Shown in pieces: positions 1 to 64,000 of a stretch of 64,000 nt of DNA (its first letter is position 1; the number at the start of each line of letters is the position of its first letter). The position numbers and the translations under genes are program-made. The DNA is from Bryobacterales bacterium KBS 96 (GTDB taxonomy: Bacteria > Acidobacteriota > Terriglobia > Bryobacterales > Bryobacteraceae). The notes below the pieces were generated by a model. That model saw nothing but the letters and a program-made list of their open reading frames with translations, was not told the origin of the DNA and made no database searches. The stretch covers positions 6,058,462-6,122,461 of the forward strand of contig KB906767.1 in assembly GCA_000381625.1 (NCBI GenBank), in the 5' to 3' direction.

Positions 1-36
1 CAGAAATGGCGGCGGCAACTTTCGGGAGGGCCAGAC

Positions 37-2580
37 ATGCTTAAGTTCTATCGGATTCTGTTACACCTCTACCCCACGGCATTTCGCGAGGAGTACGCGA
101 AAGCCATGGAGCATGAGTTTCGGGATGAACTAGCCGAAGCGCAATCGGGGTTTCCAGTTGTCTGGCTTTGGATGCGTTTACTGCTCGACTTCACGACTTC
201 TCTTCCCGTTCAACTTGCGATCGAGATCGGACGCGACAGCCGGCACGCGTTGCGGCTTTGGGCGAAACGTCCTTGGCAGACGGGCTTTGCGGTTATAGCG
301 CTGGGCGTTGCCATCGGCGCGAATACCGGCGTCTTCAGCGTCGTTAACGCACTGTTGTTGCGATCCTTGCCTTTCCGGGATCCGGCCGGGTTGGCGGCAT
401 TAATTCATTTCCTTCCTCCGCATGATAGTGCGGCGCAATTCGATTCCTGGCGCCGGCATTCGAACTACCTCCAGGATGCCGCGCTGTTTGAAGACGGCGA
501 CTTGAATATCGGCGAGCCGCAACATATGTTGCGGGCGCACATCACAATGACTTCGCGCAATTTCTTTTCTTTGCTGGGTTCGGTACCGGTAATCGGAAGA
601 ACATTTGCATCGGAAGATCATGCAGTCGCGGTTATCAGCTATGGGCTGTGGCAAGAATTGTATGCCGGCAGCGACAAAGTCCTCGGGAAGACGATCCGCG
701 TCTACGGATTGCAACCGCGCCCGGACGAGCCGTTGAGGATTATTGGCGTGATGCCGGCGAATTTCGATTATCCGGCAAGCACAGTTTTATGGAAGTCGCC
801 GGAGTATACGCGTGGTAACAACGGATGGGCGGCGATCGGCCGTCTGGAACCCGGCATCGGTTGGACAAAAGCTCGGGCAGCATTCGCGGCCGATGTGCAT
901 CACCTCGAGCCGCATCGCAGGTTTCGGGCTGATTGGATTCCGATGATGATGCCTCTTGCAGACGAACTGGCGGGGCACGTCAAAAATGCCTCGCTTCTTC
1001 TGATGGGTGTTGCGGTATTGATTTTGCTGATTGCCTGCGCCAATCTCGCGAATCTGATGCTGGCGCGGACGGCCGACCGGCAGCACGAACTTTCGGTCCG
1101 TTCTGCTCTGGGCGCAAGCCGGGCGCGTCTCATCCAGCAAATACTCACGGAATGTCTGCTGCTGGCGATCGTTTCGGCTGGGCTTGGCTTGATCGTTGCG
1201 GTCTGGGCAACTTCATTGGCGAGCAAAGTGCAACCGGCCCCGTTGCCGTCGCAGACCTACACCATTCTTGATGTGAGAGTACTCGCATTCATGGTCGGGG
1301 TCGCGGTGCTCAGCGCAGTGCTTTTCGGCCTGTTGCCCGCGTTGAGCGTTGGCCGAATACATTTGTTTGTGGCGCGAGGGTCTACCGAATTGCGCAGCTC
1401 GCGGATCGTGCGAGATGTGCTGGTTGCGGCACAGGTAACGCTCACAATTGTTTTACTTACGGCTTCAGTATCGGTGATTCAAGCGGTTTCCCACGAGCTT
1501 CATATCGACCGTGGATTTAGGGCCGACGGTGTCGTTACCGCGAGCGTCGCGCTGGATGGCACGGTCCGCGACAAGCCTGGGCTACGGCTGCAGTATTTTG
1601 AACAGGTGCTGAATCGTCTGCGGCGCCTGCCGGAAGTGCGAAATGCAAGCTCCACCGAGTTCTTGCCTCTCTTGTCTGGAAAGTTCATGGGTGGTCCGTA
1701 TGCGTTTGACGGTCATCCATCGGCGCAGGGCATGGCCGCCGATGTCATCCCAATCATGGCCGATTACTTTGCAACGACGGGCGGGCATGTTCTTTATGGG
1801 CGCGAGTTTACCGATGCCGAAGTCCGATCTAACGCCAAGGTCTTGCTGGTCAACGAAACATTCGCGAGGCTTTGGCTGCGGCCGGCCGATGCCGTTGGAC
1901 ACATGGTCACAGGTCCGGATGGGACCGTGCGAAAGATCGTCGGCGTCGTCCGAAATCTTGATTTTATGGGTCAGTACATCTCGGATGTTTTCGATGTGGA
2001 TCCGCCAGAGACGTTCATTCCGGCGTACAATCCCGGAGGATTTGACTCGACGTTCGTCGTGAAGGTCGAAGGTCGGCCCGAAGACCAAGTAGCCGCGATC
2101 CAGGCCGCTTTGCAGTCGGTTGATAGCGGCGTTCCCGTGTACGGCGTGGAAACGATGCAGCAACGGATGGATCGGGCCTTCGCCCGTCCGAAGTTCTATC
2201 GAACGGCGCTGGCCTTCTTTGCAAGTTTTGCTCTGTTGCTGGCGCTTATCGGCATCTACGCAGTCGTTTCGTATGCCGTCACGCAGCGAACACACGAGAT
2301 GGGTGTAAGGCTGGCGCTAGGGACAACGCCCACGCGCTTGCGCACGAGGCTTGTCCGCCACGGTTTAGCGACTGTTGTCGTTGGCGCTCTCGGCGGAATT
2401 GCCTGTGCTGCGAGTACCGGGAAGCTGTTGGGCGGTCTGATTGAAGGAGCAAAAGGCTTTGACGTTGCGACCTATGTTCTCGCGACGATCTTCATCTGTC
2501 TGGTTGCGGCGGCGAGCATCTGGGTTGCCACTCGTCGTATTGCCAACATGGATGTGGTCGAGATTCTTCGCGCAGAGTAG
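37..2580 (+). CDS. ADOP-family ABC transporter permease (MacB/FtsX-like, duplicated)
   Basis: Inner-membrane permease of 847 residues, of the type described in Acidobacteria as duplicated orphan permeases: two copies of a MacB periplasmic core plus FtsX module in one chain, with no ATPase beside it. The first 40 residues carry the LYP.AFREEY...EF.DEL pattern typical of this family. A membrane helix follows at about 85-110 (GVAIGANTGVFSVVNALLL). The first periplasmic domain runs to about 290 and the first FtsX domain spans about 310-440, with the LILLIACANLANLMLARTAD and RSALGASR signatures. The second half repeats the order and ends with an FtsX domain (VSYAVTQRTHEMGVRLALG). GGGAGG lies 7 nt before the ATG. 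Family members are thought to act in efflux or envelope traffic; the substrate cannot be read from the sequence. Any regulator upstream is outside the window. Confidence 0.9.
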   Translation: MLKFYRILLHLYPTAFREEYAKAMEHEFRDELAEAQSGFPVVWLWMRLLLDFTTSLPVQLAIEIGRDSRHALRLWAKRPWQTGFAVIALGVAIGANTGVFSVVNALLLRSLPFRDPAGLAALIHFLPPHDSAAQFDSWRRHSNYLQDAALFEDGDLNIGEPQHMLRAHITMTSRNFFSLLGSVPVIGRTFASEDHAVAVISYGLWQELYAGSDKVLGKTIRVYGLQPRPDEPLRIIGVMPANFDYPASTVLWKSPEYTRGNNGWAAIGRLEPGIGWTKARAAFAADVHHLEPHRRFRADWIPMMMPLADELAGHVKNASLLLMGVAVLILLIACANLANLMLARTADRQHELSVRSALGASRARLIQQILTECLLLAIVSAGLGLIVAVWATSLASKVQPAPLPSQTYTILDVRVLAFMVGVAVLSAVLFGLLPALSVGRIHLFVARGSTELRSSRIVRDVLVAAQVTLTIVLLTASVSVIQAVSHELHIDRGFRADGVVTASVALDGTVRDKPGLRLQYFEQVLNRLRRLPEVRNASSTEFLPLLSGKFMGGPYAFDGHPSAQGMAADVIPIMADYFATTGGHVLYGREFTDAEVRSNAKVLLVNETFARLWLRPADAVGHMVTGPDGTVRKIVGVVRNLDFMGQYISDVFDVDPPETFIPAYNPGGFDSTFVVKVEGRPEDQVAAIQAALQSVDSGVPVYGVETMQQRMDRAFARPKFYRTALAFFASFALLLALIGIYAVVSYAVTQRTHEMGVRLALGTTPTRLRTRLVRHGLATVVVGALGGIACAASTGKLLGGLIEGAKGFDVATYVLATIFICLVAAASIWVATRRIANMDVVEILRAE

Positions 2581-2682
2581 GTTGGCGCGAAAGCGCCGGC
2601 GCGTGGTTCATCGCGACCGATGAGCTGCTTGCAGAGGCGCCGGCATCCAGCATTTGTCGGCCAGTTCCGTTAGCGTGGAGTC

Positions 2683-4233
2683 CTATTTTGACTCTTCGTG
2701 CGCCTTTCGGATGGCATCGAGGATTGCTTGCCCGTTCGGCGATCCCAACCCGGTGCAGGCGTCCCAGCCCTGTTTGGTCGAATACGCGCCGTTTGTGCCC
2801 GTAGCGATGTCGTTCAGTGCTTTGTGCTGCATTACCGTTCCGTACAGCAGCGGGTTCAGGAAGCCGGCGCGGTATCCAAGTTCCTCGTTTATCAGCGCGG
2901 TCAGTCCGGCCCATAACGGGGCCGACGCACTGGTTCCACCGGCCACGCCCGCAGTCCCGCCAACAATAACAAAGTAACCGACTTGCGGATCGGCGGATGC
3001 GGCCACATCGGGCACGCCGCGTCCGGCAAAATTCGGCCGAACAGTTGACCTGGGGATGCCCGCCTGCGCCTGGTAAGCCGGCGCCGGAAAAAACGTGCTG
3101 ATGCCGCCGCCGGTTGCGCTCCGTGTGTCATTGTTCCACGATGTTTCGCGGGCAATCTTCCCGCCCTCTGCTATTAGCGTTGTGCCGCCGCAAGCGACCA
3201 CCCAGGGGCTGGATGCGGGGAAATCGACGTGCGGCTTGTCGTCCGCCTCGCCATCCGACGATCCCGCATCGCCCGCTGCGCAAAACACAGTAATACCCAT
3301 CAACGCGGCATCGTGAAACGCCTGATTAAACACGTCGAGAGCCTGCCGTGTCCACCGGTCTTCCGGTCCGCCCCAACTGATCGAAATGATCGAGGGCTTG
3401 CGCACCCGGTCGTGAATCGCGGCATTGATCGCATTCAGGAAGCCCTGGTCGGTATTAGGAGCGAAGTAGACCGCGAGTTTCGCGCCCGGCGCAATTCCTC
3501 CGGCAACCTCAATATCGAGGGCTACTTCGCTATCAGCGCCACTCGGATCACCGGTCGCTTTGTTCACCGCTCCGTTCACCGATACCGCCGAAATTTTTAC
3601 GTTCTTCAGCCCGAGTTGCTTCCAGTAATGCTGCAGGTCTCCGCTGCGGTAGCCGCCCCCGAGTTCAATCAACGCGATGGTTTGCTGGTTGCCCGTGGCG
3701 TTCGCAGGAAAATTGTAAAGCCCGGCAAGCTGGCGAGGAGTATATGAGCCTGTGCTTCCCTCCCGCGGCTGAAACTGTTTGGACGACCGCGCTGGAGGCC
3801 GCGTATCCAACCCAAGCACGGCGATGACCCGGCCTGCGAGTTCCTCGGGTACATACAGATGCCCTCGCCGGCTGCGATAGGTGCGCGCGTCGAGGCGATG
3901 CAATTCGACATCGGCTCCGAACGCCGAAGTCACATCTCCAAAGCTGCCGGAAACGACCACCGTCCGGGCCCCCGCATCCAAGTGCACGATTGAGAAATGG
4001 CGTTCGAAGCAGAACCTCTCCACGGCATCTATGTCTTGCGGATCGGCGCCGTGCAGGGCGGTCAACTCGTCGTGCGACAGATACATATCGAGATCCCACG
4101 GATGTGGCGCATCCTGTTTACGACGCAATACAAGCGTCACTTCCAGTCGTTCGTTTATCGCAGGACGGCCTATTTTGATCGCTTTCGGAGAATGCTGCCG
4201 GTAACTGCCACGCAGCGCAACGCGAGAAGGCAT
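2683..4233 (-). CDS. S53 family peptidase (sedolisin / pro-kumamolisin type)
   Basis: Serine-carboxyl peptidase of 516 residues. The N-terminal part (about 25-150) is the pro-kumamolisin activation domain, which the mature enzyme removes by self-cleavage. The catalytic domain starts near YTPRQLAGLYNFP. Glu and Asp of the catalytic triad fit DSEVALDIEV, the oxyanion Asp is in CAAGDAGSSDG, and the nucleophile Ser is in the diagnostic GGTSASAP motif. A C-terminal calcium site fits NDIATGTNG and GWDACTGLGSPNG. There is no recognisable N-terminal signal peptide, so export, if any, is not by an obvious Sec signal; many bacterial relatives also lack one. GGGAG sits 9-10 nt before the ATG. It is preceded by an unusual structured leader (4273-4321). 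Confidence 0.93.
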   Translation of the reverse strand: MPSRVALRGSYRQHSPKAIKIGRPAINERLEVTLVLRRKQDAPHPWDLDMYLSHDELTALHGADPQDIDAVERFCFERHFSIVHLDAGARTVVVSGSFGDVTSAFGADVELHRLDARTYRSRRGHLYVPEELAGRVIAVLGLDTRPPARSSKQFQPREGSTGSYTPRQLAGLYNFPANATGNQQTIALIELGGGYRSGDLQHYWKQLGLKNVKISAVSVNGAVNKATGDPSGADSEVALDIEVAGGIAPGAKLAVYFAPNTDQGFLNAINAAIHDRVRKPSIISISWGGPEDRWTRQALDVFNQAFHDAALMGITVFCAAGDAGSSDGEADDKPHVDFPASSPWVVACGGTTLIAEGGKIARETSWNNDTRSATGGGISTFFPAPAYQAQAGIPRSTVRPNFAGRGVPDVAASADPQVGYFVIVGGTAGVAGGTSASAPLWAGLTALINEELGYRAGFLNPLLYGTVMQHKALNDIATGTNGAYSTKQGWDACTGLGSPNGQAILDAIRKAHEESK

Positions 4234-4272
4234 GATTTTGTACTCCCGGATAGAGCGTAACCATCGCGGCTG

Positions 4273-4321
4273 CCTCCTTGACTTTGCTTCAGGAGGACGC
4301 GGCCCGTAAGGGGCCTTTTTT
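4273..4321. other. Two adjacent hairpins and a T-run in the sedolisin leader
   Basis: On the plus strand CCTCCT (4273-4278) pairs with AGGAGG (4291-4296), and GGCCC (4301-4305) pairs with GGGCC (4311-4315), followed by six T. In plus orientation the second hairpin looks like an intrinsic terminator, but no plus-strand gene ends here. Read on the minus strand it lies in the 5' leader of the sedolisin gene, preceded by an A-run. It could stop antisense transcription or be a regulatory leader fold. The rest of the 198-bp gap between the two genes (4234-4431) shows nothing recognisable. Confidence 0.45.
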
Positions 4322-4431
4322 CAAATTCATAGAGGGAATGAAAATATCGGAGGTTTCTGTGACTGTGGAGGACGGAGAGCGGGCCACAACGGCGAGGCGT
4401 CAGTGCCCCAGAATCTGCTGATTTGTGTCCG

Positions 4432-7080
4432 TTAATTCGACCGCAAGGCAACCATCGGATCGATCCTGGATGCTTTCCATGCGGGAATATACCCAGCGAT
4501 CGCCGCAACCGCGATCAGGACGGTTCCCACCTCGATAAATGTGACCGGGTCGCCGGACGTTATCCCGTACAACAGAGTTCCGAGCGCGCTCGACAAAACT
4601 CGAGACCCTGCCATTCCCAGCGCGAGACCTAAAGCGGCCAATCCAAGCGTCCGGAGCACGATGCGGCGTTGCAGGTCGGCGGCGGACGCGCCAAGCGCGA
4701 TCCGAATGCCAATTTCTTGCACCCGTTGATTGACCGAATAGGAAATGACAGCGTAGATCCCCAGAGAAGCGAGCGCCAAAGCGAAAGCCGCGAATCCGGC
4801 CAGCAGCAGCATCAGGAACCGCCGTGGCGACACCGCTCTGTCAACGAGATCCTCGAACGTTACAAACTCGCGGACGGGTAGATTCGGGTCGATCGGCCGA
4901 AGAGCCGTTCGAATGCCTGCCGCCAAACTGTCTGGTGGAAGCGCGGTTCGCACTACCAGTTGCATGGCTGCATAATCGCCGGTTTGCCGCATCGCGAGAT
5001 ACATCTCCGGCCCACTCGCCGCTTCGAGAGATGCATGACGAACATCGGCGACTACGCCCACGACCAGGCCCAAGACGTGCTGCCGGCGGTAATCGGTAAT
5101 CGTTTGACCCACCGGGTTCTGGCCAGGCGAAATTGTCCGGGCCATCGTTTCATTGATTACCACTACGGGCTCGCTCGATGCGCGATCTCTCTCCGTAAAC
5201 ACTCGCCCCGCCCGCAACGGAATTCCGGCCGCCTCGAAATATCCGTCCGTCACAACGCGAATATATGGCTCGGGGTGGCGGTCCTTTTCGTAAAACTGTC
5301 CTTTTACAGATACCGACCACATCCGATCGTCCCGCAGCGGAAGGACGTCGGTGATCCCGGCTGTCGTAATACCGGGAACAGACCGTGCGCGGTGTAGCAC
5401 ATCATCGATAAAGGAATTCTGCTGCGCCAACCTCGAGATGCGAAAACTCGGGTCAATTCTGAGCGCGGCCGCTCGCTCCGGTTGAAAGCCAAGGTTCACG
5501 TCCAGAACACGAAGAAAGCTCCGCATGAGCAGCCCTGCTCCGACCAGTAAGGTGCAGGCGAACGCAATTTCGGAAACGACGAGTGCGTCGCGAATCCAGG
5601 CGTGCCGCTTGCCGCCGGTCGACCCGCGGCCAGCGTCTTCGAGCCCTGCACGAAGCGATAATTCTGAAATTTGCAACGCCGGCAACAATCCAAACAGCAC
5701 GCCGGCGCCGACCGCCGCCAACAAAATGAAGACGAGCGTGCTTCCGTCGATCTGAACGGTCGAGAGCAGAGGAAGCTCGAAAGCATGAAGGTGAGCCAAC
5801 CCGCGCGTGCCTGCCACGGCGAGAATCAGGCCTAATGCGGCGCCACAACACGAGAGCGCTACGCTCTCGGTGATCATCTGCCTAACCAGCCGAAAACGTC
5901 CCGCCCCCAAGGCCCTCCGCATCGCCAGTTCCTTTTGCCGCGCGCTCAACCTCGCTAATTCCAGATTCGAAAGATTCGCGCAGACGATCAACATCACTAT
6001 GCCGACTGCACAGGACAGCACGAACAGCGCTGGACGCGCTCGCCCGCTCACGTGCTGCGCCAGCGGCATCAGCCGCGGAATAATGCCGTTCCGCTCCGGA
6101 TGCTGCTTGTCGAGTTGCTTTCCCAAAGCCGTGAATTCCGCTTGTGCAGCCCGCACCGTGACCCCGGGCTTCAGCCTTCCGATGATCCTCATGGTGTTAC
6201 CACGCGGCTTTGCTTGATCCGTCAGCGGCCACGGAACAAAGATATCCATCTGTGTGCCGGGAGTGAAGATGCTCCCGAAATCGAAAGATGCAGGCAGTAC
6301 GCCCGCCACGGTCACCGGATGATTGTCCAATATCAGCTTCCGGCCCACCACTCCTGGATCCGATAGAAACTGCCGCCGCCAGAAGTTGTAGCTCAAAAGC
6401 ATGGCCGGAGGCGCGGAATAGCTACCGCGGCACTCCTCAGCGGTGAACGATCTTCCGATTAGAGGCTGAACTCCGAGCATCGCGAAGAAGTTCCCAGTGA
6501 CGGGAACGCTCGTCAGACGCTGCGGGTCACCAGTCCCGGTTAGCTCCCTATTGCCGACGCCCCAATCGGCGAATGCCGCCAGATCGGAGAATGATCCGTT
6601 CAACGCCCGGAGGTCCGAATAGTGCTCGGTTTGGGTATTGGTAGATTCGTTGCCGTTGCTGATCCATACCAGTCGTACGGGATCGCGAAATGGGAGTGGA
6701 CGAAGCAGCAGGGCATTGACAACGCTGAACACAGTAGAACTGGCGCCGATACCCAGGCCGGCGATGAGGATCGCAAAAACCGTGAATCCGGCATCGCGCC
6801 GCATGCCACGAAACGAATAGCGCAGATCGTGCCAGAGATCACTCATCCAGCGGGTAGTCCAGGCAACCCGAGCGTCTTCCGATGTCTGTGTCATATTGCC
6901 AAATTTTCTGCGCGCCGCGGCGCGCGCTTCCGCCTCCGGTATGTCTTGGGCGACCAGGTCTTGCGCCATGGACTCGATGTGGAATTCCATTTCTTCCCAC
7001 AGCAGGCGTTGCCTTTCGCTCTGATTCAGCCAATACCGTAAACGGCGTCGAAAACGTTTCCAAATGGAACCGGCTTGCAT
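4432..7080 (-). CDS. ADOP-family ABC transporter permease (MacB/FtsX-like, duplicated)
   Basis: Second large duplicated permease, 882 residues. The N-terminal 85 residues form the cytosolic pre-domain (WKRFRRRLRYWLNQSERQRLLWEEMEFHIES...ARRKFGN) seen in the ADOP subclass paired with PadR. A first helix (about 100-125) contains GIGASSTVFSVVNALLLRPLPFRDP, almost the same as in the permease at the left edge. Two MacB-PCD/FtsX units follow; FtsX signatures are IVCANLSNLELARLSARQKE, RRALGAGR, and near the end YSVNQRVQEIGIRIALGA. The gene follows the PadR regulator by 15 bp and is almost certainly in one transcript with it. No ATPase gene is present nearby. Confidence 0.92.
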   Translation of the reverse strand: MQAGSIWKRFRRRLRYWLNQSERQRLLWEEMEFHIESMAQDLVAQDIPEAEARAAARRKFGNMTQTSEDARVAWTTRWMSDLWHDLRYSFRGMRRDAGFTVFAILIAGLGIGASSTVFSVVNALLLRPLPFRDPVRLVWISNGNESTNTQTEHYSDLRALNGSFSDLAAFADWGVGNRELTGTGDPQRLTSVPVTGNFFAMLGVQPLIGRSFTAEECRGSYSAPPAMLLSYNFWRRQFLSDPGVVGRKLILDNHPVTVAGVLPASFDFGSIFTPGTQMDIFVPWPLTDQAKPRGNTMRIIGRLKPGVTVRAAQAEFTALGKQLDKQHPERNGIIPRLMPLAQHVSGRARPALFVLSCAVGIVMLIVCANLSNLELARLSARQKELAMRRALGAGRFRLVRQMITESVALSCCGAALGLILAVAGTRGLAHLHAFELPLLSTVQIDGSTLVFILLAAVGAGVLFGLLPALQISELSLRAGLEDAGRGSTGGKRHAWIRDALVVSEIAFACTLLVGAGLLMRSFLRVLDVNLGFQPERAAALRIDPSFRISRLAQQNSFIDDVLHRARSVPGITTAGITDVLPLRDDRMWSVSVKGQFYEKDRHPEPYIRVVTDGYFEAAGIPLRAGRVFTERDRASSEPVVVINETMARTISPGQNPVGQTITDYRRQHVLGLVVGVVADVRHASLEAASGPEMYLAMRQTGDYAAMQLVVRTALPPDSLAAGIRTALRPIDPNLPVREFVTFEDLVDRAVSPRRFLMLLLAGFAAFALALASLGIYAVISYSVNQRVQEIGIRIALGASAADLQRRIVLRTLGLAALGLALGMAGSRVLSSALGTLLYGITSGDPVTFIEVGTVLIAVAAIAGYIPAWKASRIDPMVALRSN

Positions 7081-7095
7081 GTGTGCTCGCTTCGA

Positions 7096-7434
7096 TCAGG
7101 CGAATCCCATGATGCGGGCCACTGCCCCCGTGACCTGGCGGTAACGGGCAGACTCTTCAGTCAGATGTTTACGTCCGTCGGGCGTGAGTTTGTAGAAACG
7201 AGCCCGCCGATTGTTCGCCGACAGGCCCCACTCGCCTTCAATCCAGCCATTCATCTCCAGACGCTGGAGAGCCGGATAGAGAGAGCCTTCTTCAACACGC
7301 AGCAGGTCATCGGACAGTTGCTGAATCAGTTGCGCGATCGCGTAGCCGTGCAAGTGGCCGCGCATCAGTAGTTTGAGAACCAGCATGTCGAGCGTGCCCG
7401 GTAAAAGGTCGGCCTTCGGTTTCTCGCTTCCCAT
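7096..7434 (-). CDS. PadR-family transcriptional regulator
   Basis: Winged-helix repressor of about 112 residues. The PadR core is clear: LLPGTLDMLVLKLLMRGHLHGYAIA, then VEEGSLYPALQRLEMNGWIEGEW and ARFYKLTPDGRKHL. ATG at 7434 is chosen; a TTG two codons upstream is possible. No ribosome-binding site is visible. A perfect TATAAT on the minus strand (7445-7450) ends 10 nt before the ATG, so the transcript may be nearly leaderless, although no good -35 lies at 17 bp. PadR genes directly ahead of ADOP permeases are a recurrent acidobacterial arrangement; the protein presumably represses its own operon in response to a small hydrophobic ligand (inference). Confidence 0.92.
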   Translation of the reverse strand: MGSEKPKADLLPGTLDMLVLKLLMRGHLHGYAIAQLIQQLSDDLLRVEEGSLYPALQRLEMNGWIEGEWGLSANNRRARFYKLTPDGRKHLTEESARYRQVTGAVARIMGFA

Positions 7435-7593
7435 AGACAATCTGATTATAGGACGACAGAGTTCCTAGTTTGGTTGGCTAGAAATGGAGATTTTTTAATC
7501 AGGTAGGCTGTAGGAGTGAATGACGAGCCGCTCTATTACACACCTGGCGAATTGCCGGAGCGCGAATCGAAGTCACGCCTTTTCGACGGACCC

Positions 7594-7620
7594 AAAAAAA
7601 GCTGCGATTTCTCGCAGCCT
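7594..7620 (-). terminator. Rho-independent terminator of the M48 protease gene
   Basis: Read on the minus strand: GCTGCGA, loop GAAA, TCGCAGC, then seven T. It lies 25 bp downstream of the M48 stop codon. The remaining gap up to the PadR gene (7435-7593) shows only the TATAAT element noted for PadR. Confidence 0.88.
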
Positions 7621-7644
7621 TTCTGTTTGATGATCAGGAGGAAA

Positions 7645-8742
7645 TTAATTGTCGTCGCTGCTACCGCCATCGTCCGGACGGCGCTTCAGCTTTGGACGGT
7701 CTTCGTCGTCGCCCTTCGATTTCTTCGAGCCGTCGGTCTCATCCTCAATCGGCCCTGTCGAATTGGGGTTACGGCGGAGCGTCGGCTTATTCGGATCGGA
7801 CGAAGGCTCCGATAGCTTGCGGCGGTTTTCAAGCATCGCAAGCCGCGCCTTCACATCGTTGAATTCCGATGTCGTCACGACGTATTCGGGCTTCGCTTTC
7901 AAGATATCGGCGATTTCCTTTTGCGCTTTGGCAATGCGGTCGTCTGTCGGAGGGTGTGTCGAAAAGACTTTCGAGACTGTACCCGGCTTGCGTTTCTCGA
8001 GCGTTTGCACTTTCTCGAAGAAATCGACAAAGGCTTCGGGATCGTAGCCGGTCTTGTACATGTACTGCAAGCCCAGATAATCGGCCTGCGCTTCGAACGC
8101 GCGCGAGAACTTCAGGAAGCTCATTGGGATCAGCAGACTAGCGCCTTCATAGGCGGCATACCCGGCCCAGCCGCCGCTGAACATAATCAGTGGGATGGTC
8201 GCCAGGTTCGCGATTTCGCCGCGCGTGGCCTGCCGCGTGCCATGGCGCGCCGCAACGTGCGCGATTTCGTGCGCCATCACGCCGGCCAGTTCGGCCTCCG
8301 TATCGGCCTTTAGAATCAGGCCCGAGTTCACGAAGAAAAAGCCGCCGGGCAGCGCGAAGGCGTTCACCGTGTCATCGTCGAGGACTTTGATCGTGAATGG
8401 AACTTTCGCGTCGGAGTTGCGGACGAGGTTCTGGCCGATGCGGTTCACATATTCGGCGACGACCGGATCGTTAATAATCCGCGACTGGCGTTCCACTTCC
8501 TGCGCCATCTGCTTGCCGAGAGCGATCTCTTTCTCGAGGGAATAGAAATTGACGTGCCCGGAGACATTGCGGTCGCCGATATCCGCCGGGTCGTTGTATT
8601 TACCCTTGTCGCTCTTGTCGCTTTTATCGGTCTTGTCGTCGCCCGCGAAGGCCGTCGGCGCGATCGTGAAAACGAGAAGCAGGTAAGCCATCGCCAGGCT
8701 GGCGGGCTTGCGTATCCGCGACTTTAAGAACAAACGCCGCAT
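7645..8742 (-). CDS. M48-family metalloprotease (exported, zinc-dependent)
   Basis: Zinc metalloprotease of 365 residues. ATG at 8742 is preferred over one 11 codons upstream because GGAGG lies 6 nt before it and the product then begins with a signal-like stretch (RRLFLKSR, hydrophobic LAMAYLLLVFTIAPTAFA). A low-complexity Asp/Lys linker follows. The active site is the HEXXH in GVMAHEIAHVAARHGTRQ, and the third zinc ligand Glu fits FSRAFEAQADYLGLQYM. The last 60 residues are a charged, disordered-looking tail (NKPTLRRNPNSTGP to GGSSDDN). Relatives such as BepA and LoiP act in the periplasm on outer-membrane protein quality control; that role here is inference. A good terminator follows. Confidence 0.92.
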   Translation of the reverse strand: MRRLFLKSRIRKPASLAMAYLLLVFTIAPTAFAGDDKTDKSDKSDKGKYNDPADIGDRNVSGHVNFYSLEKEIALGKQMAQEVERQSRIINDPVVAEYVNRIGQNLVRNSDAKVPFTIKVLDDDTVNAFALPGGFFFVNSGLILKADTEAELAGVMAHEIAHVAARHGTRQATRGEIANLATIPLIMFSGGWAGYAAYEGASLLIPMSFLKFSRAFEAQADYLGLQYMYKTGYDPEAFVDFFEKVQTLEKRKPGTVSKVFSTHPPTDDRIAKAQKEIADILKAKPEYVVTTSEFNDVKARLAMLENRRKLSEPSSDPNKPTLRRNPNSTGPIEDETDGSKKSKGDDEDRPKLKRRPDDGGSSDDN

Positions 8743-8878
8743 TGGGTACCTCCAGGGCCTCGGGCCGATTGTCAATACAGCCCTTGCTCCTCCGCTCTTT
8801 TAGTATAGGCTCTAAATCCGGCTTTGGAATCGAGGAAACCCCTCCTCAACCGCATGGAGCCCTTTGATCTATTAACGT

Positions 8879-10051
8879 ATGCTCATGTCTATGGGTTTCT
8901 CTTCGGTCGCAAAAGAATGCGGCGCGGCCTCCCAGCCCCTGCACGAGCGTTACCGGGACGACTTTCCAGTCACGAGCCAGCTTACCTACTTGAATCACGC
9001 GGCCGTGGCGCCCCTTTGCCGCCCGGCGGCCGAAGCCATGAAACAACTGGCCGATGATGCCCTGAACTACGGTTCTCTGCATTACGACCAGTGGATGGCG
9101 GCTTACCAGGGACTTCGGAGCGCCGCCGCCCGCCTCATTAACGCCTCCTCCGGCGAGATCGCGATTGTCAAGAACACTTCGGAAGGGGTTGCCACCATCG
9201 CCCTGGGGCTTGACTGGAAATCGGGCGACCGCATCGTGGTGTTCCAGGAAGAGTTCCCGGCTAACTATTTCCCCTGGCTCCGTTTAGAGAGCAAAGGCGT
9301 TCAGATTAGCCGGCTGTCCATCCATGATCCGCTTGATCGGATTGCCGAGGCGATTCGCGGAGCCCGGTTGCTGGCGATCAGCTATGTCAATTACCTAAGC
9401 GGCTACCGGGTAGACCTCGACACCATCGGCCGGCTCTGCCGTGAACACAACTGCTTCTTTTTTGTGGATGCCATTCAAGGCATGGGAGCGTTCCCGATCG
9501 ACGTGGAGCGATCCCAGATCGACGCTCTCTCGGCCGACGGTCACAAATGGATGCTTGGTCCCGAGGGAAATGGCATATTGTACGTCCGAAAGAATCGCCT
9601 CGATCAAATAGAGCCAGTGGAATTCGGTTGGACAAACGCCGCCGGTTACGCCGACTACGCGTCCCGTGACATGACCCCGAGGCCGGACGCCGGGCGGTAT
9701 GAGTGTGGCACCCTGAACACCATCGGCTGTTTCGGGCAGCGGGCGGCGATCGAGTTTCTGCTTGCAATCGGCGTCGAACACATCACCGCGTCCGTGGAGC
9801 GCCTGGCCGACCGTATCTATCGCGGCGTTCGCGCAAAAGGCTACGAAGTTCTTGCGGAACGCACACTCGAAACCGGCTCGGGCATTGTGAGTTTCCGGCA
9901 TCCCCGGGTAGATGCCCGTGAAATTGTCACCAAACTCCGCGAGGCGCGAATCGCCGCGGCCCCGCGCCAGGGCTGGATCAGGACATCACCGCATTTCTAT
10001 ATCGACCCGGCCGAGATCGACCGGATGCTGGAAGTGCTGCCGGCGGTGTAA
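8879..10051 (+). CDS. Class V aminotransferase family protein (PLP-dependent)
   Basis: Fold-type I PLP enzyme of up to 390 residues, of the NifS/isopenicillin-N-epimerase-like superfamily. Seen: an N-terminal LTYLNHAAVAPL segment, a phosphate-binding region near KNTSEGVATIALGLDWKSGD, the cofactor Asp in FFVDAIQGMGAFPID, and the Schiff-base Lys in SADGHKWMLGPEG. The C-terminal domain ends VRTSPHFY-like (GWIRTSPHFYIDPAEIDRML), as usual. The start is uncertain: ATG codons at 8879, 8885 and 8891 are all possible and none has a clear ribosome-binding site. Substrate (amino acid or cysteine sulfur) cannot be assigned. It is followed closely by an AhpD-like gene. Confidence 0.9.
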   Translation: MLMSMGFSSVAKECGAASQPLHERYRDDFPVTSQLTYLNHAAVAPLCRPAAEAMKQLADDALNYGSLHYDQWMAAYQGLRSAAARLINASSGEIAIVKNTSEGVATIALGLDWKSGDRIVVFQEEFPANYFPWLRLESKGVQISRLSIHDPLDRIAEAIRGARLLAISYVNYLSGYRVDLDTIGRLCREHNCFFFVDAIQGMGAFPIDVERSQIDALSADGHKWMLGPEGNGILYVRKNRLDQIEPVEFGWTNAAGYADYASRDMTPRPDAGRYECGTLNTIGCFGQRAAIEFLLAIGVEHITASVERLADRIYRGVRAKGYEVLAERTLETGSGIVSFRHPRVDAREIVTKLREARIAAAPRQGWIRTSPHFYIDPAEIDRMLEVLPAV

Positions 10052-10068
10052 GGCGAGGGCAAACTTTA

Positions 10069-10088
10069 GCGGGCAGTGAACTGCCCGC
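10069..10088 (+). other. Intergenic hairpin without T-run
   Basis: GCGGGCAG (10069-10076) and CTGCCCGC (10081-10088) form a perfect 8-bp stem with a TGAA loop, between the aminotransferase stop and the AhpD-like start. With no T-run it is not a standard terminator. It could stabilise or separate the two messages. Confidence 0.5.
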
Positions 10089-10131
10089 CGGCACGATGAA
10101 TCGCGCGCCACAGGACGACAAGGAGCAACGA

Positions 10132-10560
10132 ATGGCAACTCTCGGTCTCATTGAATACGAAGACGCCGGCCCCGAAGCGCGGGCAGTGTTTGACGATATC
10201 CGCGCCACCCGGAAGACGGATTGGATCAACAATTTCTGGAAGGCTCTCGCTCATGACCCCGTGACCATGCGCCGGACATGGGAGAGCATCAAGGAAATCA
10301 TGGCGACAGGAGCCCTCGATCCGCTGACAAAAGAGCTGATTTACGTTGCAGTCAGCGTAACAAATCAGTGTGGATATTGTATTGCATCACACTCAGTATC
10401 CGCTCAAAAGAAGGGTATGACGAATAAAATGTTCGCCGAATTGATGGCTGTGGTCGGTATGGCAAATGAAACGAACCGGCTGGCGAGTGGCTATCAAATC
10501 GAAATTGATCCTGAATTCCAACGGCCTTTGGCTGGCGATTCCGGAACAGCAAGCATTTGA
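10132..10560 (+). CDS. Carboxymuconolactone decarboxylase / AhpD-like protein
   Basis: Small all-helical protein of 142 residues in the AhpD/CMD superfamily. The redox motif is intact: a Cys-x-x-Cys followed by His (NQCGYCIASHSVSAQKKGM, about residues 82-100), the pattern of alkylhydroperoxidase-type members. ATG at 10132 is chosen over 10096 because AAGGAG lies 6 nt upstream of it. The usual inference is peroxide or disulfide reduction; a plain decarboxylase role is less likely given CxxC. It sits immediately upstream of the first giant TonB receptor. A broken copy of the same gene precedes the second receptor. Confidence 0.88.
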   Translation: MATLGLIEYEDAGPEARAVFDDIRATRKTDWINNFWKALAHDPVTMRRTWESIKEIMATGALDPLTKELIYVAVSVTNQCGYCIASHSVSAQKKGMTNKMFAELMAVVGMANETNRLASGYQIEIDPEFQRPLAGDSGTASI

Positions 10561-10648
10561 AGCTTTGTGAGTTATCGTTTTCTGTGGCCTACAGGAAAAG
10601 GCAGTAAAATGCCAATTTATGTGAGATAAATTGCTATATGGAATTCAA

Positions 10649-10713
10649 TAGGAAAGTATATGTCTTCCTATATTTTCCTATGGCTTGACAATCGACAAAT
10701 CCCTTTTTACAAT
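10649..10713 (+). promoter_or_regulatory. Sigma-70 promoter and operator-like repeats of TonB receptor 1
   Basis: A textbook promoter: TTGACA (10685-10690), 17-bp spacer, TACAAT (10708-10713), 49 bp upstream of the start codon. Directly ahead of the -35 are two direct repeats of the TTCCTATA/TTTCCTATG type one helical turn apart, and an inverted copy (TAGGAAA at 10649-10655). The same arrangement recurs before the second receptor, which supports function. The regulator is unknown. Confidence 0.8.
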
Positions 10714-10762
10714 CGCACTAACTTTTCGCTCAGCAGTTTATTCCCATATAACAGGAGAGTGA

Positions 10763-13700
10763 ATGAGTATAACCTCACGATTAAAAGCACTGCTACGGAC
10801 GGCTCCTGACCGCCCCACCGTTTTAGTAACTCTGCTCGCGGCTTTAGTCCTGGCGCCGGCGTTGTCTTTCGCCCAGGATGTCACGGCGGCGATTACCGGC
10901 CGCGTTACCGATCCAAGTGGGGCTGCGGTCGCCGGAGCGAAGGTGACCGCGATCGACACTCAACGGGGAACCGCTTGGCCGACGGTAACGAACGGCGACG
11001 GCGTTTATAATCTGCCGCGTATTCCGGTGGGCACTTATAATGTCAAAGTCGAAAACCAAGGTTTTCAGATCAGCCAGCAATCGAACGTGACGCTGCAATT
11101 AAACCAGATTGCTCGCATGGACTTTCAACTTCAGGTCGGCAACATTTCGCAGTCCGTGGAAGTTACGTCGGCCGCTCCCATCCTGCAGACCGAATCGGCT
11201 CAGTTAGGGCAAATCATCGATTCCCGCACGAACACCGAATTGCCTCTGGCGACTCGCAATTACGTGCAGTTGACCCTGCTTGCGCCGGGCAGCGTGCACC
11301 CCAATCCGAGCACCTTCAAAAATGGACAGACAACGGCGAGCAGCGGCCGCCCCTATGTGAACGGCAACCGCGAGCAGGCCAATAACTTCATTTTGGACGG
11401 CGTCGATAATAACCAAGTCTCAGACAACTTGGTCGGCTATGCGCCGAGCGTGGATGCTATCCAGGAATTTAACGAAATTACCAATAACGCCTCAGCCGAA
11501 TTCGGCAATTTCATGGGCGGCATTATCAGCACCACCATTAAGTCCGGCACCAATCAATTCCATGGCAACGTCTTTGAGTTCTTCCGGAACGACAAATTAA
11601 ACGCCAACGAATGGGCGAACAATTTCAAGGCCGCGAAAAAACCGGCTCTCCGCTGGAACAATTTTGGCGGCACGTTCGGAGGCCCGATTAAGAAAGACAA
11701 ATTGTTCTTCTTTGTCGATTATCAGGGGCAGCGGCTTGATACGCCCACCAGTCTCACCTCCACTTCGCTCCTCACGGCACAGGAACGTGTCGGGGACTTC
11801 TCGCAGCTTCTGAACCCAGCTTTGACTGGAAAAAAGACCGCGATTCAGCTTACGAACCCTTATGCAGGTGGCGCAGAGTTCGCGGGAAATCTCATTCCGA
11901 CCAACCTTTTGAGCCCGGCGGCCCTCAAGATTGTCACATCACAGTATTATCCCAGCGCAAACAACAATCTTCTGGTCAACAATTTCCTGTATTCGACGCA
12001 AAGCGCTATTAATGGTGATCAGGGCGATGCCAAGGTAGATTGGAATATCTCCGACAAAGACCGGATGTTTGGCCGTTACTCCCAGAGCGTCATCGATAAT
12101 CCGACAACAAGAAGCTATCCGCTCCTGTACAACTCTTTTGCGAATTATCCAACCCATAATGGCGTTCTTGATTGGACCCGCACTGTTACCCCCACGTTCG
12201 TGAACGATGCCAGGATTGGTGTGAACTATGTTCTCGTGAACAACGGGGCAGCGGCTAACAACCTCAACAATTTCGCCGACACGGTTGGGATACCGGGCGT
12301 TCCGTCCACGTTTTTGCCTTCGCAGGCCTTCACCGGAGGCGTTGCCTCTAACTTCGGGACCGCTGATGTTTACCAGTTATTTGGCGACACAGTGATCCAG
12401 TACGGCGACACGGCCATCCTGACAAAGGGTAAGCATACAATGCATATCGGTTTTCAAGGATGGCGCCAGCGAATCAATACTTTCTACTCGGGCAACAACG
12501 GACGAGCGGGCACGTTCACCTATGACGGCCGGTATTCCGGAATCGCCGAAGCCGATTTCTTGATGGGTCTTCCCTCGATTGTGGGCGGCGGCATCAACGG
12601 CGGCACCTGGGGACAACGCGCGAACATCTTCGCGGCGTTTTTCCAGGACGATTATCGAGTTTCGCAGAACCTGACGTTAAATCTCGGACTGCGCTGGGAA
12701 CTCCACACTCCCTGGGTGGAAGTCCACGATCGCCAGGTGAACTTCGGCCTTATCTCCGGCGCTGTTGAACAGCCTGGTCAGAATGGAAACAGCCGCGCTC
12801 TTTATAACACGTATCAAGGCGCGGCGAACTTCCAGCCTCGTATTGGGTTCGCCTGGACTCCGGCCGGAAGCAGTTTCGTGGTTCGTGGCGCCTACACACT
12901 TTCTACTTACCTCGAAGGAACCGGGACGAACCTTCGCTTGACGCTAAACCCCCCGTATTCTTCCGAACACCAGCTCAACTATACGACGGAAAAAACCACA
13001 TTGCCGGGTTCGACGCTCGACCAGGGCTACGTTCCATTTGGAACCACGACCACCGATCCGTACCACAACGCTCTGATCCGTCTATGGGATCCGAATGTTC
13101 GTCCGGCGGTGGCAAATCAATGGAATTTCACTGTACAGAAACAGTTTGGCCCCACGACCACTCTGCAAGTGGGATACGTCGGACAGCGAACCACTCACCT
13201 AATGGTGCCTATGCCGTATTTCCAGAAGCAACTGATCTCTCCTGGAGTAACGGCGCCGAGCCCGTATCTCTCTGGTAATCCCTCCCTTGTCGCTTCTCTC
13301 GGAAAGACTGGCCAGATTTCCGGCACTGCCTCCAATGGCGACCAGACCTATCACGCTCTTCAGGCTGTCATGCAGAAGCGCCTCAGCGACGGACTGCAGT
13401 ACTCGATTGCATATACCTGGTCCAAATGTATGTCCGATGCCATCGGCTATTATGGCGCGGGCGGCCAATCGGGCAGCCAGTCGGCCTACTGGCAGAACCT
13501 TTACGATAAGAAGTCGGAATGGGGCCCTTGCTTTTATGACGTCACGCATGTGGTTACGGCGAACGTCATCTATGAACTGCCGTTTGGACACGGCCGTCAC
13601 TTCGGGAAGAACATGAATTCCGTAGTGAATGCCGTCGTCGGCGAATGGCAGCTTAGCGGCATCTACAGCGTGCATGGCGGATTCCCCCTCACCATTCGAG

Positions 13701-14080
13701 CGAACGATACGACAGGCACCGGATCCCGCGGTGGCCGGGCGAACTGCCTCGTTCCGGGCACAGTTTTCGGTACGCAAAATTCGCCCGTCGGCGGTTACCA
13801 ATGGTTTGATCCCTCTGCATACGCCACGCCGACCGGCACCTTCGGGTCTTGCGGTAACGGAACGATTCGTGGACCCGGCTTAAATACGCTGGATTTGAGC
13901 CTCGTGAAGCGTTTCTCGATTACCGAGCACCAGAGCCTGGAATTACGAGGCGAAGCCATCAACTTCACGAACACTCCCATTCTCAATGCGCCAACCCATT
14001 CAGTCGGGGCAACGAATGGCCTTATCAACGGCTCCCAGGGAGCGCGCAACGTACAGCTTGGGTTAAAGTACGACTTCTGA
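10763..14080 (+). CDS. TonB-dependent receptor, Oar-like, with carboxypeptidase-regulatory domain (copy 1)
   Basis: Outer-membrane protein of 1105 residues. Signal peptide 1-38, with cleavage after LAPALSFA. Then a carboxypeptidase-regulatory-like (Ig-fold) domain, about 40-130 (AAITGRVTDPSGAAVAGAKVTA...VPVGTYNVKVE-like), a plug region with RPYVNGNREQANNFILDGVDNNQ, and a long beta-barrel with many aromatic-ended strands, ending in aromatic Phe (LGLKYDF). Acidobacteria encode many such receptors, probably for import of peptides or polysaccharide fragments; the ligand here is unknown. AGGAGA is 4 nt before the ATG. It has a strong promoter upstream and two terminators downstream. The neighbouring paralog (14659-18036) is clearly homologous over its full length. 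Confidence 0.93.
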   Translation: MSITSRLKALLRTAPDRPTVLVTLLAALVLAPALSFAQDVTAAITGRVTDPSGAAVAGAKVTAIDTQRGTAWPTVTNGDGVYNLPRIPVGTYNVKVENQGFQISQQSNVTLQLNQIARMDFQLQVGNISQSVEVTSAAPILQTESAQLGQIIDSRTNTELPLATRNYVQLTLLAPGSVHPNPSTFKNGQTTASSGRPYVNGNREQANNFILDGVDNNQVSDNLVGYAPSVDAIQEFNEITNNASAEFGNFMGGIISTTIKSGTNQFHGNVFEFFRNDKLNANEWANNFKAAKKPALRWNNFGGTFGGPIKKDKLFFFVDYQGQRLDTPTSLTSTSLLTAQERVGDFSQLLNPALTGKKTAIQLTNPYAGGAEFAGNLIPTNLLSPAALKIVTSQYYPSANNNLLVNNFLYSTQSAINGDQGDAKVDWNISDKDRMFGRYSQSVIDNPTTRSYPLLYNSFANYPTHNGVLDWTRTVTPTFVNDARIGVNYVLVNNGAAANNLNNFADTVGIPGVPSTFLPSQAFTGGVASNFGTADVYQLFGDTVIQYGDTAILTKGKHTMHIGFQGWRQRINTFYSGNNGRAGTFTYDGRYSGIAEADFLMGLPSIVGGGINGGTWGQRANIFAAFFQDDYRVSQNLTLNLGLRWELHTPWVEVHDRQVNFGLISGAVEQPGQNGNSRALYNTYQGAANFQPRIGFAWTPAGSSFVVRGAYTLSTYLEGTGTNLRLTLNPPYSSEHQLNYTTEKTTLPGSTLDQGYVPFGTTTTDPYHNALIRLWDPNVRPAVANQWNFTVQKQFGPTTTLQVGYVGQRTTHLMVPMPYFQKQLISPGVTAPSPYLSGNPSLVASLGKTGQISGTASNGDQTYHALQAVMQKRLSDGLQYSIAYTWSKCMSDAIGYYGAGGQSGSQSAYWQNLYDKKSEWGPCFYDVTHVVTANVIYELPFGHGRHFGKNMNSVVNAVVGEWQLSGIYSVHGGFPLTIRANDTTGTGSRGGRANCLVPGTVFGTQNSPVGGYQWFDPSAYATPTGTFGSCGNGTIRGPGLNTLDLSLVKRFSITEHQSLELRGEAINFTNTPILNAPTHSVGATNGLINGSQGARNVQLGLKYDF

Positions 14081-14129
14081 GGTGGAGCGACCTTATCAAG
14101 CCCCACCGGGTTTGATGACGTTCGATATG

Positions 14130-14170
14130 GGCCGGCTTTCCGATGAACGAGAGGAAAGCCGGCCTCTTTC
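14130..14170 (+). terminator. Terminator 1 after TonB receptor 1
   Basis: GGCCGGCTTTCC (14130-14141) pairs perfectly with GGAAAGCCGGCC (14153-14164), followed by TCTTTCG. It lies 50 bp past the stop codon. Confidence 0.85.
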
Positions 14171-14209
14171 GTTTGGCGCAGCACGACGCTAACTATTCCT
14201 AAGTCCCAG

Positions 14210-14245
14210 CGGGCCGTATCGGAGTTCCGGTACGGCCCGTTCTTT
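14210..14245 (+). terminator. Terminator 2 after TonB receptor 1
   Basis: CGGGCCGTA (14210-14218) pairs with TACGGCCCG (14231-14239), then TTCTTTG. A second hairpin after the first suggests that insulation from the downstream paralog matters, or that one of them came with the duplicated segment. Confidence 0.75.
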
Positions 14246-14250
14246 GTGCA

Positions 14251-14410
14251 TGAATTTTCCGGCGCTCGCTCGCGACCCCACGACATGCGGCGGACCTGGG
14301 AGAGAGTATCAAACGTTCGCCAAATTGATGACCGTTGCCGGTATGGCAAATGAAACTCACCGGCCGGCGAGCGGGCGCCATCTGGAGATCGCGCTGCGTT
14401 CCAGGGCCCG
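14251..14410 (+). pseudogene. Decayed copy of the AhpD-like gene between the two receptors
   Basis: Two blocks match the intact AhpD-like gene in the same order. Bases around 14251-14310 resemble 10232-10290 (ctcgc..gacccc..gacatgcg.cggac.tgggagag.atcaa). Bases around 14313-14410 resemble 10430-10530 and encode LMTVAGMANETHRPASG against LMAVVGMANETNRLASG. About 140 bp that would carry the CxxC motif are missing, and the 5' end is gone. No intact frame survives. It marks the former upstream partner of the second receptor. Confidence 0.85.
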
Positions 14411-14517
14411 CTCCCTATTAATTACAGAACCAGAGCTATTGAAAAAGCGAGGCTTACGCTTCGCCTCGAAGGTTCAGGTTTCGATAAACAGTAATCCATC
14501 TAACATATATGGAAAAC

Positions 14518-14584
14518 AAAAGAAATGACTATGCTTTCTTATACTTTCTTTTGCCTTGACAGTTGTGCCGGTCCTCCTTACAAT
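14518..14584 (+). promoter_or_regulatory. Sigma-70 promoter and operator-like repeats of TonB receptor 2
   Basis: TTGACA (14556-14561), 17-bp spacer, TACAAT (14579-14584), the same hexamers and spacing as before receptor 1. Upstream, TTTCTTATA and CTTTCTTTT direct repeats and an inverted AAAGAAA copy match the layout at 10649-10680 with scattered substitutions. The spacer sequence itself has diverged, so the conserved parts are probably under selection. Confidence 0.8.
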
Positions 14585-14658
14585 CGCATTAACTTTCCGA
14601 GTAATTGTCTAAACGTCGCCGGTCACGCTAAAACGAAAAGCTCCGGCAGGAGGATTGA

Positions 14659-17600
14659 ATGAGGAGAGTCTCACATTTTAATTCCTGGCTACGGTTGGCG
14701 CCTTACTGTGCCGCTGTAGCCACTCTGTTCGCGGTATTGACCCTCGCGCCAGCATTGTCTTTCGCGCAGGAAGTCACGGCCGCGATCACCGGCAGGGTGA
14801 CAGATCCAACTGGAGCGGCGATAGCCGGAGCGAAGGTCACGGCCACCGATACACAGCGTGGAACCACCTGGCCGACTGTAACCAATAGCGACGGTATTTA
14901 TAACTTGCCGCGCGTTCCGGTCGGCACGTACAACGTCAAAGTGGAAACCCAGGGATTCCAAACAAGCCAGCAGTCGAACGTCACGCTGGTGCTCAATCAA
15001 ACTGCGCGAATGGATTTCCAACTGCAAGTCGGCAACATCTCGCAGTCGGTCGAAGTCACGTCGGCGGCCCCCATCCTGCAGACCGAATCGACGCAACTGG
15101 GGCAGGTGATCGATGCGCGAACGAATACCGCACTACCGTTAGCGACCCGCAACTACGTGCAATTGACGCTGCTTGCTGCGGGCACGGTCCACCCCGATCC
15201 GTCCAGCTTTAAAAATGGCCAGACGACAGGCGGCAGTGGCCGTCCCTACGTCAATGGCAATCGCGAGCAGACCAACAACTTCTTGTTGGACGGCATGGAC
15301 AACAACCAGGTATCGGACAACCTGGTCGGCTATGCTCCGAGCGTCGATGCGATCCAGGAATTCAACGAAATCACGCAGAACGCGCCAGCCGAATTCGGCA
15401 ACTTCATGGGCGGCATTATCAGCACCAGCATCAAGTCGGGAACAAATCAATTTCATGGCGGCGCTTTTGAGTTCTTCCGCAATGATGTGCTCAATGCTAA
15501 TAGCTGGTCGAACAATTTCAGCGATGCAAGCCGGGCGGCGCTTCGCTGGAATGAATTCGGAGGCACCTTCGGCGGCCCGATTAAGCGCGACAAGCTTTTC
15601 TTCTTTGTGGATTACCAAGGGCAGCGCTTCGATACGCCTACGAGCGTTTCGGCGACTTCTCTATTAACGGCAAAAGAGCGCTCGGGGGATTTCTCAGAGC
15701 TGCTCACAAGCGCCAATCCGGTGCAACTCTATAATCCGAATGCGCTGGATAGCGCCGGTAACCGCGTTCCCTTCGCCGGAAACATCATTCCAACGAACTT
15801 GCTGAGTCCGGTCGCATCGAAAATTGTCAATTCGCAGTACTATCCCATGCCCACCAGCGGCGGGCTCGTCAATAACTACTTGTATTCGACGCACAGCGCG
15901 ATTAATGGCGACCAGGGCGACGCGAAGGTCGACTGGAACATTTCCGAAAAGGACCGGATGTTCGGCCGCTATTCGCAAAGCTTCATTGAAAATCCATCCA
16001 CCGACAGCCGGCCATTGCAATACAACAGCTTTAACAATCTTCCGACGCACAACGGGGTACTTGACTGGACACGCACGGTTTCGCCGACCATCGTGAACGA
16101 TGCGCGCTTCGGAGTCAATTATGTCTTCCTCAACAATGGAGCCGCTTCGAACGGCCTCGACAATTTCGCGCAGACGGTTGGTCTGCCAAGCATTCCCTCG
16201 GCCTTTCTGCCTTCCATGACCCTTAACGGGGGTAATGCGGCCTCGATTGGCAACTCGGATATCTTTCAGCTCTTCGCCGATACTGTCATCCAATACGGCG
16301 ATACGCTGATTGTCACGAAGGGCTCGCACACGATGCATCTCGGTTTCCAGGGGCAGCGCCAGCGCGTCGATACGTTTTACTCCGGCAACAACGGACGGGC
16401 GGGGACATTCACCTTCGACGGCCGCTATACCGCCGGGCCAAATCCGCTGGCGACCGCGACGGCGGGTAAACCGGGCGCTCCCGGAGCCGGTATCGCGGAA
16501 GCCGACTTTCTGCTGGGCTTGCCTGACGACATCGGTGGCGGCGTCAACGGCGGCACCTGGGGCCAGCGCGCAAATATTTTCGCTGCCTTTTTTCAGGACG
16601 ATTGGCGCGTCACGCCGAATTTGACGCTCAACCTCGGACTGCGCTATGAATTGCACACGCCTTGGGTCGAGGTGAAGAATCGCCAGGCCAACTTTGATTT
16701 ATCGACCGGTCAGGAATATATTGCCGGCCAGGGGAGTTGTCCATACAACAACTGCGAGGCTCTGTACAACGAATACAACGGATTGACTAACTTCCAGCCT
16801 CGTATTGGGTTTGCCTGGACACCGGGCGGGGGCAAATTCGTGCTCCGCGGAGCGTATACATTGTCTTCCTATCTCGAAGGCACGGGCACGAATCTTCGCT
16901 TGCCGATCAATCCGCCATTTGCCGGCGAGCACGAGTTGGACTATACGAAATTAAGGACCGGCCTGCCCGGTTCCGTGCTCGACGATGGCTTCAATCCTTT
17001 CAATTCTGCTAGCATCAATCCGCTGAATGGAGCGACTCTTCGGGTGTGGGATCCCAATGTGCGCCCGGCGGTATCGAATCAATGGAATCTGAGTGTCCAA
17101 CGCCAGCTTGGTTCAACGACCACCTTGCAGCTTGCTTATGTAGGCCAGCGCACCACTCATCTGATGGTTCCGATGCCCTATTTGCAAAGTCAACTCCTGC
17201 CTGACGGCACGGTAGCGCCGACAGCGTTCTTCGCCGGCAACCCGGCCCTGGTAAGTGCAATCGGACAGGTGTCGGGCACAGCCTCCAATGGTAATCAAAG
17301 CTACCACGCTTTGCAGGCAGTCATGCAGAAGCGTCTGAGCGAGGGTCTGCAATACTCACTCGCCTACACGTATTCGAAGTGTATGTCCAATGCCATCGGA
17401 TACTACGGTGCTGGCGGACAGTCCGGTAGCCAGTCCGCATACTGGCAGAATGTGTACGATTCCGCGGCCGAGTGGGGGCCGTGTTTCTACGATGTAGAAC
17501 ACGTGTTCACCGGCGATGTTGTCTACGACATACCCTTCGGGCGTGGCCGCCGATTTGGAAAGAACCTGAACAGAGCTGTTAATCTGGTTGCCGGAGACTG

Positions 17601-18036
17601 GCAGGCGAGCGCCATCGCGAGCTTCCACGGCGGGTTCCCCCTAACGATCAGCGGGCCGGAGAATTCGGGAACTGGTTCCCGCGGCGCGCGGGCGGATTGC
17701 CTGGTTCCCGGCACGGTATTTGGCACGCAAAATTCGCCGCTGGGCGGCTACCAGTGGCTCGATCCAAACGCCTATGGACCTGCCGCCGCCGGAACTTTCG
17801 GTAATTGCGGTGTAGGGACGATACGTGGGCCTGGATTGCACACTATCGATTTGAGCCTCGTCAAGATATTCCCAATCACGGAGCGCCAAAACCTGGAGTT
17901 CCGAGGGGAGTTCATTAATTTCACGAACACGCCCATACTGAACGCTCCGGACCACGGCCTCGGCACGAATCTCGGTCTTCTCAATAGCTCGCAGGGTGAA
18001 CGGAACATTCAGTTCGGTCTGAAGTACAGCTTCTAA
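14659..18036 (+). CDS. TonB-dependent receptor, Oar-like, with carboxypeptidase-regulatory domain (copy 2)
   Basis: Outer-membrane receptor of 1125 residues, a full-length paralog of the preceding receptor. Signal peptide through LAPALSFA, then the same Ig-like regulatory domain (AAITGRVTDPTGAAIAGAKVTA), plug motif RPYVNGNREQTNNFLLDGMDN and barrel, ending QFGLKYSF. The first 250 residues are nearly identical to copy 1. Divergence is concentrated in barrel segments that would form extracellular loops, including an insertion near TAGPNPLATATAGKPGAPG and a Cys-containing insertion (QGSCPYNNCEALYNEY). GGAGG is 5-6 nt before the ATG. Loop divergence after duplication suggests altered ligand preference (inference). 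Confidence 0.93.
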   Translation: MRRVSHFNSWLRLAPYCAAVATLFAVLTLAPALSFAQEVTAAITGRVTDPTGAAIAGAKVTATDTQRGTTWPTVTNSDGIYNLPRVPVGTYNVKVETQGFQTSQQSNVTLVLNQTARMDFQLQVGNISQSVEVTSAAPILQTESTQLGQVIDARTNTALPLATRNYVQLTLLAAGTVHPDPSSFKNGQTTGGSGRPYVNGNREQTNNFLLDGMDNNQVSDNLVGYAPSVDAIQEFNEITQNAPAEFGNFMGGIISTSIKSGTNQFHGGAFEFFRNDVLNANSWSNNFSDASRAALRWNEFGGTFGGPIKRDKLFFFVDYQGQRFDTPTSVSATSLLTAKERSGDFSELLTSANPVQLYNPNALDSAGNRVPFAGNIIPTNLLSPVASKIVNSQYYPMPTSGGLVNNYLYSTHSAINGDQGDAKVDWNISEKDRMFGRYSQSFIENPSTDSRPLQYNSFNNLPTHNGVLDWTRTVSPTIVNDARFGVNYVFLNNGAASNGLDNFAQTVGLPSIPSAFLPSMTLNGGNAASIGNSDIFQLFADTVIQYGDTLIVTKGSHTMHLGFQGQRQRVDTFYSGNNGRAGTFTFDGRYTAGPNPLATATAGKPGAPGAGIAEADFLLGLPDDIGGGVNGGTWGQRANIFAAFFQDDWRVTPNLTLNLGLRYELHTPWVEVKNRQANFDLSTGQEYIAGQGSCPYNNCEALYNEYNGLTNFQPRIGFAWTPGGGKFVLRGAYTLSSYLEGTGTNLRLPINPPFAGEHELDYTKLRTGLPGSVLDDGFNPFNSASINPLNGATLRVWDPNVRPAVSNQWNLSVQRQLGSTTTLQLAYVGQRTTHLMVPMPYLQSQLLPDGTVAPTAFFAGNPALVSAIGQVSGTASNGNQSYHALQAVMQKRLSEGLQYSLAYTYSKCMSNAIGYYGAGGQSGSQSAYWQNVYDSAAEWGPCFYDVEHVFTGDVVYDIPFGRGRRFGKNLNRAVNLVAGDWQASAIASFHGGFPLTISGPENSGTGSRGARADCLVPGTVFGTQNSPLGGYQWLDPNAYGPAAAGTFGNCGVGTIRGPGLHTIDLSLVKIFPITERQNLEFRGEFINFTNTPILNAPDHGLGTNLGLLNSSQGERNIQFGLKYSF

Positions 18037-18060
18037 CGCCAACCTCATTCCAATAAACAG

Positions 18061-18096
18061 CGGGCCGGTTCGCAATCGCGATCCGGCCCGTTTTGT
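18061..18096 (+). terminator. Terminator after TonB receptor 2
   Basis: CGGGCCGG (18061-18068) pairs with CCGGCCCG (18083-18090), followed by TTTTGTG. It is 25 bp past the stop codon. Confidence 0.85.
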
Positions 18097-18160
18097 GTCG
18101 GGGCAACCTGGAACGGAGTACCCATGGCCCGGCGGGCCGCAGAATCGGATGAACGCGCCT

Positions 18161-18232
18161 TTCAACCCGCGCACTCACGTGCTGCGGCTCTGTTTCCAGG
18201 TTGCCTCCACTCAGAGCCGCCTCGCGTGAGCG
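18161..18232. repeat. Composite palindromic repeat, copy in inverted orientation
   Basis: Read from 18232 to 18161 on the minus strand: CGCTCACGCGAG hairpin, GGCGGCTCTGAGTGGAGGC, AACCTGGAAACAGAGCCGC, then a GCACGTGAGTGC hairpin. The central GCGGCTCTG and CAGAGCCGC are inverted copies. The same pieces occur at 28741-28798 and 43387-43427. The whole 18097-18613 interval has no credible gene and is made largely of such repeat pieces, including two copies of CATGGCCCGGCGGGCC (18122 and 18290). Confidence 0.7.
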
Positions 18233-18382
18233 ATCGGGTTCGGGCAACCGCCCGCCCAGCGCTTTCAGAGCGTCTTCAACGGAGTGTCCATGGCCCGGCG
18301 GGCCACCAAGGTGACGAAGACGCCCGGTTATCTGCCCGAACCGCGACTGTCAAGGAGCAGACGTTTTTACCGGCGTCCTCAA

Positions 18383-18452
18383 CGGAGCCGCTGCACGAGA
18401 GTGCGCGGGTTATCCGAAAAAACCCGCTTGCTGACGCAAGGCGGCTCTGTGT
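18383..18452. repeat. Composite palindromic repeat, full-length copy
   Basis: GGAGCCGC, then a TGCACGAGAGTGC hairpin, GCGGGTT paired with AACCCGC around a short A-rich loop, a TTGCTGACGCAA hairpin, and GGCGGCTCTG. The outer GAGCCGC and GCGGCTC are inverted, so the whole unit can fold as a cruciform. The closest match in the window is the inverted copy at 62053-62115. Confidence 0.75.
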
Positions 18453-18613
18453 CGAAGATGCAAGAGTTACCGGCTTTTGCTGAGTGGCTCAAGGCAATGG
18501 TCGCTGACGCTTCCGGCTCGGTTTCAAGATTTTGTTGCGTTGAGTATGCGATCCGCCTATCTGAGGGGTTTGGATTGCATGGCTCGGTGTGCGAATTATC
18601 GGTTCTCCGGCCC

Positions 18614-18640
18614 AAAGAAAGGCGGTCCCGAAGGACCGCC
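18614..18640 (-). terminator. Terminator of the AAA+ ATPase gene
   Basis: On the minus strand GGCGGTCC, UUCG tetraloop, GGACCGCC, then TTTCTTT. It is 28 bp beyond the stop codon of the ATPase gene. Confidence 0.9.
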
Positions 18641-18668
18641 GGAGTTTTGGCTGCAATGTGGAGGGTAG

Positions 18669-19850
18669 TTATTTTTTGGAGGATTTAGCTAGCTGGCCCT
18701 TGGTTGTCTCCGCCACAACGCAAGCAGCCGCTGCCATTGGAGGAGCTTCCAAATTGCTCTCGAGCATGTTGGCCATCGCGGTAACTTCCAGACCTTCGGC
18801 TTCCTTGGTGAAAGCCAAACGCCGATCGTCGGAGTCGTAGTCTATTTGAATCCAGTCTCCCGACAGCACTTGATCGGTTGCGATCAGATTTGATAGCGGT
18901 TGCACCAGGAGGCGTTCGATGGCCCGTTTGAGATGCCGGGCTCCATATTTTACATCCGTGCCTTCGCTCAACAGGAAGTCTTTTCCCGTCGCCGTTACCG
19001 TGAAAACAAACGATTTTTCCGAGGGCGAATGCAGTACGCGCTGTTGCACCAGACCCAACTCGATGTCGAGCACTCGCCGCAGTTCCGGGCTGCCGAGCGG
19101 TTTGAACACGACCACCTTATCGATGCGGTTTATGAACTCGGGCGTGAACTTCCGGCGCGCTGCTTCAACGCCTGTCTTCGAGAGTTTCTGATTGAGCTTC
19201 TCGTCGATCACGACGCTTCCGTTATTGGCCCCATTCTGGTGGAAGCTTTGGAACCCAAGCCGCGGAGCGCTCAAGGCAGCCATTTCGGTCGCTCCGAGAT
19301 TGCTGGTCATAAAGATCATGCAATGTGAGAAGTCTACTTTTCGGTTGTCGCCCAGCGTGAGAATTGCCTTGTCCAAGATGCCAAGCAACAAATTCCAGAG
19401 AGCATCGCTCGCCTTCTCGATTTCATCAAATAGGACAAAGCTCACTTTCACCGTATCGGTGTGATACTGATTCAACACTTCCTGGCTAAGCAGGGGATGC
19501 GTTTCACGATGTCCCAGGTAGCCCGGAGGCGAGCCAATCAGCTTCGCGATCTCGTGACTGTGCTGGAATTCAGCGCAATCGATTTTGATGACCGCGCGCG
19601 GATTGTGGATCAGCGATTCGGCGAGCGCCTCGACGGTCCGTGTTTTCCCGGATCCCGTCGGGCCCAAAAAGAGAAAATTCGCAATGGGGCGGCCCGGAGC
19701 GGTCATCCCTGTCAGATACATCTGATACATGTCGACGATCTGCTCAATGGCCTCGTCCTGCCCCACAATCATTTTGCGGAGCGTACGATCCAGGGATTCA
19801 GCCTCCCGTCCCGTCTTCGTCGGATCCAAAGCTTGGTGGAGTCGGCTCAT
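18669..19850 (-). CDS. AAA+ ATPase, ClpB/ClpA D2-like single-ring protein
   Basis: Single-module AAA+ ATPase of 393 residues. ATG at 19850 is chosen because AAAGGAGG lies 8 nt upstream; the frame continues 45 codons further without support. Walker A is LGPTGSGKT and Walker B is VLFDEIEKA, followed by sensor 1 MTSNLGA and the arginine-finger region EFINRID. This is the layout of the second ATPase ring of ClpB/ClpA, with a C-terminal D2-small domain (FVFTVTATGKDFLLSEGTDVKYGARHLKRAIERLL). The pore motif is GYLGH, fitting substrate threading. It lacks the N-domain and first ring, and I do not see the ClpP-docking tripeptide of ClpX/ClpA. It is probably a stand-alone remodelling ATPase; no partner is encoded beside it. 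Confidence 0.88.
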   Translation of the reverse strand: MSRLHQALDPTKTGREAESLDRTLRKMIVGQDEAIEQIVDMYQMYLTGMTAPGRPIANFLFLGPTGSGKTRTVEALAESLIHNPRAVIKIDCAEFQHSHEIAKLIGSPPGYLGHRETHPLLSQEVLNQYHTDTVKVSFVLFDEIEKASDALWNLLLGILDKAILTLGDNRKVDFSHCMIFMTSNLGATEMAALSAPRLGFQSFHQNGANNGSVVIDEKLNQKLSKTGVEAARRKFTPEFINRIDKVVVFKPLGSPELRRVLDIELGLVQQRVLHSPSEKSFVFTVTATGKDFLLSEGTDVKYGARHLKRAIERLLVQPLSNLIATDQVLSGDWIQIDYDSDDRRLAFTKEAEGLEVTAMANMLESNLEAPPMAAAACVVAETTKGQLAKSSKK

Positions 19851-19994
19851 GGTCCTCTCCTCCTTTCTGCTAGCTGCCGATACTGCATTGAGCAAGCCGA
19901 ATTCCAAATCGATTTCCGGTAGTCTCCTCGCTTGCTTCATCGCCCAGTCACCCCGCTTCATGAATGATTGTTGTTCCTTCTGCATCGCCGCCGC

Positions 19995-20723
19995 TCACTT
20001 CCTTGGTGGCTTTGTGGGCCTCACTTCCACGCGGCTCACCAACGTACGCCCAGGCTTTCGTAAAATGTCCAACACGATTTCCGCGATATCCTCCGGCGCA
20101 ATCTTCCACTCGGATTTCTCCTGTCCGGAATGTCCGCCAAATTTAGTGTCCACGCTGCCCGGCATAATGTAGCTGACCTTCACATCGTCATGACGGTGGT
20201 CGAGCATGAGCGCTTCCGTCATTCCGTTTAATCCGAACTTCGACGCGTTGTAGGCGGCGCCGCCGGCAAACGGGTTCTTTCCCGCCAGGCTGCTGATGTT
20301 TACAATCCAGCCGCCCGTTCCGGAACGGAACCGGGAGAGCGCTTCACGGCTGCAATAGAATGCTCCCGAAAGATTTGTGCCAATGGTTTGGTTCCATTCT
20401 TCGATGCTCAGTTCGGCCGCCGGCCGAAACACCGCGCTGCCCGCATTGTTCACGAGAATATCGAGGCCTCCGAGTTCATGGTCGGCGAACGAAAACAACT
20501 CGCGAACGGCGCCGCTGTCACTTACATCGGCCACACAAGCGGCGACTTTACGGCCGGGGGCGCTCGTTTCAAGTTCAGATAAAGCAGGATCGATCCGCTG
20601 TCGATTCCGGCCGCAGATCACGACACTGGCCCCTGCGGACAGAAGCGCTCGGGCCACGTCGAGGCCGATGCCCTTTGTGCCGCCGGTGACGATGGCTTTC
20701 CTATTTGCTAAAAACTGTTCCAT
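19995..20723 (-). CDS. SDR-family NAD(P)-dependent oxidoreductase
   Basis: Classical short-chain dehydrogenase of 242 residues. The dinucleotide-binding motif is TGGTKGIG (14-21), followed by the NNAG motif in LVNNAGSAVF, the catalytic Ser in NISSLAG and the YxxxK pair in YNASKFG. The C-terminal part includes PGSVDTKFGGH, normal for the family. The substrate is not predictable. It sits 144 bp upstream of the ATPase gene on the same strand; that gap holds no recognisable element. The start lacks a strong ribosome-binding site. The 298-bp divergent gap to the heme operon (20724-21021) shows no gene I can support. Confidence 0.92.
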   Translation of the reverse strand: MEQFLANRKAIVTGGTKGIGLDVARALLSAGASVVICGRNRQRIDPALSELETSAPGRKVAACVADVSDSGAVRELFSFADHELGGLDILVNNAGSAVFRPAAELSIEEWNQTIGTNLSGAFYCSREALSRFRSGTGGWIVNISSLAGKNPFAGGAAYNASKFGLNGMTEALMLDHRHDDVKVSYIMPGSVDTKFGGHSGQEKSEWKIAPEDIAEIVLDILRKPGRTLVSRVEVRPTKPPRK

Positions 20724-21021
20724 GAAGCTATATTCACTTCGTCGCGATCGGCCGGTGGTTTTACACCACCGTCTGCTTCATTGATGCTTGAATTTACGCG
20801 CTCAGTTGCTAGTAATGCGACGAGCGTTGAATTTCGGGGCGATTCCATGGACTTTGTGCAGTACTGGCCGATTCTAAAGGGGAAATATCCAAAAGCGGAT
20901 GGAGTACCGGAATCGGATGGCATCGTGGCGCCATTTACATTGCCAACCCGGAGCCAGCCATTGTTTCAGAACGGCCTCTTATACTGGTTATAGGGCAATT
21001 CTCACAGAGCACTCCGGACAC

Positions 21022-21828
21022 ATGAGCATTTTTTGGCTGCGCACGGCCGCCGCCCTCTACGCCTGCGGGCTGATCTATTCGCTGCTGGTGATCTTCAAAA
21101 AAGGCGCCCGCTTATTCATGCCAGCCCTCATCGCATTCGCGACGGGCGTGGTCTTCCATTTGGTTTCAATCGTGGAGCTTTGGGCGGAACTGGGCCACTT
21201 CCCCATCAGCAACTTCTATGAGACGACCTCATTTTGCGCGTTCCTGATCGCGGTCTTCTTTTTGATTGCGTACAGCTATTACCGGATCTCTTTGTTCGCG
21301 GTCTGTCTATTTCCCCTCGTATTTTTTATGACGCTAATTGGGGCCACTGAGTTTCCAGTCGCAAGCTGGACGAATCCACAGGTACGGAGTGCGTGGCTGC
21401 TGGTGCATATTGCAACGGCGCTGATCGGGTATGCGGCTTTGGTGCTGGCGTCCATGGGCTCGGTGTTCTACCTGGTGCAGGAGCGGCAGCTCAAGCGCAA
21501 GGATGGCCCCGTAGCCCGGAAAGGACTGCCGCCATTGGCAACGCTCGATCGACTGATTACGCAAGCACTGAACATAGGCTTCCTGTTCATTACGATTGGC
21601 ACAGCGACGGGCATTGTCTGGGCGTTTATCGAACGGGGCACGCGCTGGGTCGCCGATCCGGAAATTGCGTTTTTCTTATTTACGTGGGCGATCTACCTGG
21701 CGATGATCTTCCTTCGCGTGTCGGCGGGCTGGCGCGGACGCAGGCTGGCGTGGCTTGCTGTGAGCGTGCTGGTGTGCGCGATTGTGACCTGGGGCATTCA
21801 CTTAAGCTTGAGGAGCCTGCTCCTGTAA
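21022..21828 (+). CDS. HemX/CcsA-like cytochrome c assembly family membrane protein
   Basis: Polytopic membrane protein of 268 residues with about eight hydrophobic segments (LRTAAALYACGLIYSLLVIF, FATGVVFHLVSIVELW, FLIAVFFLIAYSYY, LLVHIATALIGYAALVLASMGSVFYL, and others). It belongs to the CcsA/HemX family. The initiator is ATG at 21022; the open frame extends further upstream without homology-like sequence. Its stop overlaps the hemA start by one base (TAATG), so it is translationally coupled to hemA. In Bacillus, HemX lowers HemA abundance, and that role is the likely one here. The protein lacks an obvious WWD heme-handling motif of true CcsA, supporting the HemX reading. Confidence 0.88.
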   Translation: MSIFWLRTAAALYACGLIYSLLVIFKKGARLFMPALIAFATGVVFHLVSIVELWAELGHFPISNFYETTSFCAFLIAVFFLIAYSYYRISLFAVCLFPLVFFMTLIGATEFPVASWTNPQVRSAWLLVHIATALIGYAALVLASMGSVFYLVQERQLKRKDGPVARKGLPPLATLDRLITQALNIGFLFITIGTATGIVWAFIERGTRWVADPEIAFFLFTWAIYLAMIFLRVSAGWRGRRLAWLAVSVLVCAIVTWGIHLSLRSLLL

Positions 21829-23105
21829 TGAAGCTTGCCGTTGCCGGTTTAAACCATCGCACCGCGCCCGTGGAGGTGCGCGAGCGTGTTGCGTTTCGAA
21901 CCGGCGAATTGCCCGATGCGCTACACCGGCTTCACGAGCAGCCGGGGTTGCGCGAGGGACTCATTCTCTCAACGTGCAACAGAGTCGAAGTGACCGCCAC
22001 GCTCGAAGACTTTGCCGATCCGGCGCCGCTGCTGTGCCAGTTTCTTGCGGCAACTCATGGATTGGCCGTCGATTCCCTGCAGCCGCACCTTTATCTCTTC
22101 GAAGCGGAAGACGCGATTCGCCATCTGTTCCGCGTCGCTTCGAGCCTCGATTCGATGGTGGTGGGCGAGCCTCAAATTCTGGGCCAACTGAAGCAGGCTT
22201 ACACCGCAGCTCGCGAGCAGGGAGCGCTCGGCAGTTATCTCGACGCGGTGCTGACTCGCGCCTTCAGCGTTGCCAAACGGGTGCGGACCGAAACCGAAAT
22301 CGGCCAGAGCGCGGTCTCCGTAAGCTATGCCGCCGTGGAACTCGCGCGTGAAATTTTCGGTTCGCTGAACCGGCGCAAGATCATGATCATCGGAGCGGGA
22401 AAGATGTCGGAGGCGGCCGCCCGACACCTGCAGCGCGCGGGCGCAACCGACATCCTGATAGCCAATCGAACCCGCGACCGGGCGGAGGAAATGGCGCGGC
22501 TGTTCAATGGCGTTGTGCTTCCTTATGAGCGGACGCTGCAACGGCTGCATGAAGTGGATATCGTCATTACATCCTCCGGGGCTCCGCATTACATTTTGAC
22601 TAAAGAGTCGGTGCGGCGCGCAATCGAAGCCCGCCGCAGCCAGCCGATGTTCTTCATCGATATCGCCGTGCCGCGTAATATCGAGCCCACCGTCAACGAG
22701 CTGGAACACGCGTTCCTCTATGACATCGACGATATGCAGCGGATCGTCGACCGCAACTTGCAAGGCCGCAAGGAAGTGGCGAACGAGGCGGAGCGCATTG
22801 TGGCGCAGGAGGTCGAACGGCTGGCGGCGCGCCTTCGGGCGCGGGATATCACGCCGACGATCGTGAGTCTCCAAGAGCAGCTCGAAAGCGTGCGGCTGGA
22901 AGTGCTGACTCGCTATCGCCCCCGTCTGGGTGAGTTAACGCATGAGCAGGAGCACGCGTTGGAGGCATTGACGCGGGGTATTATCAACAAAATTGCGCAC
23001 GGGCCGATTTCGGAAATGCGCCGCCAGGCATCGGAACAGGCGAACGAAGACGCGGGCGATGCCGTGAACCTGTTGCGGCGCATGTTCCGGCTAGGGGAGA
23101 AGTAA
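21828..23105 (+). CDS. hemA: Glutamyl-tRNA reductase
   Basis: First enzyme of the C5 route to heme: reduces glutamyl-tRNA to glutamate-1-semialdehyde with NADPH. 425 residues, normal length. The N-terminal catalytic domain has GLNHRTAPVEVRE and the nucleophile Cys in LSTCNRVEV (about residue 50). RHLFRVASSLDSMVVGEPQILGQ is the conserved substrate-site helix, and IIGAGKMSEAAARHL is the NADPH-binding glycine motif. The C-terminal dimerisation helix ends MFRLGEK. The ATG overlaps the stop of the HemX-like gene. hemC starts on the very next base after the stop codon. Confidence 0.97.
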   Translation: MKLAVAGLNHRTAPVEVRERVAFRTGELPDALHRLHEQPGLREGLILSTCNRVEVTATLEDFADPAPLLCQFLAATHGLAVDSLQPHLYLFEAEDAIRHLFRVASSLDSMVVGEPQILGQLKQAYTAAREQGALGSYLDAVLTRAFSVAKRVRTETEIGQSAVSVSYAAVELAREIFGSLNRRKIMIIGAGKMSEAAARHLQRAGATDILIANRTRDRAEEMARLFNGVVLPYERTLQRLHEVDIVITSSGAPHYILTKESVRRAIEARRSQPMFFIDIAVPRNIEPTVNELEHAFLYDIDDMQRIVDRNLQGRKEVANEAERIVAQEVERLAARLRARDITPTIVSLQEQLESVRLEVLTRYRPRLGELTHEQEHALEALTRGIINKIAHGPISEMRRQASEQANEDAGDAVNLLRRMFRLGEK

Positions 23106-24014
23106 ATGCCCCAAGTGAAATTAACAATCGGCTCCCGTGGTTCGGCGCTGGCACTCTGGCAGGCGAACTACGTTGCCGTCCGATTGCAGGAACTTGGCGT
23201 TTCGACCGGAATCGAAATTATCAAGACGATGGGCGACCGTTTGCAGACTGCATCGCTCGTCAAAGCGGGGGGCAAGGGGCTCTTCACGAAGGAGATCGAA
23301 GAAGCGCTGCTTGGCGGTACGATTGACGTGGCAGTGCATAGTTTGAAAGATCTGCCGACCGAGCCGGTAGCGGGTCTGGCGATCGCCGCAATTCCCGAAC
23401 GGGAGGACGCGCGCGACGTCCTCCTCGGCTACTCGTTGCAAACTCTCCCGCGAGGAGCGCGCGTTGGCGCCAGTTCGCAGCGGAGATCGGCTCAGCTTCT
23501 GGCGTTACGGCCGGATATACGTATCGAACCCATTCGCGGCAATGTGGATACGCGCCTGCGCAAGCTCAAAGAAGGGCGATACGACGCCATTCTGCTGGCC
23601 GCGGCCGGGCTGAACCGCTTGGGGCTGGCAAGTGAAATCGCGGAGTATTTTTTGCTGGAACAGATGTGCCCGGCGGCGGGGCAAGGCGCGCTGGCAATCC
23701 AGACACGCGAAGGGGGACCTGCCCGCGATTTGTGCGCGCAATTGAACCATTTTTCGACAGAGCGGGCCGTTGCCTGCGAGCGAGCACTGCTTGCCGCGCT
23801 CGGCGGCGGCTGCCAGTTGCCTGTAGGAGCCTATGCCGAAATGGCAGCGGATCAGTTGCGGCTCACCGCCGTGGTCGCCTCGCCCGATGGCTCGAAGGTG
23901 ATTCGCGATCGCGCAATCGGGCCGGTAAGCCAGGCTGAGCAATTGGGCAGCGCACTGGCGGCGGATTTTCTCGCGCGCGGCGCGGCGGAGATTCTGGAGA
24001 GCCACGTTGCTTAG
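23106..24014 (+). CDS. hemC: Porphobilinogen deaminase (hydroxymethylbilane synthase)
   Basis: Condenses four porphobilinogen units to hydroxymethylbilane. 302 residues. The N-terminal GSRGSALALWQA, the central GASSQRRSAQLLALRPD and RGNVDTRLRKL, and the dipyrromethane-cofactor Cys in LGGGCQLPVGAYA (about residue 237) are all present. It begins directly after the hemA stop, so co-translation is certain. A 123-bp gap with a CGTCGAG/CTCGACG hairpin (around 24083-24102) separates it from hemD. Confidence 0.97.
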   Translation: MPQVKLTIGSRGSALALWQANYVAVRLQELGVSTGIEIIKTMGDRLQTASLVKAGGKGLFTKEIEEALLGGTIDVAVHSLKDLPTEPVAGLAIAAIPEREDARDVLLGYSLQTLPRGARVGASSQRRSAQLLALRPDIRIEPIRGNVDTRLRKLKEGRYDAILLAAAGLNRLGLASEIAEYFLLEQMCPAAGQGALAIQTREGGPARDLCAQLNHFSTERAVACERALLAALGGGCQLPVGAYAEMAADQLRLTAVVASPDGSKVIRDRAIGPVSQAEQLGSALAADFLARGAAEILESHVA

Positions 24015-24137
24015 CATTTGCGTTCCCGGTTTTCATGCTTGCCAGATTCTGGATATCGGCACGATGGTCGCGCAGAAGGATTCGTCGAGGCGAGTCTCGA
24101 CGCTGCAGGCTGAGAGACTGCGCCACGTGCCGGGGAT

Positions 24138-24887
24138 ATGAGCCGTCTTCGCGGGCAACGGGTTGTTGTTACGCGGGCGCCCCATCAGGCTGAACAACTG
24201 GCCGCTCCGCTGCGTGAACTGGGCGCCGAGGTGATCCTGTTGCCCGTGATTGCCATTGCGCCGCCATCCGATCCGCAGCCCCTTATAAGCGCCGCCGAAA
24301 GGATGGACGACTACGATTGGATCGTCTTCACAAGCGTCAATGCGGTGACCGCGCTCGCGGCGCAACTTGCCAAGAACGCACAGCCGCGAGCGCGCGTTGC
24401 GGCTATCGGCGCGGCAACTCGGGAGGCTGTCGAAGAAATCGGCTGGACGGTCGATACGATGCCGCCGCAATTTGTAGCAGAATCCCTGGTGGAAGCCCTC
24501 GCCGCCGAACCTCTCGAGGGCAAACACGTTCTAATGCCGTGCGCGGCCGTTACCCGCGATGTCATCCCGCGCGCTTTGTCCGCACAAGGCGCCATCGTGC
24601 ACGTTGTCGAAGCGTATCGGAATGTGCCGCCGGAAGGCGTGGCAGAGCGCGCGCGGCAGGTCTTCTCCACTCCGACGGCGCCCGATTGGGTCACGTTTAC
24701 CAGTTCCTCGGCAGTGGACAATTTCGTCAAGTTCGCTGGGGCCGATGCGCTCAAGAATGTTCGCATCGCCAGCATCGGTCCGATTACTTCCGAATCGGTG
24801 CGCAAGCATGCGCTGACCGTGGCGGCGGAACCGGCTGAACATTCGATAGCAAGCTTAATAACGGCGATGGCAAACTATCGGGAATAA
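24138..24887 (+). CDS. hemD: Uroporphyrinogen-III synthase
   Basis: Cyclises hydroxymethylbilane with inversion of ring D. 249 residues with the two-lobe HemD pattern: GQRVVVTRAPHQAEQLAAPLRELGAEVILLPVI at the N-terminus, YDWIVFTSVNAVTAL, a hinge around 125, then VTFTSSSAVDNFVKFAG and IASIGPITSESVRKHALTVAAEP. Sequence conservation in this family is weak, but position after hemC and these motifs make it secure. It closes the heme operon; hemB and later genes are not in the window. Confidence 0.95.
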   Translation: MSRLRGQRVVVTRAPHQAEQLAAPLRELGAEVILLPVIAIAPPSDPQPLISAAERMDDYDWIVFTSVNAVTALAAQLAKNAQPRARVAAIGAATREAVEEIGWTVDTMPPQFVAESLVEALAAEPLEGKHVLMPCAAVTRDVIPRALSAQGAIVHVVEAYRNVPPEGVAERARQVFSTPTAPDWVTFTSSSAVDNFVKFAGADALKNVRIASIGPITSESVRKHALTVAAEPAEHSIASLITAMANYRE

Positions 24888-24901
24888 TGGCCCGTTACCA
24901 G

Positions 24902-24919
24902 AGTGGTCAGATGACCACT
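24902..24919. promoter_or_regulatory. Perfect palindrome before the antitoxin gene (operator candidate)
   Basis: AGTGGTCAGATGACCACT: 8-bp arms with a 2-bp centre, 29 bp upstream of the antitoxin start. Phd/YefM-type antitoxins normally bind such short palindromes, alone or with toxin, to repress their own operon. Autoregulation here is inferred from position. Confidence 0.7.
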
Positions 24920-24948
24920 TTGAGATGTATGATGAGAGCGAACCTGTC

Positions 24949-25191
24949 ATGAAATCAAAGGTCATCAGCGCCACGGAGTTTAAGGCCAAATGCCTCGCAT
25001 TGCTCGATGAGGTGGCCGAAGAGGGTAGCGCTATTACGATCACGAAGCGTGGCTGTCCGGTCGCCGTTTTGGGGCCGTCCGGGAGAAATCCTTGTAAGTC
25101 CCCTAGAGGGGCGTGGGCCAACAAGTTGAGTCTCCATGGCGATATCGCGAACATCGATACCTCGGATCTTTGGGACGTTGTGCGAAAGTAA
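24949..25191 (+). CDS. Type II toxin-antitoxin system antitoxin, Phd/YefM family
   Basis: Antitoxin of 80 residues. The N-terminal DNA-binding part shows ISATEFKAKCLALLDEVAEEGSAITITKRGCPVAVL, the Phd/YefM signature. The C-terminal half (SLHGDIANIDTSDLWDVVRK) resembles the toxin-wrapping tail of antitoxins paired with PIN-domain toxins. ATG at 24949 is chosen; an in-frame ATG eight codons earlier is possible. The downstream toxin frame begins 6 bp after the stop codon but is broken. Confidence 0.88.
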   Translation: MKSKVISATEFKAKCLALLDEVAEEGSAITITKRGCPVAVLGPSGRNPCKSPRGAWANKLSLHGDIANIDTSDLWDVVRK

Positions 25192-25196
25192 ATCGG

Positions 25197-25600
25197 TTGA
25201 TTCCCCGACTTTTGCTTGACACACATATTCTCATCCGCTGGTTTTCGGACCCGAAAAAGCTGTCGCGGAATCAGTCGCGGGTTCTCGAACAGGCAGTGAA
25301 GAGAAGCGAGCCAATCGCGATTAGCGATGTTACGCTTCTTGACTGGCAGTTCTTCTGAGCGAAGGCAGCCATCGCATCAACTCAAGCATTGACGATCTGT
25401 TCGCGGACCTGCAAGATCATCCATTATTCCGGATTCTTCCGGTCACATACGAGATCGCGGCCGAGGTTGCCTCGATGGGGCCGTCGCTGCGCGATCCAGC
25501 GGACCGCGCCATCGTAGCGACGGCACGCATGCATCGGCTCGTGCTAGTAACTTCAGATCAGCGCATCATTGAATCGAAGCTTGTTACCACGGTCGAGTAG
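25197..25600 (+). pseudogene. VapC-like PIN-domain toxin, frameshifted
   Basis: PIN-domain ribonuclease gene interrupted by an apparent one-base deletion near 25341-25343. The first part reads LIPRLLLDTHILIRWFSDP...PIAISDVTLL from a TTG start, containing the first catalytic Asp. In the next frame the sequence continues LAVLLSEGSHRINSSIDDLF...LRDPADRAIVATARMHRLVLVTSDQRI up to a stop at 25600, with the remaining acidic residues. Restoring one base gives 134 residues, the normal length. As it stands the first frame stops at 25358 and the toxin should be inactive. The antitoxin beside it is intact. Confidence 0.85.
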
Positions 25601-25609
25601 CCGGCCCAC

Positions 25610-27691
25610 CTACTTCGTCGCCACGCTGCTTTGCGCCGGAGCCTCCAACTCGTTTAGAAGCGCGGGGGCGTCGTACAGCTTACGAAGGGCTTCCATCATC
25701 GCGCCCGGATGAACGGCAACCGCGCGGTTCGTCTCAATATCGTAAATGTAATCGCCGACGAGGCTTTCGATGTTGCCATCGAAAATGAGGCCGACGAGTT
25801 CGCCATTCCGATTAATCACCGGAGAGCCGGAATTGCCGCCGATGATGTCGCAGGTGTTGACGAAATCGAGAGGCGTAAATAGATCCAGACGGTCGCGGCG
25901 AGCGATATAGCGTTCCGGCAAATTAAACGGTGGTTTGAAACCGAAGCTGGTCGCCCGGTCGTAAAGCCCGAAGAATGTCGTCTCCGGCGGCGCGATGGTT
26001 CCATTCATCGGATAGCCCTTCACCGTTCCGTACGATAGCCGCAATGTGAACGTAGCGTCGGGATACGTGGACTTGCCGTATGCGGCGAAGCGAGCCTTAC
26101 CGATCTTCTGGCCGGCCTCGGTCAGAACGCTTTCAACGTTATCCTCGCGCCATTTGATGAACTCGCGGGAAAACGGGTCCATTTTTCGAGCCAGGACGAT
26201 TAGGGGATCGTCCGACGCGTCGACCGCAGGCTCTCCTCCCTTCACCAAAGCTTCGCGTACTTTGGGGTCGGCCAGTTTCGTGCCCTGGATTGCCTTCGCA
26301 GCCACTTCGGCAGGTGAGTGACCTTCGAGAACAGCCTTCACATAGGCGTTCCGCGGACCTAACAACTGCTGGGCGTAGGAGAGATCGTCCGCCAACTCGA
26401 CCTGTTCCAAGGCCGGATAGACGGGGGCGGGTGAGAACATCTCAAACCGTAGCGAGCCAAGTTGGGCATCGTGGAAGCCCGGCAACCTTTGGCCGTCCGG
26501 CTTTTTGATCTCTGCTACATACTGAACGATAGTCTGCGCGGTTCCGGTCAGATTGGAGGAATGCGAGAGGGCAAAGCGCTCGTCCAACCGGCTGGCCATC
26601 TGCTTCACCGCCGCGGCAATCTCCGTCCAGGCTGCGGCATATTCCGGATGCTGTGTTGCCACGATCTCGCGGAATTCCTTTTCACTGGCCTCTTTGCGCG
26701 CCATGAGCTTGGGATCTTGCAGGCCGTTGTACATGCCGCCTAAGGCTTTCAGGCTGTTCGCCAACAGAAAGAGTTTCGTCTTTGCCTCACGCGCCTGTTC
26801 GGTTCCTAAACTCGAATACTCTTTTAATACGCCGGACCTGCGCTGCAGCGTGCGGATGACGAGCGGCAGCCAGGAATCGCGTTGATACTCCAGTTGAGCC
26901 AGAGTGTCGAGGCGCGAGGTTGAGCCTGGATTCCCGGAGACAAAGACCAATTCACCATCGTGAGCGCCTTTGGGATTGAATCGGAGGAAGTCCTTGCTTT
27001 CCACCGGCACCCCGTTTTCGTAAATCCGAAACAGCGCCATGTCCAGGTCGTAACGCGGATAGGTGAAATTATCGGGATCGCCCCCGAAGAAGGCGATGCC
27101 CTGTTCCGGAGCGAAGACCAGACGGACATCCGTATACTTCTTGTACCGGTAAAGCCAATACTCGCCGCCGGAGTAAAGTGTCACGACATCGGAGCGCAGT
27201 CCGGTTTTGTCGAGACTTTCCTTCTCGATCTTTGCGATTTCCGCTTTGCGCGCCTGGAACGCATTCTGGTCGCTCATGCCCGGTGTTACGACAGACATCA
27301 CGCGAGAAGTCACGTTTTCCATGGACATGAGAACGTTGACTTCGAGATCGGGGCTTTTCAGTTCCCGGTCGCGCGTGGCGGCATAGAAGCCGGACGCCAC
27401 GTAATTCTGCTTCTCGCTCGAGACCTTCTGCAATTGACTCAGCGCGACGTGATGGTTGGTGAGTACGAGACCGTGAGGACTGACGAACGAGCCGGAGCCT
27501 CCGTCGTTGAAGCGAACGCTGGAGAGACGGACGTGATCAATCCACTGCCGCGTGGGAGTGAAGCCGTATTTCTCTTTCAGTTGTTTGAGCGGCAGATTAT
27601 CAAAGGTCCACATGCCCTCCTCGGCCCGGGCCAAAGGGAGCAACGCGCCAGCCAGCAAACAGACAAGCAGAGTATTTGAACCCGTGCGCAT
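25610..27691 (-). CDS. S46 family serine dipeptidyl-peptidase (DPP7/DPP11-like)
   Basis: Exported serine peptidase of 693 residues that removes dipeptides from peptide N-termini. A signal peptide (1-23) ends near LPLARA. The chymotrypsin-like fold is marked by the catalytic His in GLVLTNHHVALS (about residue 76), an Asp-rich segment GGDPDNFTYPRYDLDMALFR, and the catalytic Ser in DIIGGNSGSPVINRNGELVGL near the C-terminus. Length matches the family (about 700-720). Together with the S53 peptidase and Oar-like receptors it fits a proteolytic, peptide-using lifestyle (inference). It is convergent with the toxin-antitoxin locus, 9 bp apart. Confidence 0.94.
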   Translation of the reverse strand: MRTGSNTLLVCLLAGALLPLARAEEGMWTFDNLPLKQLKEKYGFTPTRQWIDHVRLSSVRFNDGGSGSFVSPHGLVLTNHHVALSQLQKVSSEKQNYVASGFYAATRDRELKSPDLEVNVLMSMENVTSRVMSVVTPGMSDQNAFQARKAEIAKIEKESLDKTGLRSDVVTLYSGGEYWLYRYKKYTDVRLVFAPEQGIAFFGGDPDNFTYPRYDLDMALFRIYENGVPVESKDFLRFNPKGAHDGELVFVSGNPGSTSRLDTLAQLEYQRDSWLPLVIRTLQRRSGVLKEYSSLGTEQAREAKTKLFLLANSLKALGGMYNGLQDPKLMARKEASEKEFREIVATQHPEYAAAWTEIAAAVKQMASRLDERFALSHSSNLTGTAQTIVQYVAEIKKPDGQRLPGFHDAQLGSLRFEMFSPAPVYPALEQVELADDLSYAQQLLGPRNAYVKAVLEGHSPAEVAAKAIQGTKLADPKVREALVKGGEPAVDASDDPLIVLARKMDPFSREFIKWREDNVESVLTEAGQKIGKARFAAYGKSTYPDATFTLRLSYGTVKGYPMNGTIAPPETTFFGLYDRATSFGFKPPFNLPERYIARRDRLDLFTPLDFVNTCDIIGGNSGSPVINRNGELVGLIFDGNIESLVGDYIYDIETNRAVAVHPGAMMEALRKLYDAPALLNELEAPAQSSVATK

Positions 27692-27824
27692 TATGGAGAC
27701 GACCTGTGGACCGAGTATACAACTGCAACAAGTGCGGTTCCCCCGCCACCCGGACTCTCGCGTTTGCCGGGCACATATATGAGAGAGTGAATTGCTGTCG
27801 GAGTTCGTCGAAAGGAGAATGCGA

Positions 27825-28736
27825 GTGCGCCAACTGCTGTGTTTGTTTATTGGGAGCCTGTTCTGTCTGACGATCCACGCCGCCGATACCAGTAAATTGA
27901 GCCAGCGGATTGCTTATAAGATTGCCGGATTTCCAGGGAAAGTGAGTCTATTTGCCGAGAACCTGCAAACCGGCGCTAGTTACGGGCTACTCGCCAATGA
28001 GCCGGTCCGCACGGCGAGCACGATCAAGCTTGCCGTGATGATCGAATGCTTTGCGGAAACCGGGGAAGGGAAGTTGAAATGGACGGAACCGCTGGCGGTG
28101 AGCGCCGAAAATAAAGTTTCGGGGTCCGGAGTCTTGACGGAGTTCTCCGATGGGGTTCAATTGCCCGTGCGCGACGTGATGCACCTCATGATCGTTGTGA
28201 GCGACAATACTGCGGCTAATATGCTTCTCGATCGCGTAACCGGCAACGCCGTGAACGCGCGCATGGCCGGATTGGGTCTGCGGCAGACACGCATAATGCG
28301 AAAGATTCTAGGCGATGCCGGACCAAAGGGAATTACGGTTGAGGGCGCGAAACCGGAGAATCGCAAATGGGGAATCGGCCGGAGCAGCCCGCGGGAAATG
28401 GTCGAAATTCTTGAAAAGCTCTATCACGGGGATCTGATCAGCCAAAACGCCTCGGCAGAGATGCTCGCTGTAATGAAGAGGCAGCAAGATCACAGCGGCA
28501 TCGGCCGCGACCTGAACGATGTTACGATTGCCAGCAAATCCGGCGCTCTCGATCGTCTACGCAGCGATGTCGGAATCGTTTATTCCGAGCGAGGTCCCAT
28601 CGCCATGGCGATTACCGTGGACGATATTCCGGAAGTGAACTGGACGGCCGATAATCCAGGAAGTCTGCTGATCTCCGCTGTTTCCGACATCCTGATTGAC
28701 GAATTGGGAGTGGCGAAAGGAGCCGCCGGGAAATAG
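27825..28736 (+). CDS. Class A beta-lactamase-fold serine hydrolase
   Basis: Penicillin-binding/serine-hydrolase fold of about 303 residues. A signal peptide (VRQLLCLFIGSLFCLTIHA) is followed by the active-site SxxK as STIK, the SDN motif as VVSDNTAANMLLD, and KSG in ASKSGALDRLRSD. These are the three class A signatures. The omega-loop Glu (ExxLN) is not evident: the equivalent region reads AKPENRKWGIGRSS, so hydrolysis of beta-lactams is not assured. GTG at 27825 is preferred because AAAGGAG lies 7 nt upstream; ATG at 27819 is only 1 nt from it. Function could be cell-wall peptide or beta-lactam hydrolysis. Confidence 0.88.
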   Translation: MRQLLCLFIGSLFCLTIHAADTSKLSQRIAYKIAGFPGKVSLFAENLQTGASYGLLANEPVRTASTIKLAVMIECFAETGEGKLKWTEPLAVSAENKVSGSGVLTEFSDGVQLPVRDVMHLMIVVSDNTAANMLLDRVTGNAVNARMAGLGLRQTRIMRKILGDAGPKGITVEGAKPENRKWGIGRSSPREMVEILEKLYHGDLISQNASAEMLAVMKRQQDHSGIGRDLNDVTIASKSGALDRLRSDVGIVYSERGPIAMAITVDDIPEVNWTADNPGSLLISAVSDILIDELGVAKGAAGK

Positions 28737-28740
28737 CAGC

Positions 28741-28798
28741 TTCAACCCGCGCGCACTGGCGTGCGGCGGCTCCGTTTCCAGATTGCCTCGAGGTGCGC
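28741..28798. repeat. Composite palindromic repeat, half copy (hairpin B)
   Basis: GCGCACTGGCGTGC hairpin followed by GGCGGCTCCGTTTCCAGATTGCC. It begins 5 bp after the beta-lactamase-like stop codon and ends at the peroxiredoxin stop, between convergent genes, so it may also act as a terminator-like structure. Confidence 0.7.
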
Positions 28799-28800
28799 TT

Positions 28801-29340
28801 TTATTTCTTTTCCATGCCGCTAAGCGCAGCAAGTACTTCCTCGCTGTGCACTCTGGGATTCACGCCAGTCCAGACTTTCACGATTTTGCCTTCCGGGTTG
28901 ATGAGAAAGGTGTTGCGCGATGCGATCTGTGTGCCGCCCATGTCGCGTAGCGAACCGTACTGACTCACGACCTTCTTTTCCGTATCCGACAGCAGCTTGA
29001 ATGTCAGACCCTGCTGGGCGCAGAACTCTTTGTGGCTGCCGGTCGTATCGACGCTGACTCCCACGATCACGGCGTTTTCCTGGCTATATTTCGACAAGTC
29101 GCGTTGGAAATTGTGTGCTTCGATCGTGCAGCCCGGCGTGCCGTCTTTCGGATAAAAGTAGAGGACTACCCACTTCCCTCGAAAATCAGCAAGGCTGATG
29201 TTGGTTCCATCCTGCGAGGGCAACGTGAATACTGGCGCTTCTTGCCCTGCCTGGGGCATGGTTTCCGACGCAAGCACTGTTTGCAGCGCAAACGGAACAG
29301 TCAGCAGGAGAGCGGAGAATGCGAGCCGCGATCGAATCAT
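28801..29340 (-). CDS. Thiol peroxidase, PrxQ/BCP-type peroxiredoxin (exported)
   Basis: Peroxide reductase of 179 residues. An N-terminal signal peptide (RSRLAFSALLLTVPFALQTVLA) puts it in the periplasm. The thioredoxin-fold core has WVVLYFYPKDGTPGCTIEA, with the peroxidatic Cys in TPGC followed by the family's Thr. A second Cys lies in SHKEFCAQQG. RNTFLINPEGKI is the usual beta-strand before the C-terminal helix. AAGGA is 10 nt before the ATG. The divergent 250-bp gap to glgE (29341-29590) has no gene and no clear promoter that I could recognise. Confidence 0.93.
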   Translation of the reverse strand: MIRSRLAFSALLLTVPFALQTVLASETMPQAGQEAPVFTLPSQDGTNISLADFRGKWVVLYFYPKDGTPGCTIEAHNFQRDLSKYSQENAVIVGVSVDTTGSHKEFCAQQGLTFKLLSDTEKKVVSQYGSLRDMGGTQIASRNTFLINPEGKIVKVWTGVNPRVHSEEVLAALSGMEKK

Positions 29341-29590
29341 TGGGGGTAGGTTCCTTATTAGTTAGCGAGCCCTTGAAACCGTAGTAATAACATAACCCCG
29401 GTGAGAGGTTCGTTCCCGGAATAGCAGCAAACAGCTGCGGATCGGGTATCGACGGCCGCCTGCCTGCGTACGTAACGAAGCCGGCCGGCTGGGGTCAAAC
29501 CGTTCGGGACGCTCCGCGGTTTCGCGAGTGCAATCTGTAATAATCGATGTCCCCGCCGCGACGAATATGCCGGCGATCTTAGTATGAGAT

Positions 29591-31588
29591 ATGGCTAAAC
29601 CTCAACACGATGGGCGTCGCCGGGTTGCAATCGAGGGTGTGAAGCCCGAAATCGACGCGGGACGATTTCCGGCGAAGCGGGTAATCGGGGATCTGGTTCG
29701 CGTGGAAGCGGACATCTTCACAGATGGGCACGATTCCATTTCGGCGGCGCTTCTCTTTCGGCACGAGAGTTCGCCGTCCTGGAGCGAACAACGGATGCAG
29801 CCCGACGTCAACGACCGCTGGTTCGGCGACTTTCGCGTAAGCCAGTTGGGGCGTTATTTCTACACCATTCACGGTTGGGTCGATCACTTCGTTACGTGGC
29901 GCCGCGATCTGCTGAAGCGTATCGACACGAATCAGGACACTCCGGTCGACTATCTGATCGGCGCCGCTCTTGTTGAAGAAGCGGGTGCGCGGGCTTCGGA
30001 GCTAGATGCGGAGTGGCTGTCGCAGGAAGCGGGCTTTCTTCGCTCGGCAACCGACATCGCGGAGAAACGCATCCGCGCCACAAACGAAGCGTTGGCGCAG
30101 ACCATCGCCAGATTCCCCGATCGCCATCTCGCCACGCGCCTCGATCGCGAACTCGCGATTGTGGTCGATCCGCTACGCGGGCGGTTCAGCGCGTGGTATG
30201 AGCTGTTCCCCCGTTCGACCTCGCCGGTTCCCGGCCAACACGGCACGCTGAAGGATTTAGAGGCGCGGCTGCCATCCATCGCCGAAATGGGCTTCGATAT
30301 TGTGTATCTGCCGCCGGTTCACCCCATTGGAGTGAGCTTTCGCAAGGGCCGCAATAATACGCAGACCCCGCAATCCGGCGATGTAGGGAGTCCGTGGGCG
30401 ATTGGCGGCGTCGAGGGTGGACACAAGAGCTTACACCCCAGCCTGGGCACGCTCGAGGATTTCCGGCGGCTTGTAAAGCGAGCGTCCGAGCTGGATCTTG
30501 AAGTCGCGCTGGATATCGCATTCCAAGTTTCGCCCGACCATCCGTATGCCAGAGAGCACGAGGGATGGTTCAGGAAGAGACCGGACGGAACCATTCAGTA
30601 TGCGGAGAATCCGCCGAAGAAATACCAGGATATCTACCCGTTCGACTTCGAAACCGGAAACTGGCGGGAACTCTGGGACGAATTAAAAAGCGTGTTCACG
30701 TTCTGGATTGAGCACGGAGTGCACATTTTTCGCGTAGATAATCCGCATACGAAGCCCTTCTCGTTCTGGGAGTGGGCCATTACGGAAATCAAGCGGGAGC
30801 ATCCGGAGACATTGTTTCTCTCGGAAGCATTCACCCGGCCAAAGATCATGTACCGGTTGGCAAAGCTGGGGTTCAGCCAGTCTTACACTTATTTCCCGTG
30901 GCGGAACACTAAATACGAACTAATCACCTACTTGACGGAATTGACGAAGACAGACGTCCGCGAATTCTTCCGCCCGAGTCAATGGCCGAATACTCCCGAC
31001 ATCTTGACCGAGTTTCTTCAAACGGGCGGGAGGGCCGCGTTCATCATCCGTTATGTGCTGGCGTCGACGCTCGGAGCAAGCTACGGTATCTACGGCCCCG
31101 CCTTCGAATTGCTGGAAGGACGCGCCTTGCGGCAGGGCAGCGAGGAGTATCTGGATTCGGAGAAATATCAGATCCGGGTCTGGGACTGGGATTCTGCCGA
31201 TAGCCTGCGCGGCCTGATTTCATCGGTGAACGGCATTCGCCGCGACAACCTGGCTCTTCAGAACGATTGGAGCCTGGAATTTCATCCAATCGATAACGAT
31301 CAACTGATTTGCTACAGCAAACGTTCGGAAGACGGAGTGAATCTGGTTGTCGTGGTCGTCAACCTCGATACGCATTACACCCAATCCGGATTCGTGGAAC
31401 TGCCGCTGGAGCGATGGAATATAGATGCGAGTCACCAATTTCAGGCGCACGATCTGCTGACGGATGCCCGCTATTTGTGGAGCTCGCATCGAAATTACGT
31501 GCAATTGGACCCGCACACGATGCCGGCGCATATCTTTCGGATCCGCCGTAAGATTCGGTCGGAGGCGGATTTTGAATATTTCCTCTGA
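29591..31588 (+). CDS. glgE: Alpha-1,4-glucan:maltose-1-phosphate maltosyltransferase
   Basis: GH13_3 enzyme of 665 residues that extends alpha-glucans with maltosyl units from maltose-1-phosphate. The N-terminal beta-domain has VAIEGVKPEIDAGRFPAKRVIGD and the helical insertion follows. The catalytic barrel starts at FDIVYLPPVHPIG. HIFRVDNPHTKPFSFW carries the nucleophile Asp and LFLSEAFTRP the acid/base Glu. YAENPPKKYQDIYPFDF is the maltose-1-phosphate-binding region. The C-terminal beta-sandwich ends MPAHIFRIRRK. The next gene is the maltokinase that makes its substrate, 48 bp downstream. Trehalose synthase and branching enzyme are not in the window. Confidence 0.97.
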   Translation: MAKPQHDGRRRVAIEGVKPEIDAGRFPAKRVIGDLVRVEADIFTDGHDSISAALLFRHESSPSWSEQRMQPDVNDRWFGDFRVSQLGRYFYTIHGWVDHFVTWRRDLLKRIDTNQDTPVDYLIGAALVEEAGARASELDAEWLSQEAGFLRSATDIAEKRIRATNEALAQTIARFPDRHLATRLDRELAIVVDPLRGRFSAWYELFPRSTSPVPGQHGTLKDLEARLPSIAEMGFDIVYLPPVHPIGVSFRKGRNNTQTPQSGDVGSPWAIGGVEGGHKSLHPSLGTLEDFRRLVKRASELDLEVALDIAFQVSPDHPYAREHEGWFRKRPDGTIQYAENPPKKYQDIYPFDFETGNWRELWDELKSVFTFWIEHGVHIFRVDNPHTKPFSFWEWAITEIKREHPETLFLSEAFTRPKIMYRLAKLGFSQSYTYFPWRNTKYELITYLTELTKTDVREFFRPSQWPNTPDILTEFLQTGGRAAFIIRYVLASTLGASYGIYGPAFELLEGRALRQGSEEYLDSEKYQIRVWDWDSADSLRGLISSVNGIRRDNLALQNDWSLEFHPIDNDQLICYSKRSEDGVNLVVVVVNLDTHYTQSGFVELPLERWNIDASHQFQAHDLLTDARYLWSSHRNYVQLDPHTMPAHIFRIRRKIRSEADFEYFL

Positions 31589-31636
31589 GCGGGAATCCGC
31601 GTGAATTGACGGCTTTCCTCAAATAAGCAACCCTTT

Positions 31637-33292
31637 ATGACATTTCCCGAGCCTGAAAACGACACCGCGCCGGCCAAAGAACGGAATGCCGCCCTAAGCA
31701 GCATACCGGTTATTCCCGTGGAACGATGGGAGCTGTTTCTGGACGACAACCTGCTGTCACGCATCGTCCAAGAATTGCCATCGTTCCTGATGTCGCGCCG
31801 CTGGTACAGGGATAAGACAAGAGCTATTCGCGAGGTCGGCATCGACGCAGTCATCTCGATGCCTTTGTCCGAAGCCTATATTTTGGGCGCGCGCATCGAG
31901 TACGAAGAAGGCGGCCGCCAGTTCTATCTCATCAGCCTTGCGCTAGGCGATGTCGAAGAGGATTCGTTCGCCAGAGTGCGACGCTCCGATGGATCGGAGA
32001 AATGGCTTTACGACGCTTTCCGCAGTGATGCATTCCGCAAGGAGTTGTTCGCAACCATACAAGGCGGAACTTCGCTTCGTGGGAACAACGCGGAACTGGC
32101 GGGATCGCAAACGAGGGCGTTTCGGACGACAGTGGGGCGTCTATCCGAGAACGCGCCAACGAGGCTTATGAACGTGGAGCAGACCAACACCTCCGTGGTT
32201 TATGGAGATCGCTGCATATTGAAGGTTTTCCGCAAATTGGAAGAAGGCATCAACCCGGATGTCGAGATCGGGGCGTTTTTGACCGAGCACGGTTTCCGAA
32301 ATACGCCAGCGGTCCTGGGCTGGCTGGAGTACATCCCGGCCGAGGGAAGGCCGATGCAGGCAGCCATTCTGCAGGAATTCATTCCCAACAAAGGCGATGC
32401 CTGGAAGTACACGCTCGATTCGCTCGGCGGATTTTTCCAGATGGCGCAACAGAAGAGGGAAGCGCCCCCCATCTTGAAGGCGGCGCATCCGCTCGAAATG
32501 GCTTACCTGGAAAGGGAAACGCCCGGGATCGAGATATTCGGCGATTATCTGGCGTCTGTCCGGCTGCTGGGGGAGCGAACGGCCCAAATGCACGCCGTGT
32601 TGACTGACGTGAATGCGGGGCCGGAATTTGCGCCCGAGCGAGTGACGTCGGAATCGAGAAAAGAGATGTATGACGCGATGGAGTTCCAGGCGGACATATC
32701 ATTCGATCTCTTGCACCGGCAACGCGCTAATCTCGCTACCGGGGTGGCAGAGGATGCCGATCGGGTGCTCGCGCAAGAGCGGCAGATCCGGGAGCGGTTC
32801 AGGCCTTTGCTCGATCGCGACATCCAGGCGCTTCGCATCCGGCACCATGGTGATTTTCATCTCGGGCAGGTCCTCTATACCGGCACGGACTTCATGATCA
32901 TCGATTTCGAGGGCGAGCCCGCGTTGCCGCTCGCTGCCAGAAGGAGCAAGCAAATGGCGATGCGCGATGTCGCGGGCATGGTGCGGTCGTTCCAGTACGC
33001 GCCGTACGCCGCGTTGCTAGGACAGGCTTCTTTGGAATACGCCGAGGACGAAATGCCTGCGCTTGAAAAGTGGGCTGCGTTCTGGACGGCAGTAGTGAGC
33101 GCCGAATACCTGCGCGGCTATTGGGGCGCCGCCGAAGGCCACTCGTTTGTGCCGCCTACTCGCGACGAGAGGTGGCTACTGCTCGATATTTTTCTGCTGC
33201 AGAAAGCGCTCTACGAGATCGGCTATGAATTGAACAACCGTCCGGCATGGGTCCGGATCCCGCTGCGAGGCATACTCGGGTTGATGACTTGA
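31637..33292 (+). CDS. Maltokinase (trehalose synthase-fused-type kinase domain, here free-standing)
   Basis: Aminoglycoside-phosphotransferase-like kinase of 551 residues that phosphorylates maltose to maltose-1-phosphate for GlgE. Seen: N-terminal LPSFLMSRRWYRDKTRAIREV, a nucleotide-lobe Lys in DRCILKVFRKLEEGINPDVEIG, the catalytic Brenner motif RIRHHGDFHLGQVLYTGTDF and the metal-binding IIDFEGEPA. The region RSKQMAMRDVAGMVRSFQYA is characteristic of maltokinases. In many bacteria it is fused to TreS; here there is no amylase domain. It lies in one operon with glgE. Confidence 0.94.
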   Translation: MTFPEPENDTAPAKERNAALSSIPVIPVERWELFLDDNLLSRIVQELPSFLMSRRWYRDKTRAIREVGIDAVISMPLSEAYILGARIEYEEGGRQFYLISLALGDVEEDSFARVRRSDGSEKWLYDAFRSDAFRKELFATIQGGTSLRGNNAELAGSQTRAFRTTVGRLSENAPTRLMNVEQTNTSVVYGDRCILKVFRKLEEGINPDVEIGAFLTEHGFRNTPAVLGWLEYIPAEGRPMQAAILQEFIPNKGDAWKYTLDSLGGFFQMAQQKREAPPILKAAHPLEMAYLERETPGIEIFGDYLASVRLLGERTAQMHAVLTDVNAGPEFAPERVTSESRKEMYDAMEFQADISFDLLHRQRANLATGVAEDADRVLAQERQIRERFRPLLDRDIQALRIRHHGDFHLGQVLYTGTDFMIIDFEGEPALPLAARRSKQMAMRDVAGMVRSFQYAPYAALLGQASLEYAEDEMPALEKWAAFWTAVVSAEYLRGYWGAAEGHSFVPPTRDERWLLLDIFLLQKALYEIGYELNNRPAWVRIPLRGILGLMT

Positions 33293-33360
33293 TAGCGGCC
33301 GGTTTTGAGGGATGGGCGCTTATGCTCAATGTCGTTTACTGAAGATCCTAACGCGTTTTG

Positions 33361-33410
33361 AATAATCGCTTGCTTACGCTTCACGGCTCAGTTTCGAAAA
33401 TGCAAGAATC
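33361..33410. repeat. Composite palindromic repeat, degenerate half copy
   Basis: CGCTTGCTTACGCTTCACGGCTCAGTTTCGAAAATGCAAG resembles the hairpin-A half at 18425-18470 (CGCTTGCTGACGCAAGGCGGCTCTGTGTCGAAGATGCAAG) with substitutions that spoil the stem. It lies between convergent genes. Confidence 0.6.
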
Positions 33411-33454
33411 ACTCTCGGGCCGGACATGCCCGTTCCCTACACTGTCGGTTGTAG

Positions 33455-33474
33455 GGTCGAGGCATGCCTCGACC
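33455..33474. repeat. Perfect 20-bp palindrome
   Basis: GGTCGAGGCATGCCTCGACC, self-complementary without a spacer, in the 230-bp gap between maltokinase and the convergent epimerase gene (33293-33522). With no T-run it is not a standard terminator. The remainder of this gap holds only the degenerate repeat copy. Confidence 0.75.
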
Positions 33475-33522
33475 GCCCTAGATTCAAGAGTTTTCATCTC
33501 TGAAGCCGATACAGTTCGCGAA

Positions 33523-34719
33523 CTACGGAATGAAAAGCTGCACCTCTACGGAGTAGGTGACGGAGTCGCCCGGCTTTAGAATCACCATTCCCGTGTCTTT
33601 GCCTTTCCATTCCTTGCCGAACGGGTCGCCCCAATTGAACTGAGGTTCAAACGCGACGAATTGCTTCTCCACTGGCGCATAAGCCTGGAACGCTGAAATC
33701 TGCGGTGAGATGCCGATGATGCGCACCCCATATTTGGCGACAGGATCGGTGATTTCCGCCGTGACGTGACCGTTTGCATCTCGGTTGAGATCGACAAAGC
33801 AGTCATCCAGGAAGGTTTTATCGAGCGCGAGGCCGCCCGGCTTGTTGAATGCGTATTTGCCTTTCAACGGAAGCAGCCTGCCGGTCGGGAACACGTCGTC
33901 GTAATTGTTTACCTGGGCCATCATCTTGGCGGGAATGGAGAGGCGCGCCTGTTCGCGATCACCGCTGGGAAGCGCGAAATACGGATGCCAGCCGATTCCC
34001 ACGGGATCGTCCTCATCTCCGGTGTTCTTCACCGTGACGGTGAATCCGAAGCCCTCATTGTTCAGAGTGGCTGTGACGCTTACGTCCGATTTCGATAGCC
34101 AGTGGCCGTCGAAATCGCCGGCGTCTAAAGCGCCAGTTACCGAGGCGGCGTCGTCACCCGATTGCAGGTTTACGGTGTCCATGGCGCGATTGAGAATCAA
34201 CCCGTGCATCGCGTGCAGTTCGGCACGAGGCTTTTTGCCGTGGGAGTTCGCGTTAAGGGCGACCTTTTTGCCAAGGATCGTCGCTTCGATAGTTTTGCCG
34301 TCGGGCCGCAGTTTTCCGCGAATGCGGTTCGCAAACGGGACGAGGATGGCCCCGCCGGCCGAATAGGACGCCTGACCGTACTGATCGGTAGGTCCGTTGT
34401 TAAGGAGTTGCGGCGCCTGATCGAGGGGCGGGCTGACCAGCACGTCGATGATGCCTTTCCCCGGAACGAACGCCTTAATCTTGAAGATATTCATGCCGCG
34501 GCCCGGAAGAATATCCGCGCTCAAAATCTGCGGCTTGGTCGCATCAGAGGATTGAGGCTGGCTCAGCTCAACCGCCTTCTTCCCGTTTACCGTGACCTCG
34601 GTTTCTTTGGCCTGAAAGCGGTGCTGCGGTTGGGCCGTTTGCGTTTCCGGAGGTTTCGAGGAAGAGCAGCCTGCAAGCGTCAATGCAACGGCAATGGGGA
34701 AACAGAGTTTCGCATTCAT
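33523..34719 (-). CDS. Aldose 1-epimerase family lipoprotein
   Basis: Galactose-mutarotase-fold protein of 398 residues. ATG at 34719 is chosen because it directly opens a lipoprotein signal peptide (KLCFPIAVALTLAGCSSS, lipobox LAGC); AAGGA lies about 10 nt upstream, and the frame extends 11 codons further. The mutarotase core includes MHGLILNRAMD, GIGWHPYFALPSGDR (the His motif), LDKTFLDDCFVDL and FVAFEPQFNWGDPFGKEW (the Glu). A Pro/Gln-rich linker follows the lipobox. It is likely anchored on the periplasmic or outer face of a membrane and interconverts sugar anomers before uptake. Confidence 0.9.
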   Translation of the reverse strand: MNAKLCFPIAVALTLAGCSSSKPPETQTAQPQHRFQAKETEVTVNGKKAVELSQPQSSDATKPQILSADILPGRGMNIFKIKAFVPGKGIIDVLVSPPLDQAPQLLNNGPTDQYGQASYSAGGAILVPFANRIRGKLRPDGKTIEATILGKKVALNANSHGKKPRAELHAMHGLILNRAMDTVNLQSGDDAASVTGALDAGDFDGHWLSKSDVSVTATLNNEGFGFTVTVKNTGDEDDPVGIGWHPYFALPSGDREQARLSIPAKMMAQVNNYDDVFPTGRLLPLKGKYAFNKPGGLALDKTFLDDCFVDLNRDANGHVTAEITDPVAKYGVRIIGISPQISAFQAYAPVEKQFVAFEPQFNWGDPFGKEWKGKDTGMVILKPGDSVTYSVEVQLFIP

Positions 34720-34904
34720 TTTTATCGGGTCCTTATCGGCGTGGCTCCGCAATCATATCGCGGCGGGTTGCTGGTTCCGCCGGCAGCGCGGCGCTCTCGG
34801 GCGGCCGGAACCTGTAAGCGCTTCCAGAAAATATCGCGCTTTCAGGCCCTGTGTCAATCTCATTTGCTGATTTCTCAAATCGAATGAGGCACAATAATAG
34901 AAAT

Positions 34905-35192
34905 ATGTATCCGTTCCTCTATGCCCTGGCGGGTCTGATCGTCGGGATCATTGCCGATTTTGCTTACGAGATGCATGCGAGGTTGGGCGTCGCCTTCCCC
35001 TACACCATGCCGCCGGTTGAACACAGTAGCGTGATTGTTCGCGCGCTGATCGGGATGGTGTTCGGCTTCGGCTTCGCCATGCTCGGCAAAGCTCTCGGGT
35101 GGTACAAGCACGACGATGAGATCTGCGGCGTCGCTGTCTCGGCGATTCTCGCGCTGGTCCCGATCTACATGTACAACCAGTGGCTCATCTGA
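34905..35192 (+). CDS. Small integral membrane protein, unknown function
   Basis: 95 residues with three hydrophobic segments: FLYALAGLIVGIIADFAYEM, VRALIGMVFGFGFAMLGKALG and AVSAILALVPIYMYNQWLI. ATG at 34905 gives the compact membrane protein; an ATG seven codons upstream is also possible. No strong ribosome-binding site is seen. I do not recognise the family. It is convergent with the next gene, which ends 3 bp away. Confidence 0.7.
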   Translation: MYPFLYALAGLIVGIIADFAYEMHARLGVAFPYTMPPVEHSSVIVRALIGMVFGFGFAMLGKALGWYKHDDEICGVAVSAILALVPIYMYNQWLI

Positions 35193-35195
35193 CGC

Positions 35196-35561
35196 CTATT
35201 CAAAAAATCCGGCTTCGCGCAGATCGTTGAGCAGTTCTCCGCTCGCATTGCGCGGATAGCCGAAGTCCCAGAACGGATTACCGTCCACGCTTTCCCAAAC
35301 ACGGCGATCGCTTTGGGTTAGCATCTGCTTTAGGCGCTCGTCCGCTTCCGCGATGCCGGCCTCGTTTTCCAACCCGAGCGTTGTAATCACTCCCCGTAGG
35401 TCCAGATCGTTCCGGTAGTCGTCGAAGCCGTAGCGGTATCCTCTCTCCACTTCCGACACAAATTTCTGCCAGCGTTTCACGAGCCCGGCCTTGCCGCCGC
35501 GCACGATGTGCGGTGGATAGCCGTTGTCTTCCAGATAGCCGGTAATTTCGTCGTCCGTCAT
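35196..35561 (-). CDS. Hypothetical soluble protein
   Basis: 121 residues, acidic and helix-rich, no signal peptide or membrane segment. It starts MTDDEITGYLEDNGYPPHIVRGGKAGLVKRW. The start codon overlaps the stop of the upstream gene in an ATGA, which fixes it and indicates translational coupling. I do not recognise the family. Its conserved-looking Trp/Tyr-rich stretch (GYRYGFDDYRNDLDLR) may be a protein interaction surface. Confidence 0.75.
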   Translation of the reverse strand: MTDDEITGYLEDNGYPPHIVRGGKAGLVKRWQKFVSEVERGYRYGFDDYRNDLDLRGVITTLGLENEAGIAEADERLKQMLTQSDRRVWESVDGNPFWDFGYPRNASGELLNDLREAGFFE

Positions 35562-36136
35562 GGTTTCCCGGCGGGTTCTCCGGCCGCCTGCTCGCCTTTG
35601 CCTTCCGCGGACAATAGTTGGCGATAGCTCTGGAGCGCATTTCTGAGCGCGGCGCTGGCGGCTTTCCGTCGCGCTGCATCCGCTGTATGACGGACGGCCG
35701 CATCCAGATCGCGCACCGCCGCCTGGTAGTTCCGTTCCGCGTCTTCCAGCCTGGCTAAGCCTTCGTAGCACCGGGCAAGCTGATAACGGACGGTACCGCG
35801 CAGCGTGTCGGTGGCCGGCAGACTTGTTTGGGCCAGCCTGGAAGCCGGGTCCGCGAAACGAAGTGCGTCCTCGGGCAAGCCCAGGTCCAGGTAGACTTGC
35901 GCTGTCAGACTATTGGCGTCTATTCTTTCCCGCTCCGCCGACGCGGGCAGCCGATCGGCTAGATTCACGGCTTCGCGGCAGGATTGTTCGGCTTCGCGCG
36001 TTCGGGATTCGCTCACCAGGAAACGGCAGCGCTCTACCGCTTCACGATACTGATCGAAGCGGCCGCTGGCGGATTCACCCGCAAAAACCGGGCACGCGAG
36101 GATCGCCATGCATCCGAACCGGCCGATGCGTCCCAT
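35558..36136 (-). CDS. Exported TPR-like helical repeat protein
   Basis: About 192 residues from the preferred ATG at 36136, which opens a signal peptide (RIGRFGCMAILACPVFAGE); the frame runs 30 codons further upstream without such sense. The rest is helical with tetratricopeptide-like pairs: VERCRFLVSESRTREAEQSCREAV, AQVYLDLGLPEDALRFADPA, YQLARCYEGLARLEDAERNYQAAV. A charged, Gly-rich tail follows. Its stop overlaps the next gene's start. It is probably a periplasmic scaffold; the partner may be the coupled downstream protein (inference). Confidence 0.72.
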   Translation of the reverse strand: MGRIGRFGCMAILACPVFAGESASGRFDQYREAVERCRFLVSESRTREAEQSCREAVNLADRLPASAERERIDANSLTAQVYLDLGLPEDALRFADPASRLAQTSLPATDTLRGTVRYQLARCYEGLARLEDAERNYQAAVRDLDAAVRHTADAARRKAASAALRNALQSYRQLLSAEGKGEQAAGEPAGKP

Positions 36137-36300
36137 TCTGCTTCGATGATAGCGAGCGTGATATTCTCGATCCGGCTCCTCCCCCGCCGATAAGACGAAC
36201 AGGACGCATCCGCCACGGCGATCCATGAAACATTTTTACGCTGCTGTGTTTGATCGGTGCTATAACCGAAGGGTGCCTGGTTTGGTCCGCCATTGCGGGC

Positions 36301-37086
36301 ATGAGGGTAGCCGCCATCGTTAAAGTTTGCGTATTAGCGAGCAGCAGTTCGGGGAACTCGGCATTTATCGCCACGAGCAGAACTCGTGTGCTTATCGATG
36401 CGGGCCTGAGCCGGCGCGAGATTACGAAGAGACTGGCGGCAATTGGCGAAAACGTCGAGCAACTCGATGCAATCCTGATCACGCACGAGCATAGCGATCA
36501 CATCTGCGGCCTGGTTTCGCTCGCAAAAAAATTCAACATCCCGATTTATCTCACGCATCAGACCGCGCCGAGCATCGATTGGGGAGACGTCACGCCGCGG
36601 CTGGAATGCTTCCAGGCGGGCTGCCGGTTTCCCGTAGGCGATTTTGAGGTCGCCAGCTTCACCATCCCGCACGACGCCATTGATCCCGTCGGATACGCAA
36701 TTGCGGCGGAAGGCATCCGCGTGGGCATTGTTACGGATCTTGGCTATGTGACGGATTCCATCAAGATGCACTTGCGCGGCATGAACCTGCTGCTGCTGGA
36801 ATCGAATCACGATCTCGGCATGTTGAAGGACGGGCCGTATCCGTGGTCGGTGAAGCAGCGAGTGATGAGCCGCCGCGGGCATCTCTCGAATGAGGTGGTC
36901 GCCGACTTCATTCGGGAGGATCTCGACGTTACCGTAACGACACTGATCCTTGGCCATCTCAGCGAGCACAATAATCATCCGGAACTCGCGCGCCAAGCCG
37001 CCATCCGCGCGCTGGACGGCCGGACTTTGTTCACCAGCCTGGTCGTGGCCGAACCCGGCGTGCAGTCGGATGTGTTTACGTACTGA
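36301..37086 (+). CDS. MBL-fold metallohydrolase, YycJ/WalJ-like
   Basis: Metallo-beta-lactamase-fold enzyme of 261 residues. The N-terminal strand VKVCVLASSSSGNSAFI and the metal motif ILITHEHSDHICG (HxHxDH, about residue 62) are typical of the WalJ/YycJ group of exonuclease-like phosphodiesterases. Further ligands fit FTIPHDAIDPVGYAI, IVTDLGYV and the C-terminal LGHLSEHNNHPELAR. ATG at 36301 is chosen because the homologous region begins there. In Firmicutes the relative is linked to DNA repair; a role in nucleic-acid processing is inferred. Confidence 0.9.
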   Translation: MRVAAIVKVCVLASSSSGNSAFIATSRTRVLIDAGLSRREITKRLAAIGENVEQLDAILITHEHSDHICGLVSLAKKFNIPIYLTHQTAPSIDWGDVTPRLECFQAGCRFPVGDFEVASFTIPHDAIDPVGYAIAAEGIRVGIVTDLGYVTDSIKMHLRGMNLLLLESNHDLGMLKDGPYPWSVKQRVMSRRGHLSNEVVADFIREDLDVTVTTLILGHLSEHNNHPELARQAAIRALDGRTLFTSLVVAEPGVQSDVFTY

Positions 37087-37201
37087 CGCCCGGTGGCAGA
37101 GCGGTCAAGGTTGAGCAGCCTGGACCCGCGGAGTAGTGTGGCTGAAAAACACTTGCGTCTTCTTCGGTTACAGTGGAAACAGAGGCCGTTTTCATGTGGA
37201 T

Positions 37202-37442
37202 ATGATTCCCGTCAAGCCTGAGCGTAAAGCGCAGTTGGAAGACTACGTCCAGCGGCACGGACAAAGATACCGCTGCGGCGCTTGACGACGTCTTATCCGC
37301 ATATTTGGAATGGGAGCGCCAAGGCTTTCAGGAAGCAGTGGAAGGAATTCGAGAGGGCTATGAGGACATGAAAGCGGGACGCACGCAACCCGCCGGTGAA
37401 GCCTTCGAAGATTTACGCGAGAAGCATGGCCTTCCGCGTTGA
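37202..37442 (+). pseudogene. ParD-like antitoxin, frameshifted
   Basis: An antitoxin frame split by an apparent extra A at 37263-37265. The first part reads MIPVKPERKAQLEDYVQRHGQ and stops at GGCGCTTGA. One frame over, the protein resumes as DTAAALDDVLSAYLEWERQGF...IREGYEDMKAGRTQPAGEAFEDLREKHGLPR and ends at 37442. Removing one base gives 79 residues, the usual ParD size with an N-terminal ribbon-helix-helix part. The toxin start lies within its last codons, as expected for a coupled pair. A GTG two codons upstream is an alternative start. Confidence 0.82.
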
Positions 37443-37749
37443 GATAACCGCAAGGGCAAAAGGCAATGTAGATGTCATCCTGCGATGGCTGCTCTCTCGG
37501 CAAGCCGGCGATGCCGCCCGGCGCTGGTTTCAGGGGTTAACAGATGTGGTAGCGTCGCTTTCGAATTTTCCCAGCCGCTGCTCGCTGGCTCCTGAAAGTG
37601 CTGTCGTTCCTTTCAAAGTGAGGCAGTTGACCTATGGCCGCAAGCCGCGCGTCTATCGAGTGCCGTCCACGATTGAAAACGATGCGGTAATTGTTCACCA
37701 CACTCGGCATGGCCGGCAGAAATCGCTGCCCGTCATTGATCGATCATAA
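37426..37749 (+). CDS. ParE/RelE-family toxin
   Basis: 107 residues with the RelE/ParE fold pattern: AFRVEITARAKGNVDVILRWLLSRQ, helical GDAARRWFQGLTDVVASLSNFPSRC, then strands VRQLTYGRKPRVYRVPSTIE and AVIVHHTRHGRQ. The C-terminal HHTRHG segment resembles the conserved basic end of this family. The ATG at 37426 overlaps the antitoxin end by 17 bp. The toxin frame is intact while the antitoxin frame is broken; if both are as read, the cell either tolerates the toxin, has another antitoxin, or the antitoxin break is a sequence error. Confidence 0.87.
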   Translation: MAFRVEITARAKGNVDVILRWLLSRQAGDAARRWFQGLTDVVASLSNFPSRCSLAPESAVVPFKVRQLTYGRKPRVYRVPSTIENDAVIVHHTRHGRQKSLPVIDRS

Positions 37750-37792
37750 TAGAAAGCCATTCTGGAAGCCGATGCGCATTCTTCATCAGCGC

Positions 37793-38221
37793 CTAGCCTC
37801 CAGGCCTCACTTTCGGCGCTCGCTCCAGAGTCTTGACGAAGATATGCCGCTCGCTGAGATAGAAGTTCAGGAGGGCACAGGCGCAGATGGCGACAAGATT
37901 CGCTATGAGGTACGGCCACTTGAAAAGGCCTGCGAATACCCACATCAGGAGCAAATTCCCCAGTAGCGAAACCATTCCGTTCGCGAGGTTGAAGCGGACG
38001 AGCCGCCATAAACGTTGTCCCAAACTCTCCGCTAGGCCGACGCCTCTCCAGGTAAAGACTTCATGCCAGATGAAGTTATGCAGAAGGGCCGTTTCGACAG
38101 CCATCGCCGTGGCCCAAAGGTATTGCAACTTCAGTCCGCGCGTGAGCGCTTCTAGAACGGCAAGCTGGACTATGGCTCCCAAAACACCGACCAGGTTGAA
38201 CTTGAGCCAGTGGCGGAACAC
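37793..38221 (-). CDS. GtrA-family membrane protein
   Basis: 142 residues with four hydrophobic helices, beginning FRHWLKFNLVGVLGAIVQLAVLEAL, then LWATAMAVETALLHNFIWHEVFTWR, VRFNLANGMVSLLGNLLLMWVFAGL and YLIANLVAICACALLNFYLSERHIFV. The NFxW...FTWR motif is diagnostic for GtrA, thought to flip or help transfer polyprenyl-linked sugars. It follows the phosphotransferase gene by 2 bp, so the two are coupled and may serve the same lipid or glycan pathway. Confidence 0.92.
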   Translation of the reverse strand: MFRHWLKFNLVGVLGAIVQLAVLEALTRGLKLQYLWATAMAVETALLHNFIWHEVFTWRGVGLAESLGQRLWRLVRFNLANGMVSLLGNLLLMWVFAGLFKWPYLIANLVAICACALLNFYLSERHIFVKTLERAPKVRPGG

Positions 38222-38223
38222 GT

Positions 38224-38901
38224 TTATGGGAGCCTTTCCTCAACGAATAGTTGCCGCGTGTGCCGTATGGCAAGCACGATAAACATTCCTCCCATAACGG
38301 CGATGGCGCATACGCCGCCCACATCCAACGACAGATAATCCGCTCCAAAGATATGAGCCCGAGGCCAACGCATCAGAGCCAGAATGCCGGCAGCCAGCAT
38401 GATACGCAGTTCCGTGGGCGAGAAGTATCCAACGGAAATGTTGAATCGCCCCAGGGTGTAAGCCGCCAGGTAAGCTTCCACGGAGAGCATCAGGAAGGCG
38501 ATTACGACGCCCATCGCCATCGCGGGAGTCATCAGTCCGCTGAGCGCCATTCCGGTTGCGATGAACGCGGTGGACAGGCAATCGCAGATGTGATCGACGT
38601 AAAAGCCGTAGCGTGGGCGCTGCTGGTTGCGATGCCGGGCAAGCGTTCCGTCCAGGGAATCGCCAAACCAGTTTAGGGCGAGCGCGAAGGGTACACCAAG
38701 AAGCCAAAGGATGTCGAATCGTGCTCCCCAGAAGCAGAGGCCCGCTCCGAACATGGAGAGAATCGCAAGAAGTGTCAGATGGTCGGAATTCACCCAGGAA
38801 GGAAAACGGCGAACCAGCCATTGCAAGGCAGGACGTTCGAGGGGAGCGAGGAGACTTTCCTGTTTCCGTTTGGCATGCGTGAAGGTCCCGGTTTGCTTCA
38901 T
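38224..38901 (-). CDS. CDP-alcohol phosphatidyltransferase family protein
   Basis: Membrane enzyme of 225 residues that transfers a phosphoalcohol from a CDP-linked donor. The signature D-x2-DG-x2-AR-x8-G-x3-D-x3-D is intact in FGDSLDGTLARHRNQQRP followed by RYGFYVDHICD. About six hydrophobic segments surround it. ATG at 38901 is chosen; the frame extends 56 codons further into sequence upstream. The acceptor alcohol is unknown. It is divergent from purB and coupled to the GtrA gene. Confidence 0.92.
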   Translation of the reverse strand: MKQTGTFTHAKRKQESLLAPLERPALQWLVRRFPSWVNSDHLTLLAILSMFGAGLCFWGARFDILWLLGVPFALALNWFGDSLDGTLARHRNQQRPRYGFYVDHICDCLSTAFIATGMALSGLMTPAMAMGVVIAFLMLSVEAYLAAYTLGRFNISVGYFSPTELRIMLAAGILALMRWPRAHIFGADYLSLDVGGVCAIAVMGGMFIVLAIRHTRQLFVEERLP

Positions 38902-38973
38902 CTGGCTGATTCTACGACGCCGGACATCGGGACGGCTTCGGCAGCCGCCCATGCCACAATCAAAGTTCACGCA

Positions 38974-40287
38974 ATGATTGCCCGCTACACGCGTCCGGAA
39001 ATGGGCGCCATCTGGACCGACCAAAAGAAATATGAGTGCTGGCTTGAAGTTGAGCTTGCGGCTTCGCAAAGCCTTGCCGAACTCGGCGAAGTGCCTGAAG
39101 ATGCCGCGGCGGCGCTACGATCCAACGCGGGATTCGACCTCCGCCGCATCCAGGAAATAGAACGTGAAGTACGGCACGATGTGATCGCCTTCACGACGGC
39201 GGTTGCGGAAACGATGAAGGCTAAGGGCGCAGGCGACGCCTCCCGCTGGCTGCATTACGGGCTGACGTCGAACGATGTCGTGGATACTGCGCAGGCCCTT
39301 CAAATTAAAGCGGCTTCGGCCTTGATCGCCAAAGGGTTGGATGAACTTTCGGTGGCGCTGAAAGGGTCGGCCTTGCGTTACAAACACGCATTTCAGATCG
39401 GGCGGACGCACGGGATTCACGCCGAACCCATTACGTTTGGCCTGAAACTGGCCATCTGGTGGGACGAACTTCAGCGTCATCGAGCGCGTTTCGCCGCGGG
39501 AGCGGAAGAACTTCGCGTGGGTAAAATCTCGGGCGCCGTCGGCACGTTTGCGCATATCGGACCCGAAGCGGAGGAGAAGATCTGTGCACGGCTTGGCCTG
39601 AAGGCGGCGCTGATTTCATCGCAGGTCCTCTCGCGCGACCTACATGCCCATTACATCGCCACTTTGGCCGGTATTGCCGCTTCGCTCGAAAAAATCGCCC
39701 TCGAAATCCGCCATCTGCAGCGAACCGAAGTCCGCGAGGCGGAAGAGCCGTTTGCCGCGGGACAAAAGGGGAGCTCGGCCATGCCTCATAAGCGCAACCC
39801 GGTGACCTGCGAGCAGATCTGCGGACTTGCGCGAGTCGTTCGCGGCAACGCGGAACCGGCTTTTGAGAACGTCGCTCTCTGGCATGAACGCGACATTTCT
39901 CATTCGTCTGTCGAGCGCATCATTCTCCCGGATTCCACCATCCTGATCGATTACCTGCTCGCGAAGACCACCTGGCTGATCTCCGGACTTCAGGTCAATG
40001 TGGATCGTATGCGCCGCAATATCGATCTGACCCGCGGGCTCATCTTCTCCGGTCAATTGCTGCTTGATCTTGCGGCTGCCGGAATGCTCCGCGAGGATGC
40101 CTATCGGCTGATCCAGGGGCACGCGATGCGTTCCTGGGAAGAGGACGGAGACTTCCGCGCCGCCGTTGCAGTCGATCCGGTTATCCAGGAACACCTCACT
40201 GCGGATGATCTCGACCGCGCTTTTTCACTGGAGCGTCAGCTACGCCACGTCGATGCTGTTTTCGACCGTGTTTTCGGCCCTTCATAA
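38974..40287 (+). CDS. purB: Adenylosuccinate lyase
   Basis: Fumarate-releasing lyase of purine synthesis (SAICAR and adenylosuccinate steps), 437 residues. MIARYTRPEMGAIWTDQKKYECWLEVE is the standard N-terminus and fixes ATG at 38974. HYGLTSNDVVDTA and IGRTHGIHAEPITFGLK hold the catalytic His region; the mobile signature loop is GSSAMPHKRNPVTCEQICG. The C-terminal helical domain is complete. No purine genes adjoin it. The divergent promoter region to the CDP-alcohol gene is only 72 bp. Confidence 0.97.
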   Translation: MIARYTRPEMGAIWTDQKKYECWLEVELAASQSLAELGEVPEDAAAALRSNAGFDLRRIQEIEREVRHDVIAFTTAVAETMKAKGAGDASRWLHYGLTSNDVVDTAQALQIKAASALIAKGLDELSVALKGSALRYKHAFQIGRTHGIHAEPITFGLKLAIWWDELQRHRARFAAGAEELRVGKISGAVGTFAHIGPEAEEKICARLGLKAALISSQVLSRDLHAHYIATLAGIAASLEKIALEIRHLQRTEVREAEEPFAAGQKGSSAMPHKRNPVTCEQICGLARVVRGNAEPAFENVALWHERDISHSSVERIILPDSTILIDYLLAKTTWLISGLQVNVDRMRRNIDLTRGLIFSGQLLLDLAAAGMLREDAYRLIQGHAMRSWEEDGDFRAAVAVDPVIQEHLTADDLDRAFSLERQLRHVDAVFDRVFGPS

Positions 40288-40452
40288 TTCAGAGAGCTAC
40301 CCGTTTTCCGGCTTCATGCTACTCGGGAATGTAAGTTGTATCGCTGATCTCCTTCGGAAGCTTACGAAATTCTCGTGTGACAAGAATTTAACAAATTATC
40401 CTGTACGAAATTGTCTCTTTCCGATTACACTGTAGTCGGACCAAGGAGTCAC

Positions 40453-40881
40453 ATGGCCTCGAGTATTCGGAAAGCGTCGGAGTTGGAGTTCGAACTGGCT
40501 CGTGTTTTGCTGGTGGACGACGACCTGACCTCGCGGTTGACGCTGAAGACGGTTCTTGAAGCCGGCGGGTATGCTGTTGATTCGGCGGCTTCGGCCGCTG
40601 AAGCTGTCGGAAAGTTGGACGCGAGCCAGTACGAATTGGTGCTGAGCGACCTGCAGATGGAATCGCCCGAGGCGGGGCTCAAGGTTCTGGCGCATGCCCG
40701 GCTCATGGATTACAAGCCGGCGACGGCATTGTTTACCAGCTATCACAACAGCCAGCCCGACCTCCGGCGTTCGGTGCTCATCAAACCGGAGGATGTGCCC
40801 GGATTACTCGGTAAGGTTGCCGACCTGATCAGCCAGCGGGCTGCCCGGATTGTTGCGCGCCAGCTCCGCCGCGTGAACTAA
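40453..40881 (+). CDS. Single-domain response regulator
   Basis: 142 residues, one receiver domain after a short N-terminal extension. LLVDDDLTSRLTLKTVLEAGGY supplies the acidic pocket, VLSDLQMES the phosphorylated Asp, and ALFTSYHN the switch Thr/Ser. The conserved Lys fits VLIKPEDVPGLLGKV. No output domain follows; the C-terminus is a basic helix (ISQRAARIVARQLRRVN). ATG at 40453 has AAGGAG 4 nt upstream. No kinase is encoded next to it. The 165-bp gap upstream shows no certain promoter. Confidence 0.88.
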   Translation: MASSIRKASELEFELARVLLVDDDLTSRLTLKTVLEAGGYAVDSAASAAEAVGKLDASQYELVLSDLQMESPEAGLKVLAHARLMDYKPATALFTSYHNSQPDLRRSVLIKPEDVPGLLGKVADLISQRAARIVARQLRRVN

Positions 40882-40927
40882 CGTTCTGGTCTGTTGCTCG
40901 CCGGGCGGGCTCCTCTTCTTTACACTC

Positions 40928-41860
40928 ATGGATGTTCCGGCGCCGAGTCTTTCTCTGTTCCCTTATCGGCTGTTCTTCCAGGCATCTGAAGCTTTAGAAT
41001 TTCCCGACGCCGGCGCGAGCAATCTGATTCGCGGCGCTCTTGGGACTGTTCTGCGAAGAGGGGCCAGCGACAACACGGGGACCACGCCGCTGGCTTATTC
41101 CTGGCTTTTTGCACCGGTGCGGACCGGCGGAGCGAGCGGTTTCGCCGATCCGCCACGCCCATTTGTGTTGCGGGCGGCGACGCTCGATGGGCAACGCATC
41201 GAGCGCGGCGAGTTCTTCCACTTCGATCTGCATTTGTTCGAGCACCGCGAAGAGGCGCTCCCGCAACTTGTGCTGGCTTTTAGCCAGCTTGCGCGGGTCG
41301 GCCTTGGTCCGCGTCGCGCTCGCGTTGAGTTACGGTCCGTTGAATTGCTCGATGAGACTCGCCAGCCGTCGCTGACGGCTTTTGCGAATGGCCGGATCGC
41401 GGCGAACAGTCCACGCCCCCTCGTCTTGTCGCTCTCGGGCAGGATCGCGTCGGCTTCGCGGATACATGTCGCGTTTGCCACGCCGACGGAGCTGAAGGGT
41501 GACGGAGTTCTTGCGAGTGCTCCCGAATTCGGCATTTTATTCGCGCGATTGCGCGATCGCATCGCCGCCTTGTGCAATCTGTACGGCAGTGGCCCGCTTC
41601 AGATCGATTTTCGAGGAATGGGCGCCAGAGCCGCTCAGGTGCGCTTAGTCGATTCCGAACTGGAATGGCACGCCAGGGAACGGCGCAGTTCGCGAACCGG
41701 TCAAACGCACCCACTCGGAGGATTTACCGGAACGGCGGCTTACGAGGGTGACCTTGCGGAATTTTTGCCTTGGCTAAGCGCCGGATACTGGACCGGTGTT
41801 GGACGCCAAACGGTCTGGGGCAAAGGAGTTATCAACCTGGTGCAAGACCGGCAGCCGTAG
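40928..41860 (+). CDS. cas6: Cas6-like CRISPR RNA endoribonuclease (orphan)
   Basis: RAMP-fold protein of 310 residues. The C-terminal domain has the Cas6 hallmarks: QTHPLGGFTGTAAYEGDLAEFLPWLSAGYWTG followed by the glycine-rich loop GVGRQTVWGKGVI. The N-terminal half begins PYRLFFQASEALEFPDAGASNLIRGALGTVL, the first ferredoxin-like strand and helix of this group, and FAPVRTGGASGFADPPRPFVLR is also typical. Cas6 cleaves precursor crRNA within repeats. No other cas gene and no repeat-spacer array was found in the 64 kb, so it is an orphan here and may serve a distant locus or another RNA. No good ribosome-binding site precedes ATG 40928. Confidence 0.85.
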   Translation: MDVPAPSLSLFPYRLFFQASEALEFPDAGASNLIRGALGTVLRRGASDNTGTTPLAYSWLFAPVRTGGASGFADPPRPFVLRAATLDGQRIERGEFFHFDLHLFEHREEALPQLVLAFSQLARVGLGPRRARVELRSVELLDETRQPSLTAFANGRIAANSPRPLVLSLSGRIASASRIHVAFATPTELKGDGVLASAPEFGILFARLRDRIAALCNLYGSGPLQIDFRGMGARAAQVRLVDSELEWHARERRSSRTGQTHPLGGFTGTAAYEGDLAEFLPWLSAGYWTGVGRQTVWGKGVINLVQDRQP

Positions 41861-41899
41861 CTGGAATTTGAGATACAATCGAGCCGGGAGATTTAACTA

Positions 41900-42301
41900 A
41901 TGCCCCTGGCGAAGCTGCTTCTTTGGCCGGTTGCGATACTGTTCGCCGCGCAAATTCAGATTGCTGCTGCTGCCGATCTCACTCCCGGTCTGAAACCCGG
42001 GATTGACCGGTTCGCACAGATGCACAGCGGAATCACCCCGGAAGCGTCAAAAACTCTGGTGGCAAACCTGCCGCTTTCGATGTTAGCGCCTGGTGGGGCG
42101 CAATTAGATTTGCCGGCTCGCGGCTGGTGGGCAGATTCTAACCCAACTGTGTGCGCCATCCCTCTGCGGGAGATGCGGATCGACCATCCGGAGCGGTTCG
42201 CGAGCCGGGCAGCGGAATTTCCGGGAACTCGCGATCCAATGCCGCGGGCCAAAGTGCCGGCCCCGATTTGTGACGCGAAGTTTCTAGCCAGTCTGCGGTA
42301 G
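41900..42301 (+). CDS. Hypothetical exported protein
   Basis: 133 residues beginning with a signal peptide (LAKLLLWPVAILFAAQIQIAAAA). The mature part is Pro-rich with no recognised domain (GGAQLDLPARGWWADSNPTVCAIPLREMRID and a terminal APICDAKFLASLR); two Cys could form a disulfide. GGGAG precedes the ATG by about 9-10 nt. I do not recognise the family; relatives with a short Pro-rich secreted form are common in Acidobacteria. Confidence 0.72.
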   Translation: MPLAKLLLWPVAILFAAQIQIAAAADLTPGLKPGIDRFAQMHSGITPEASKTLVANLPLSMLAPGGAQLDLPARGWWADSNPTVCAIPLREMRIDHPERFASRAAEFPGTRDPMPRAKVPAPICDAKFLASLR

Positions 42302-42334
42302 CGAGGACAAAAGCGTTACGACCGAGGAGCAAGC

Positions 42335-43267
42335 ATGACGAATCACGCATCTGCGCTCGATCTTTGGCCGCCACTGGCTTGGGACGAATGGAAAGAGACG
42401 GCTTCCACTCTTCACATGTGGACGCAGATCGTAGGTAAAACGCGCCTTGCGCTCACGCCGCTCATGAATCACTGGTGGAATGTGCCTCTTTATGTGAGCG
42501 CGCATGGTCTATCCACCTCGGCAATTCCTTACGAAGGCAAGCTGTTCGAAGTCGAATTCGATTTCGTTCAGCACCAGTTGCATGTTCGCGTAAGTTCCGG
42601 AGCGGCCAGGTCGGTCGCGCTCCGTCCTCAGTCCGTCGCGTCATTTTATGACGAATATATGTCGCTGCTTCAATCGCTCGGCATCGAAGTGAAGATCCAC
42701 GCCACTCCCGATGAAGTCAGCGACCCGATTCCATTTCGCCAAGATGATAAGCACGCTTCTTACGACGGCGAGTATGCTCATCGCTTCTGGCTGATCCTTT
42801 CCCGCGCCGATGTGTTGTTCAAACGTTTCCGAGCGCGATTCCTCGGGAAATCGAGTCCGGTGCATTTCTTCTGGGGTAGTTTCGACCTGGCGGTGACCCG
42901 GTTTTCCGGCCGTCCGGCGCCGCCGCGACCAAATGCGGATGCGATCACGCGCGAGGCTTACTCGCACGAGGTGATCAGCGCCGGGTTTTGGCCCGGCAAC
43001 GGTGGATTGGGCACAGCGGCGTTTTACTGCTATGCCGCGCCGGAACCTCCCGGCCTCGATCGCCAGCCCGTCTGGCCGGCGCAGGCGTTCTATAGCAATG
43101 AATTGAAAGAGTTCATCCTCAAGTACGACGATGTACGTGCGGCAGAGTCGCCAGACCACGCCCTAATGGAATTTCTGCAGAGTTCGTATGAGGCCGCGGC
43201 GATCCTGGCCGGTTGGGACCGCATGGCGTTGGAGCGCTCCGTCTGTCTGGAGAGCGCAACATCATGA
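42335..43267 (+). CDS. DUF5996 family protein
   Basis: 310 residues, soluble, no signal peptide. The opening LWPPLAWDEWKETASTLHMWTQIVGKTRLALTPLMNHWWNVPLYV is the distinctive DUF5996 pattern, and the sequence FFWGSFDLAVTRFSGRPAPP and ISAGFWPGNGG are further conserved blocks. Many conserved Trp/His suggest a binding pocket, but the function of the family is unknown. GAGGAGC lies 4-10 nt before the ATG at 42335. The upstream gene ends 33 bp before, so the two may be co-transcribed. Confidence 0.9.
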   Translation: MTNHASALDLWPPLAWDEWKETASTLHMWTQIVGKTRLALTPLMNHWWNVPLYVSAHGLSTSAIPYEGKLFEVEFDFVQHQLHVRVSSGAARSVALRPQSVASFYDEYMSLLQSLGIEVKIHATPDEVSDPIPFRQDDKHASYDGEYAHRFWLILSRADVLFKRFRARFLGKSSPVHFFWGSFDLAVTRFSGRPAPPRPNADAITREAYSHEVISAGFWPGNGGLGTAAFYCYAAPEPPGLDRQPVWPAQAFYSNELKEFILKYDDVRAAESPDHALMEFLQSSYEAAAILAGWDRMALERSVCLESATS

Positions 43268-43386
43268 GAATGAGCCGGCAGCGGGCCACAGTCGGACGAG
43301 GACCGGATCCACGCGCGGGCAGTTGTTATAAGCGGTTGCGCTCGCTCGAACGATGAAAGGATCAATGGCGCTGCGGTCGTCGGAGC

Positions 43387-43427
43387 CCGCTTGCTCGCGC
43401 AAGGCGGCTCTGAGTGAAGGCAGCCTG
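43387..43427. repeat. Composite palindromic repeat, half copy (hairpin A)
   Basis: CGCTTGCTCGCGCAAG hairpin followed by GCGGCTCTGAGTG and AAGGCAGCCTGG, matching the central part of the 18161-18232 copy. It lies in the 320-bp gap between the DUF5996 gene and the convergent LytTR gene (43268-43587), which otherwise holds nothing I can name. Confidence 0.7.
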
Positions 43428-43587
43428 GAGGAGTCGCCGCAAGCCGGTGTCGGGTTACGGTCCGCTCGGTTGATGACGTCCGCGCCGTTAACGTCCGCTC
43501 CCTGACGGTCGCGGTTCAGTGCAGGCAATTATGAATGAATTCATGAGGATCATTTCTTTCCGCAATGATTGATGGTGAGCCGAGCCT

Positions 43588-44322
43588 TCAGTCCATCAAC
43601 TTCGAAATACGCGTATACCCGCTTTGGCTGACCGGTAGCTTCGTGCCGTCCTGCAGAATGACGGCACGGCTATCTTTTGTGTACGGTTCGATGCGTGTCA
43701 CCCGTTCGACATTCACAACATAGGAACGATGAATGCGAATGAATTGCCCCGGATCTAATGCTTCCTCGAGGCTTGAAAGCGTCTGCTGCTTCAGAAGCTG
43801 CTTTCCGGCGATGTGGACCGCAACGTAATCGTCCTGGGCTTCGAGATAATCGATCTGCGCTACCGGGATGACGTGCACGCGCGCGCCATCTTTAATGACG
43901 AGCCGTTCCAGGTATTGAGAAGGCAAGCGCGCCGTTGCCGCGAGATCCGCGGCGGCAGGCATTCTCTGGTGTAATCTTTCCTTCGCCCGTTCGACCGCCG
44001 CGTCGAACCGTTCCGCGCTGAATGGCTCTAAGAGGTAATCGACCGCGTGTACTTCGAAGGCTTTCATCGCATATATGTCGTATGCCGTGACGAAAACGAC
44101 TGCGCTATCCGTTCCAATCAATTCAAGAACCTCGAATCCGTCGAGTTTCGGCATCTGAACATCGAGAAAGATCAGATCCGGCTTGCATTCATCGGCTGCT
44201 TTCACGGCTTCAAAACCATTGGCGCACTCCGCGACGATTTCGATATCGGCATGGCGCATCAGCATCTAGTTGAGCAGCGCGCGGGCGAGCTCTTCGTCGT
44301 CGACAATCATTACTCGGATCAT
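43588..44322 (-). pseudogene. LytTR-family response regulator interrupted by an in-frame amber codon
   Basis: The receiver begins at ATG 44322 with IRVMIVDDEELARALLN, then TAG (44266-44268), then ATG and continues MLMRHADIEIVAECANGFEA in the same frame. Without the stop it would be 244 residues, the normal LytR/AlgR length. The phosphorylation Asp is present (LIFLDVQMPKLDGFE), but the conserved receiver Lys is Glu (AVDYLLEPFSAERF instead of LLKPF). The C-terminal LytTR DNA-binding domain (RLVIKDGARVHVIPVAQIDYLEAQDDYVAVH...LPVSQSGYTRI) is intact. Reinitiation at the ATG after the stop could give a protein without the acidic pocket. It follows the kinase by 15 bp. Confidence 0.85.
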
Positions 44323-44337
44323 TTCAATACGCTCTAT

Positions 44338-45369
44338 CTACTCGCGGGGCAATACTAATTCAACTCGAAACCGGTCTTCTTCGGTCGAGACCTGGATCGC
44401 GGCCCGAGGTCCGTAAATCACCCTCAGGCGCTTTCGGATGCTGTCGAGGCCGAAGCCCGCCTGCCGGCTTCGCTTCGAATCCGGATCATATGAGTTCTCT
44501 ACGATGAGCCGCAGTGTGCCGTCGGCGTGTTCGGCCGTGAGCCTCAAGAAACCGTTCTCCACAACATTGGCGATTCCATGCACGATGGCGTTTTCGACCA
44601 GCGGTTGTAAAATCAGCGGAGGCACGGCATCCGCTTCGCACTGCTCGGGGATTTGTTCGCCGAGGGCCAGCCGCTTGCCGAATCGCACGCGCTCAATGGC
44701 GAGATAGGTCCGCACCGGCTCAAGCTCCTGACGCAGCGGAATGCTGCTCTGCTCGCTCATTCCGAGTGTATTGCGCAAAAACTCAGAGAGCTGGATGCAC
44801 ATGTCGCGCGCCTTATCCGGATCGATGCTCGTCAACGCGCTAATGGAGTTCAGACTGTTGTATATGAAATGCGGGTTGATCTGCGCGCGAAGCGCCCGCA
44901 GCTCCGCTTTGCCCGCCAGCAGCGTGGCCTCGCTTTCGCGGCGCTGTGCCGCCTGCGATGCCTCGACTGCAAACATCGCACAGTGAATGGCGACAGATAG
45001 CAGATAAAACATCACTCCCGCCAGAAAGATGAGTGGCAGGACGCCCGAGATCTGGGCGGATGGAATTCCGATTACCCACGCCAGGCCTCTTGCGAGCAGG
45101 ACCCAAAGGCCGCCTCCGATGACGGCATTCAAGGCCTGGGTGGTGATCAGGCGCTGAATGCCTCCTTCACGAATGGGGAGGCTGCGGCAGACATAGGCCG
45201 CCGCGAGACAGACGAACGCATACACGAGACAGAGCGGAATACAAAGAGCAAAGGCTTGGGCCCAGCTCAAGTGCGTGGGCGCCAGGGCCGACGTCATTAG
45301 AGCGCCTAGCGGAATCCACGCCAGCAGATACAGGCCGAGGCGGCGGGCATCGCGAAGGATCGGATGCAT
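44338..45369 (-). CDS. LytS-type sensor histidine kinase
   Basis: Membrane histidine kinase of 343 residues. Four or so hydrophobic segments fill the first 130 residues (LGLYLLAWIPLGALMTSAL, FALCIPLCLVYAFVCLAAAYV, GGGLWVLLARGLAWVIGI, ISGVLPLIFLAGVMFYLLSVAI), with no separate sensor domain. A short coiled coil leads to the His_kinase box LRAQINPHFIYNSLNSISALT with the phospho-acceptor His. The ATPase part has LILQPLVENAIVHGIA (N box) and GFGLDSIRKRLRVIYG (G box). It is fourth from the promoter end only by position: order is small membrane protein, LiaF-like, this kinase, regulator. It is 3 bp from the LiaF-like stop. Confidence 0.92.
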   Translation of the reverse strand: MHPILRDARRLGLYLLAWIPLGALMTSALAPTHLSWAQAFALCIPLCLVYAFVCLAAAYVCRSLPIREGGIQRLITTQALNAVIGGGLWVLLARGLAWVIGIPSAQISGVLPLIFLAGVMFYLLSVAIHCAMFAVEASQAAQRRESEATLLAGKAELRALRAQINPHFIYNSLNSISALTSIDPDKARDMCIQLSEFLRNTLGMSEQSSIPLRQELEPVRTYLAIERVRFGKRLALGEQIPEQCEADAVPPLILQPLVENAIVHGIANVVENGFLRLTAEHADGTLRLIVENSYDPDSKRSRQAGFGLDSIRKRLRVIYGPRAAIQVSTEEDRFRVELVLPRE

Positions 45370-45372
45370 ATG

Positions 45373-46059
45373 TTAATTCTTGATGGTGATTCCGCCAAAC
45401 ATAGCGAAGCCTTCGATAATCAGGCGCGGTCCGGATATATTCTGTTCGCGATGCAGGGTTTCGTCGTTATAACCACCGAAAATTGGAGATCCCCGGAGGT
45501 CCACCGTCCACGATTCGGGAATCAGCAGCTCAATACCGCCGAAAATGGCGGTTGTGGTAATCACGGCTTTTTCGCCCGCCATCTGCGCTTTGCGAAGATC
45601 CACCTTGTAGCCGCCCAAAATAGCGGTCATCTCAGTGCCGGTGAATGCGGGATCGCTGATGCGGCGTTCCACTCCGCCGAAAATCGTGAACGACTCCGGC
45701 TCGGCATTGCTCGATTCATTGTGCGCCGGCGTCAGGGCTTTCCACAGCAGCGCAGCTCCTGCGGCAACTAAAATCAGGGGCCATAGATTATCCGGGCGGA
45801 CCGGCAGATACCCAAACTCGCTCAGTTCGAAAATGACGCCCAGTGAAATTAGAATAATGCCCGGCACCGTTCCGGCGGATGTGCGCTGCATGAGTTTCGC
45901 AGTTCCGACAATCACCAGAATCATCGGCCACAGACGCCAGATATTGAAGCTTTCGAGCACATGATTTTCGATCAGCAAAAAGAGAATGCCGATCGTAATC
46001 AGAACAAAAGCTCCGACGAATTGGCCCCGGCCCCGCCGGCGGTGGCGAAAGCGGTTCAT
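45373..46059 (-). CDS. LiaF-like membrane protein
   Basis: 228 residues from ATG 46059, one base after the preceding stop. A basic N-terminus (NRFRHRRRGRGQ) is followed by four short hydrophobic segments in two pairs: FVGAFVLITIGILFLLIE, LWPMILVIVGTAKLM, TVPGIILISLGVIFEL and LWPLILVAAGAALLW. The C-terminal half is a beta-rich domain with repeated glycine-rich strands (FTIFGGVERRISDPAFTGTEMTAILGGYKVDLRKAQ, ATTAIFGGIELLIPESWTVDLRG, AMFGGITIKN), the LiaF/DUF2154 type. In Firmicutes LiaF holds the envelope-stress kinase inactive; here it is coupled to a LytS-type kinase, so a similar brake is inferred. Confidence 0.88.
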   Translation of the reverse strand: MNRFRHRRRGRGQFVGAFVLITIGILFLLIENHVLESFNIWRLWPMILVIVGTAKLMQRTSAGTVPGIILISLGVIFELSEFGYLPVRPDNLWPLILVAAGAALLWKALTPAHNESSNAEPESFTIFGGVERRISDPAFTGTEMTAILGGYKVDLRKAQMAGEKAVITTTAIFGGIELLIPESWTVDLRGSPIFGGYNDETLHREQNISGPRLIIEGFAMFGGITIKN

Positions 46060-46060
46060 C

Positions 46061-46258
46061 TTAACGTTCCCGCTCTCTCCAATTGTGTAAAAGGATGCCA
46101 TAAACACCTGTGGCAATCAGCGATAGCGGCCAGATCAGATTTGCGATCTGGCGAACTACTGCGACATCCAGATTGGCAAGCAAATAGAGCCCGCCGATCA
46201 ATAAAATTAGGCCGCTGATCACGATTTCTATATCGACCGGCAACTTTTGGTGTGGCAT
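46061..46258 (-). CDS. Small two-helix membrane protein heading the LiaF-kinase operon
   Basis: 65 residues, starting MPHQKLPVDIEIVISGLILLIGGLYLLANLDVAV with a second helix IANLIWPLSLIATGVYGILLHNW. The N-terminal half of LiaF-like proteins has the same helix pattern, so it looks like a LiaI/DUF5668-type partner. AAGGAG lies about 10 nt before the ATG at 46258. Its stop is one base from the LiaF-like start. Confidence 0.8.
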   Translation of the reverse strand: MPHQKLPVDIEIVISGLILLIGGLYLLANLDVAVVRQIANLIWPLSLIATGVYGILLHNWRERER

Positions 46259-46404
46259 TTGACGACTGCTCCTTGCGGATTCAAGGTAAGCGAGGAGGGC
46301 CGTCCGGAGGAACCGCTCTTCGGCGAATTGCGGGTGGTTACCGGCGAATGGCGAATCATCGGTAGGCAGAGAACACCCGGCGCCCAGCGAGTACAATTGT
46401 GCCT

Positions 46405-46878
46405 ATGCAAGGTAAGCCCAATGTGATCGCGCTCTTGAATGAGGCGCTGAAGGAAGAGCTAACTGCGATTAGTCAATATTTCCTCCATGCCGAGATGTGT
46501 GAGAACTGGCACTACAGCCGGCTTGGGGACTACATCAAAAAGCAGTCTATCGACGAGATGAAGCACGCTGAGGCGCTGATCGAGAGAATACTTTTTCTCG
46601 ACGCCACGCCCAACATGACCGAGCTTCTCCATCTCACCGTTGGACAAAACGTAAAAGCTCAGCTTGAAAGCGATCTTAAGCTGGAAGTCGCCGCTGTCGC
46701 CATGTATAACCGCGCTGTTCAGGTTTGCCGGGACGAGGGCGACAATGCATCGCGCGAGTTATTCGAGCGCCTGCTCAAAGACGAAGAGGAGCATGTCGAC
46801 TGGTTAGAGGCGCAGTTACACCAGATCCGTGAGATTAGCTACGAACGCTATTTAAGCCAGCAAATCAAAGACGCCTGA
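46405..46878 (+). CDS. bfr: Bacterioferritin
   Basis: Iron-storage protein of 157 residues. The di-iron ferroxidase ligands fit EELTAISQYFLHAEM (Glu), IDEMKHAEALIERILFL (Glu and His, with the heme-binding Met just before), LKLEVAAVAMYNRAVQ and LKDEEEHVDWLEAQL (Glu and His). All key residues are present, so it should oxidise and store iron and bind heme. ATG at 46405 is chosen. No ribosome-binding site is visible; TACAAT at 46392-46397 ends 7 nt before it, so the message may be leaderless. It is divergent from the LiaF operon and upstream of the Fur-family gene. Confidence 0.95.
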   Translation: MQGKPNVIALLNEALKEELTAISQYFLHAEMCENWHYSRLGDYIKKQSIDEMKHAEALIERILFLDATPNMTELLHLTVGQNVKAQLESDLKLEVAAVAMYNRAVQVCRDEGDNASRELFERLLKDEEEHVDWLEAQLHQIREISYERYLSQQIKDA

Positions 46879-46881
46879 TAG

Positions 46882-46967
46882 AACTCCGCCATGTAATCGA
46901 TGCGAGATTCCCGCAAGCGGGGCTCGCGGTAGAAGCCGGCCGGTCCGGCTCCATTCGGGGCGGAGTT
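46882..46967 (+). terminator. Long-range stem after bacterioferritin (terminator-like)
   Basis: AACTCCGCC (46882-46890) pairs perfectly with GGCGGAGTT (46959-46967), followed by TTCTCC. The enclosed 68 nt contains further hairpins (GCCGGCCGG with CCGGC). It could end the bfr transcript; the short T-run leaves doubt, and the structure could instead be part of a small RNA. Confidence 0.45.
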
Positions 46968-46987
46968 TTCTCCGTCAGGCATCAGTT

Positions 46988-47038
46988 GCAAATCATTTGC
47001 TGATTTTCGTTGACTCAGGCGTGCCGGTTCCGTAATAT
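46988..47038 (+). promoter_or_regulatory. Fur-box-like palindrome and sigma-70 promoter ahead of the Fur-family gene
   Basis: GCAAATCATTTGC (46988-47000) is a perfect 6-1-6 palindrome of the GCAAAT.ATTTGC type known for Fur sites in several phyla. It lies just upstream of TTGACT (47010-47015), a 17-bp spacer and TAATAT (47033-47038). Repression of this promoter by the downstream regulator with iron is the natural inference. Confidence 0.7.
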
Positions 47039-47056
47039 GGACCAAAGAGGTCGGAT

Positions 47057-47167
47057 ATGAACGAACGGGCACGCTGTAGCGATGTTGCCGGAAATCAACA
47101 ACAAGGGGGCCACATCCCTTCGTCTTCTAAATTGCGACTGAGTCGCAACTGGAGACGGAGGCGGTGA
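47057..47167 (+). CDS. Possible leader ORF coupled to the Fur-family gene
   Basis: A 36-codon frame starting ATG at 47057 with AAGAGG 6 nt upstream and the promoter 18 bp before. It ends in TGA that overlaps the GTG start of the regulator (GTGA). Its product (MNERARCSDVAGNQQQGGHI..., ending in Arg-rich RNWRRRR) has no known relative that I can recognise. The coupling geometry is the main support; a peptide function is not claimed. Confidence 0.4.
   Translation: MNERARCSDVAGNQQQGGHIPSSSKLRLSRNWRRRR
47132..47148. promoter_or_regulatory. Second perfect palindrome near the Fur-family start
   Basis: TTGCGACTGAGTCGCAA: 8-bp arms with a single central base, ending 15 bp before the GTG. Its outline (TTGC...TGA...GCAA) matches the Fur-site family, so it may be a second operator for autoregulation lying inside the leader ORF. 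Confidence 0.65.
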
Positions 47168-47664
47168 CTCCCGCATTGGAACGGCGCTGGCTGTTGGACG
47201 AGCTTGTCTCGAAAGGCGTTCGCATCACCACGCAACGCCGCGCGATCGTCGAAGTGATTCAGGAGGCCAAAGAGCATCTCGACGCGGGGGCTGTGCTCGA
47301 ACTGGCCCGCCAGCGGGAGCCGAACGTCGATCGAGCGACAGTCTATCGAACCATCGAACTCCTAAAGGAACTCCGGCTCATAGATGAGTTGGACCTGATG
47401 CACCTGGAAGGTGAAAAGCACTATTACGAGGTGAAGACGATGAAGGATCATATTCACCTTGCGTGTTTTCGCTGCGGCCGCATCGAGGAGTTTTCGAGCC
47501 CGCTTTTTGAGCGGCTAAAAGCGGAAATTTCAAAACGATCCGGGTTCAACATCCGGGTTACCCGGTTGGAAGTAGGCGGCAGTTGCCGTGTTTGCATGTC
47601 GGGCGATGCCGCGGCGGAACAAGAGGAAAAGGATGAAAAAACGGAAGCTGCTATAAGCGGCTAG
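47164..47664 (+). CDS. Fur-family transcriptional regulator
   Basis: Metal-dependent repressor of 166 residues. The winged-helix part reads GVRITTQRRAIVEVIQEAKEHLDAGAVLELARQREPNVDRATVYRTIELLKEL. The metal part has HYYEVKTMKDHIHLACFRCGRIEEF with one CxxC and CRVCM with the second, giving the structural zinc site, and His residues for the regulatory metal. The start is GTG; GGAG motifs lie 7-12 nt upstream. Its place between bacterioferritin and a siderophore receptor argues for iron (Fur) over zinc or peroxide sensing, but sequence alone does not settle this. The tail is acidic (AAAEQEEKDEKTEAAISG). Confidence 0.92.
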   Translation: MTPALERRWLLDELVSKGVRITTQRRAIVEVIQEAKEHLDAGAVLELARQREPNVDRATVYRTIELLKELRLIDELDLMHLEGEKHYYEVKTMKDHIHLACFRCGRIEEFSSPLFERLKAEISKRSGFNIRVTRLEVGGSCRVCMSGDAAAEQEEKDEKTEAAISG

Positions 47665-47673
47665 AAATAGAAA

Positions 47674-47713
47674 GGTCTCCACAGCCAACTTTGGGCGAAG
47701 CGCTATGGAGACC
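47674..47713. other. Inverted repeat downstream of the Fur-family gene
   Basis: GGTCTCCA (47674-47681) and TGGAGACC (47706-47713) are perfectly complementary around a 24-nt loop, starting 10 bp after the regulator stop. With no T-run it is a weak terminator candidate. The rest of the 290-bp gap (47665-47954) contains a CGCAACAATTGCG palindrome near 47867 that might also be a regulator site, and no gene. Confidence 0.5.
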
Positions 47714-47954
47714 CGCGGATCGACAACCTAAAAGGCTGGCGACCACCTCATTATAGAGCCGCCAGACGCGGATTCCGATATCCGAAAGACAGGCTTGCGC
47801 CCTCATCGAGCGGGTTGCCGGCAGACCTTCGGTTTCCTTTCCGAACATGCTCACAAACCAGGATCTCGCGCAACAATTGCGAGCCTGCGGCCGTCATCAT
47901 GAACCCCGTTCGCAAACGAATAGGCGGGTTGCCGAGGAGTAGAGGAAACAACTA

Positions 47955-50423
47955 GTGAGAAACAAGATCAAGCCGATGCGCAAGCGGAAGAGGCGGAGAA
48001 CTAGCGCGACAAGCGCGTGGCCGGTGGCGTATCGATGGGCAGCGATGGGTACGCTGGTGGCATATTCCGCGATTAGCACGAAAACCATCGCCTTGGCGCA
48101 AGATGCTCCCAGGTCCCGGCAAACGCATGGACCGATGCATCAAACGCAAGGCTCGCAACCGGTTCGGCGTTTCGATATTCCGGCGGGATCGTTGGATGTG
48201 GTGCTGACAGACTTTGAGCGGATTTCCGGCTTGACCGTGGTCGTCTCCCAGGAAGGCATTCGGAGTCTTTCTTCACCAGGAGTGTCCGGCGTCTATACTT
48301 CCGAGCAGGCGCTTGGCAAACTGCTGGCCGGCACCGGCCTAACCTATCGCCTCAATTCGGCGAAGACCGCGTCTTTGGACCTCAAGAATATCGCTACCTC
48401 CGTGGACGTGACCACAAGCGTGGACATCCTGGCAAGCACCATGCCCAAGTTTTCCGAAGCTCCGCTCGACACCCCGCAAACCATTACTGCCGTTTCACAG
48501 AAAGTAATGCAGCAGCAAGGTACGACCACTCTGCGCGACGCCTTGCGAAATGTTGCTGGAATCAGCCTGGCGGCGGGCGAGGGCGGCGCGCAAGGCGACA
48601 GCCTGACGATTCGAGGTTTTACGGCGCGAAACGATCTCTACATCGACGGGATGCGCGATTTCGGGAGCTATTACCGGGATCCGTTTAATACGCAAGAAGT
48701 CGAAGTGCTGCAAGGTCCCTCCTCGGTCGTCTTTGGCCGCGGCTCCACTGGCGGGGTCGTCAATCAGGCAACCAAAACTCCGGGCCTTATGCGCTTCATT
48801 TCCGGCGATGCCGACTTTGGCACGGACCTGACGAGGCGGGGCACGATCGATATCAATCTGCCAGTGCCGAAATTGGGAAGCGGCGCCGCTTTCCGGCTGA
48901 ATGTAATGGGTGATGAAGGAAAAGTGGCGGGCCGCGATGTCGCGGAGAATCGCCGCTTTGGCGTGGCGCCGTCGTTGTCTCTTGGACTCGGCACGCCTAC
49001 GCGCTGGACTTTCAGCTATTTCCATCAGAACGCGGACGACATTCCGGATTACGGCATTCCCTGGTTGTTTAATGGCCCGGCGCCGGTTCCTCGCAACAAC
49101 TACTACGGTCTCAAGGACGATAATTATCTCCGCACCTATGACGACATCGGCACGGCCAAAGTTGAACACGACGTCAACAGCCGTGTCATGTTGCGCGATC
49201 AGGTCCGCTACGCGAATTATGTGCGGGATGTATTGATTACGGAGCCCCAGGTTCCCTCAAGCGTGACGCTCGATACACCACTCAGTTCTATTGCCGTTAC
49301 TCGTCACGAGATCGGCGTCAATAGCGTCGAGAGCTTTCTTGATGAACAGGCGGACATGACGGCGCGCTTTGAGACGGGATTCATTCGCCACAACGTTGTA
49401 ACGGGAGTAGAGGTGGGGCGTGAAACATCGAATCCCACAAGACCGGCGTGGGCAAACGTCCCATCGACGAGTCTGCTCAATCCGAATCCCGATCAGGATC
49501 TCTCCGGCAATGTGACGATCAGCTCGATTGTCCACGCGACTGCCGTTACCGCCGGCGCGTATTTGCTCGATACGATGAACCTCGGCAAACGTTGGGATCT
49601 CGCGGGAGGATTCCGCTGGGATCGCTTCGATACGGATTACAGGCAATCCGTCGCGCCCGCCAGCGCGTTTAATCGCGTCGACCAGATGCCGAGTTGGCGT
49701 GCGGCTCTTGTCTATAAGCCGGTTTCCATTGGCAGTATTTATTTCGACGCAGGCACTTCGTTCAACCCGTCGGCCGAGTCGCTCTCGCTCAGCGGGAGCA
49801 CAGCCAGTCTGCCACCGGAGAAGAATTTGACCTACGAGTTCGGCAGCAAATGGGAATTCCCTCACAGCCGGCTCTCGCTACGGACTGCGTTGTTCCAAAC
49901 CGAGAAGCTGAATGCGCGCGAACCCGATCCAACAAATCCGCTCTTGAACGTTCTGGCCGGTACGCAGCGGGTGCGAGGCGCTCAATTCGAAGTGCGTGGC
50001 CGCTTGACCAGCCGCTGGGACATGCTTTCGAGCTATGCGTACCTTGACGGGAAGGTGGTGAGTTCGAACTACTATCCCGATTCAATCGGAGTACCGCTCG
50101 CGAACGTGCCTCGAAATACTTTTAATTTCTGGAGCACTTACCGCTTGCCCTGGCGCGTGGAGACAGGTGTGGGAGGGAATTACGTTTCGAGCCGCACTGC
50201 CAGCGCGACTAAGCCATTCGATCCGACGAGCGGGCTCTTGAAAGAAGCGCCCGCCTATTGGGTGTTCAACGTGATGGCAAAGCGCAAGCTTACGGAGCAC
50301 ATAGACATGCAGGTCAACGTCAACAACATCACGAATCGCTATTACTACGACGAACTGCACCCGGCGCACATCGTGCTTGGGCCGGGCCGGTCCGCGCTAG
50401 CTGGACTGCAGTTCAAATTCTGA
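47955..50423 (+). CDS. TonB-dependent siderophore receptor with STN domain
   Basis: Outer-membrane receptor of 822 residues. A long basic N-terminus leads to a hydrophobic export stretch ([22 protein letters not shown]). Then comes an STN domain, about 65-115 ([30 protein letters not shown]...[11 protein letters not shown]), as in receptors that signal to an anti-sigma factor, although no such partner is beside it. The plug has [38 protein letters not shown] and [48 protein letters not shown], the Fiu/CirA/FhuA type. The barrel ends [12 protein letters not shown] start with GAGGAAACAACTA before it. Uptake of a ferric siderophore or catecholate is inferred from type and neighbours. Confidence 0.93.
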
Positions 50424-50445
50424 TTCCCGAAGAGTTTTTCACCAG

Positions 50446-51126
50446 ATGCTATTACCAATACCCGACGTGTTGACTGCCGACCAGGTTCTGCGAGCCCGGC
50501 AGATTCTCGATGAAGCCGAATGGGTGGACGGCCGCGTAACGGCCGGACATCAGTCGTCTCGCGCCAAGGACAATATGCAATTGTCCGAAGGCTCGCCGGC
50601 CGCACGCGAGTTGGGAGGAATGATCCTCGCCGCGCTGGAACAGAATGCCCTATTTATTTCGGCCGCGCTTCCCGCGAGAGTTTTTCCGCCGCTTTTTAAC
50701 CGCTATCAGGGCGGTCAAGCGTTCGGCACGCATGTGGACAACGCGATCCGTCAGGTGACCGGGACTCCGCACCGCATTCGAACCGATCTTTCCGCCACAC
50801 TGTTTTACACAGGGCCCGACGAGTATGAGGGCGGGGAATTGGTCGTCGAAGATACGTACGGAACACACAACGTGAAGCTTCCGGCGGGCCATCTGATTCT
50901 GTATCCCTCCACAAGCCTTCACCACGTCCGCCCGGTGACGCGAGGCGCCCGCATCGCTTCGTTTTTTTGGATACAGAGCATGATCCGCGACGACGGAGAA
51001 CGCACGTTATTGTTCGACCTCGATGTAGCGATTCAGCGGATCAACGGCGGAGGCAACGATCCATCGACGGCCGTGCAGCTCACCGGCATTTATCACAATC
51101 TGCTTCGGAGATGGGCCGACGTTTGA
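50446..51126 (+). CDS. PKHD-type Fe(II)/2-oxoglutarate hydroxylase (PiuC/YbiX-like)
   Basis: 226 residues. The double-stranded beta-helix iron site is HxD in [10 protein letters not shown] (about residue 98), a distal His in TSLHHVRPV (about 157), and the 2-oxoglutarate Arg in [38 protein letters not shown] is the family signature. PiuC genes sit beside siderophore receptors and are iron-regulated in proteobacteria; the same placement here, 22 bp after the receptor, supports an iron-uptake role. Its substrate is not known. Confidence 0.93.
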
Positions 51127-51132
51127 AACCTT

Positions 51133-52336
51133 ATGAGCTTTCGGAAATTCCTTTTTTGGATTCACTTGGTCATAGGCTGCGCGGGCGGAGCGGTCATTTT
51201 AGTCATGTCGATAACGGGCGTGCTGCTGATGTATCAACGTCAAGTTACGAACTGGTTCGACAACGATCTTCGCGCGGCCCCTCCACGAGAGCGCGCCGCC
51301 CGCCTGCCAATGGAGACGATGCTTGCCGGGATTTACTCTCAAAATGGCCCTAAGCCGTCGGCCATCGTGTTGCGCTCCGATCCAGCCGCGCCGGTCGAAG
51401 TGAGCTACGGCGGAGACCGGGTGCTTTTTGTTAATTCCTACACGGGCAGCGTATTGGGGGAGGGTTCGCGAAGTGTCCGGTCCTTCTTTCGAACCGTGGA
51501 GGACTGGCATCGATGGCTGGGAGCGGGCAATGAGCATCGCGCCGCTGCCCGCGTCGTGACGGGCGCCTGTAATTTCGGCTTCCTCTTTCTGGTCATCACC
51601 GGTCCGATTTTGTGGATTCCCCGGAAATGGTCGCGGCAGAGCATCAAGGCCGTCGCCGTCTTTCGCGGCGGTCTTTCCGGACGAGCGCGAGATTTCAACT
51701 GGCATAACGTAATCGGCATCTGGTGCGCCGCTCCGCTGCTTTTAATTGTGCTGAGCGGCGTCGTGATGTCCTATCCCTGGGCGAACAATCTGGTGTATCG
51801 GCTTACCGGGAACGAACCACCGGCGCGGGGAGCCCGGCAACGGCCCGAAGCGGAATCGCGCCGGGCCCAACGGCACAGAGACGATGTGGCGGCCGGACCA
51901 AGCTTCGCTGGATTTAATGCGTTGTGGGCGCGTGCTGAGCAACAGGTTCCGGGCTGGCAGAGCCATAACTTTGAGATTGCCGGCGAGCCGCGGAGTCATG
52001 ACCTTCACCATCCATAAAAGCAGCGGAGGACGTCCCGATCAGCGCTCGCAGCTCGCGCTCAATTCACGCACTGCGGAACTGATCCGCTGGGAGCCATTTT
52101 CGAGCTATAACGCCGGACGGCGCCTTCGATCGTGGTTTCGCTTTCTCCATACTGGCGAAGCGGGAGGCATAGCGGGACAGACCGTTGCTGGAATTGCTTC
52201 CGCCGGCGCGGCCGTGCTTGTCTGGACCGGCATTTGGCTTGCTTTCCGCCGTCTGCTCGCCTATAGAAGACGCATAAAAGGGCAACTGGCAGCCAGCTTG
52301 TCTGAGAAGGATTATGCAATGAGCGGGAAAGGCTAG
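51133..52336 (+). pseudogene. PepSY-associated transmembrane protein, frameshifted
   Basis: The frame from ATG 51133, six bases after the hydroxylase stop, reads FLFWIHLVIGCAGGAVILVMSITGVLLMYQRQV, then WHRWLGAGNEHRAAARVVTGACNFGFLFLVITGPILWIP, and FNWHNVIGIWCAAPLLLIVLSGVVMSYPWANNLVYRLTG, all PepSY-TM signatures. It goes out of frame at about 51964 (one extra C). The next frame continues ITLRLPASRGVMTFTIHKSSGG and ends with HTGEAGGIAGQTVAGIASAGAAVLVWTGIWLAFRR. Removing one base gives 400 residues, typical for PepSY-type iron-uptake membrane proteins thought to reduce or pass iron. Unrepaired, the last helix is lost. Confidence 0.87.
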
Positions 52337-52375
52337 GTCCCTCCCGCCGGATTCCAGCCTGATGCCAGCGTTTAC

Positions 52376-53539
52376 TTACAGCCGGTATCGAAGCGATGCG
52401 CCTATGCCGCCCACATTCGCCAGGAGCGCCGCGTCTTCGATGAATTTCACCTGAGCGCCTGTCTGTTGCGCGCGCGTCACAAGAGCATCCGGTATCTTAA
52501 CTTCGGCTCCCGATCCCGGTGGCAGCCTACCTATGTCCGGGGCAAGCGCCTCATGCAGGTCTTCCTTGTCTGGATGGAGTTGCTCAAGAGCGGTGCTGAG
52601 GAACAGGGTGTCTACCTGGCCGTTGGCCAGAGCCGCCAGGACATCGTGCACTCCGACGGCAGCCAATCCGCCTGCCCGATACTCGTCAATCATCGCGGCG
52701 ACGCTCTCAGAATCGGTCTGCGCATCGTGCTCTCGCATCGTCGCCAGAGTCATTGTGAGTAATTCGTGCTCCGGGATATTCATGTCCAAATTCTTTTCCT
52801 CGATTACCTTTGCAGCCAGAAACGGGGAAAGCTGCTCGCGCAGAATAGGCAGAATGACTTCGTCGCCCGCAAGAATGATGTGTTCAATGCCTTCTTCCCG
52901 CACGATACGGTCGAGCTGGTCTATGACCTCCTTGCCGTGGCGCAGGTGGTAATTTTCCACATGGAGTTGATACCGGCGCATCGACCAGCCCGCTGGACTT
53001 CTGAAGGGCGCCGTGCTGACGCCACTCTGGGCACGGCTTCTGACCTTCGGGTTTGTCACCGTCCTGGCCGCGAGAGTACGCGCCAATCCGAAAACGAAAA
53101 TTCGCGCTGAGTTCGTGTCCGCTATCACAGCCGCATAGGGCGGGTACTCATCGTTGAGCTTGGCAAGAGTGTATATGTGGGGTTGGTGATAAACGTAAAG
53201 CTGATTCCTCTGAATGGGAGCATCGAACTGGAGCGCTTCAAAAAAATCGCCGGCGCCAGAACAGGCGAAAATTGCCGCGCCGTTTGAGGAAGGAAGCAAT
53301 TCGGTACTTAGCCATGACGTGATTTTTTTAACGTCCCTATCGAAGCTGTCCCGTTCAGGCGATCCTGGCACGTATGTACTTGCCCGCGCCTTTAGCTCTT
53401 TGCGAAGAAAAGGCTCGAAGTTGTCGCGCCCATGTTGATCCGGCTGAGTGTTCAGGTACACACTCAACACCGGCATAGTCGTCGGGCTGAAGTTGGAGAG
53501 TTCCTTCAACTTGTCTTCGAGCATTGATGGAGTGGGCAT
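52376..53539 (-). CDS. Bacterial archaeo-eukaryotic release factor-like protein (baeRF family 10 type)
   Basis: 387 residues, related to eRF1/Vms1-like proteins. The N-terminal part has TTMPVLSVYLNTQPDQHGRDNFEPFLRKELKA, the centre YAAVIADTNSARIFVFGLARTLA, and the C-terminal part VDTLFLSTALEQLHPD and ALVTRAQQTGAQVKFIEDAALLANVGGIGASLRYRL, which resembles the L7Ae-like domain of release factors. No eRF1 GGQ loop is evident at the expected place, so it is not a normal termination factor. ATG at 53539 has GGGAG 4 nt upstream. The family is linked to ribosome rescue or RNase-like functions by homology only. Confidence 0.85.
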   Translation of the reverse strand: MPTPSMLEDKLKELSNFSPTTMPVLSVYLNTQPDQHGRDNFEPFLRKELKARASTYVPGSPERDSFDRDVKKITSWLSTELLPSSNGAAIFACSGAGDFFEALQFDAPIQRNQLYVYHQPHIYTLAKLNDEYPPYAAVIADTNSARIFVFGLARTLAARTVTNPKVRSRAQSGVSTAPFRSPAGWSMRRYQLHVENYHLRHGKEVIDQLDRIVREEGIEHIILAGDEVILPILREQLSPFLAAKVIEEKNLDMNIPEHELLTMTLATMREHDAQTDSESVAAMIDEYRAGGLAAVGVHDVLAALANGQVDTLFLSTALEQLHPDKEDLHEALAPDIGRLPPGSGAEVKIPDALVTRAQQTGAQVKFIEDAALLANVGGIGASLRYRL

Positions 53540-53665
53540 GTATCTCCCTCTGCGAGGTCCTAACTCATTCTCACGCCATCCCATTTCAAGCGTCAGAGAA
53601 TAGAAGGCGCAACGTAAGGATAAATGGCCGGCTAAAGCGCCAGTGCGGAGCTGGTGGCGTCTTGC

Positions 53666-54982
53666 TTACTGAAGGATCTGTCGCAGGCTTCGCCCTTCGA
53701 CATTCGGCAGATTCACGCCCAGCAGAGCGGCTAATGTCGGGGCCACATCGAGATTGGGAATCTGTTCGAGCCTGACTCCCGGGCGAATACCGTATCCGGC
53801 AGCAATGAAGATCGCGTCCATATCGGGATCGCTAGCCAGATAGCCGTGGCTGCCTCCCTGTTGTGCGGCGGGAACCACGACCGCGCCCCCGCTCGCCGTG
53901 GGCCGCGAAAAGGTGTAACCGCTCTTCGCAAATAGAACAACGTCCGCCATCTGCGGATCTTTTTGTGGATCGGGCAAACCGAGCGAAGGAAAGTCTTCGC
54001 GGGTAGCGATTCGCTCGATGCCTTCGACTCCCTGCAATGTCTGTCGAATTTTGGCGACCAATTCCGCCGTGTTTTTTTTATTGAGATAAATCATGGCGCT
54101 GCCGCCTTCGGGAACGACGTAAGCATCATGGTCGAAAGATGCAAGGGCTATCGATGGCCGAATCTGTTTATGGAACGCTTTGAATCCGTGATCGGAAACA
54201 ATGAACACAGTGGTCCGGTCTTCGAGTCCGGACGTTTTGATCGCATCGAGGATTTCTTTTACGCGGGCATCGAGAAACGCCATCGCCGCTTCGCTTGCGA
54301 GAGTCTTCGGGCCGTAGCGATGCTGCGTCGAATCGAGTGTCAGGAAATGCACCAGAAGCAGATTGGGCTTGTGCTCTCGAATTAAGTAGGTGGCAGCCTT
54401 GGCCCAGATCTCATCTCGCCAGACAATATTGTCCTTATCAAAGTTCTCGACATCCGATCGCGTTAGAGCGCCATGCTCGATCATCTCCCGCTCCAGCGCG
54501 CCGTCTGGCGATGCTTGCTCCGGGAAATGCCAGTTGATGGTCCGGGCATTATGAATCGCCACCCAATCGACCTCAGCCGTCGTCAGCCCCTGTCGCGATG
54601 CCACGTCGTACACGGTAGTGGCATCGACCATTTGTTCTTTATCGATCCACGGCTCGATCTTTACCGGCGGCCATCCACCCGTTCTCGTGAGTGTTCCGTT
54701 GAAGAGGAGGCCGTTTTCCGGTGATCGCACGCCCGTTACCATGGCCGTATGATTGGGCCACGTCACGGTTGGATTGATGGGGCTCATCCGCTTGGCGCTC
54801 GATCCTCTTTCCGCCAAACGGCGCAATGTAGGAACCGGCAATTTAGGATCTTGCAACGTATACGCCGGGAATCCGTCGAGGCTGATCACGACCACCATCC
54901 GGCGCTTTGCTGGAATCGTAGCGGCGCTCGCGGCAAGAACAAAAGCTGCCATCAGCACCGTCGCGACGCAAGTTCGTTTCAT
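53666..54982 (-). CDS. Ectonucleotide pyrophosphatase/phosphodiesterase-like protein (alkaline phosphatase superfamily)
   Basis: 438 residues with signal peptide (RTCVATVLMAAFVLAASAA). The zinc enzyme core: VVVISLDGFPAYTL (first Asp), MSPINPTVTWPNHTAMVTG with the nucleophile Thr, LLLVHFLTLDSTQHRYG (Asp/His), and TVFIVSDHGFKAFH (Asp-His). The C-terminal DPDMDAIFIAAGYGIRPGVRLEQI and NLDVAPTLAALLGVNLPNVEGR are the last metal His-bearing region. It should hydrolyse phosphodiester or pyrophosphate bonds in the periplasm. ATG at 54982 is chosen; the frame extends 22 codons upstream, and a nearby ATG is also possible. Confidence 0.92.
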   Translation of the reverse strand: MKRTCVATVLMAAFVLAASAATIPAKRRMVVVISLDGFPAYTLQDPKLPVPTLRRLAERGSSAKRMSPINPTVTWPNHTAMVTGVRSPENGLLFNGTLTRTGGWPPVKIEPWIDKEQMVDATTVYDVASRQGLTTAEVDWVAIHNARTINWHFPEQASPDGALEREMIEHGALTRSDVENFDKDNIVWRDEIWAKAATYLIREHKPNLLLVHFLTLDSTQHRYGPKTLASEAAMAFLDARVKEILDAIKTSGLEDRTTVFIVSDHGFKAFHKQIRPSIALASFDHDAYVVPEGGSAMIYLNKKNTAELVAKIRQTLQGVEGIERIATREDFPSLGLPDPQKDPQMADVVLFAKSGYTFSRPTASGGAVVVPAAQQGGSHGYLASDPDMDAIFIAAGYGIRPGVRLEQIPNLDVAPTLAALLGVNLPNVEGRSLRQILQ

Positions 54983-55218
54983 AGTTCTCTTCTGCATACG
55001 CGCTATTACGAAAGACCGGCCCCCCGGGTATTTCCGGCCAATCTTCAATGATATGCATTGGCGAAAAATATCCGGCGATCTGGGGCATTCGACGGATCAT
55101 TGCCTTTTAGTGATTACAAGGGGGAGGAGAAGGAGTGTTGCAAAGTGCCTAGCGCGGGACTCTCTTCCATAGAATCGACGATCTCAGAATCACGCCAACT
55201 ATTGAGATAAGCCGCCGA

Positions 55219-55503
55219 ATGAAGTTCCGAAGCGAAGTAGGTCACATGGAGCGGAGGCTTGCCTGGTCTCGGCTGGGCGGCGGCTCCGAACTCTTTGAGG
55301 TAGAGTCCGTTTGGCGACTACTTGGTCGCATGCTTCGGTCGCTATGGACCGTCCGGCAGTTGAAGTTTCTCAAGCGCGTCGAACTCTCTTTGTGGGCTAT
55401 TGCTGTTTTACTGTTGCCTTTACCCATGGCTCGGCGCGCCATTTACATGGGGCTGTCTCGATTGACAAAGCCTCTCTTCTTTCGCTTGTTAGCTGGCGCA
55501 TAG
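55219..55503 (+). CDS. Doubtful small ORF in a 550-bp gap
   Basis: Open frame of up to 94 residues (or 85 from a second ATG at 55246 with AGGT before it) with one hydrophobic stretch LSLWAIAVLLLPLPMA and basic flanks. It is the only sizeable frame on the plus strand in 54983-55537. No family is recognised and codon use is not convincing, so it may be chance. Confidence 0.25.
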   Translation: MKFRSEVGHMERRLAWSRLGGGSELFEVESVWRLLGRMLRSLWTVRQLKFLKRVELSLWAIAVLLLPLPMARRAIYMGLSRLTKPLFFRLLAGA

Positions 55504-55511
55504 TCGCCCCA

Positions 55512-55535
55512 GGGCACTGGCGTGCAGCGGCTTCC
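55512..55535. repeat. Composite palindromic repeat, half copy (hairpin B)
   Basis: GGGCACTGGCGTGCAGCGGCTTCCGTTT matches the half at 28750 (GCGCACTGGCGTGCGGCGGCTCCGTTT) with two changes. It lies directly at the 3' end of the CpxA-like kinase gene. Confidence 0.65.
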
Positions 55536-55537
55536 GT

Positions 55538-56977
55538 TTACTCCAGCCGCGCCGCGGTCGACACGGGCTGGAGGTTCATGCTTGAAATGCGCGACGTAGG
55601 GAAGCTCATGCACACCGACAGCCCGCCTTTGGGACGGTTGAACGCCTCCACCGACCCGCCATGGAGGCGTATGGTGCGGTCCGTGATTGCCAGGCCCAGG
55701 CCGATGCCGCCGCTTTCCCTGTCACGGGCTTCCGCAACACGATAGAAGGGCTCGAACACGTGCGGCAGATCCTGTTCCGGCACTCCGCGCCCACAATCGC
55801 TGACGGTCACCGATACGGACGAACGCGAGCACTGCAATTCGACCGTAACGGTTGTGCCCTCGTTTGTGTACCGGACCGCATTTCGCAGGACGTTCTCGAA
55901 CGCGCTATGCAGGAGTTCGCGCGATCCTTCGACGTGGCATCCTTCCTCGGCGCGCAGGTCGATGTGGACGCCGCGTCCAATGGCCTCGAACGCCGCATCG
56001 GCGGCAATATCTTCGAGTAGTTGTTTCAAATCGACCGGTTCAAGAACCTCCGGTCTTGGGATCGCATCGAGACGGGCGAGCGTGAGGAGCTGTCCGATGA
56101 GCGTATTGAGGCGCTCCGACTCACGGTCGATGCGGTTTAGGAGCGGCATCGCATCCGCCGCAACGCGCCGTTGCAGGAGACCGGACGCCAGCGCCAGCCG
56201 GGTAAGCGGAGATCGCAACTCGTGAGAAATGTCGCCCAACAAGCGCCGTTGCGATTGCAGCAACTGTTCCTGCCGGGTGATCAGTCCCTCGATCCGCCGC
56301 GCCATTTCGTCGAAGTCTTTTCCCAGTTCCGAAACCTCGTCTCCCCGTTTTAGGAAGGGGTCATTGCCTACGCGGGCCGTAAGATCGCCGGACGCAAATC
56401 GCCGAGCGACTGCACGAAGGCGGCGTATGGGCGAAGCGAAATAGCGAGCTAATCCGTAACACACGATCCCGGCCGTCACCAGTAGCGCCAGAATGCGCAG
56501 CAGCCATGTCCTCAGAGGAACTGCATAGGCCGGAGGACGGCCGTGCGGGAGGTCATATAGAAGTACATAAGGCAGGTTTTTCGGGCCTCTCGCGGGAGCT
56601 GCGATCAGCGTTTTCCCACTTTCCCGGATGAATTTTGATGAATTTGTGGCCGCGGCGCGCTTCGCCAGGTCGCTTACGAATGCCGGGAGCTTTTCCCCGC
56701 AAAGATCCTTTCCTTGGGTATCGGTAAGGTTCCTGCGTAGGTCAAGTTCGGGAAACGGCTCCTGCCGGTCGAAAAACGCCTGAACCGCGCTGCAACCCTG
56801 GTTGTCGTAAATTGCCGCTGCATCGTGCCCGTAGAGCTGGATAAAAGTGTGGCTCAGGCGCCATCGGGGAAGGGTGACGTCGGGTTCGGTCAAATAGACG
56901 CTGCCTATCAGAACCGCAACCAGCAGGACCGTTGCCGCCCAGAACCACAGAAATATCCGTATAAAAAGAGTACGCAC
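55538..56977 (-). CDS. CpxA-like sensor histidine kinase
   Basis: 479 residues from a GTG start 7 bp after the regulator stop. The topology is one helix (TLFIRIFLWFWAATVLLVAVLIGSVYL), a periplasmic domain of about 130 residues, a second helix (LLRILALLVTAGIVCYGLARYF), HAMP (SPIRRLRAVARRFASGDLTARVG), and HisKA (LLGDISHELRSPLTRLALASGLLQRR) with the phospho-His. The ATPase domain has LRNAVRYTNEG, VSDCGRGVPEQDLPHVFEPFYR and GGIGLGLAITDRTIRLHGGSVEA. Overall layout is that of CpxA/EnvZ-class envelope sensors. Confidence 0.93.
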   Translation of the reverse strand: MRTLFIRIFLWFWAATVLLVAVLIGSVYLTEPDVTLPRWRLSHTFIQLYGHDAAAIYDNQGCSAVQAFFDRQEPFPELDLRRNLTDTQGKDLCGEKLPAFVSDLAKRAAATNSSKFIRESGKTLIAAPARGPKNLPYVLLYDLPHGRPPAYAVPLRTWLLRILALLVTAGIVCYGLARYFASPIRRLRAVARRFASGDLTARVGNDPFLKRGDEVSELGKDFDEMARRIEGLITRQEQLLQSQRRLLGDISHELRSPLTRLALASGLLQRRVAADAMPLLNRIDRESERLNTLIGQLLTLARLDAIPRPEVLEPVDLKQLLEDIAADAAFEAIGRGVHIDLRAEEGCHVEGSRELLHSAFENVLRNAVRYTNEGTTVTVELQCSRSSVSVTVSDCGRGVPEQDLPHVFEPFYRVAEARDRESGGIGLGLAITDRTIRLHGGSVEAFNRPKGGLSVCMSFPTSRISSMNLQPVSTAARLE

Positions 56978-56984
56978 TCCCGCG

Positions 56985-57689
56985 TTACTTACCTGCCGAG
57001 ACAACGGCGTATTGATAACCGACGTTGCGCACCGACTTAATCCGTTCCACTCCCTTGACACGAGCGCCGAGTTTGCGGCGCAAGCTGCTCACGTGGTTAT
57101 CGATACTTCTATCGAACACAGCGAATTCCCGTCCGAGCACGTCCTGGAAAAGCTGCTCGCGCGGCACTACCTGCCCGGCCCCATTGAGGAGCACCCGCAG
57201 CAAATCGAATTCCGCTGTTGTCATGTCGATCAATTCACCGTCCCGCCGCACCACGCGCGCCCGCGAGTCCAGTTCAACATCCCCGACAACAAGAATATCC
57301 GAATTAGGCGGCTCGCTTTCAGCCCCATCGTGGGTCCGCCGCAGGATGGCATGGACGCGGGCGACCAGTTCGCGCGGGTTGAACGGTTTGGGGAGGTAAT
57401 CGTCCGCCCCAATCTCCAGCCCGACAATGCGGTCAATGTCGTCGCCGCGCGCCGTCAGCATCAGCACGGGCACGTGCGATTGCGCACGGAGTTGCCGCAA
57501 GACTTCAAAGCCGTTTAGCCCTGGCAACATCACGTCGAGGATCACCAGCGAGTAATGTCCGCTCAAGGCCTGCTTCAGGCCGGTATTACCGTCCTGCGCG
57601 AATTCGAGGCTCAACCCCTCGTTCAAAAGGTATTCGCCGAGCAGTTCGCCCAACTCAGAATCGTCGTCAACAATCAGGACGCGGCGCAA
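56985..57689 (-). CDS. CpxR/OmpR-family response regulator
   Basis: 234 residues with TTG start at 57689, chosen because GGAGG lies 4 nt before it; an upstream ATG at 57752 gives 21 extra residues with no conserved pattern. The receiver has RRVLIVDDDSELGELLGEYLL, LVILDVMLPGLNGFEVL (phospho-Asp), VPVLMLTARGDD and DDYLPKPFNPREL (Lys). The winged-helix output has RRDGELIDMTTAEFDLLRVLLNGAGQVVPREQLFQDV and SSLRRKLGARVKGVERIKSVRNVGYQYAV. It is followed by its kinase. Confidence 0.93.
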   Translation of the reverse strand: MRRVLIVDDDSELGELLGEYLLNEGLSLEFAQDGNTGLKQALSGHYSLVILDVMLPGLNGFEVLRQLRAQSHVPVLMLTARGDDIDRIVGLEIGADDYLPKPFNPRELVARVHAILRRTHDGAESEPPNSDILVVGDVELDSRARVVRRDGELIDMTTAEFDLLRVLLNGAGQVVPREQLFQDVLGREFAVFDRSIDNHVSSLRRKLGARVKGVERIKSVRNVGYQYAVVSAGK

Positions 57690-57767
57690 GGAACCTCCGT
57701 CCTCTGTTGTAGCGCAGTCGTTGCGTAAGATTGGGCTGAATAGTTCCGGCATGGGGAAACCGGGGGA

Positions 57768-58088
57768 TTAACGCCAGTGTTGAAACGCGGCGGCCGTGGC
57801 AATCAGCGGACGCGCAATCCGCAGGAAACAAAGCGCTGTATCGCTTGCGTTCTGTTTCCTGAGATGTGCGCCGTTCGGCGGCGTGTTGGGGTGTTGGGGA
57901 CTAACCGCCGAATGTCTTGCGAGCGCGGGTGTCGTCATCGCGCTCAAATGCCGTAATCTGCTGGATTGGAAGTAACCGGAGCTTTGCCCCGCGCCTCCCA
58001 AGGGGGCTGAAAATACATACGCCAGGAAGAGGAACGAGGCGCCTGCCAGCACCGTCCAGATCCAACGCGCTATGGTTGCCCGCTTCAT
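57768..58088 (-). CDS. Small membrane-anchored protein upstream of the CpxAR-like pair (uncertain extent)
   Basis: Starts well: GAGG 4 nt before ATG 58088, nine bases after the lipoprotein stop, then a membrane or signal segment (RATIARWIWTVLAGASFLFLAYVFSAP). Continuing in frame gives 106 residues of low-quality sequence. A neighbouring frame gives KLRLLPIQQITAFERDDDTRARKTFGG and then stops, which looks more protein-like, so a frameshift after about residue 28 is possible. I do not recognise the family. Confidence 0.4.
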   Translation of the reverse strand: MKRATIARWIWTVLAGASFLFLAYVFSAPLGGAGQSSGYFQSSRLRHLSAMTTPALARHSAVSPQHPNTPPNGAHLRKQNASDTALCFLRIARPLIATAAAFQHWR

Positions 58089-58097
58089 ACATCCTCA

Positions 58098-58820
58098 TCA
58101 TGCGTCCTCGGCGATAGCCGCACGGTCCGAAAATGTATTCGGCGTGTAAGGGTTTGTCGCGAATGGAGCCGGTGGCGACGAGGAACATTTACGCGCCGAA
58201 ATCCATTCTTTTGAGCCATTCACATCTTGCGGACGCTCGGCGATGACGGCAATGCCGGCCGGTATCCAGGAACAGGACAACTCCTTGCTGTCGTGACACG
58301 CCGCTGCATCCGTCTCTACCTGTTTCGTTGCTTCCGCGAGCACTTCGGCGTTGTCCGCCGCAAGGACGGCCATATCGTGATCGGACTGGCTTACGCGGCG
58401 CAGATAAATCAAGCGGATGTAGCGGCGCCGCCGTGGCAATTGGAACAATTTCACCGTTGGATTTGGCTCTGCTCTCGTCACGCCGTTCCGGGTGGTTTCC
58501 GCCGATAAGAATTGAATACTCAATCCCGCCCACTGCTTTTTCCGCACAAGATAGAAGGATGTTTCGTATCCCATAAAATCTTTACCCGCGGAGAGCGTCA
58601 TCATGTTTGTACCGGTCTGTTGAACGTTCGGGGTAAGCCGATACCCGCCGGATCGCAGCAACGGAGTGACCACCCGCAAGCGCCACCCTGGCTGGAGGTC
58701 CAGATACGATGTGTTCACTGCCGGCGCCGGGGGAGTCCGAACCCTAGGTGACGCGCAGGCAGATAGTACGATCAGCAAGCAGACGAGTGAGTAAAAGGCC
58801 TTGTGTGCATTTATACGCAT
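58098..58820 (-). CDS. Hypothetical lipoprotein
   Basis: 240 residues. N-terminal signal (RINAHKAFYSLVCLLIVLSACAS) with lipobox LSAC, so a membrane-anchored periplasmic protein is expected. The mature domain has SYLDLQPGWRLRVVTPLLRSGGYRL, DFMGYETSFYLVRKKQWAGLSIQF and RRRRYIRLIYLRRVSQSDHDMAVLAADN, with two Cys near HDSKELSCSW. I do not recognise the family. It heads the apparent operon lipoprotein, small protein, CpxR-like, CpxA-like, so it could modulate the sensor. Confidence 0.68.
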   Translation of the reverse strand: MRINAHKAFYSLVCLLIVLSACASPRVRTPPAPAVNTSYLDLQPGWRLRVVTPLLRSGGYRLTPNVQQTGTNMMTLSAGKDFMGYETSFYLVRKKQWAGLSIQFLSAETTRNGVTRAEPNPTVKLFQLPRRRRYIRLIYLRRVSQSDHDMAVLAADNAEVLAEATKQVETDAAACHDSKELSCSWIPAGIAVIAERPQDVNGSKEWISARKCSSSPPAPFATNPYTPNTFSDRAAIAEDA

Positions 58821-58987
58821 GATGTGAAAAATTTAGCATGACGGCGCTTCCCGGTCAAGCAGCAGACGTTTTGCGGCCAGTGCAAGCTTGCGGCGATAGA
58901 ATGGACGCAAGTCGATTAGTAAACGCCATCTTTACAGGTGAAAGTGTTAATCGCGACTATCCGGATGTTTTTGAGGTGAAATTTCTG

Positions 58988-60388
58988 ATGGCTACGACAC
59001 GATCTGTGTTGGTCATATTCGGTTTTGTAATCGCGGCTTTGCCCGTTTTCGCGCAGGACGGAACGGCGCCGGCGGTCACGTTCAACAAAGATGTGGCTCC
59101 GATTTTCTACCAGCACTGCGTTGTCTGCCATCATCCGAACGACATCGCTCCGATGTCTCTGGTCACATACAAAGAAGCCCGCCCGTGGGCGGCGGCGATT
59201 CGCGAAGCCGTTGTGCGGCGCGTGATGCCGCCGTGGCACGCGGACCCCCACGTTGGAGACTTTCTGAACGATCCGCGTTTATCCGATAAGGACATTCAGA
59301 CGATCGACGCCTGGGCGAAAAGTGGAGCCACGGAAGGCGATCCCAAGGATTTGCCCGCGGCGCCGTCGTTTCACGATGGCTGGCATATCAAGCCCGATGT
59401 CGTGTTAACCATCCCGGAACAGGTTGTCAAAGCCGGTAATCAGGACGATTACGAATACATCTACGTCCCCACCCATTTCACGGAAGACAAGTGGATCCAA
59501 GCGGCCGAGGTGTTGCCCGGAGATCGCCGTGTTGTGCATCACGCGACGGTCAGCGTTGTCAGCGCCGACGAAGCTCCGAAACTGATCGAGAGTCACGCCG
59601 GCGTCCAGAAGCAGGATAAGTATCACTTCAGAACCGGCAAGGTGAATCACATGAAAGCCGACGCGCCGGTTGCCGATGACGGCTGCTCGGCCAGCGCCGA
59701 CGGACAACTGCCCGATCCAACCTCCGGCGGCATCAATCACGTACCGGCGATCTATCTTCCAGGACACTTAGCGGAAGTGCGGCCTCCTGGATATGCGCTG
59801 AAGATTCCCGCCGGTTCCTATCTGCAATTCCAGGTGCATTACAGCAACCGGCTAGGCAAGGACGTCACCGATCGAACCAGCATTGGCCTGGTGTTTTCCA
59901 AGGAGCCAGTGACCCATGAAGTGGCGCAGTACGAGATCTGGAACAACTGGTTTCAGATTCCGCCGAATGATGGCGACCACAAGGTGACATCCTGCTTTAC
60001 ACTGCCGAAAGACGTGATGGTGGTGGCGTACACGGCTCACATGCACTTCCGGGGGAAGAGTATGACGACGGAAGCGATCTATCCGGATGGACGGCACGAA
60101 GTGCTCTACAATGTTCCGAAATATGATTTTCGCTGGCAGGAGACCTATTTCCTGAGACATCAATTTCTCATGCCGAAAGGCACGAAATTGGTGACGACTG
60201 CTTACTTCGATAACTCCGCGAATAACGGGCTGAATCCGGACCCGTCAAAGACAATCCGGTGGGGCGAGCCGAGCACCGAGGAGATGATGGGCTTCTGGCT
60301 GGCGTATGCCGACGTCACGCCTGTCGATGAAAAAGCGGTGGGAAGTGCGAAAGCGGGCGTGGGCGGCGAGTTGTCGGCGAAGAAGTGA
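58988..60388 (+). CDS. Cytochrome c plus copper type II monooxygenase-like protein
   Basis: 466 residues, exported (TTRSVLVIFGFVIAALPVFAQ). The first domain is a c-type heme motif in YQHCVVCHHPNDIAPMSL (CxxCH), with a downstream Met in VVRRVMPPWHADP likely the axial ligand. The second part resembles the ascorbate-dependent copper type II monooxygenase fold: RRVVHHATVSVV, LQFQVHYSNRLGKDVTDRTSIGLVF, and MVVAYTAHMHFRGKSMTTEAIYPDGRHEVLY provide His pairs for copper. ATG at 58988 is preferred, as it opens the signal peptide. It overlaps the next gene by GTGA. The substrate is unknown. Confidence 0.85.
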   Translation: MATTRSVLVIFGFVIAALPVFAQDGTAPAVTFNKDVAPIFYQHCVVCHHPNDIAPMSLVTYKEARPWAAAIREAVVRRVMPPWHADPHVGDFLNDPRLSDKDIQTIDAWAKSGATEGDPKDLPAAPSFHDGWHIKPDVVLTIPEQVVKAGNQDDYEYIYVPTHFTEDKWIQAAEVLPGDRRVVHHATVSVVSADEAPKLIESHAGVQKQDKYHFRTGKVNHMKADAPVADDGCSASADGQLPDPTSGGINHVPAIYLPGHLAEVRPPGYALKIPAGSYLQFQVHYSNRLGKDVTDRTSIGLVFSKEPVTHEVAQYEIWNNWFQIPPNDGDHKVTSCFTLPKDVMVVAYTAHMHFRGKSMTTEAIYPDGRHEVLYNVPKYDFRWQETYFLRHQFLMPKGTKLVTTAYFDNSANNGLNPDPSKTIRWGEPSTEEMMGFWLAYADVTPVDEKAVGSAKAGVGGELSAKK

Positions 60389-61311
60389 ATAGCGCTGCAG
60401 CAAACATCGGTGTTCGGCGTGCCTCGCCCCGGTCGTTTTCGCAATTGATCAACCGGCGGGAATGCTTGGGATTACTGTTGGCCTCTCGCTGCGCTCTGGC
60501 CCGGCAGCAGCAACCCAAGGGCGTGCCTCCATCGAAAGACTGGGTCTGCCCCATGGACCCGGATTATCGCTCCGATAAGCCGGGTAAGTGCCCGCGATGC
60601 GGCATGACCCTGGTGCTGCACGTGCCGGATCGCATCGAATACCCGCTCGAAGTAACGCAATCGCCGGAACTGCTGCGGCCTGGAGATACGGCCACGCTGA
60701 CCTTTCGTGTCCTGAATCCGGCGACCAATCAGCCCGTCAAGCACTTCGAGATTGTGCACGAGAAGCTGATGCATTTATTTATCGTCAGCGAAAATCTGGG
60801 CTTCTTCGCGCACGTACACCCCGTGCCACAGCTGGATGGCTCGTTCGTCCTCAAACAGCAGTTGCCTGACGGTGGTATGTACCGGATGCTTGCCGATTTT
60901 TACCCCTCCGGTTCCGTACCGCAACTTGCGGTGGATACACTATTCGTTTCCGGGACCAGCAAGCACATCGATTTATTGCCATCGCTCGCGCCGTCGAAGT
61001 CGGTGAATCTCACGGCTTCGCTCCGCTTGGAGCCTGCCATTCCACTGGCCGGACTAGAGACGAAGATGTTTTACACGTTGCAACCCGGAGAAGGGCTGCA
61101 GCCTTATCTCGGCGCCTGGGGCCACATGCTTGTGGCAAGCGCCGACTTGGTCGACATGATTCACCTGCATCCATTCATCGCGAACGGAAGCCCTGACGTA
61201 CAGTTCAATCTCACTTTCCCGCGTCCCGGGCTCTATCGCATCTGGACGCAATTTCAACGGCAGGGAGAGGTGAACACGGTCGTCTTTACCGTGCCCGTGA
61301 AAGCGTTGTAG
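60385..61311 (+). CDS. Exported protein with heavy-metal-binding (CPMDPxYxxDxPGxCPxCGM) domain
   Basis: 308 residues starting at a GTG that overlaps the preceding stop. An Arg-rich N-terminus with LGLLLASRCALA suggests export. Then comes the metal-binding motif WVCPMDPDYRSDKPGKCPRCGMTLV (about 52-75), seen in copper/heavy-metal efflux proteins. The remaining domain is beta-rich with LMHLFIVSENLGFFAHVHPVPQLDGSF and WGHMLVASADLVDMIHLHPF, His-rich strands that could hold copper. Context with the preceding cytochrome/monooxygenase supports copper delivery to it (inference). It overlaps the convergent gene by 26 bp at its end. Confidence 0.82.
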   Translation: MNSAAANIGVRRASPRSFSQLINRRECLGLLLASRCALARQQQPKGVPPSKDWVCPMDPDYRSDKPGKCPRCGMTLVLHVPDRIEYPLEVTQSPELLRPGDTATLTFRVLNPATNQPVKHFEIVHEKLMHLFIVSENLGFFAHVHPVPQLDGSFVLKQQLPDGGMYRMLADFYPSGSVPQLAVDTLFVSGTSKHIDLLPSLAPSKSVNLTASLRLEPAIPLAGLETKMFYTLQPGEGLQPYLGAWGHMLVASADLVDMIHLHPFIANGSPDVQFNLTFPRPGLYRIWTQFQRQGEVNTVVFTVPVKAL

Positions 61312-62005
61312 CGCGCGAAGAGGTAGCCTCCATTGTTTCGAGCGCGAAGCGCAATGGTTCGGACGATTCGACGATTGTTCCCGGAGGCAGTTGAACAGGT
61401 TCGCGGAATCGGAATACACGGTTCCACTTCGGATCGAATCGATAGAGCCATACCAGCGGCTGAATGCGGCCATCGGGCAATTGCGCGACGATGCGCGCGG
61501 AAGTGACAGGCTTGTCGGGTACGGGGCGAAGGCCAAGCGCGGTGAGCGGTTCCCGCAATGTCGTGCGAGTGGCGATCGTGACGGCATCGCGCAGAGGGGG
61601 CATCGGAGGGGCCGGCGCCGCAGGCTGCTCTTTCGGCAGCAAAGCTGGATCGCCCTGCGGAGCGCCACCGACCACCCAGGCGGTGATGATGATGATCTCT
61701 TCCTGGGTCAGAGCGTGATCGATCAGCAGGTTGCCAAAACCTTTCACAGCGCCCCACGGAGGCATGGAACGGGAGAGCACCTGCTCTTTGATATCGACGG
61801 CCCAAGGACGGGTTTCCTGATAGCTGGTCAAAGGAACGGATGAACCTGCGCCGTGACAAGATAGACAGCGGCGCGCGAAGATCCGTGAGATATCGCGGCT
61901 ATAGGTGAGATTGGTTGTGATGATGTCGTGGGCAGCCAAGGGCCCCGCCGCCAGCATTGGCGCGAGCAGGCAGGTAAGTGCAAACTTCCTCACTTCCTTC
62001 AGCAT
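61286..62005 (-). CDS. Exported monoheme cytochrome c domain protein
   Basis: 239 residues from ATG 62005, the start of a signal peptide (LKEVRKFALTCLLAPMLAAGPLAAHD). The heme site CLSCH is in FARRCLSCHGAGSSVPLTSYQETRPWAV, and a Met in VLSRSMPPWGAVKG is the likely axial ligand; the pair repeats the arrangement in the plus-strand cytochrome (58988-60388). The C-terminal part, LRFALETMEATSS, is not recognised. Sequence upstream of the ATG is repeat DNA, not coding. It is convergent with the metal-binding gene. Confidence 0.87.
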   Translation of the reverse strand: MLKEVRKFALTCLLAPMLAAGPLAAHDIITTNLTYSRDISRIFARRCLSCHGAGSSVPLTSYQETRPWAVDIKEQVLSRSMPPWGAVKGFGNLLIDHALTQEEIIIITAWVVGGAPQGDPALLPKEQPAAPAPPMPPLRDAVTIATRTTLREPLTALGLRPVPDKPVTSARIVAQLPDGRIQPLVWLYRFDPKWNRVFRFREPVQLPPGTIVESSEPLRFALETMEATSSRATTLSRAR

Positions 62006-62052
62006 ACCGAGAGGCTTCACGGCTGCCTTTGCGATTGCAGTTTGTCTACACA

Positions 62053-62115
62053 CAGAGCCGCCTTGCGCCAGCAAGCGTTTTTCGGACAACCGCATAACCG
62101 TGCACCGGCGTGCAG
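62053..62115. repeat. Composite palindromic repeat, full-length inverted copy
   Basis: CACAGAGCCGCC, TTGCGCCAGCAA hairpin, GCGTTTTTCGGACAACCGCATAACC centre, GTGCACCGGCGTGCA hairpin, then GCCGCTCCG. In reverse complement it follows 18383-18452 piece by piece, including the TTATnCG...CCGAAAAA centre. It sits between the cytochrome start and the DUF4340 stop. Confidence 0.7.
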
Positions 62116-62162
62116 CCGCTCCGATTGGAGTTTGCCTACGCACGGAGCATCTATTTCTCGTG

Positions 62163-63494
62163 TTACTTGCTGTTCTGTTTCGCCTTCGCCGCTTGGGGCT
62201 TAATACCCGCGAATGCCTTTAACGCATCGTCGACACTCTTGCCCGTCAGTTCGTAAAGCGAAGGCTCGCCTTCGCGCTTTGCGATGTAATTTGCGCCTGA
62301 CTTAGTGAACGAGGCCTTCTCGACGCGTTTTCCATCGTTTGATGTGACGGTTATATCGATTGCGGGATTGGCAAATCCGGTGGTTGGGAATGACGTCGCC
62401 GAGAGATCGCGCAATTGATCGATGACCGCCTGCACGGACGAGGCATCCATTGTCTTGCCGTTCGATTTCCAATCCTGTCCGCTCTTTGTATAAGTGGTTT
62501 CGCTAGACCCGTTGCGAAACTCCAGCTTCGTCGGATCGCTGAAGCCGAAATCGAAGATTTTGTGGTTCCGGAAATCGGCGAGAGTCTTGTCGACGCTCGA
62601 TCCCAGATCCGACGATACCTTGTACATGCCGGCCACAACCGAACTCTTGGCGTAGTAATCGTCTTTGTTCTTCCGAACATCGAGCGATTGCGGGCCGCCG
62701 GCATCCGTGACCTTTACTGTAGCCACGGGCTGTCCGGCCGCGAATAGGGCTGCGTCTTTCTTTTCGTCGGCCGCCGCGCCGGTGAGGTCCATGCGTGCGT
62801 CGCCCAGCTTGCGAACCAGTTCTTCCACCTGGAAGCTGTCGGCGCGGTAGGGGCCGGGTTTTACTATTTGCCAGTCGCCCTGATTGTTCTTGCCAAAGGT
62901 CAAATCGCCCTTCTTTGTAGTTAGCTCGATGCTGGTAAGTTTTTCGGAATTGAACGTCAGCAGGCGTTTGTCGCGAAGGTCGTTGACGGATTTGTCGAAC
63001 GAGCTCTTGACAGAGGAGGAGACGGCGTAAATCTTGGGATCGGAATCGGCCTTTGCGTAAACGAGAGATCCTGCGGGCGCGTCGTCCCCGAATTTGACAG
63101 TGTCCTTTTTACCATTCTTCAAATTCAGCGTGACCGTCAAGCTGGGATTATTCAGGCCATACTGTGAGCCCGCGGAGCCGTTCTCCGCAACCACACTGTC
63201 GGCGTTCAGGGGCGCGAGCGCCGACGTTAAGCCGGACACAGCATCCTGGTCCGCGGAAACGGTCGCAGGCGCGATAATCTGCCATTTCCCGTTTGTGCGT
63301 TTGAGGTCGATGCCGGTCCCGTCATTTTTCTTGATATCGATCTGCTGAAGCTGGTCGGCGGGGATGTTGACCAATTTCACGGTGTTGGAGGCGGTGGTGG
63401 AACTCGCTGATTGAGGATGTTTCTTTGCCCACCACACGCCGGCGCTGAGGGCAGCGAGAAGAACCGCTGCCGCCACTAAGCTTCGTGGTTTCAT
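62163..63494 (-). CDS. DUF4340 domain protein, ABC-transporter auxiliary
   Basis: 443 residues with N-terminal anchor (SLVAAAVLLAALSAGVWWAKKHPQ). The body has KLVNIPADQLQQIDIKKNDGTGIDLKRTNGKWQIIAPATVSADQDAVSGL, repeated again from about 180 (LTSIELTTKKGDLTFGKNNQGDWQIVKPGPYRADSFQVEELV), which is the DUF4340 tandem pattern. It starts 3 bp after the GldG-like gene. DUF4340 genes regularly follow GldG/GldF-type ABC modules and probably act in the same envelope-associated complex. Function is unknown. Confidence 0.9.
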   Translation of the reverse strand: MKPRSLVAAAVLLAALSAGVWWAKKHPQSASSTTASNTVKLVNIPADQLQQIDIKKNDGTGIDLKRTNGKWQIIAPATVSADQDAVSGLTSALAPLNADSVVAENGSAGSQYGLNNPSLTVTLNLKNGKKDTVKFGDDAPAGSLVYAKADSDPKIYAVSSSVKSSFDKSVNDLRDKRLLTFNSEKLTSIELTTKKGDLTFGKNNQGDWQIVKPGPYRADSFQVEELVRKLGDARMDLTGAAADEKKDAALFAAGQPVATVKVTDAGGPQSLDVRKNKDDYYAKSSVVAGMYKVSSDLGSSVDKTLADFRNHKIFDFGFSDPTKLEFRNGSSETTYTKSGQDWKSNGKTMDASSVQAVIDQLRDLSATSFPTTGFANPAIDITVTSNDGKRVEKASFTKSGANYIAKREGEPSLYELTGKSVDDALKAFAGIKPQAAKAKQNSK

Positions 63495-63497
63495 TCG

Positions 63498-64000
63498 TTA
63501 TCTCCGCTTCAGGAAGATGCTGACTCCTGCCGCAATCATCACGAGAGGCAGGAAAATAAGCGCGAAGTAGAAGAAGATGCGCATCTGCGCGGCCGAGACG
63601 TTGAGACGCCGGTCTTGTGTCTCTTTGGGCCGGATAGAGATGAGATCTTCATCCTGGGCGAGCCAGTTGATCGCATTCATAGCCAGATCTTTATTTGCAT
63701 TGAAGTCGATGAAATTATTGGCGAGGAAGCCGGAGTTTCCAACAACAACGAAACGGCCTTGCGAATTCGACTTGCCGGTGGAATATTCGCCGGATGCAGC
63801 TAGAACGAAAGGCCCTTTCTTGTTCTTTGGATCGCCAAGCGTAACAGATGCCGAGCTCAGGTTCGATGTTGCCTCGGCGCGGTCGCCCGTGGAGAACAGC
63901 TTTTCAGTAGTGCTCTTGCTGTTATTGGCGATGTTCATGGATTGCGCCAGCGGGAATGCCGTGGCGGAGTGCAACTCGCTCACAATCGCTTGCGTGCCGT
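63498..64000 (-). CDS. GldG-like ABC transporter auxiliary protein, partial
   Basis: C-terminal 167 residues; the frame continues past the right edge. Seen: GRFVVVGNSGFLANNFIDFNANKDLAMNAINWLAQDEDLISIRPKE, the last strand and helix of the periplasmic uncharacterised ABC domain, then MRIFFYFALIFLPLVMIAAGVSIFLKRR as the C-terminal membrane anchor. Its start lies outside the window, so a start codon is not assigned. With the DUF4340 protein it forms an ABC auxiliary pair as in gliding-motility-like systems; Gld function itself is not implied. Confidence 0.85.
   Translation of the reverse strand, partial: GTQAIVSELHSATAFPLAQSMNIANNSKSTTEKLFSTGDRAEATSNLSSASVTLGDPKNKKGPFVLAASGEYSTGKSNSQGRFVVVGNSGFLANNFIDFNANKDLAMNAINWLAQDEDLISIRPKETQDRRLNVSAAQMRIFFYFALIFLPLVMIAAGVSIFLKRR

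What the first reader, a model, noticed from the sequence alone, without database searches (positions are those of the whole stretch)
40928..41860. Orphan Cas6 without array or other cas genes
The C-terminal GVGRQTVWGKG loop and the preceding GGFTGTAAYEGD block identify a Cas6-type nuclease, but the 64-kb window shows no repeat-spacer array and no other cas gene. It lies between a single-domain response regulator and a small exported protein. It may process crRNA from a remote locus or have been recruited for another RNA.
Basis: partly seen in the sequence, partly recalled or inferred. Interest (0 to 1): 0.6.

Follow-up and report, generated by a model that had tools for sequence, protein, structure and literature searches.

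The report
Solitary family-wide Cas6 without cognate array
A CRISPR RNA-cutting enzyme sits alone on this soil bacterium's chromosome, and most sampled members of its family keep it along with a remotely encoded CRISPR complex that has no spacer array, so parts of an immune system may have become standard equipment.

Summary
The ORF at 40928-41860 is a real, full-length Cas6 (Pfam, PADLOC, predicted fold). The window has no array or other cas gene found, but the genome does: a type I-G operon with array and Cas5-6 fusion, and, about 3 Mb away, an array-less five-gene Csm (type III-A-like) operon. In 200 family genomes, 172 match this Cas6 (164 strongly) and 182 the Csm2-like marker; in a phylum sample the marker is strong only in three genomes, all of this family. 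Copies of this Cas6 beside arrays face one repeat type, CCCC-N8-GGGG-AYTGARA (11 of 11 arrays). Arrays of that type without a Cas6 nearby occur in genomes whose only Cas6 gene lies elsewhere, in one case on the same contig about 295 kb away. The solitary Cas6 is therefore most likely a trans-acting crRNA processor. The window's genome has no copy of that repeat signature, and 60 of 200 genomes keep Cas6 and Csm with neither Cas1 nor the signature, so a further, array-independent role, perhaps with Csm, remains open.

The parts
40928..41860 (+). solitary Cas6 (310 aa) of the family-specific group with invariant H261
   Evidence: PF10040, PADLOC Cas6; signature in 57 of 57 group sequences; Cas6 fold
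40411..40881 (+). receiver-domain (response regulator) gene ending 46 bp upstream, same strand; possible operon partner
   Evidence: same order only in the same-genus genome G001 among the loci (many of them short)
41900..42301 (+). 133-aa protein with hydrophobic start, no family match, 39 bp downstream
   Evidence: 57% identical and syntenic in G001
42335..43267 (+). DUF5996 gene, 33 bp further downstream, same strand
   Evidence: PF19459, 446.5 bits; syntenic in G001

Best explanation
It is a stand-alone crRNA-processing Cas6 of its family, acting in trans. It is expected to bind pre-crRNA repeats that form a short CCCC/GGGG hairpin followed by AYTGARA and to cut just 3' of the hairpin, leaving the repeat-derived 5' tag of type III crRNAs (inferred from the linked arrays and from recalled Cas6 biology). 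In relatives it would serve arrays that have no Cas6 of their own (co-residence shown, cleavage not shown), and it may also load the family-wide, array-less Csm module encoded elsewhere in the chromosome (inference from shared conservation only). In the window's genome no cognate repeat is present, so there it is either idle between arrays or kept by the Csm module with guides that I could not identify.
For: Cas6 identity and fold. 172 of 200 family genomes match at E 1e-3, 124 of 140 good ones; 164 of 200 at E under 1e-20. Purifying selection: dN/dS 0.21-0.24 against the one same-genus genome. Copies beside arrays, chosen by nearness to Cas1 or seen by chance, face one repeat type, 11 of 11 arrays in 10 loci, lie scattered among solitary copies in the tree and share the group's invariant residues. 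The signature CCCCN8GGGGAYTGARA is in 57 of 200 family genomes, its reversed control in 1. In 13 loci with the signature (L164-L176, picked because no Cas6 match was listed near them) a Cas6 profile finds none; two of them scanned are type III-B with RT-Cas1. In 7 of those genomes (G015, G020, G028, G131, G141, G186, G211) exactly one PF10040 gene exists, elsewhere; in G028 it is on the same contig, 295 kb from the array.
Against: The window's genome has no copy of the signature. 60 of 200 genomes (57 if Cas6 matches weaker than 1e-20 are left out) keep Cas6 and Csm but show neither Cas1 nor the signature; array service alone does not explain that. Of 33 genomes with 3 or more copies 31 have Cas6 (28 at E under 1e-20), which is no significant excess over the rest (p 0.18). 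Two of the 33, G074 and G189, have no PF10040 gene at all. Cas6 and Csm marker: 163 both, 9 Cas6 only, 19 Csm only, 9 neither (p 1.2e-4), but 120, 4, 14, 2 in the 140 good genomes (by hand; p 0.14). In fragmented MAGs 'different contig' does not prove distance. G028 has 106 signature copies, of which 18 lie in the fetched locus; the others were not located. The FGH-position His, recalled as catalytic in other Cas6, is Thr here. No expression or biochemical data.
Confidence: 0.62

Rival explanations
1. Cas6 and the distant five-gene Csm module are two halves of a domesticated, family-core type III machine that no longer depends on CRISPR arrays: Cas6 makes its guide RNA from a chromosomal non-CRISPR transcript, or binds without cutting, and Csm signals or cuts host RNA.
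For: Csm marker in 182 of 200 family genomes, 78 of them without Cas1; Cas6 and Csm without Cas1 and without the signature in 60. Csm subunits are strongly constrained between G000 and G001: dN/dS Csm2L 0.02-0.03, Csm3L 0.04, Cas10L 0.05-0.08, against purB 0.04-0.05 (one genome pair). GGDD in 14 of 16 Cas10L, the xDNPV aspartate in 16 of 16 Csm3L. Both genes absent in the two sampled genus g76 genomes; in genus g8 the marker is absent in 5 of 5 and Cas6 is present only in the two genomes where it lies beside an array, G008 and G159 (three of the five are under 85% complete).
Against: Cas6 is less constrained (0.21-0.24) than four of the five Csm genes clearly and Csm4L (0.15-0.18) slightly; 19 genomes keep Csm without a detected Cas6. 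No shared RNA found: no Rfam match in L066 or the window, no cognate hairpin in G000. The Cas6 residues are the same in array-linked copies, so nothing marks it as repurposed.
Confidence: 0.22
2. Displaced remnant: the gene was left behind by a lost type III locus and is now idle or decaying in this genome.
For: No cognate repeat in G000 and no other array found; single, apparently decayed repeats in some relatives (L146); faster evolution than purB, RR and DUF5996 (0.12-0.13), though slower than the 133-aa neighbour (0.27-0.38).
Against: Intact frame, dN/dS well under 1 against G001; the residues invariant in all 57 group sequences are kept; matches in 172 of 200 family genomes in differing neighbourhoods.
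Confidence: 0.1
3. It serves the genome's own type I-G array in place of or besides the Cas5-6 fusion.
For: Read in one orientation the I-G repeat ends in ATTGAAGC, like a type III tag.
Against: The I-G operon has a Cas5-6 fusion (PADLOC Cas56g 1.6e-78), its repeat lacks the CCCC-N8-GGGG element, and 76 genomes with Cas6 have no Cas1.
Confidence: 0.06

Closest known systems
Cas6 endoribonucleases (PF10040; solved: TTHA0078, TTHB231, S. thermophilus Cas6, Marinomonas Cas6-RT-Cas1)
   Same: Fold over the whole chain, C-terminal glycine-rich loop, PADLOC Cas6 profile over 7-304
   Different: Invariant N32, R207, H261, R293, W297 where six other Cas6 relatives have other residues; glycine at 290 (56 of 57) where those six have His; solitary locus
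Type III loci that use Cas6 in trans (stated for most type III in the 2025 classification, PMC12669027; passages seen only)
   Same: Arrays without a Cas6 nearby and the only PF10040 gene elsewhere in the genome
   Different: Here the trans Cas6 is a gene of most members of one family, kept also where no cognate repeat was found
Type III-A (Csm) effector complexes
   Same: Cas10, Csm2, Csm3, Csm4, Csm5 in one run
   Different: Short Cas10 with no HD match, no array and no cas1 or cas6 in the fetched loci, family-wide presence, strong constraint
Array-less CRISPR derivatives: subtype III-G, HRAMP (PMC12669027, PMC8730458; passages seen only)
   Same: Effector genes without array or adaptation genes
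   Different: Gene content here is an ordinary Csm set, with a detached Cas6 elsewhere

Membership tests
Cas6 | CRISPR_Cas6 domain above curated cut-off | tested here: met
   PF10040 54.2 bits, cut-off 25
Cas6 | Cas6 fold over the whole chain | tested here: met
   pLDDT 90.1; 6dd5_B Z 19.5, rmsd 3.4, 251 aligned; 6fjw Z 18.9, rmsd 3.2, 229 aligned
Cas6 | C-terminal glycine-rich loop | tested here: met
   GVGRQTVWGKG at 290-300; G292, G298, G300 invariant in 57 of 57
Cas6 | Histidine general base (position varies between Cas6 groups; recalled) | tested here: inconclusive
   T40 at the FGH position (His in 1 of 57 group and 3 of 6 outgroup sequences, by eye); G290 where the outgroup has His; invariant H261
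Cas6 | Cleaves CRISPR repeats | not testable with these tools
   no biochemistry; linked arrays share one repeat type, 11 of 11
Cas6 | Cognate array in the same genome | tested here: not met
   0 matches of CCCCN8GGGGAYTGARA in G000; bears on 'acts on an array here', not on Cas6 identity
Type III-A (distant Csm operon of the same genome) | Cas10, Csm2-Csm5 | tested here: met
   Pfam/PADLOC; five-gene run in 15 of 16 other fetched loci
Type III-A (distant Csm operon of the same genome) | Cas10 with HD nuclease domain (frequent, not obligatory) | tested here: inconclusive
   492 aa, no HD family match; Palm2 57.4 bits at 230-361; structure not predicted
Type III-A (distant Csm operon of the same genome) | Cyclase GGDD motif and Csm3 catalytic Asp | tested here: met
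   RGGDD and GADNPV in own proteins; 14 of 16 and 16 of 16
Type III-A (distant Csm operon of the same genome) | CRISPR array at the locus | tested here: not met
   none in L066 nor in L070-L085; repeats in L073 and L078 are tandem repeats of other spacing
Type I-G (C1:1-9782) | Cas3g, Cas8g/Csx17, Cas7g, Cas56g, Cas4-Cas1g, array | tested here: met
   PADLOC, 36-nt repeats

The most novel reading that the evidence does not exclude
This family carries, as core chromosomal genes, a detached CRISPR machine: an array-less, apparently HD-less Csm complex under housekeeping-level constraint plus a solitary Cas6, which together perform an RNA-guided or second-messenger function of the cell itself rather than adaptive immunity, with guides from a still unknown chromosomal RNA.
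Probability: 0.25. Interest if true: 0.88.

Novelty: new variant of a known kind. Interest (0 to 1): 0.6.

Why it matters
Use of Cas6 in trans by type III loci is known as a principle. A Cas6 kept by most of a bacterial family as a free-standing gene, together with an array-less Csm operon that in the one genome pair compared evolves about as slowly as purB, was not found described in nine searches of an open-access paper library. It makes two open questions testable: what keeps CRISPR parts in a genome when no array is there, and whether a Csm complex can work on guides that do not come from a CRISPR array.

Tried and rejected
Conserved operon partners of Cas6: rejected; RR-cas6-133aa-DUF5996 order is kept only in the same-genus genome, other neighbourhoods differ. 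Group signature (H261 etc.) as a mark of a new function: rejected, because array-linked copies carry it too. A monophyletic 'solitary' clade: not found; the backbone of the tree is weakly supported. Known RNA families: none at gathering score in L066 and the window. A conserved ncRNA upstream of cas10L or cas6: only about 66 bp directly upstream of cas10L are nearly identical in G001, read as promoter or leader; the cas6 upstream gap is not conserved. A recurrent CARF effector beside the Csm module: none seen among clustered neighbours; an ExeA-like AAA ATPase follows in 7 of 16 loci (the name is recalled, not scanned). Solved-structure search by sequence: no match for the single protein or the alignment. 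Further arrays in G000: TTGAAA triplets 0; TGAAR triplets 115 against 35 for the reversed control, the I-G array recovered, no other array-like run among the listed rows, which end at C1:5.73 Mb; a three-hit run at C1:2318106 is not an array in the stretch fetched (L235); a de novo scan of the 1.27 Mb held (small overlaps counted twice), which covers C1:5.73-6.69 Mb, found only the I-G array. An array without a TGAAR-type end in the unscanned rest would be missed.

Rows dropped and choices: in the Cas6 tree, duplicates and hits under 150 bits (79 sequences kept); in neighbour clustering, ORFs under 110-120 aa. The 13 signature loci are L164-L176 of the 20 fetched, picked because no Cas6 was listed near; of the other seven, L177, L178, L181 and L182 had no signature copy, L179 (3.6 kb) had copies and no Cas6, L180 and L183 had both copies and a Cas6 hit. 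Eight of the 172 Cas6 matches are weaker than 1e-20 and may be other Cas6 types (for example G122, G167). Genome sets were typed from the listings; eight Cas6-negative genomes not listed were obtained by subtraction (totals checked). In one search, 365 of the genomes without a match are not listed, so their families are not known to me.

Full report
Observation. The ORF at 40928-41860 (+) encodes 310 aa. Pfam gives CRISPR_Cas6 at 54.2 bits (cut-off 25) and PADLOC Cas6 at E 1.2e-72 over residues 7-304; NCBIfam gives nothing. An AlphaFold2 model from an alignment of 29 sequences has pLDDT 90.1 and pTM 0.88; the best solved matches are Cas6 proteins, 6dd5_B Z 19.5 (251 aligned, rmsd 3.4) and 6fjw Z 18.9 (229 aligned, rmsd 3.2). 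The window holds no array and none of ten other Cas proteins of this genome matches it by tblastn.

Genome. The window is G000:C1:6058462-6122461 of a 6.69-Mb genome in two contigs. PF10040 matches once. Two further cas regions were found. At C1:1-9782 lies a type I-G operon (Cas4-Cas1g, Cas3g, Cas8g, Cas7g, Cas5-6 fusion) with a 36-nt-repeat array at both contig ends. At C1:3104354-3109852 lies an operon of Cas10-, Csm2-, Csm3-, Csm4- and Csm5-like genes, with no array, cas1 or cas6 seen in the 20 kb fetched. So 'orphan' is true of the neighbourhood, not of the genome.

Distribution. With the window protein, 35 of 37 family genomes and 1 of 24 other relatives match. In a family sample of 200, 172 match this Cas6 (164 at E under 1e-20) and 182 the Csm2-like marker (124 and 134 of 140 good genomes); Cas1 is in 109. 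In a phylum sample of 396 the marker is strong (E under 1e-55) in 3 genomes, all of this family, and weak (E 5.4e-4 to 5.6e-7) in 8 genomes of other families; the rest have none, most of them unlisted. Fetched Csm loci show the five-gene run in 15 of 16 other genomes (not in L082, G057, of another family), Csm3L 69-94% and Csm2L 68-96% identical over the aligned part, with no Cas6 match in any of the 16 stretches.

Two states of the Cas6 gene. In at least 14 genomes a copy lies within 8 kb of a Cas1 match on the same contig, one of these Cas1 frames carrying stops (lists are capped). Twelve of these were fetched (L114-L125); arrays were found in 9 of the 12, and two of the other three, L117 and L120, end at a single signature copy at the contig end. 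With L086 (two arrays), the 11 arrays with resolved repeats all contain CCCC-N8-GGGG-AYTGARA; two arrays of distant relatives (L059, L062) share GGGGACTGAAA but not the CCCC arm. Copies L126-L133, away from Cas1, show no array in 8 of 8 stretches (L126 is at a contig end and close to a linked copy in the tree). Among earlier Cas6 loci arrays appear in 2 of 28 (L032-L058, L064) and 1 of 20 (L086-L105), with overlap between the sets and some short contigs. In the tree of 79 sequences linked copies are scattered among solitary ones, with a weak backbone. All 57 group sequences share N32, R35, K190, R207, R211, R252, S254, H261, R293 and W297; six other Cas6 relatives differ at 32, 207, 261, 293 and 297, and have His where the group has G290 (56 of 57). 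Because linked copies carry these too, they describe this Cas6 group, not a new use.

Trans service. The repeat signature occurs in 57 of 200 family genomes (reversed control: 1); 33 have three or more copies, all 33 have Cas1, 31 have Cas6 (28 at E under 1e-20), no significant excess over the rest (p 0.18). Of 20 loci fetched, the 13 picked for signature copies without a listed Cas6 nearby (L164-L176) indeed show none by profile. Two scanned with PADLOC are type III-B with RT-Cas1 (G028 L164, G015 L166). A PF10040 search of 19 genomes finds exactly one Cas6, away from that array, in G015, G020, G028, G131, G141, G186 and G211. G028 is the cleanest: array at C40:307915-309360, only PF10040 gene at C40:604 kb, 295 kb away; its other 88 signature copies were not located. 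In the fragmented assemblies a separate contig does not prove distance. This fits a processing enzyme acting in trans. Against it: G074 and G189 have repeats and no PF10040 gene.

What keeps it here. G000 has 0 signature copies. Of 200 genomes, 60 (57 with the stricter cut) have Cas6 and Csm marker but neither Cas1 nor a signature copy; G168, with a 9.48-Mb contig, is one, with Cas6 and the five Csm genes and no array in the two 20-kb stretches. Between G000 and G001 dN/dS is 0.21-0.24 for Cas6, 0.04-0.05 for purB (3' part), 0.05-0.06 for the response regulator, 0.12-0.13 for DUF5996, 0.27-0.38 for the 133-aa protein, 0.02-0.03 for Csm2L, 0.04 for Csm3L, 0.05-0.08 for Cas10L, 0.09-0.10 for Csm5L and 0.15-0.18 for Csm4L (one pair). 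Cas10L keeps GGDD in 14 of 16 and Csm3L its xDNPV aspartate in 16 of 16; that this is the RNase aspartate is recalled. A bond between Cas6 and Csm is suggestive only: 163 both, 9 Cas6 only, 19 Csm only, 9 neither over 200 genomes (p 1.2e-4), but 120, 4, 14, 2 in the 140 good genomes (by hand; p 0.14).

Verdict. Shown: a true, conserved, solitary Cas6; the repeat type its group faces in relatives; arrays of that type with the only PF10040 gene elsewhere; an array-less Csm operon in most of the family. Inferred: cleavage, trans service, loading of Csm. Not known: what it does in G000. The published view that most type III loci take Cas6 in trans (PMC12669027, passages) covers the mechanism; the family-wide free-standing gene and the array-less Csm core were not found in nine paper searches.

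Noticed in passing
L066 8355-13853 (G000:C1:3104354-3109852): Array-less five-gene Csm operon; its Csm2-like marker is in 182 of 200 family genomes and most of its genes are about as constrained as purB in one genome pair; the more surprising find of the two.
   Followed up: partly
L067 1-9782 and L068 19680-20000: Type I-G operon with Cas4-Cas1 fusion; its 36-nt-repeat array lies at both ends of contig C1, consistent with a circular chromosome cut within the array.
   Followed up: partly
L164 8972-11598 (G028): Type III-B locus with RT-Cas1, a CARF-TM gene and a neighbouring frame that PADLOC matches to both SIR2 and CARF models.
   Followed up: no
L066 9481-12360: Csm2L carries an RG-rich N-terminal stretch and Csm4L a long acidic C-terminal tail (by eye).
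   Followed up: no
L066 13854-13920, upstream of cas10L: About 66 bp before the cas10L start are nearly identical in G000 and G001, more than the ORF further upstream.
   Followed up: partly
L070, L072-L076, L083, just downstream of csm5L: An ExeA-like AAA ATPase gene follows the Csm module within about 115 bp in 7 of 16 loci (name recalled).
   Followed up: no
L146 (G067), around 1263: A single repeat copy with degraded neighbours, apparently a decaying array.
   Followed up: no
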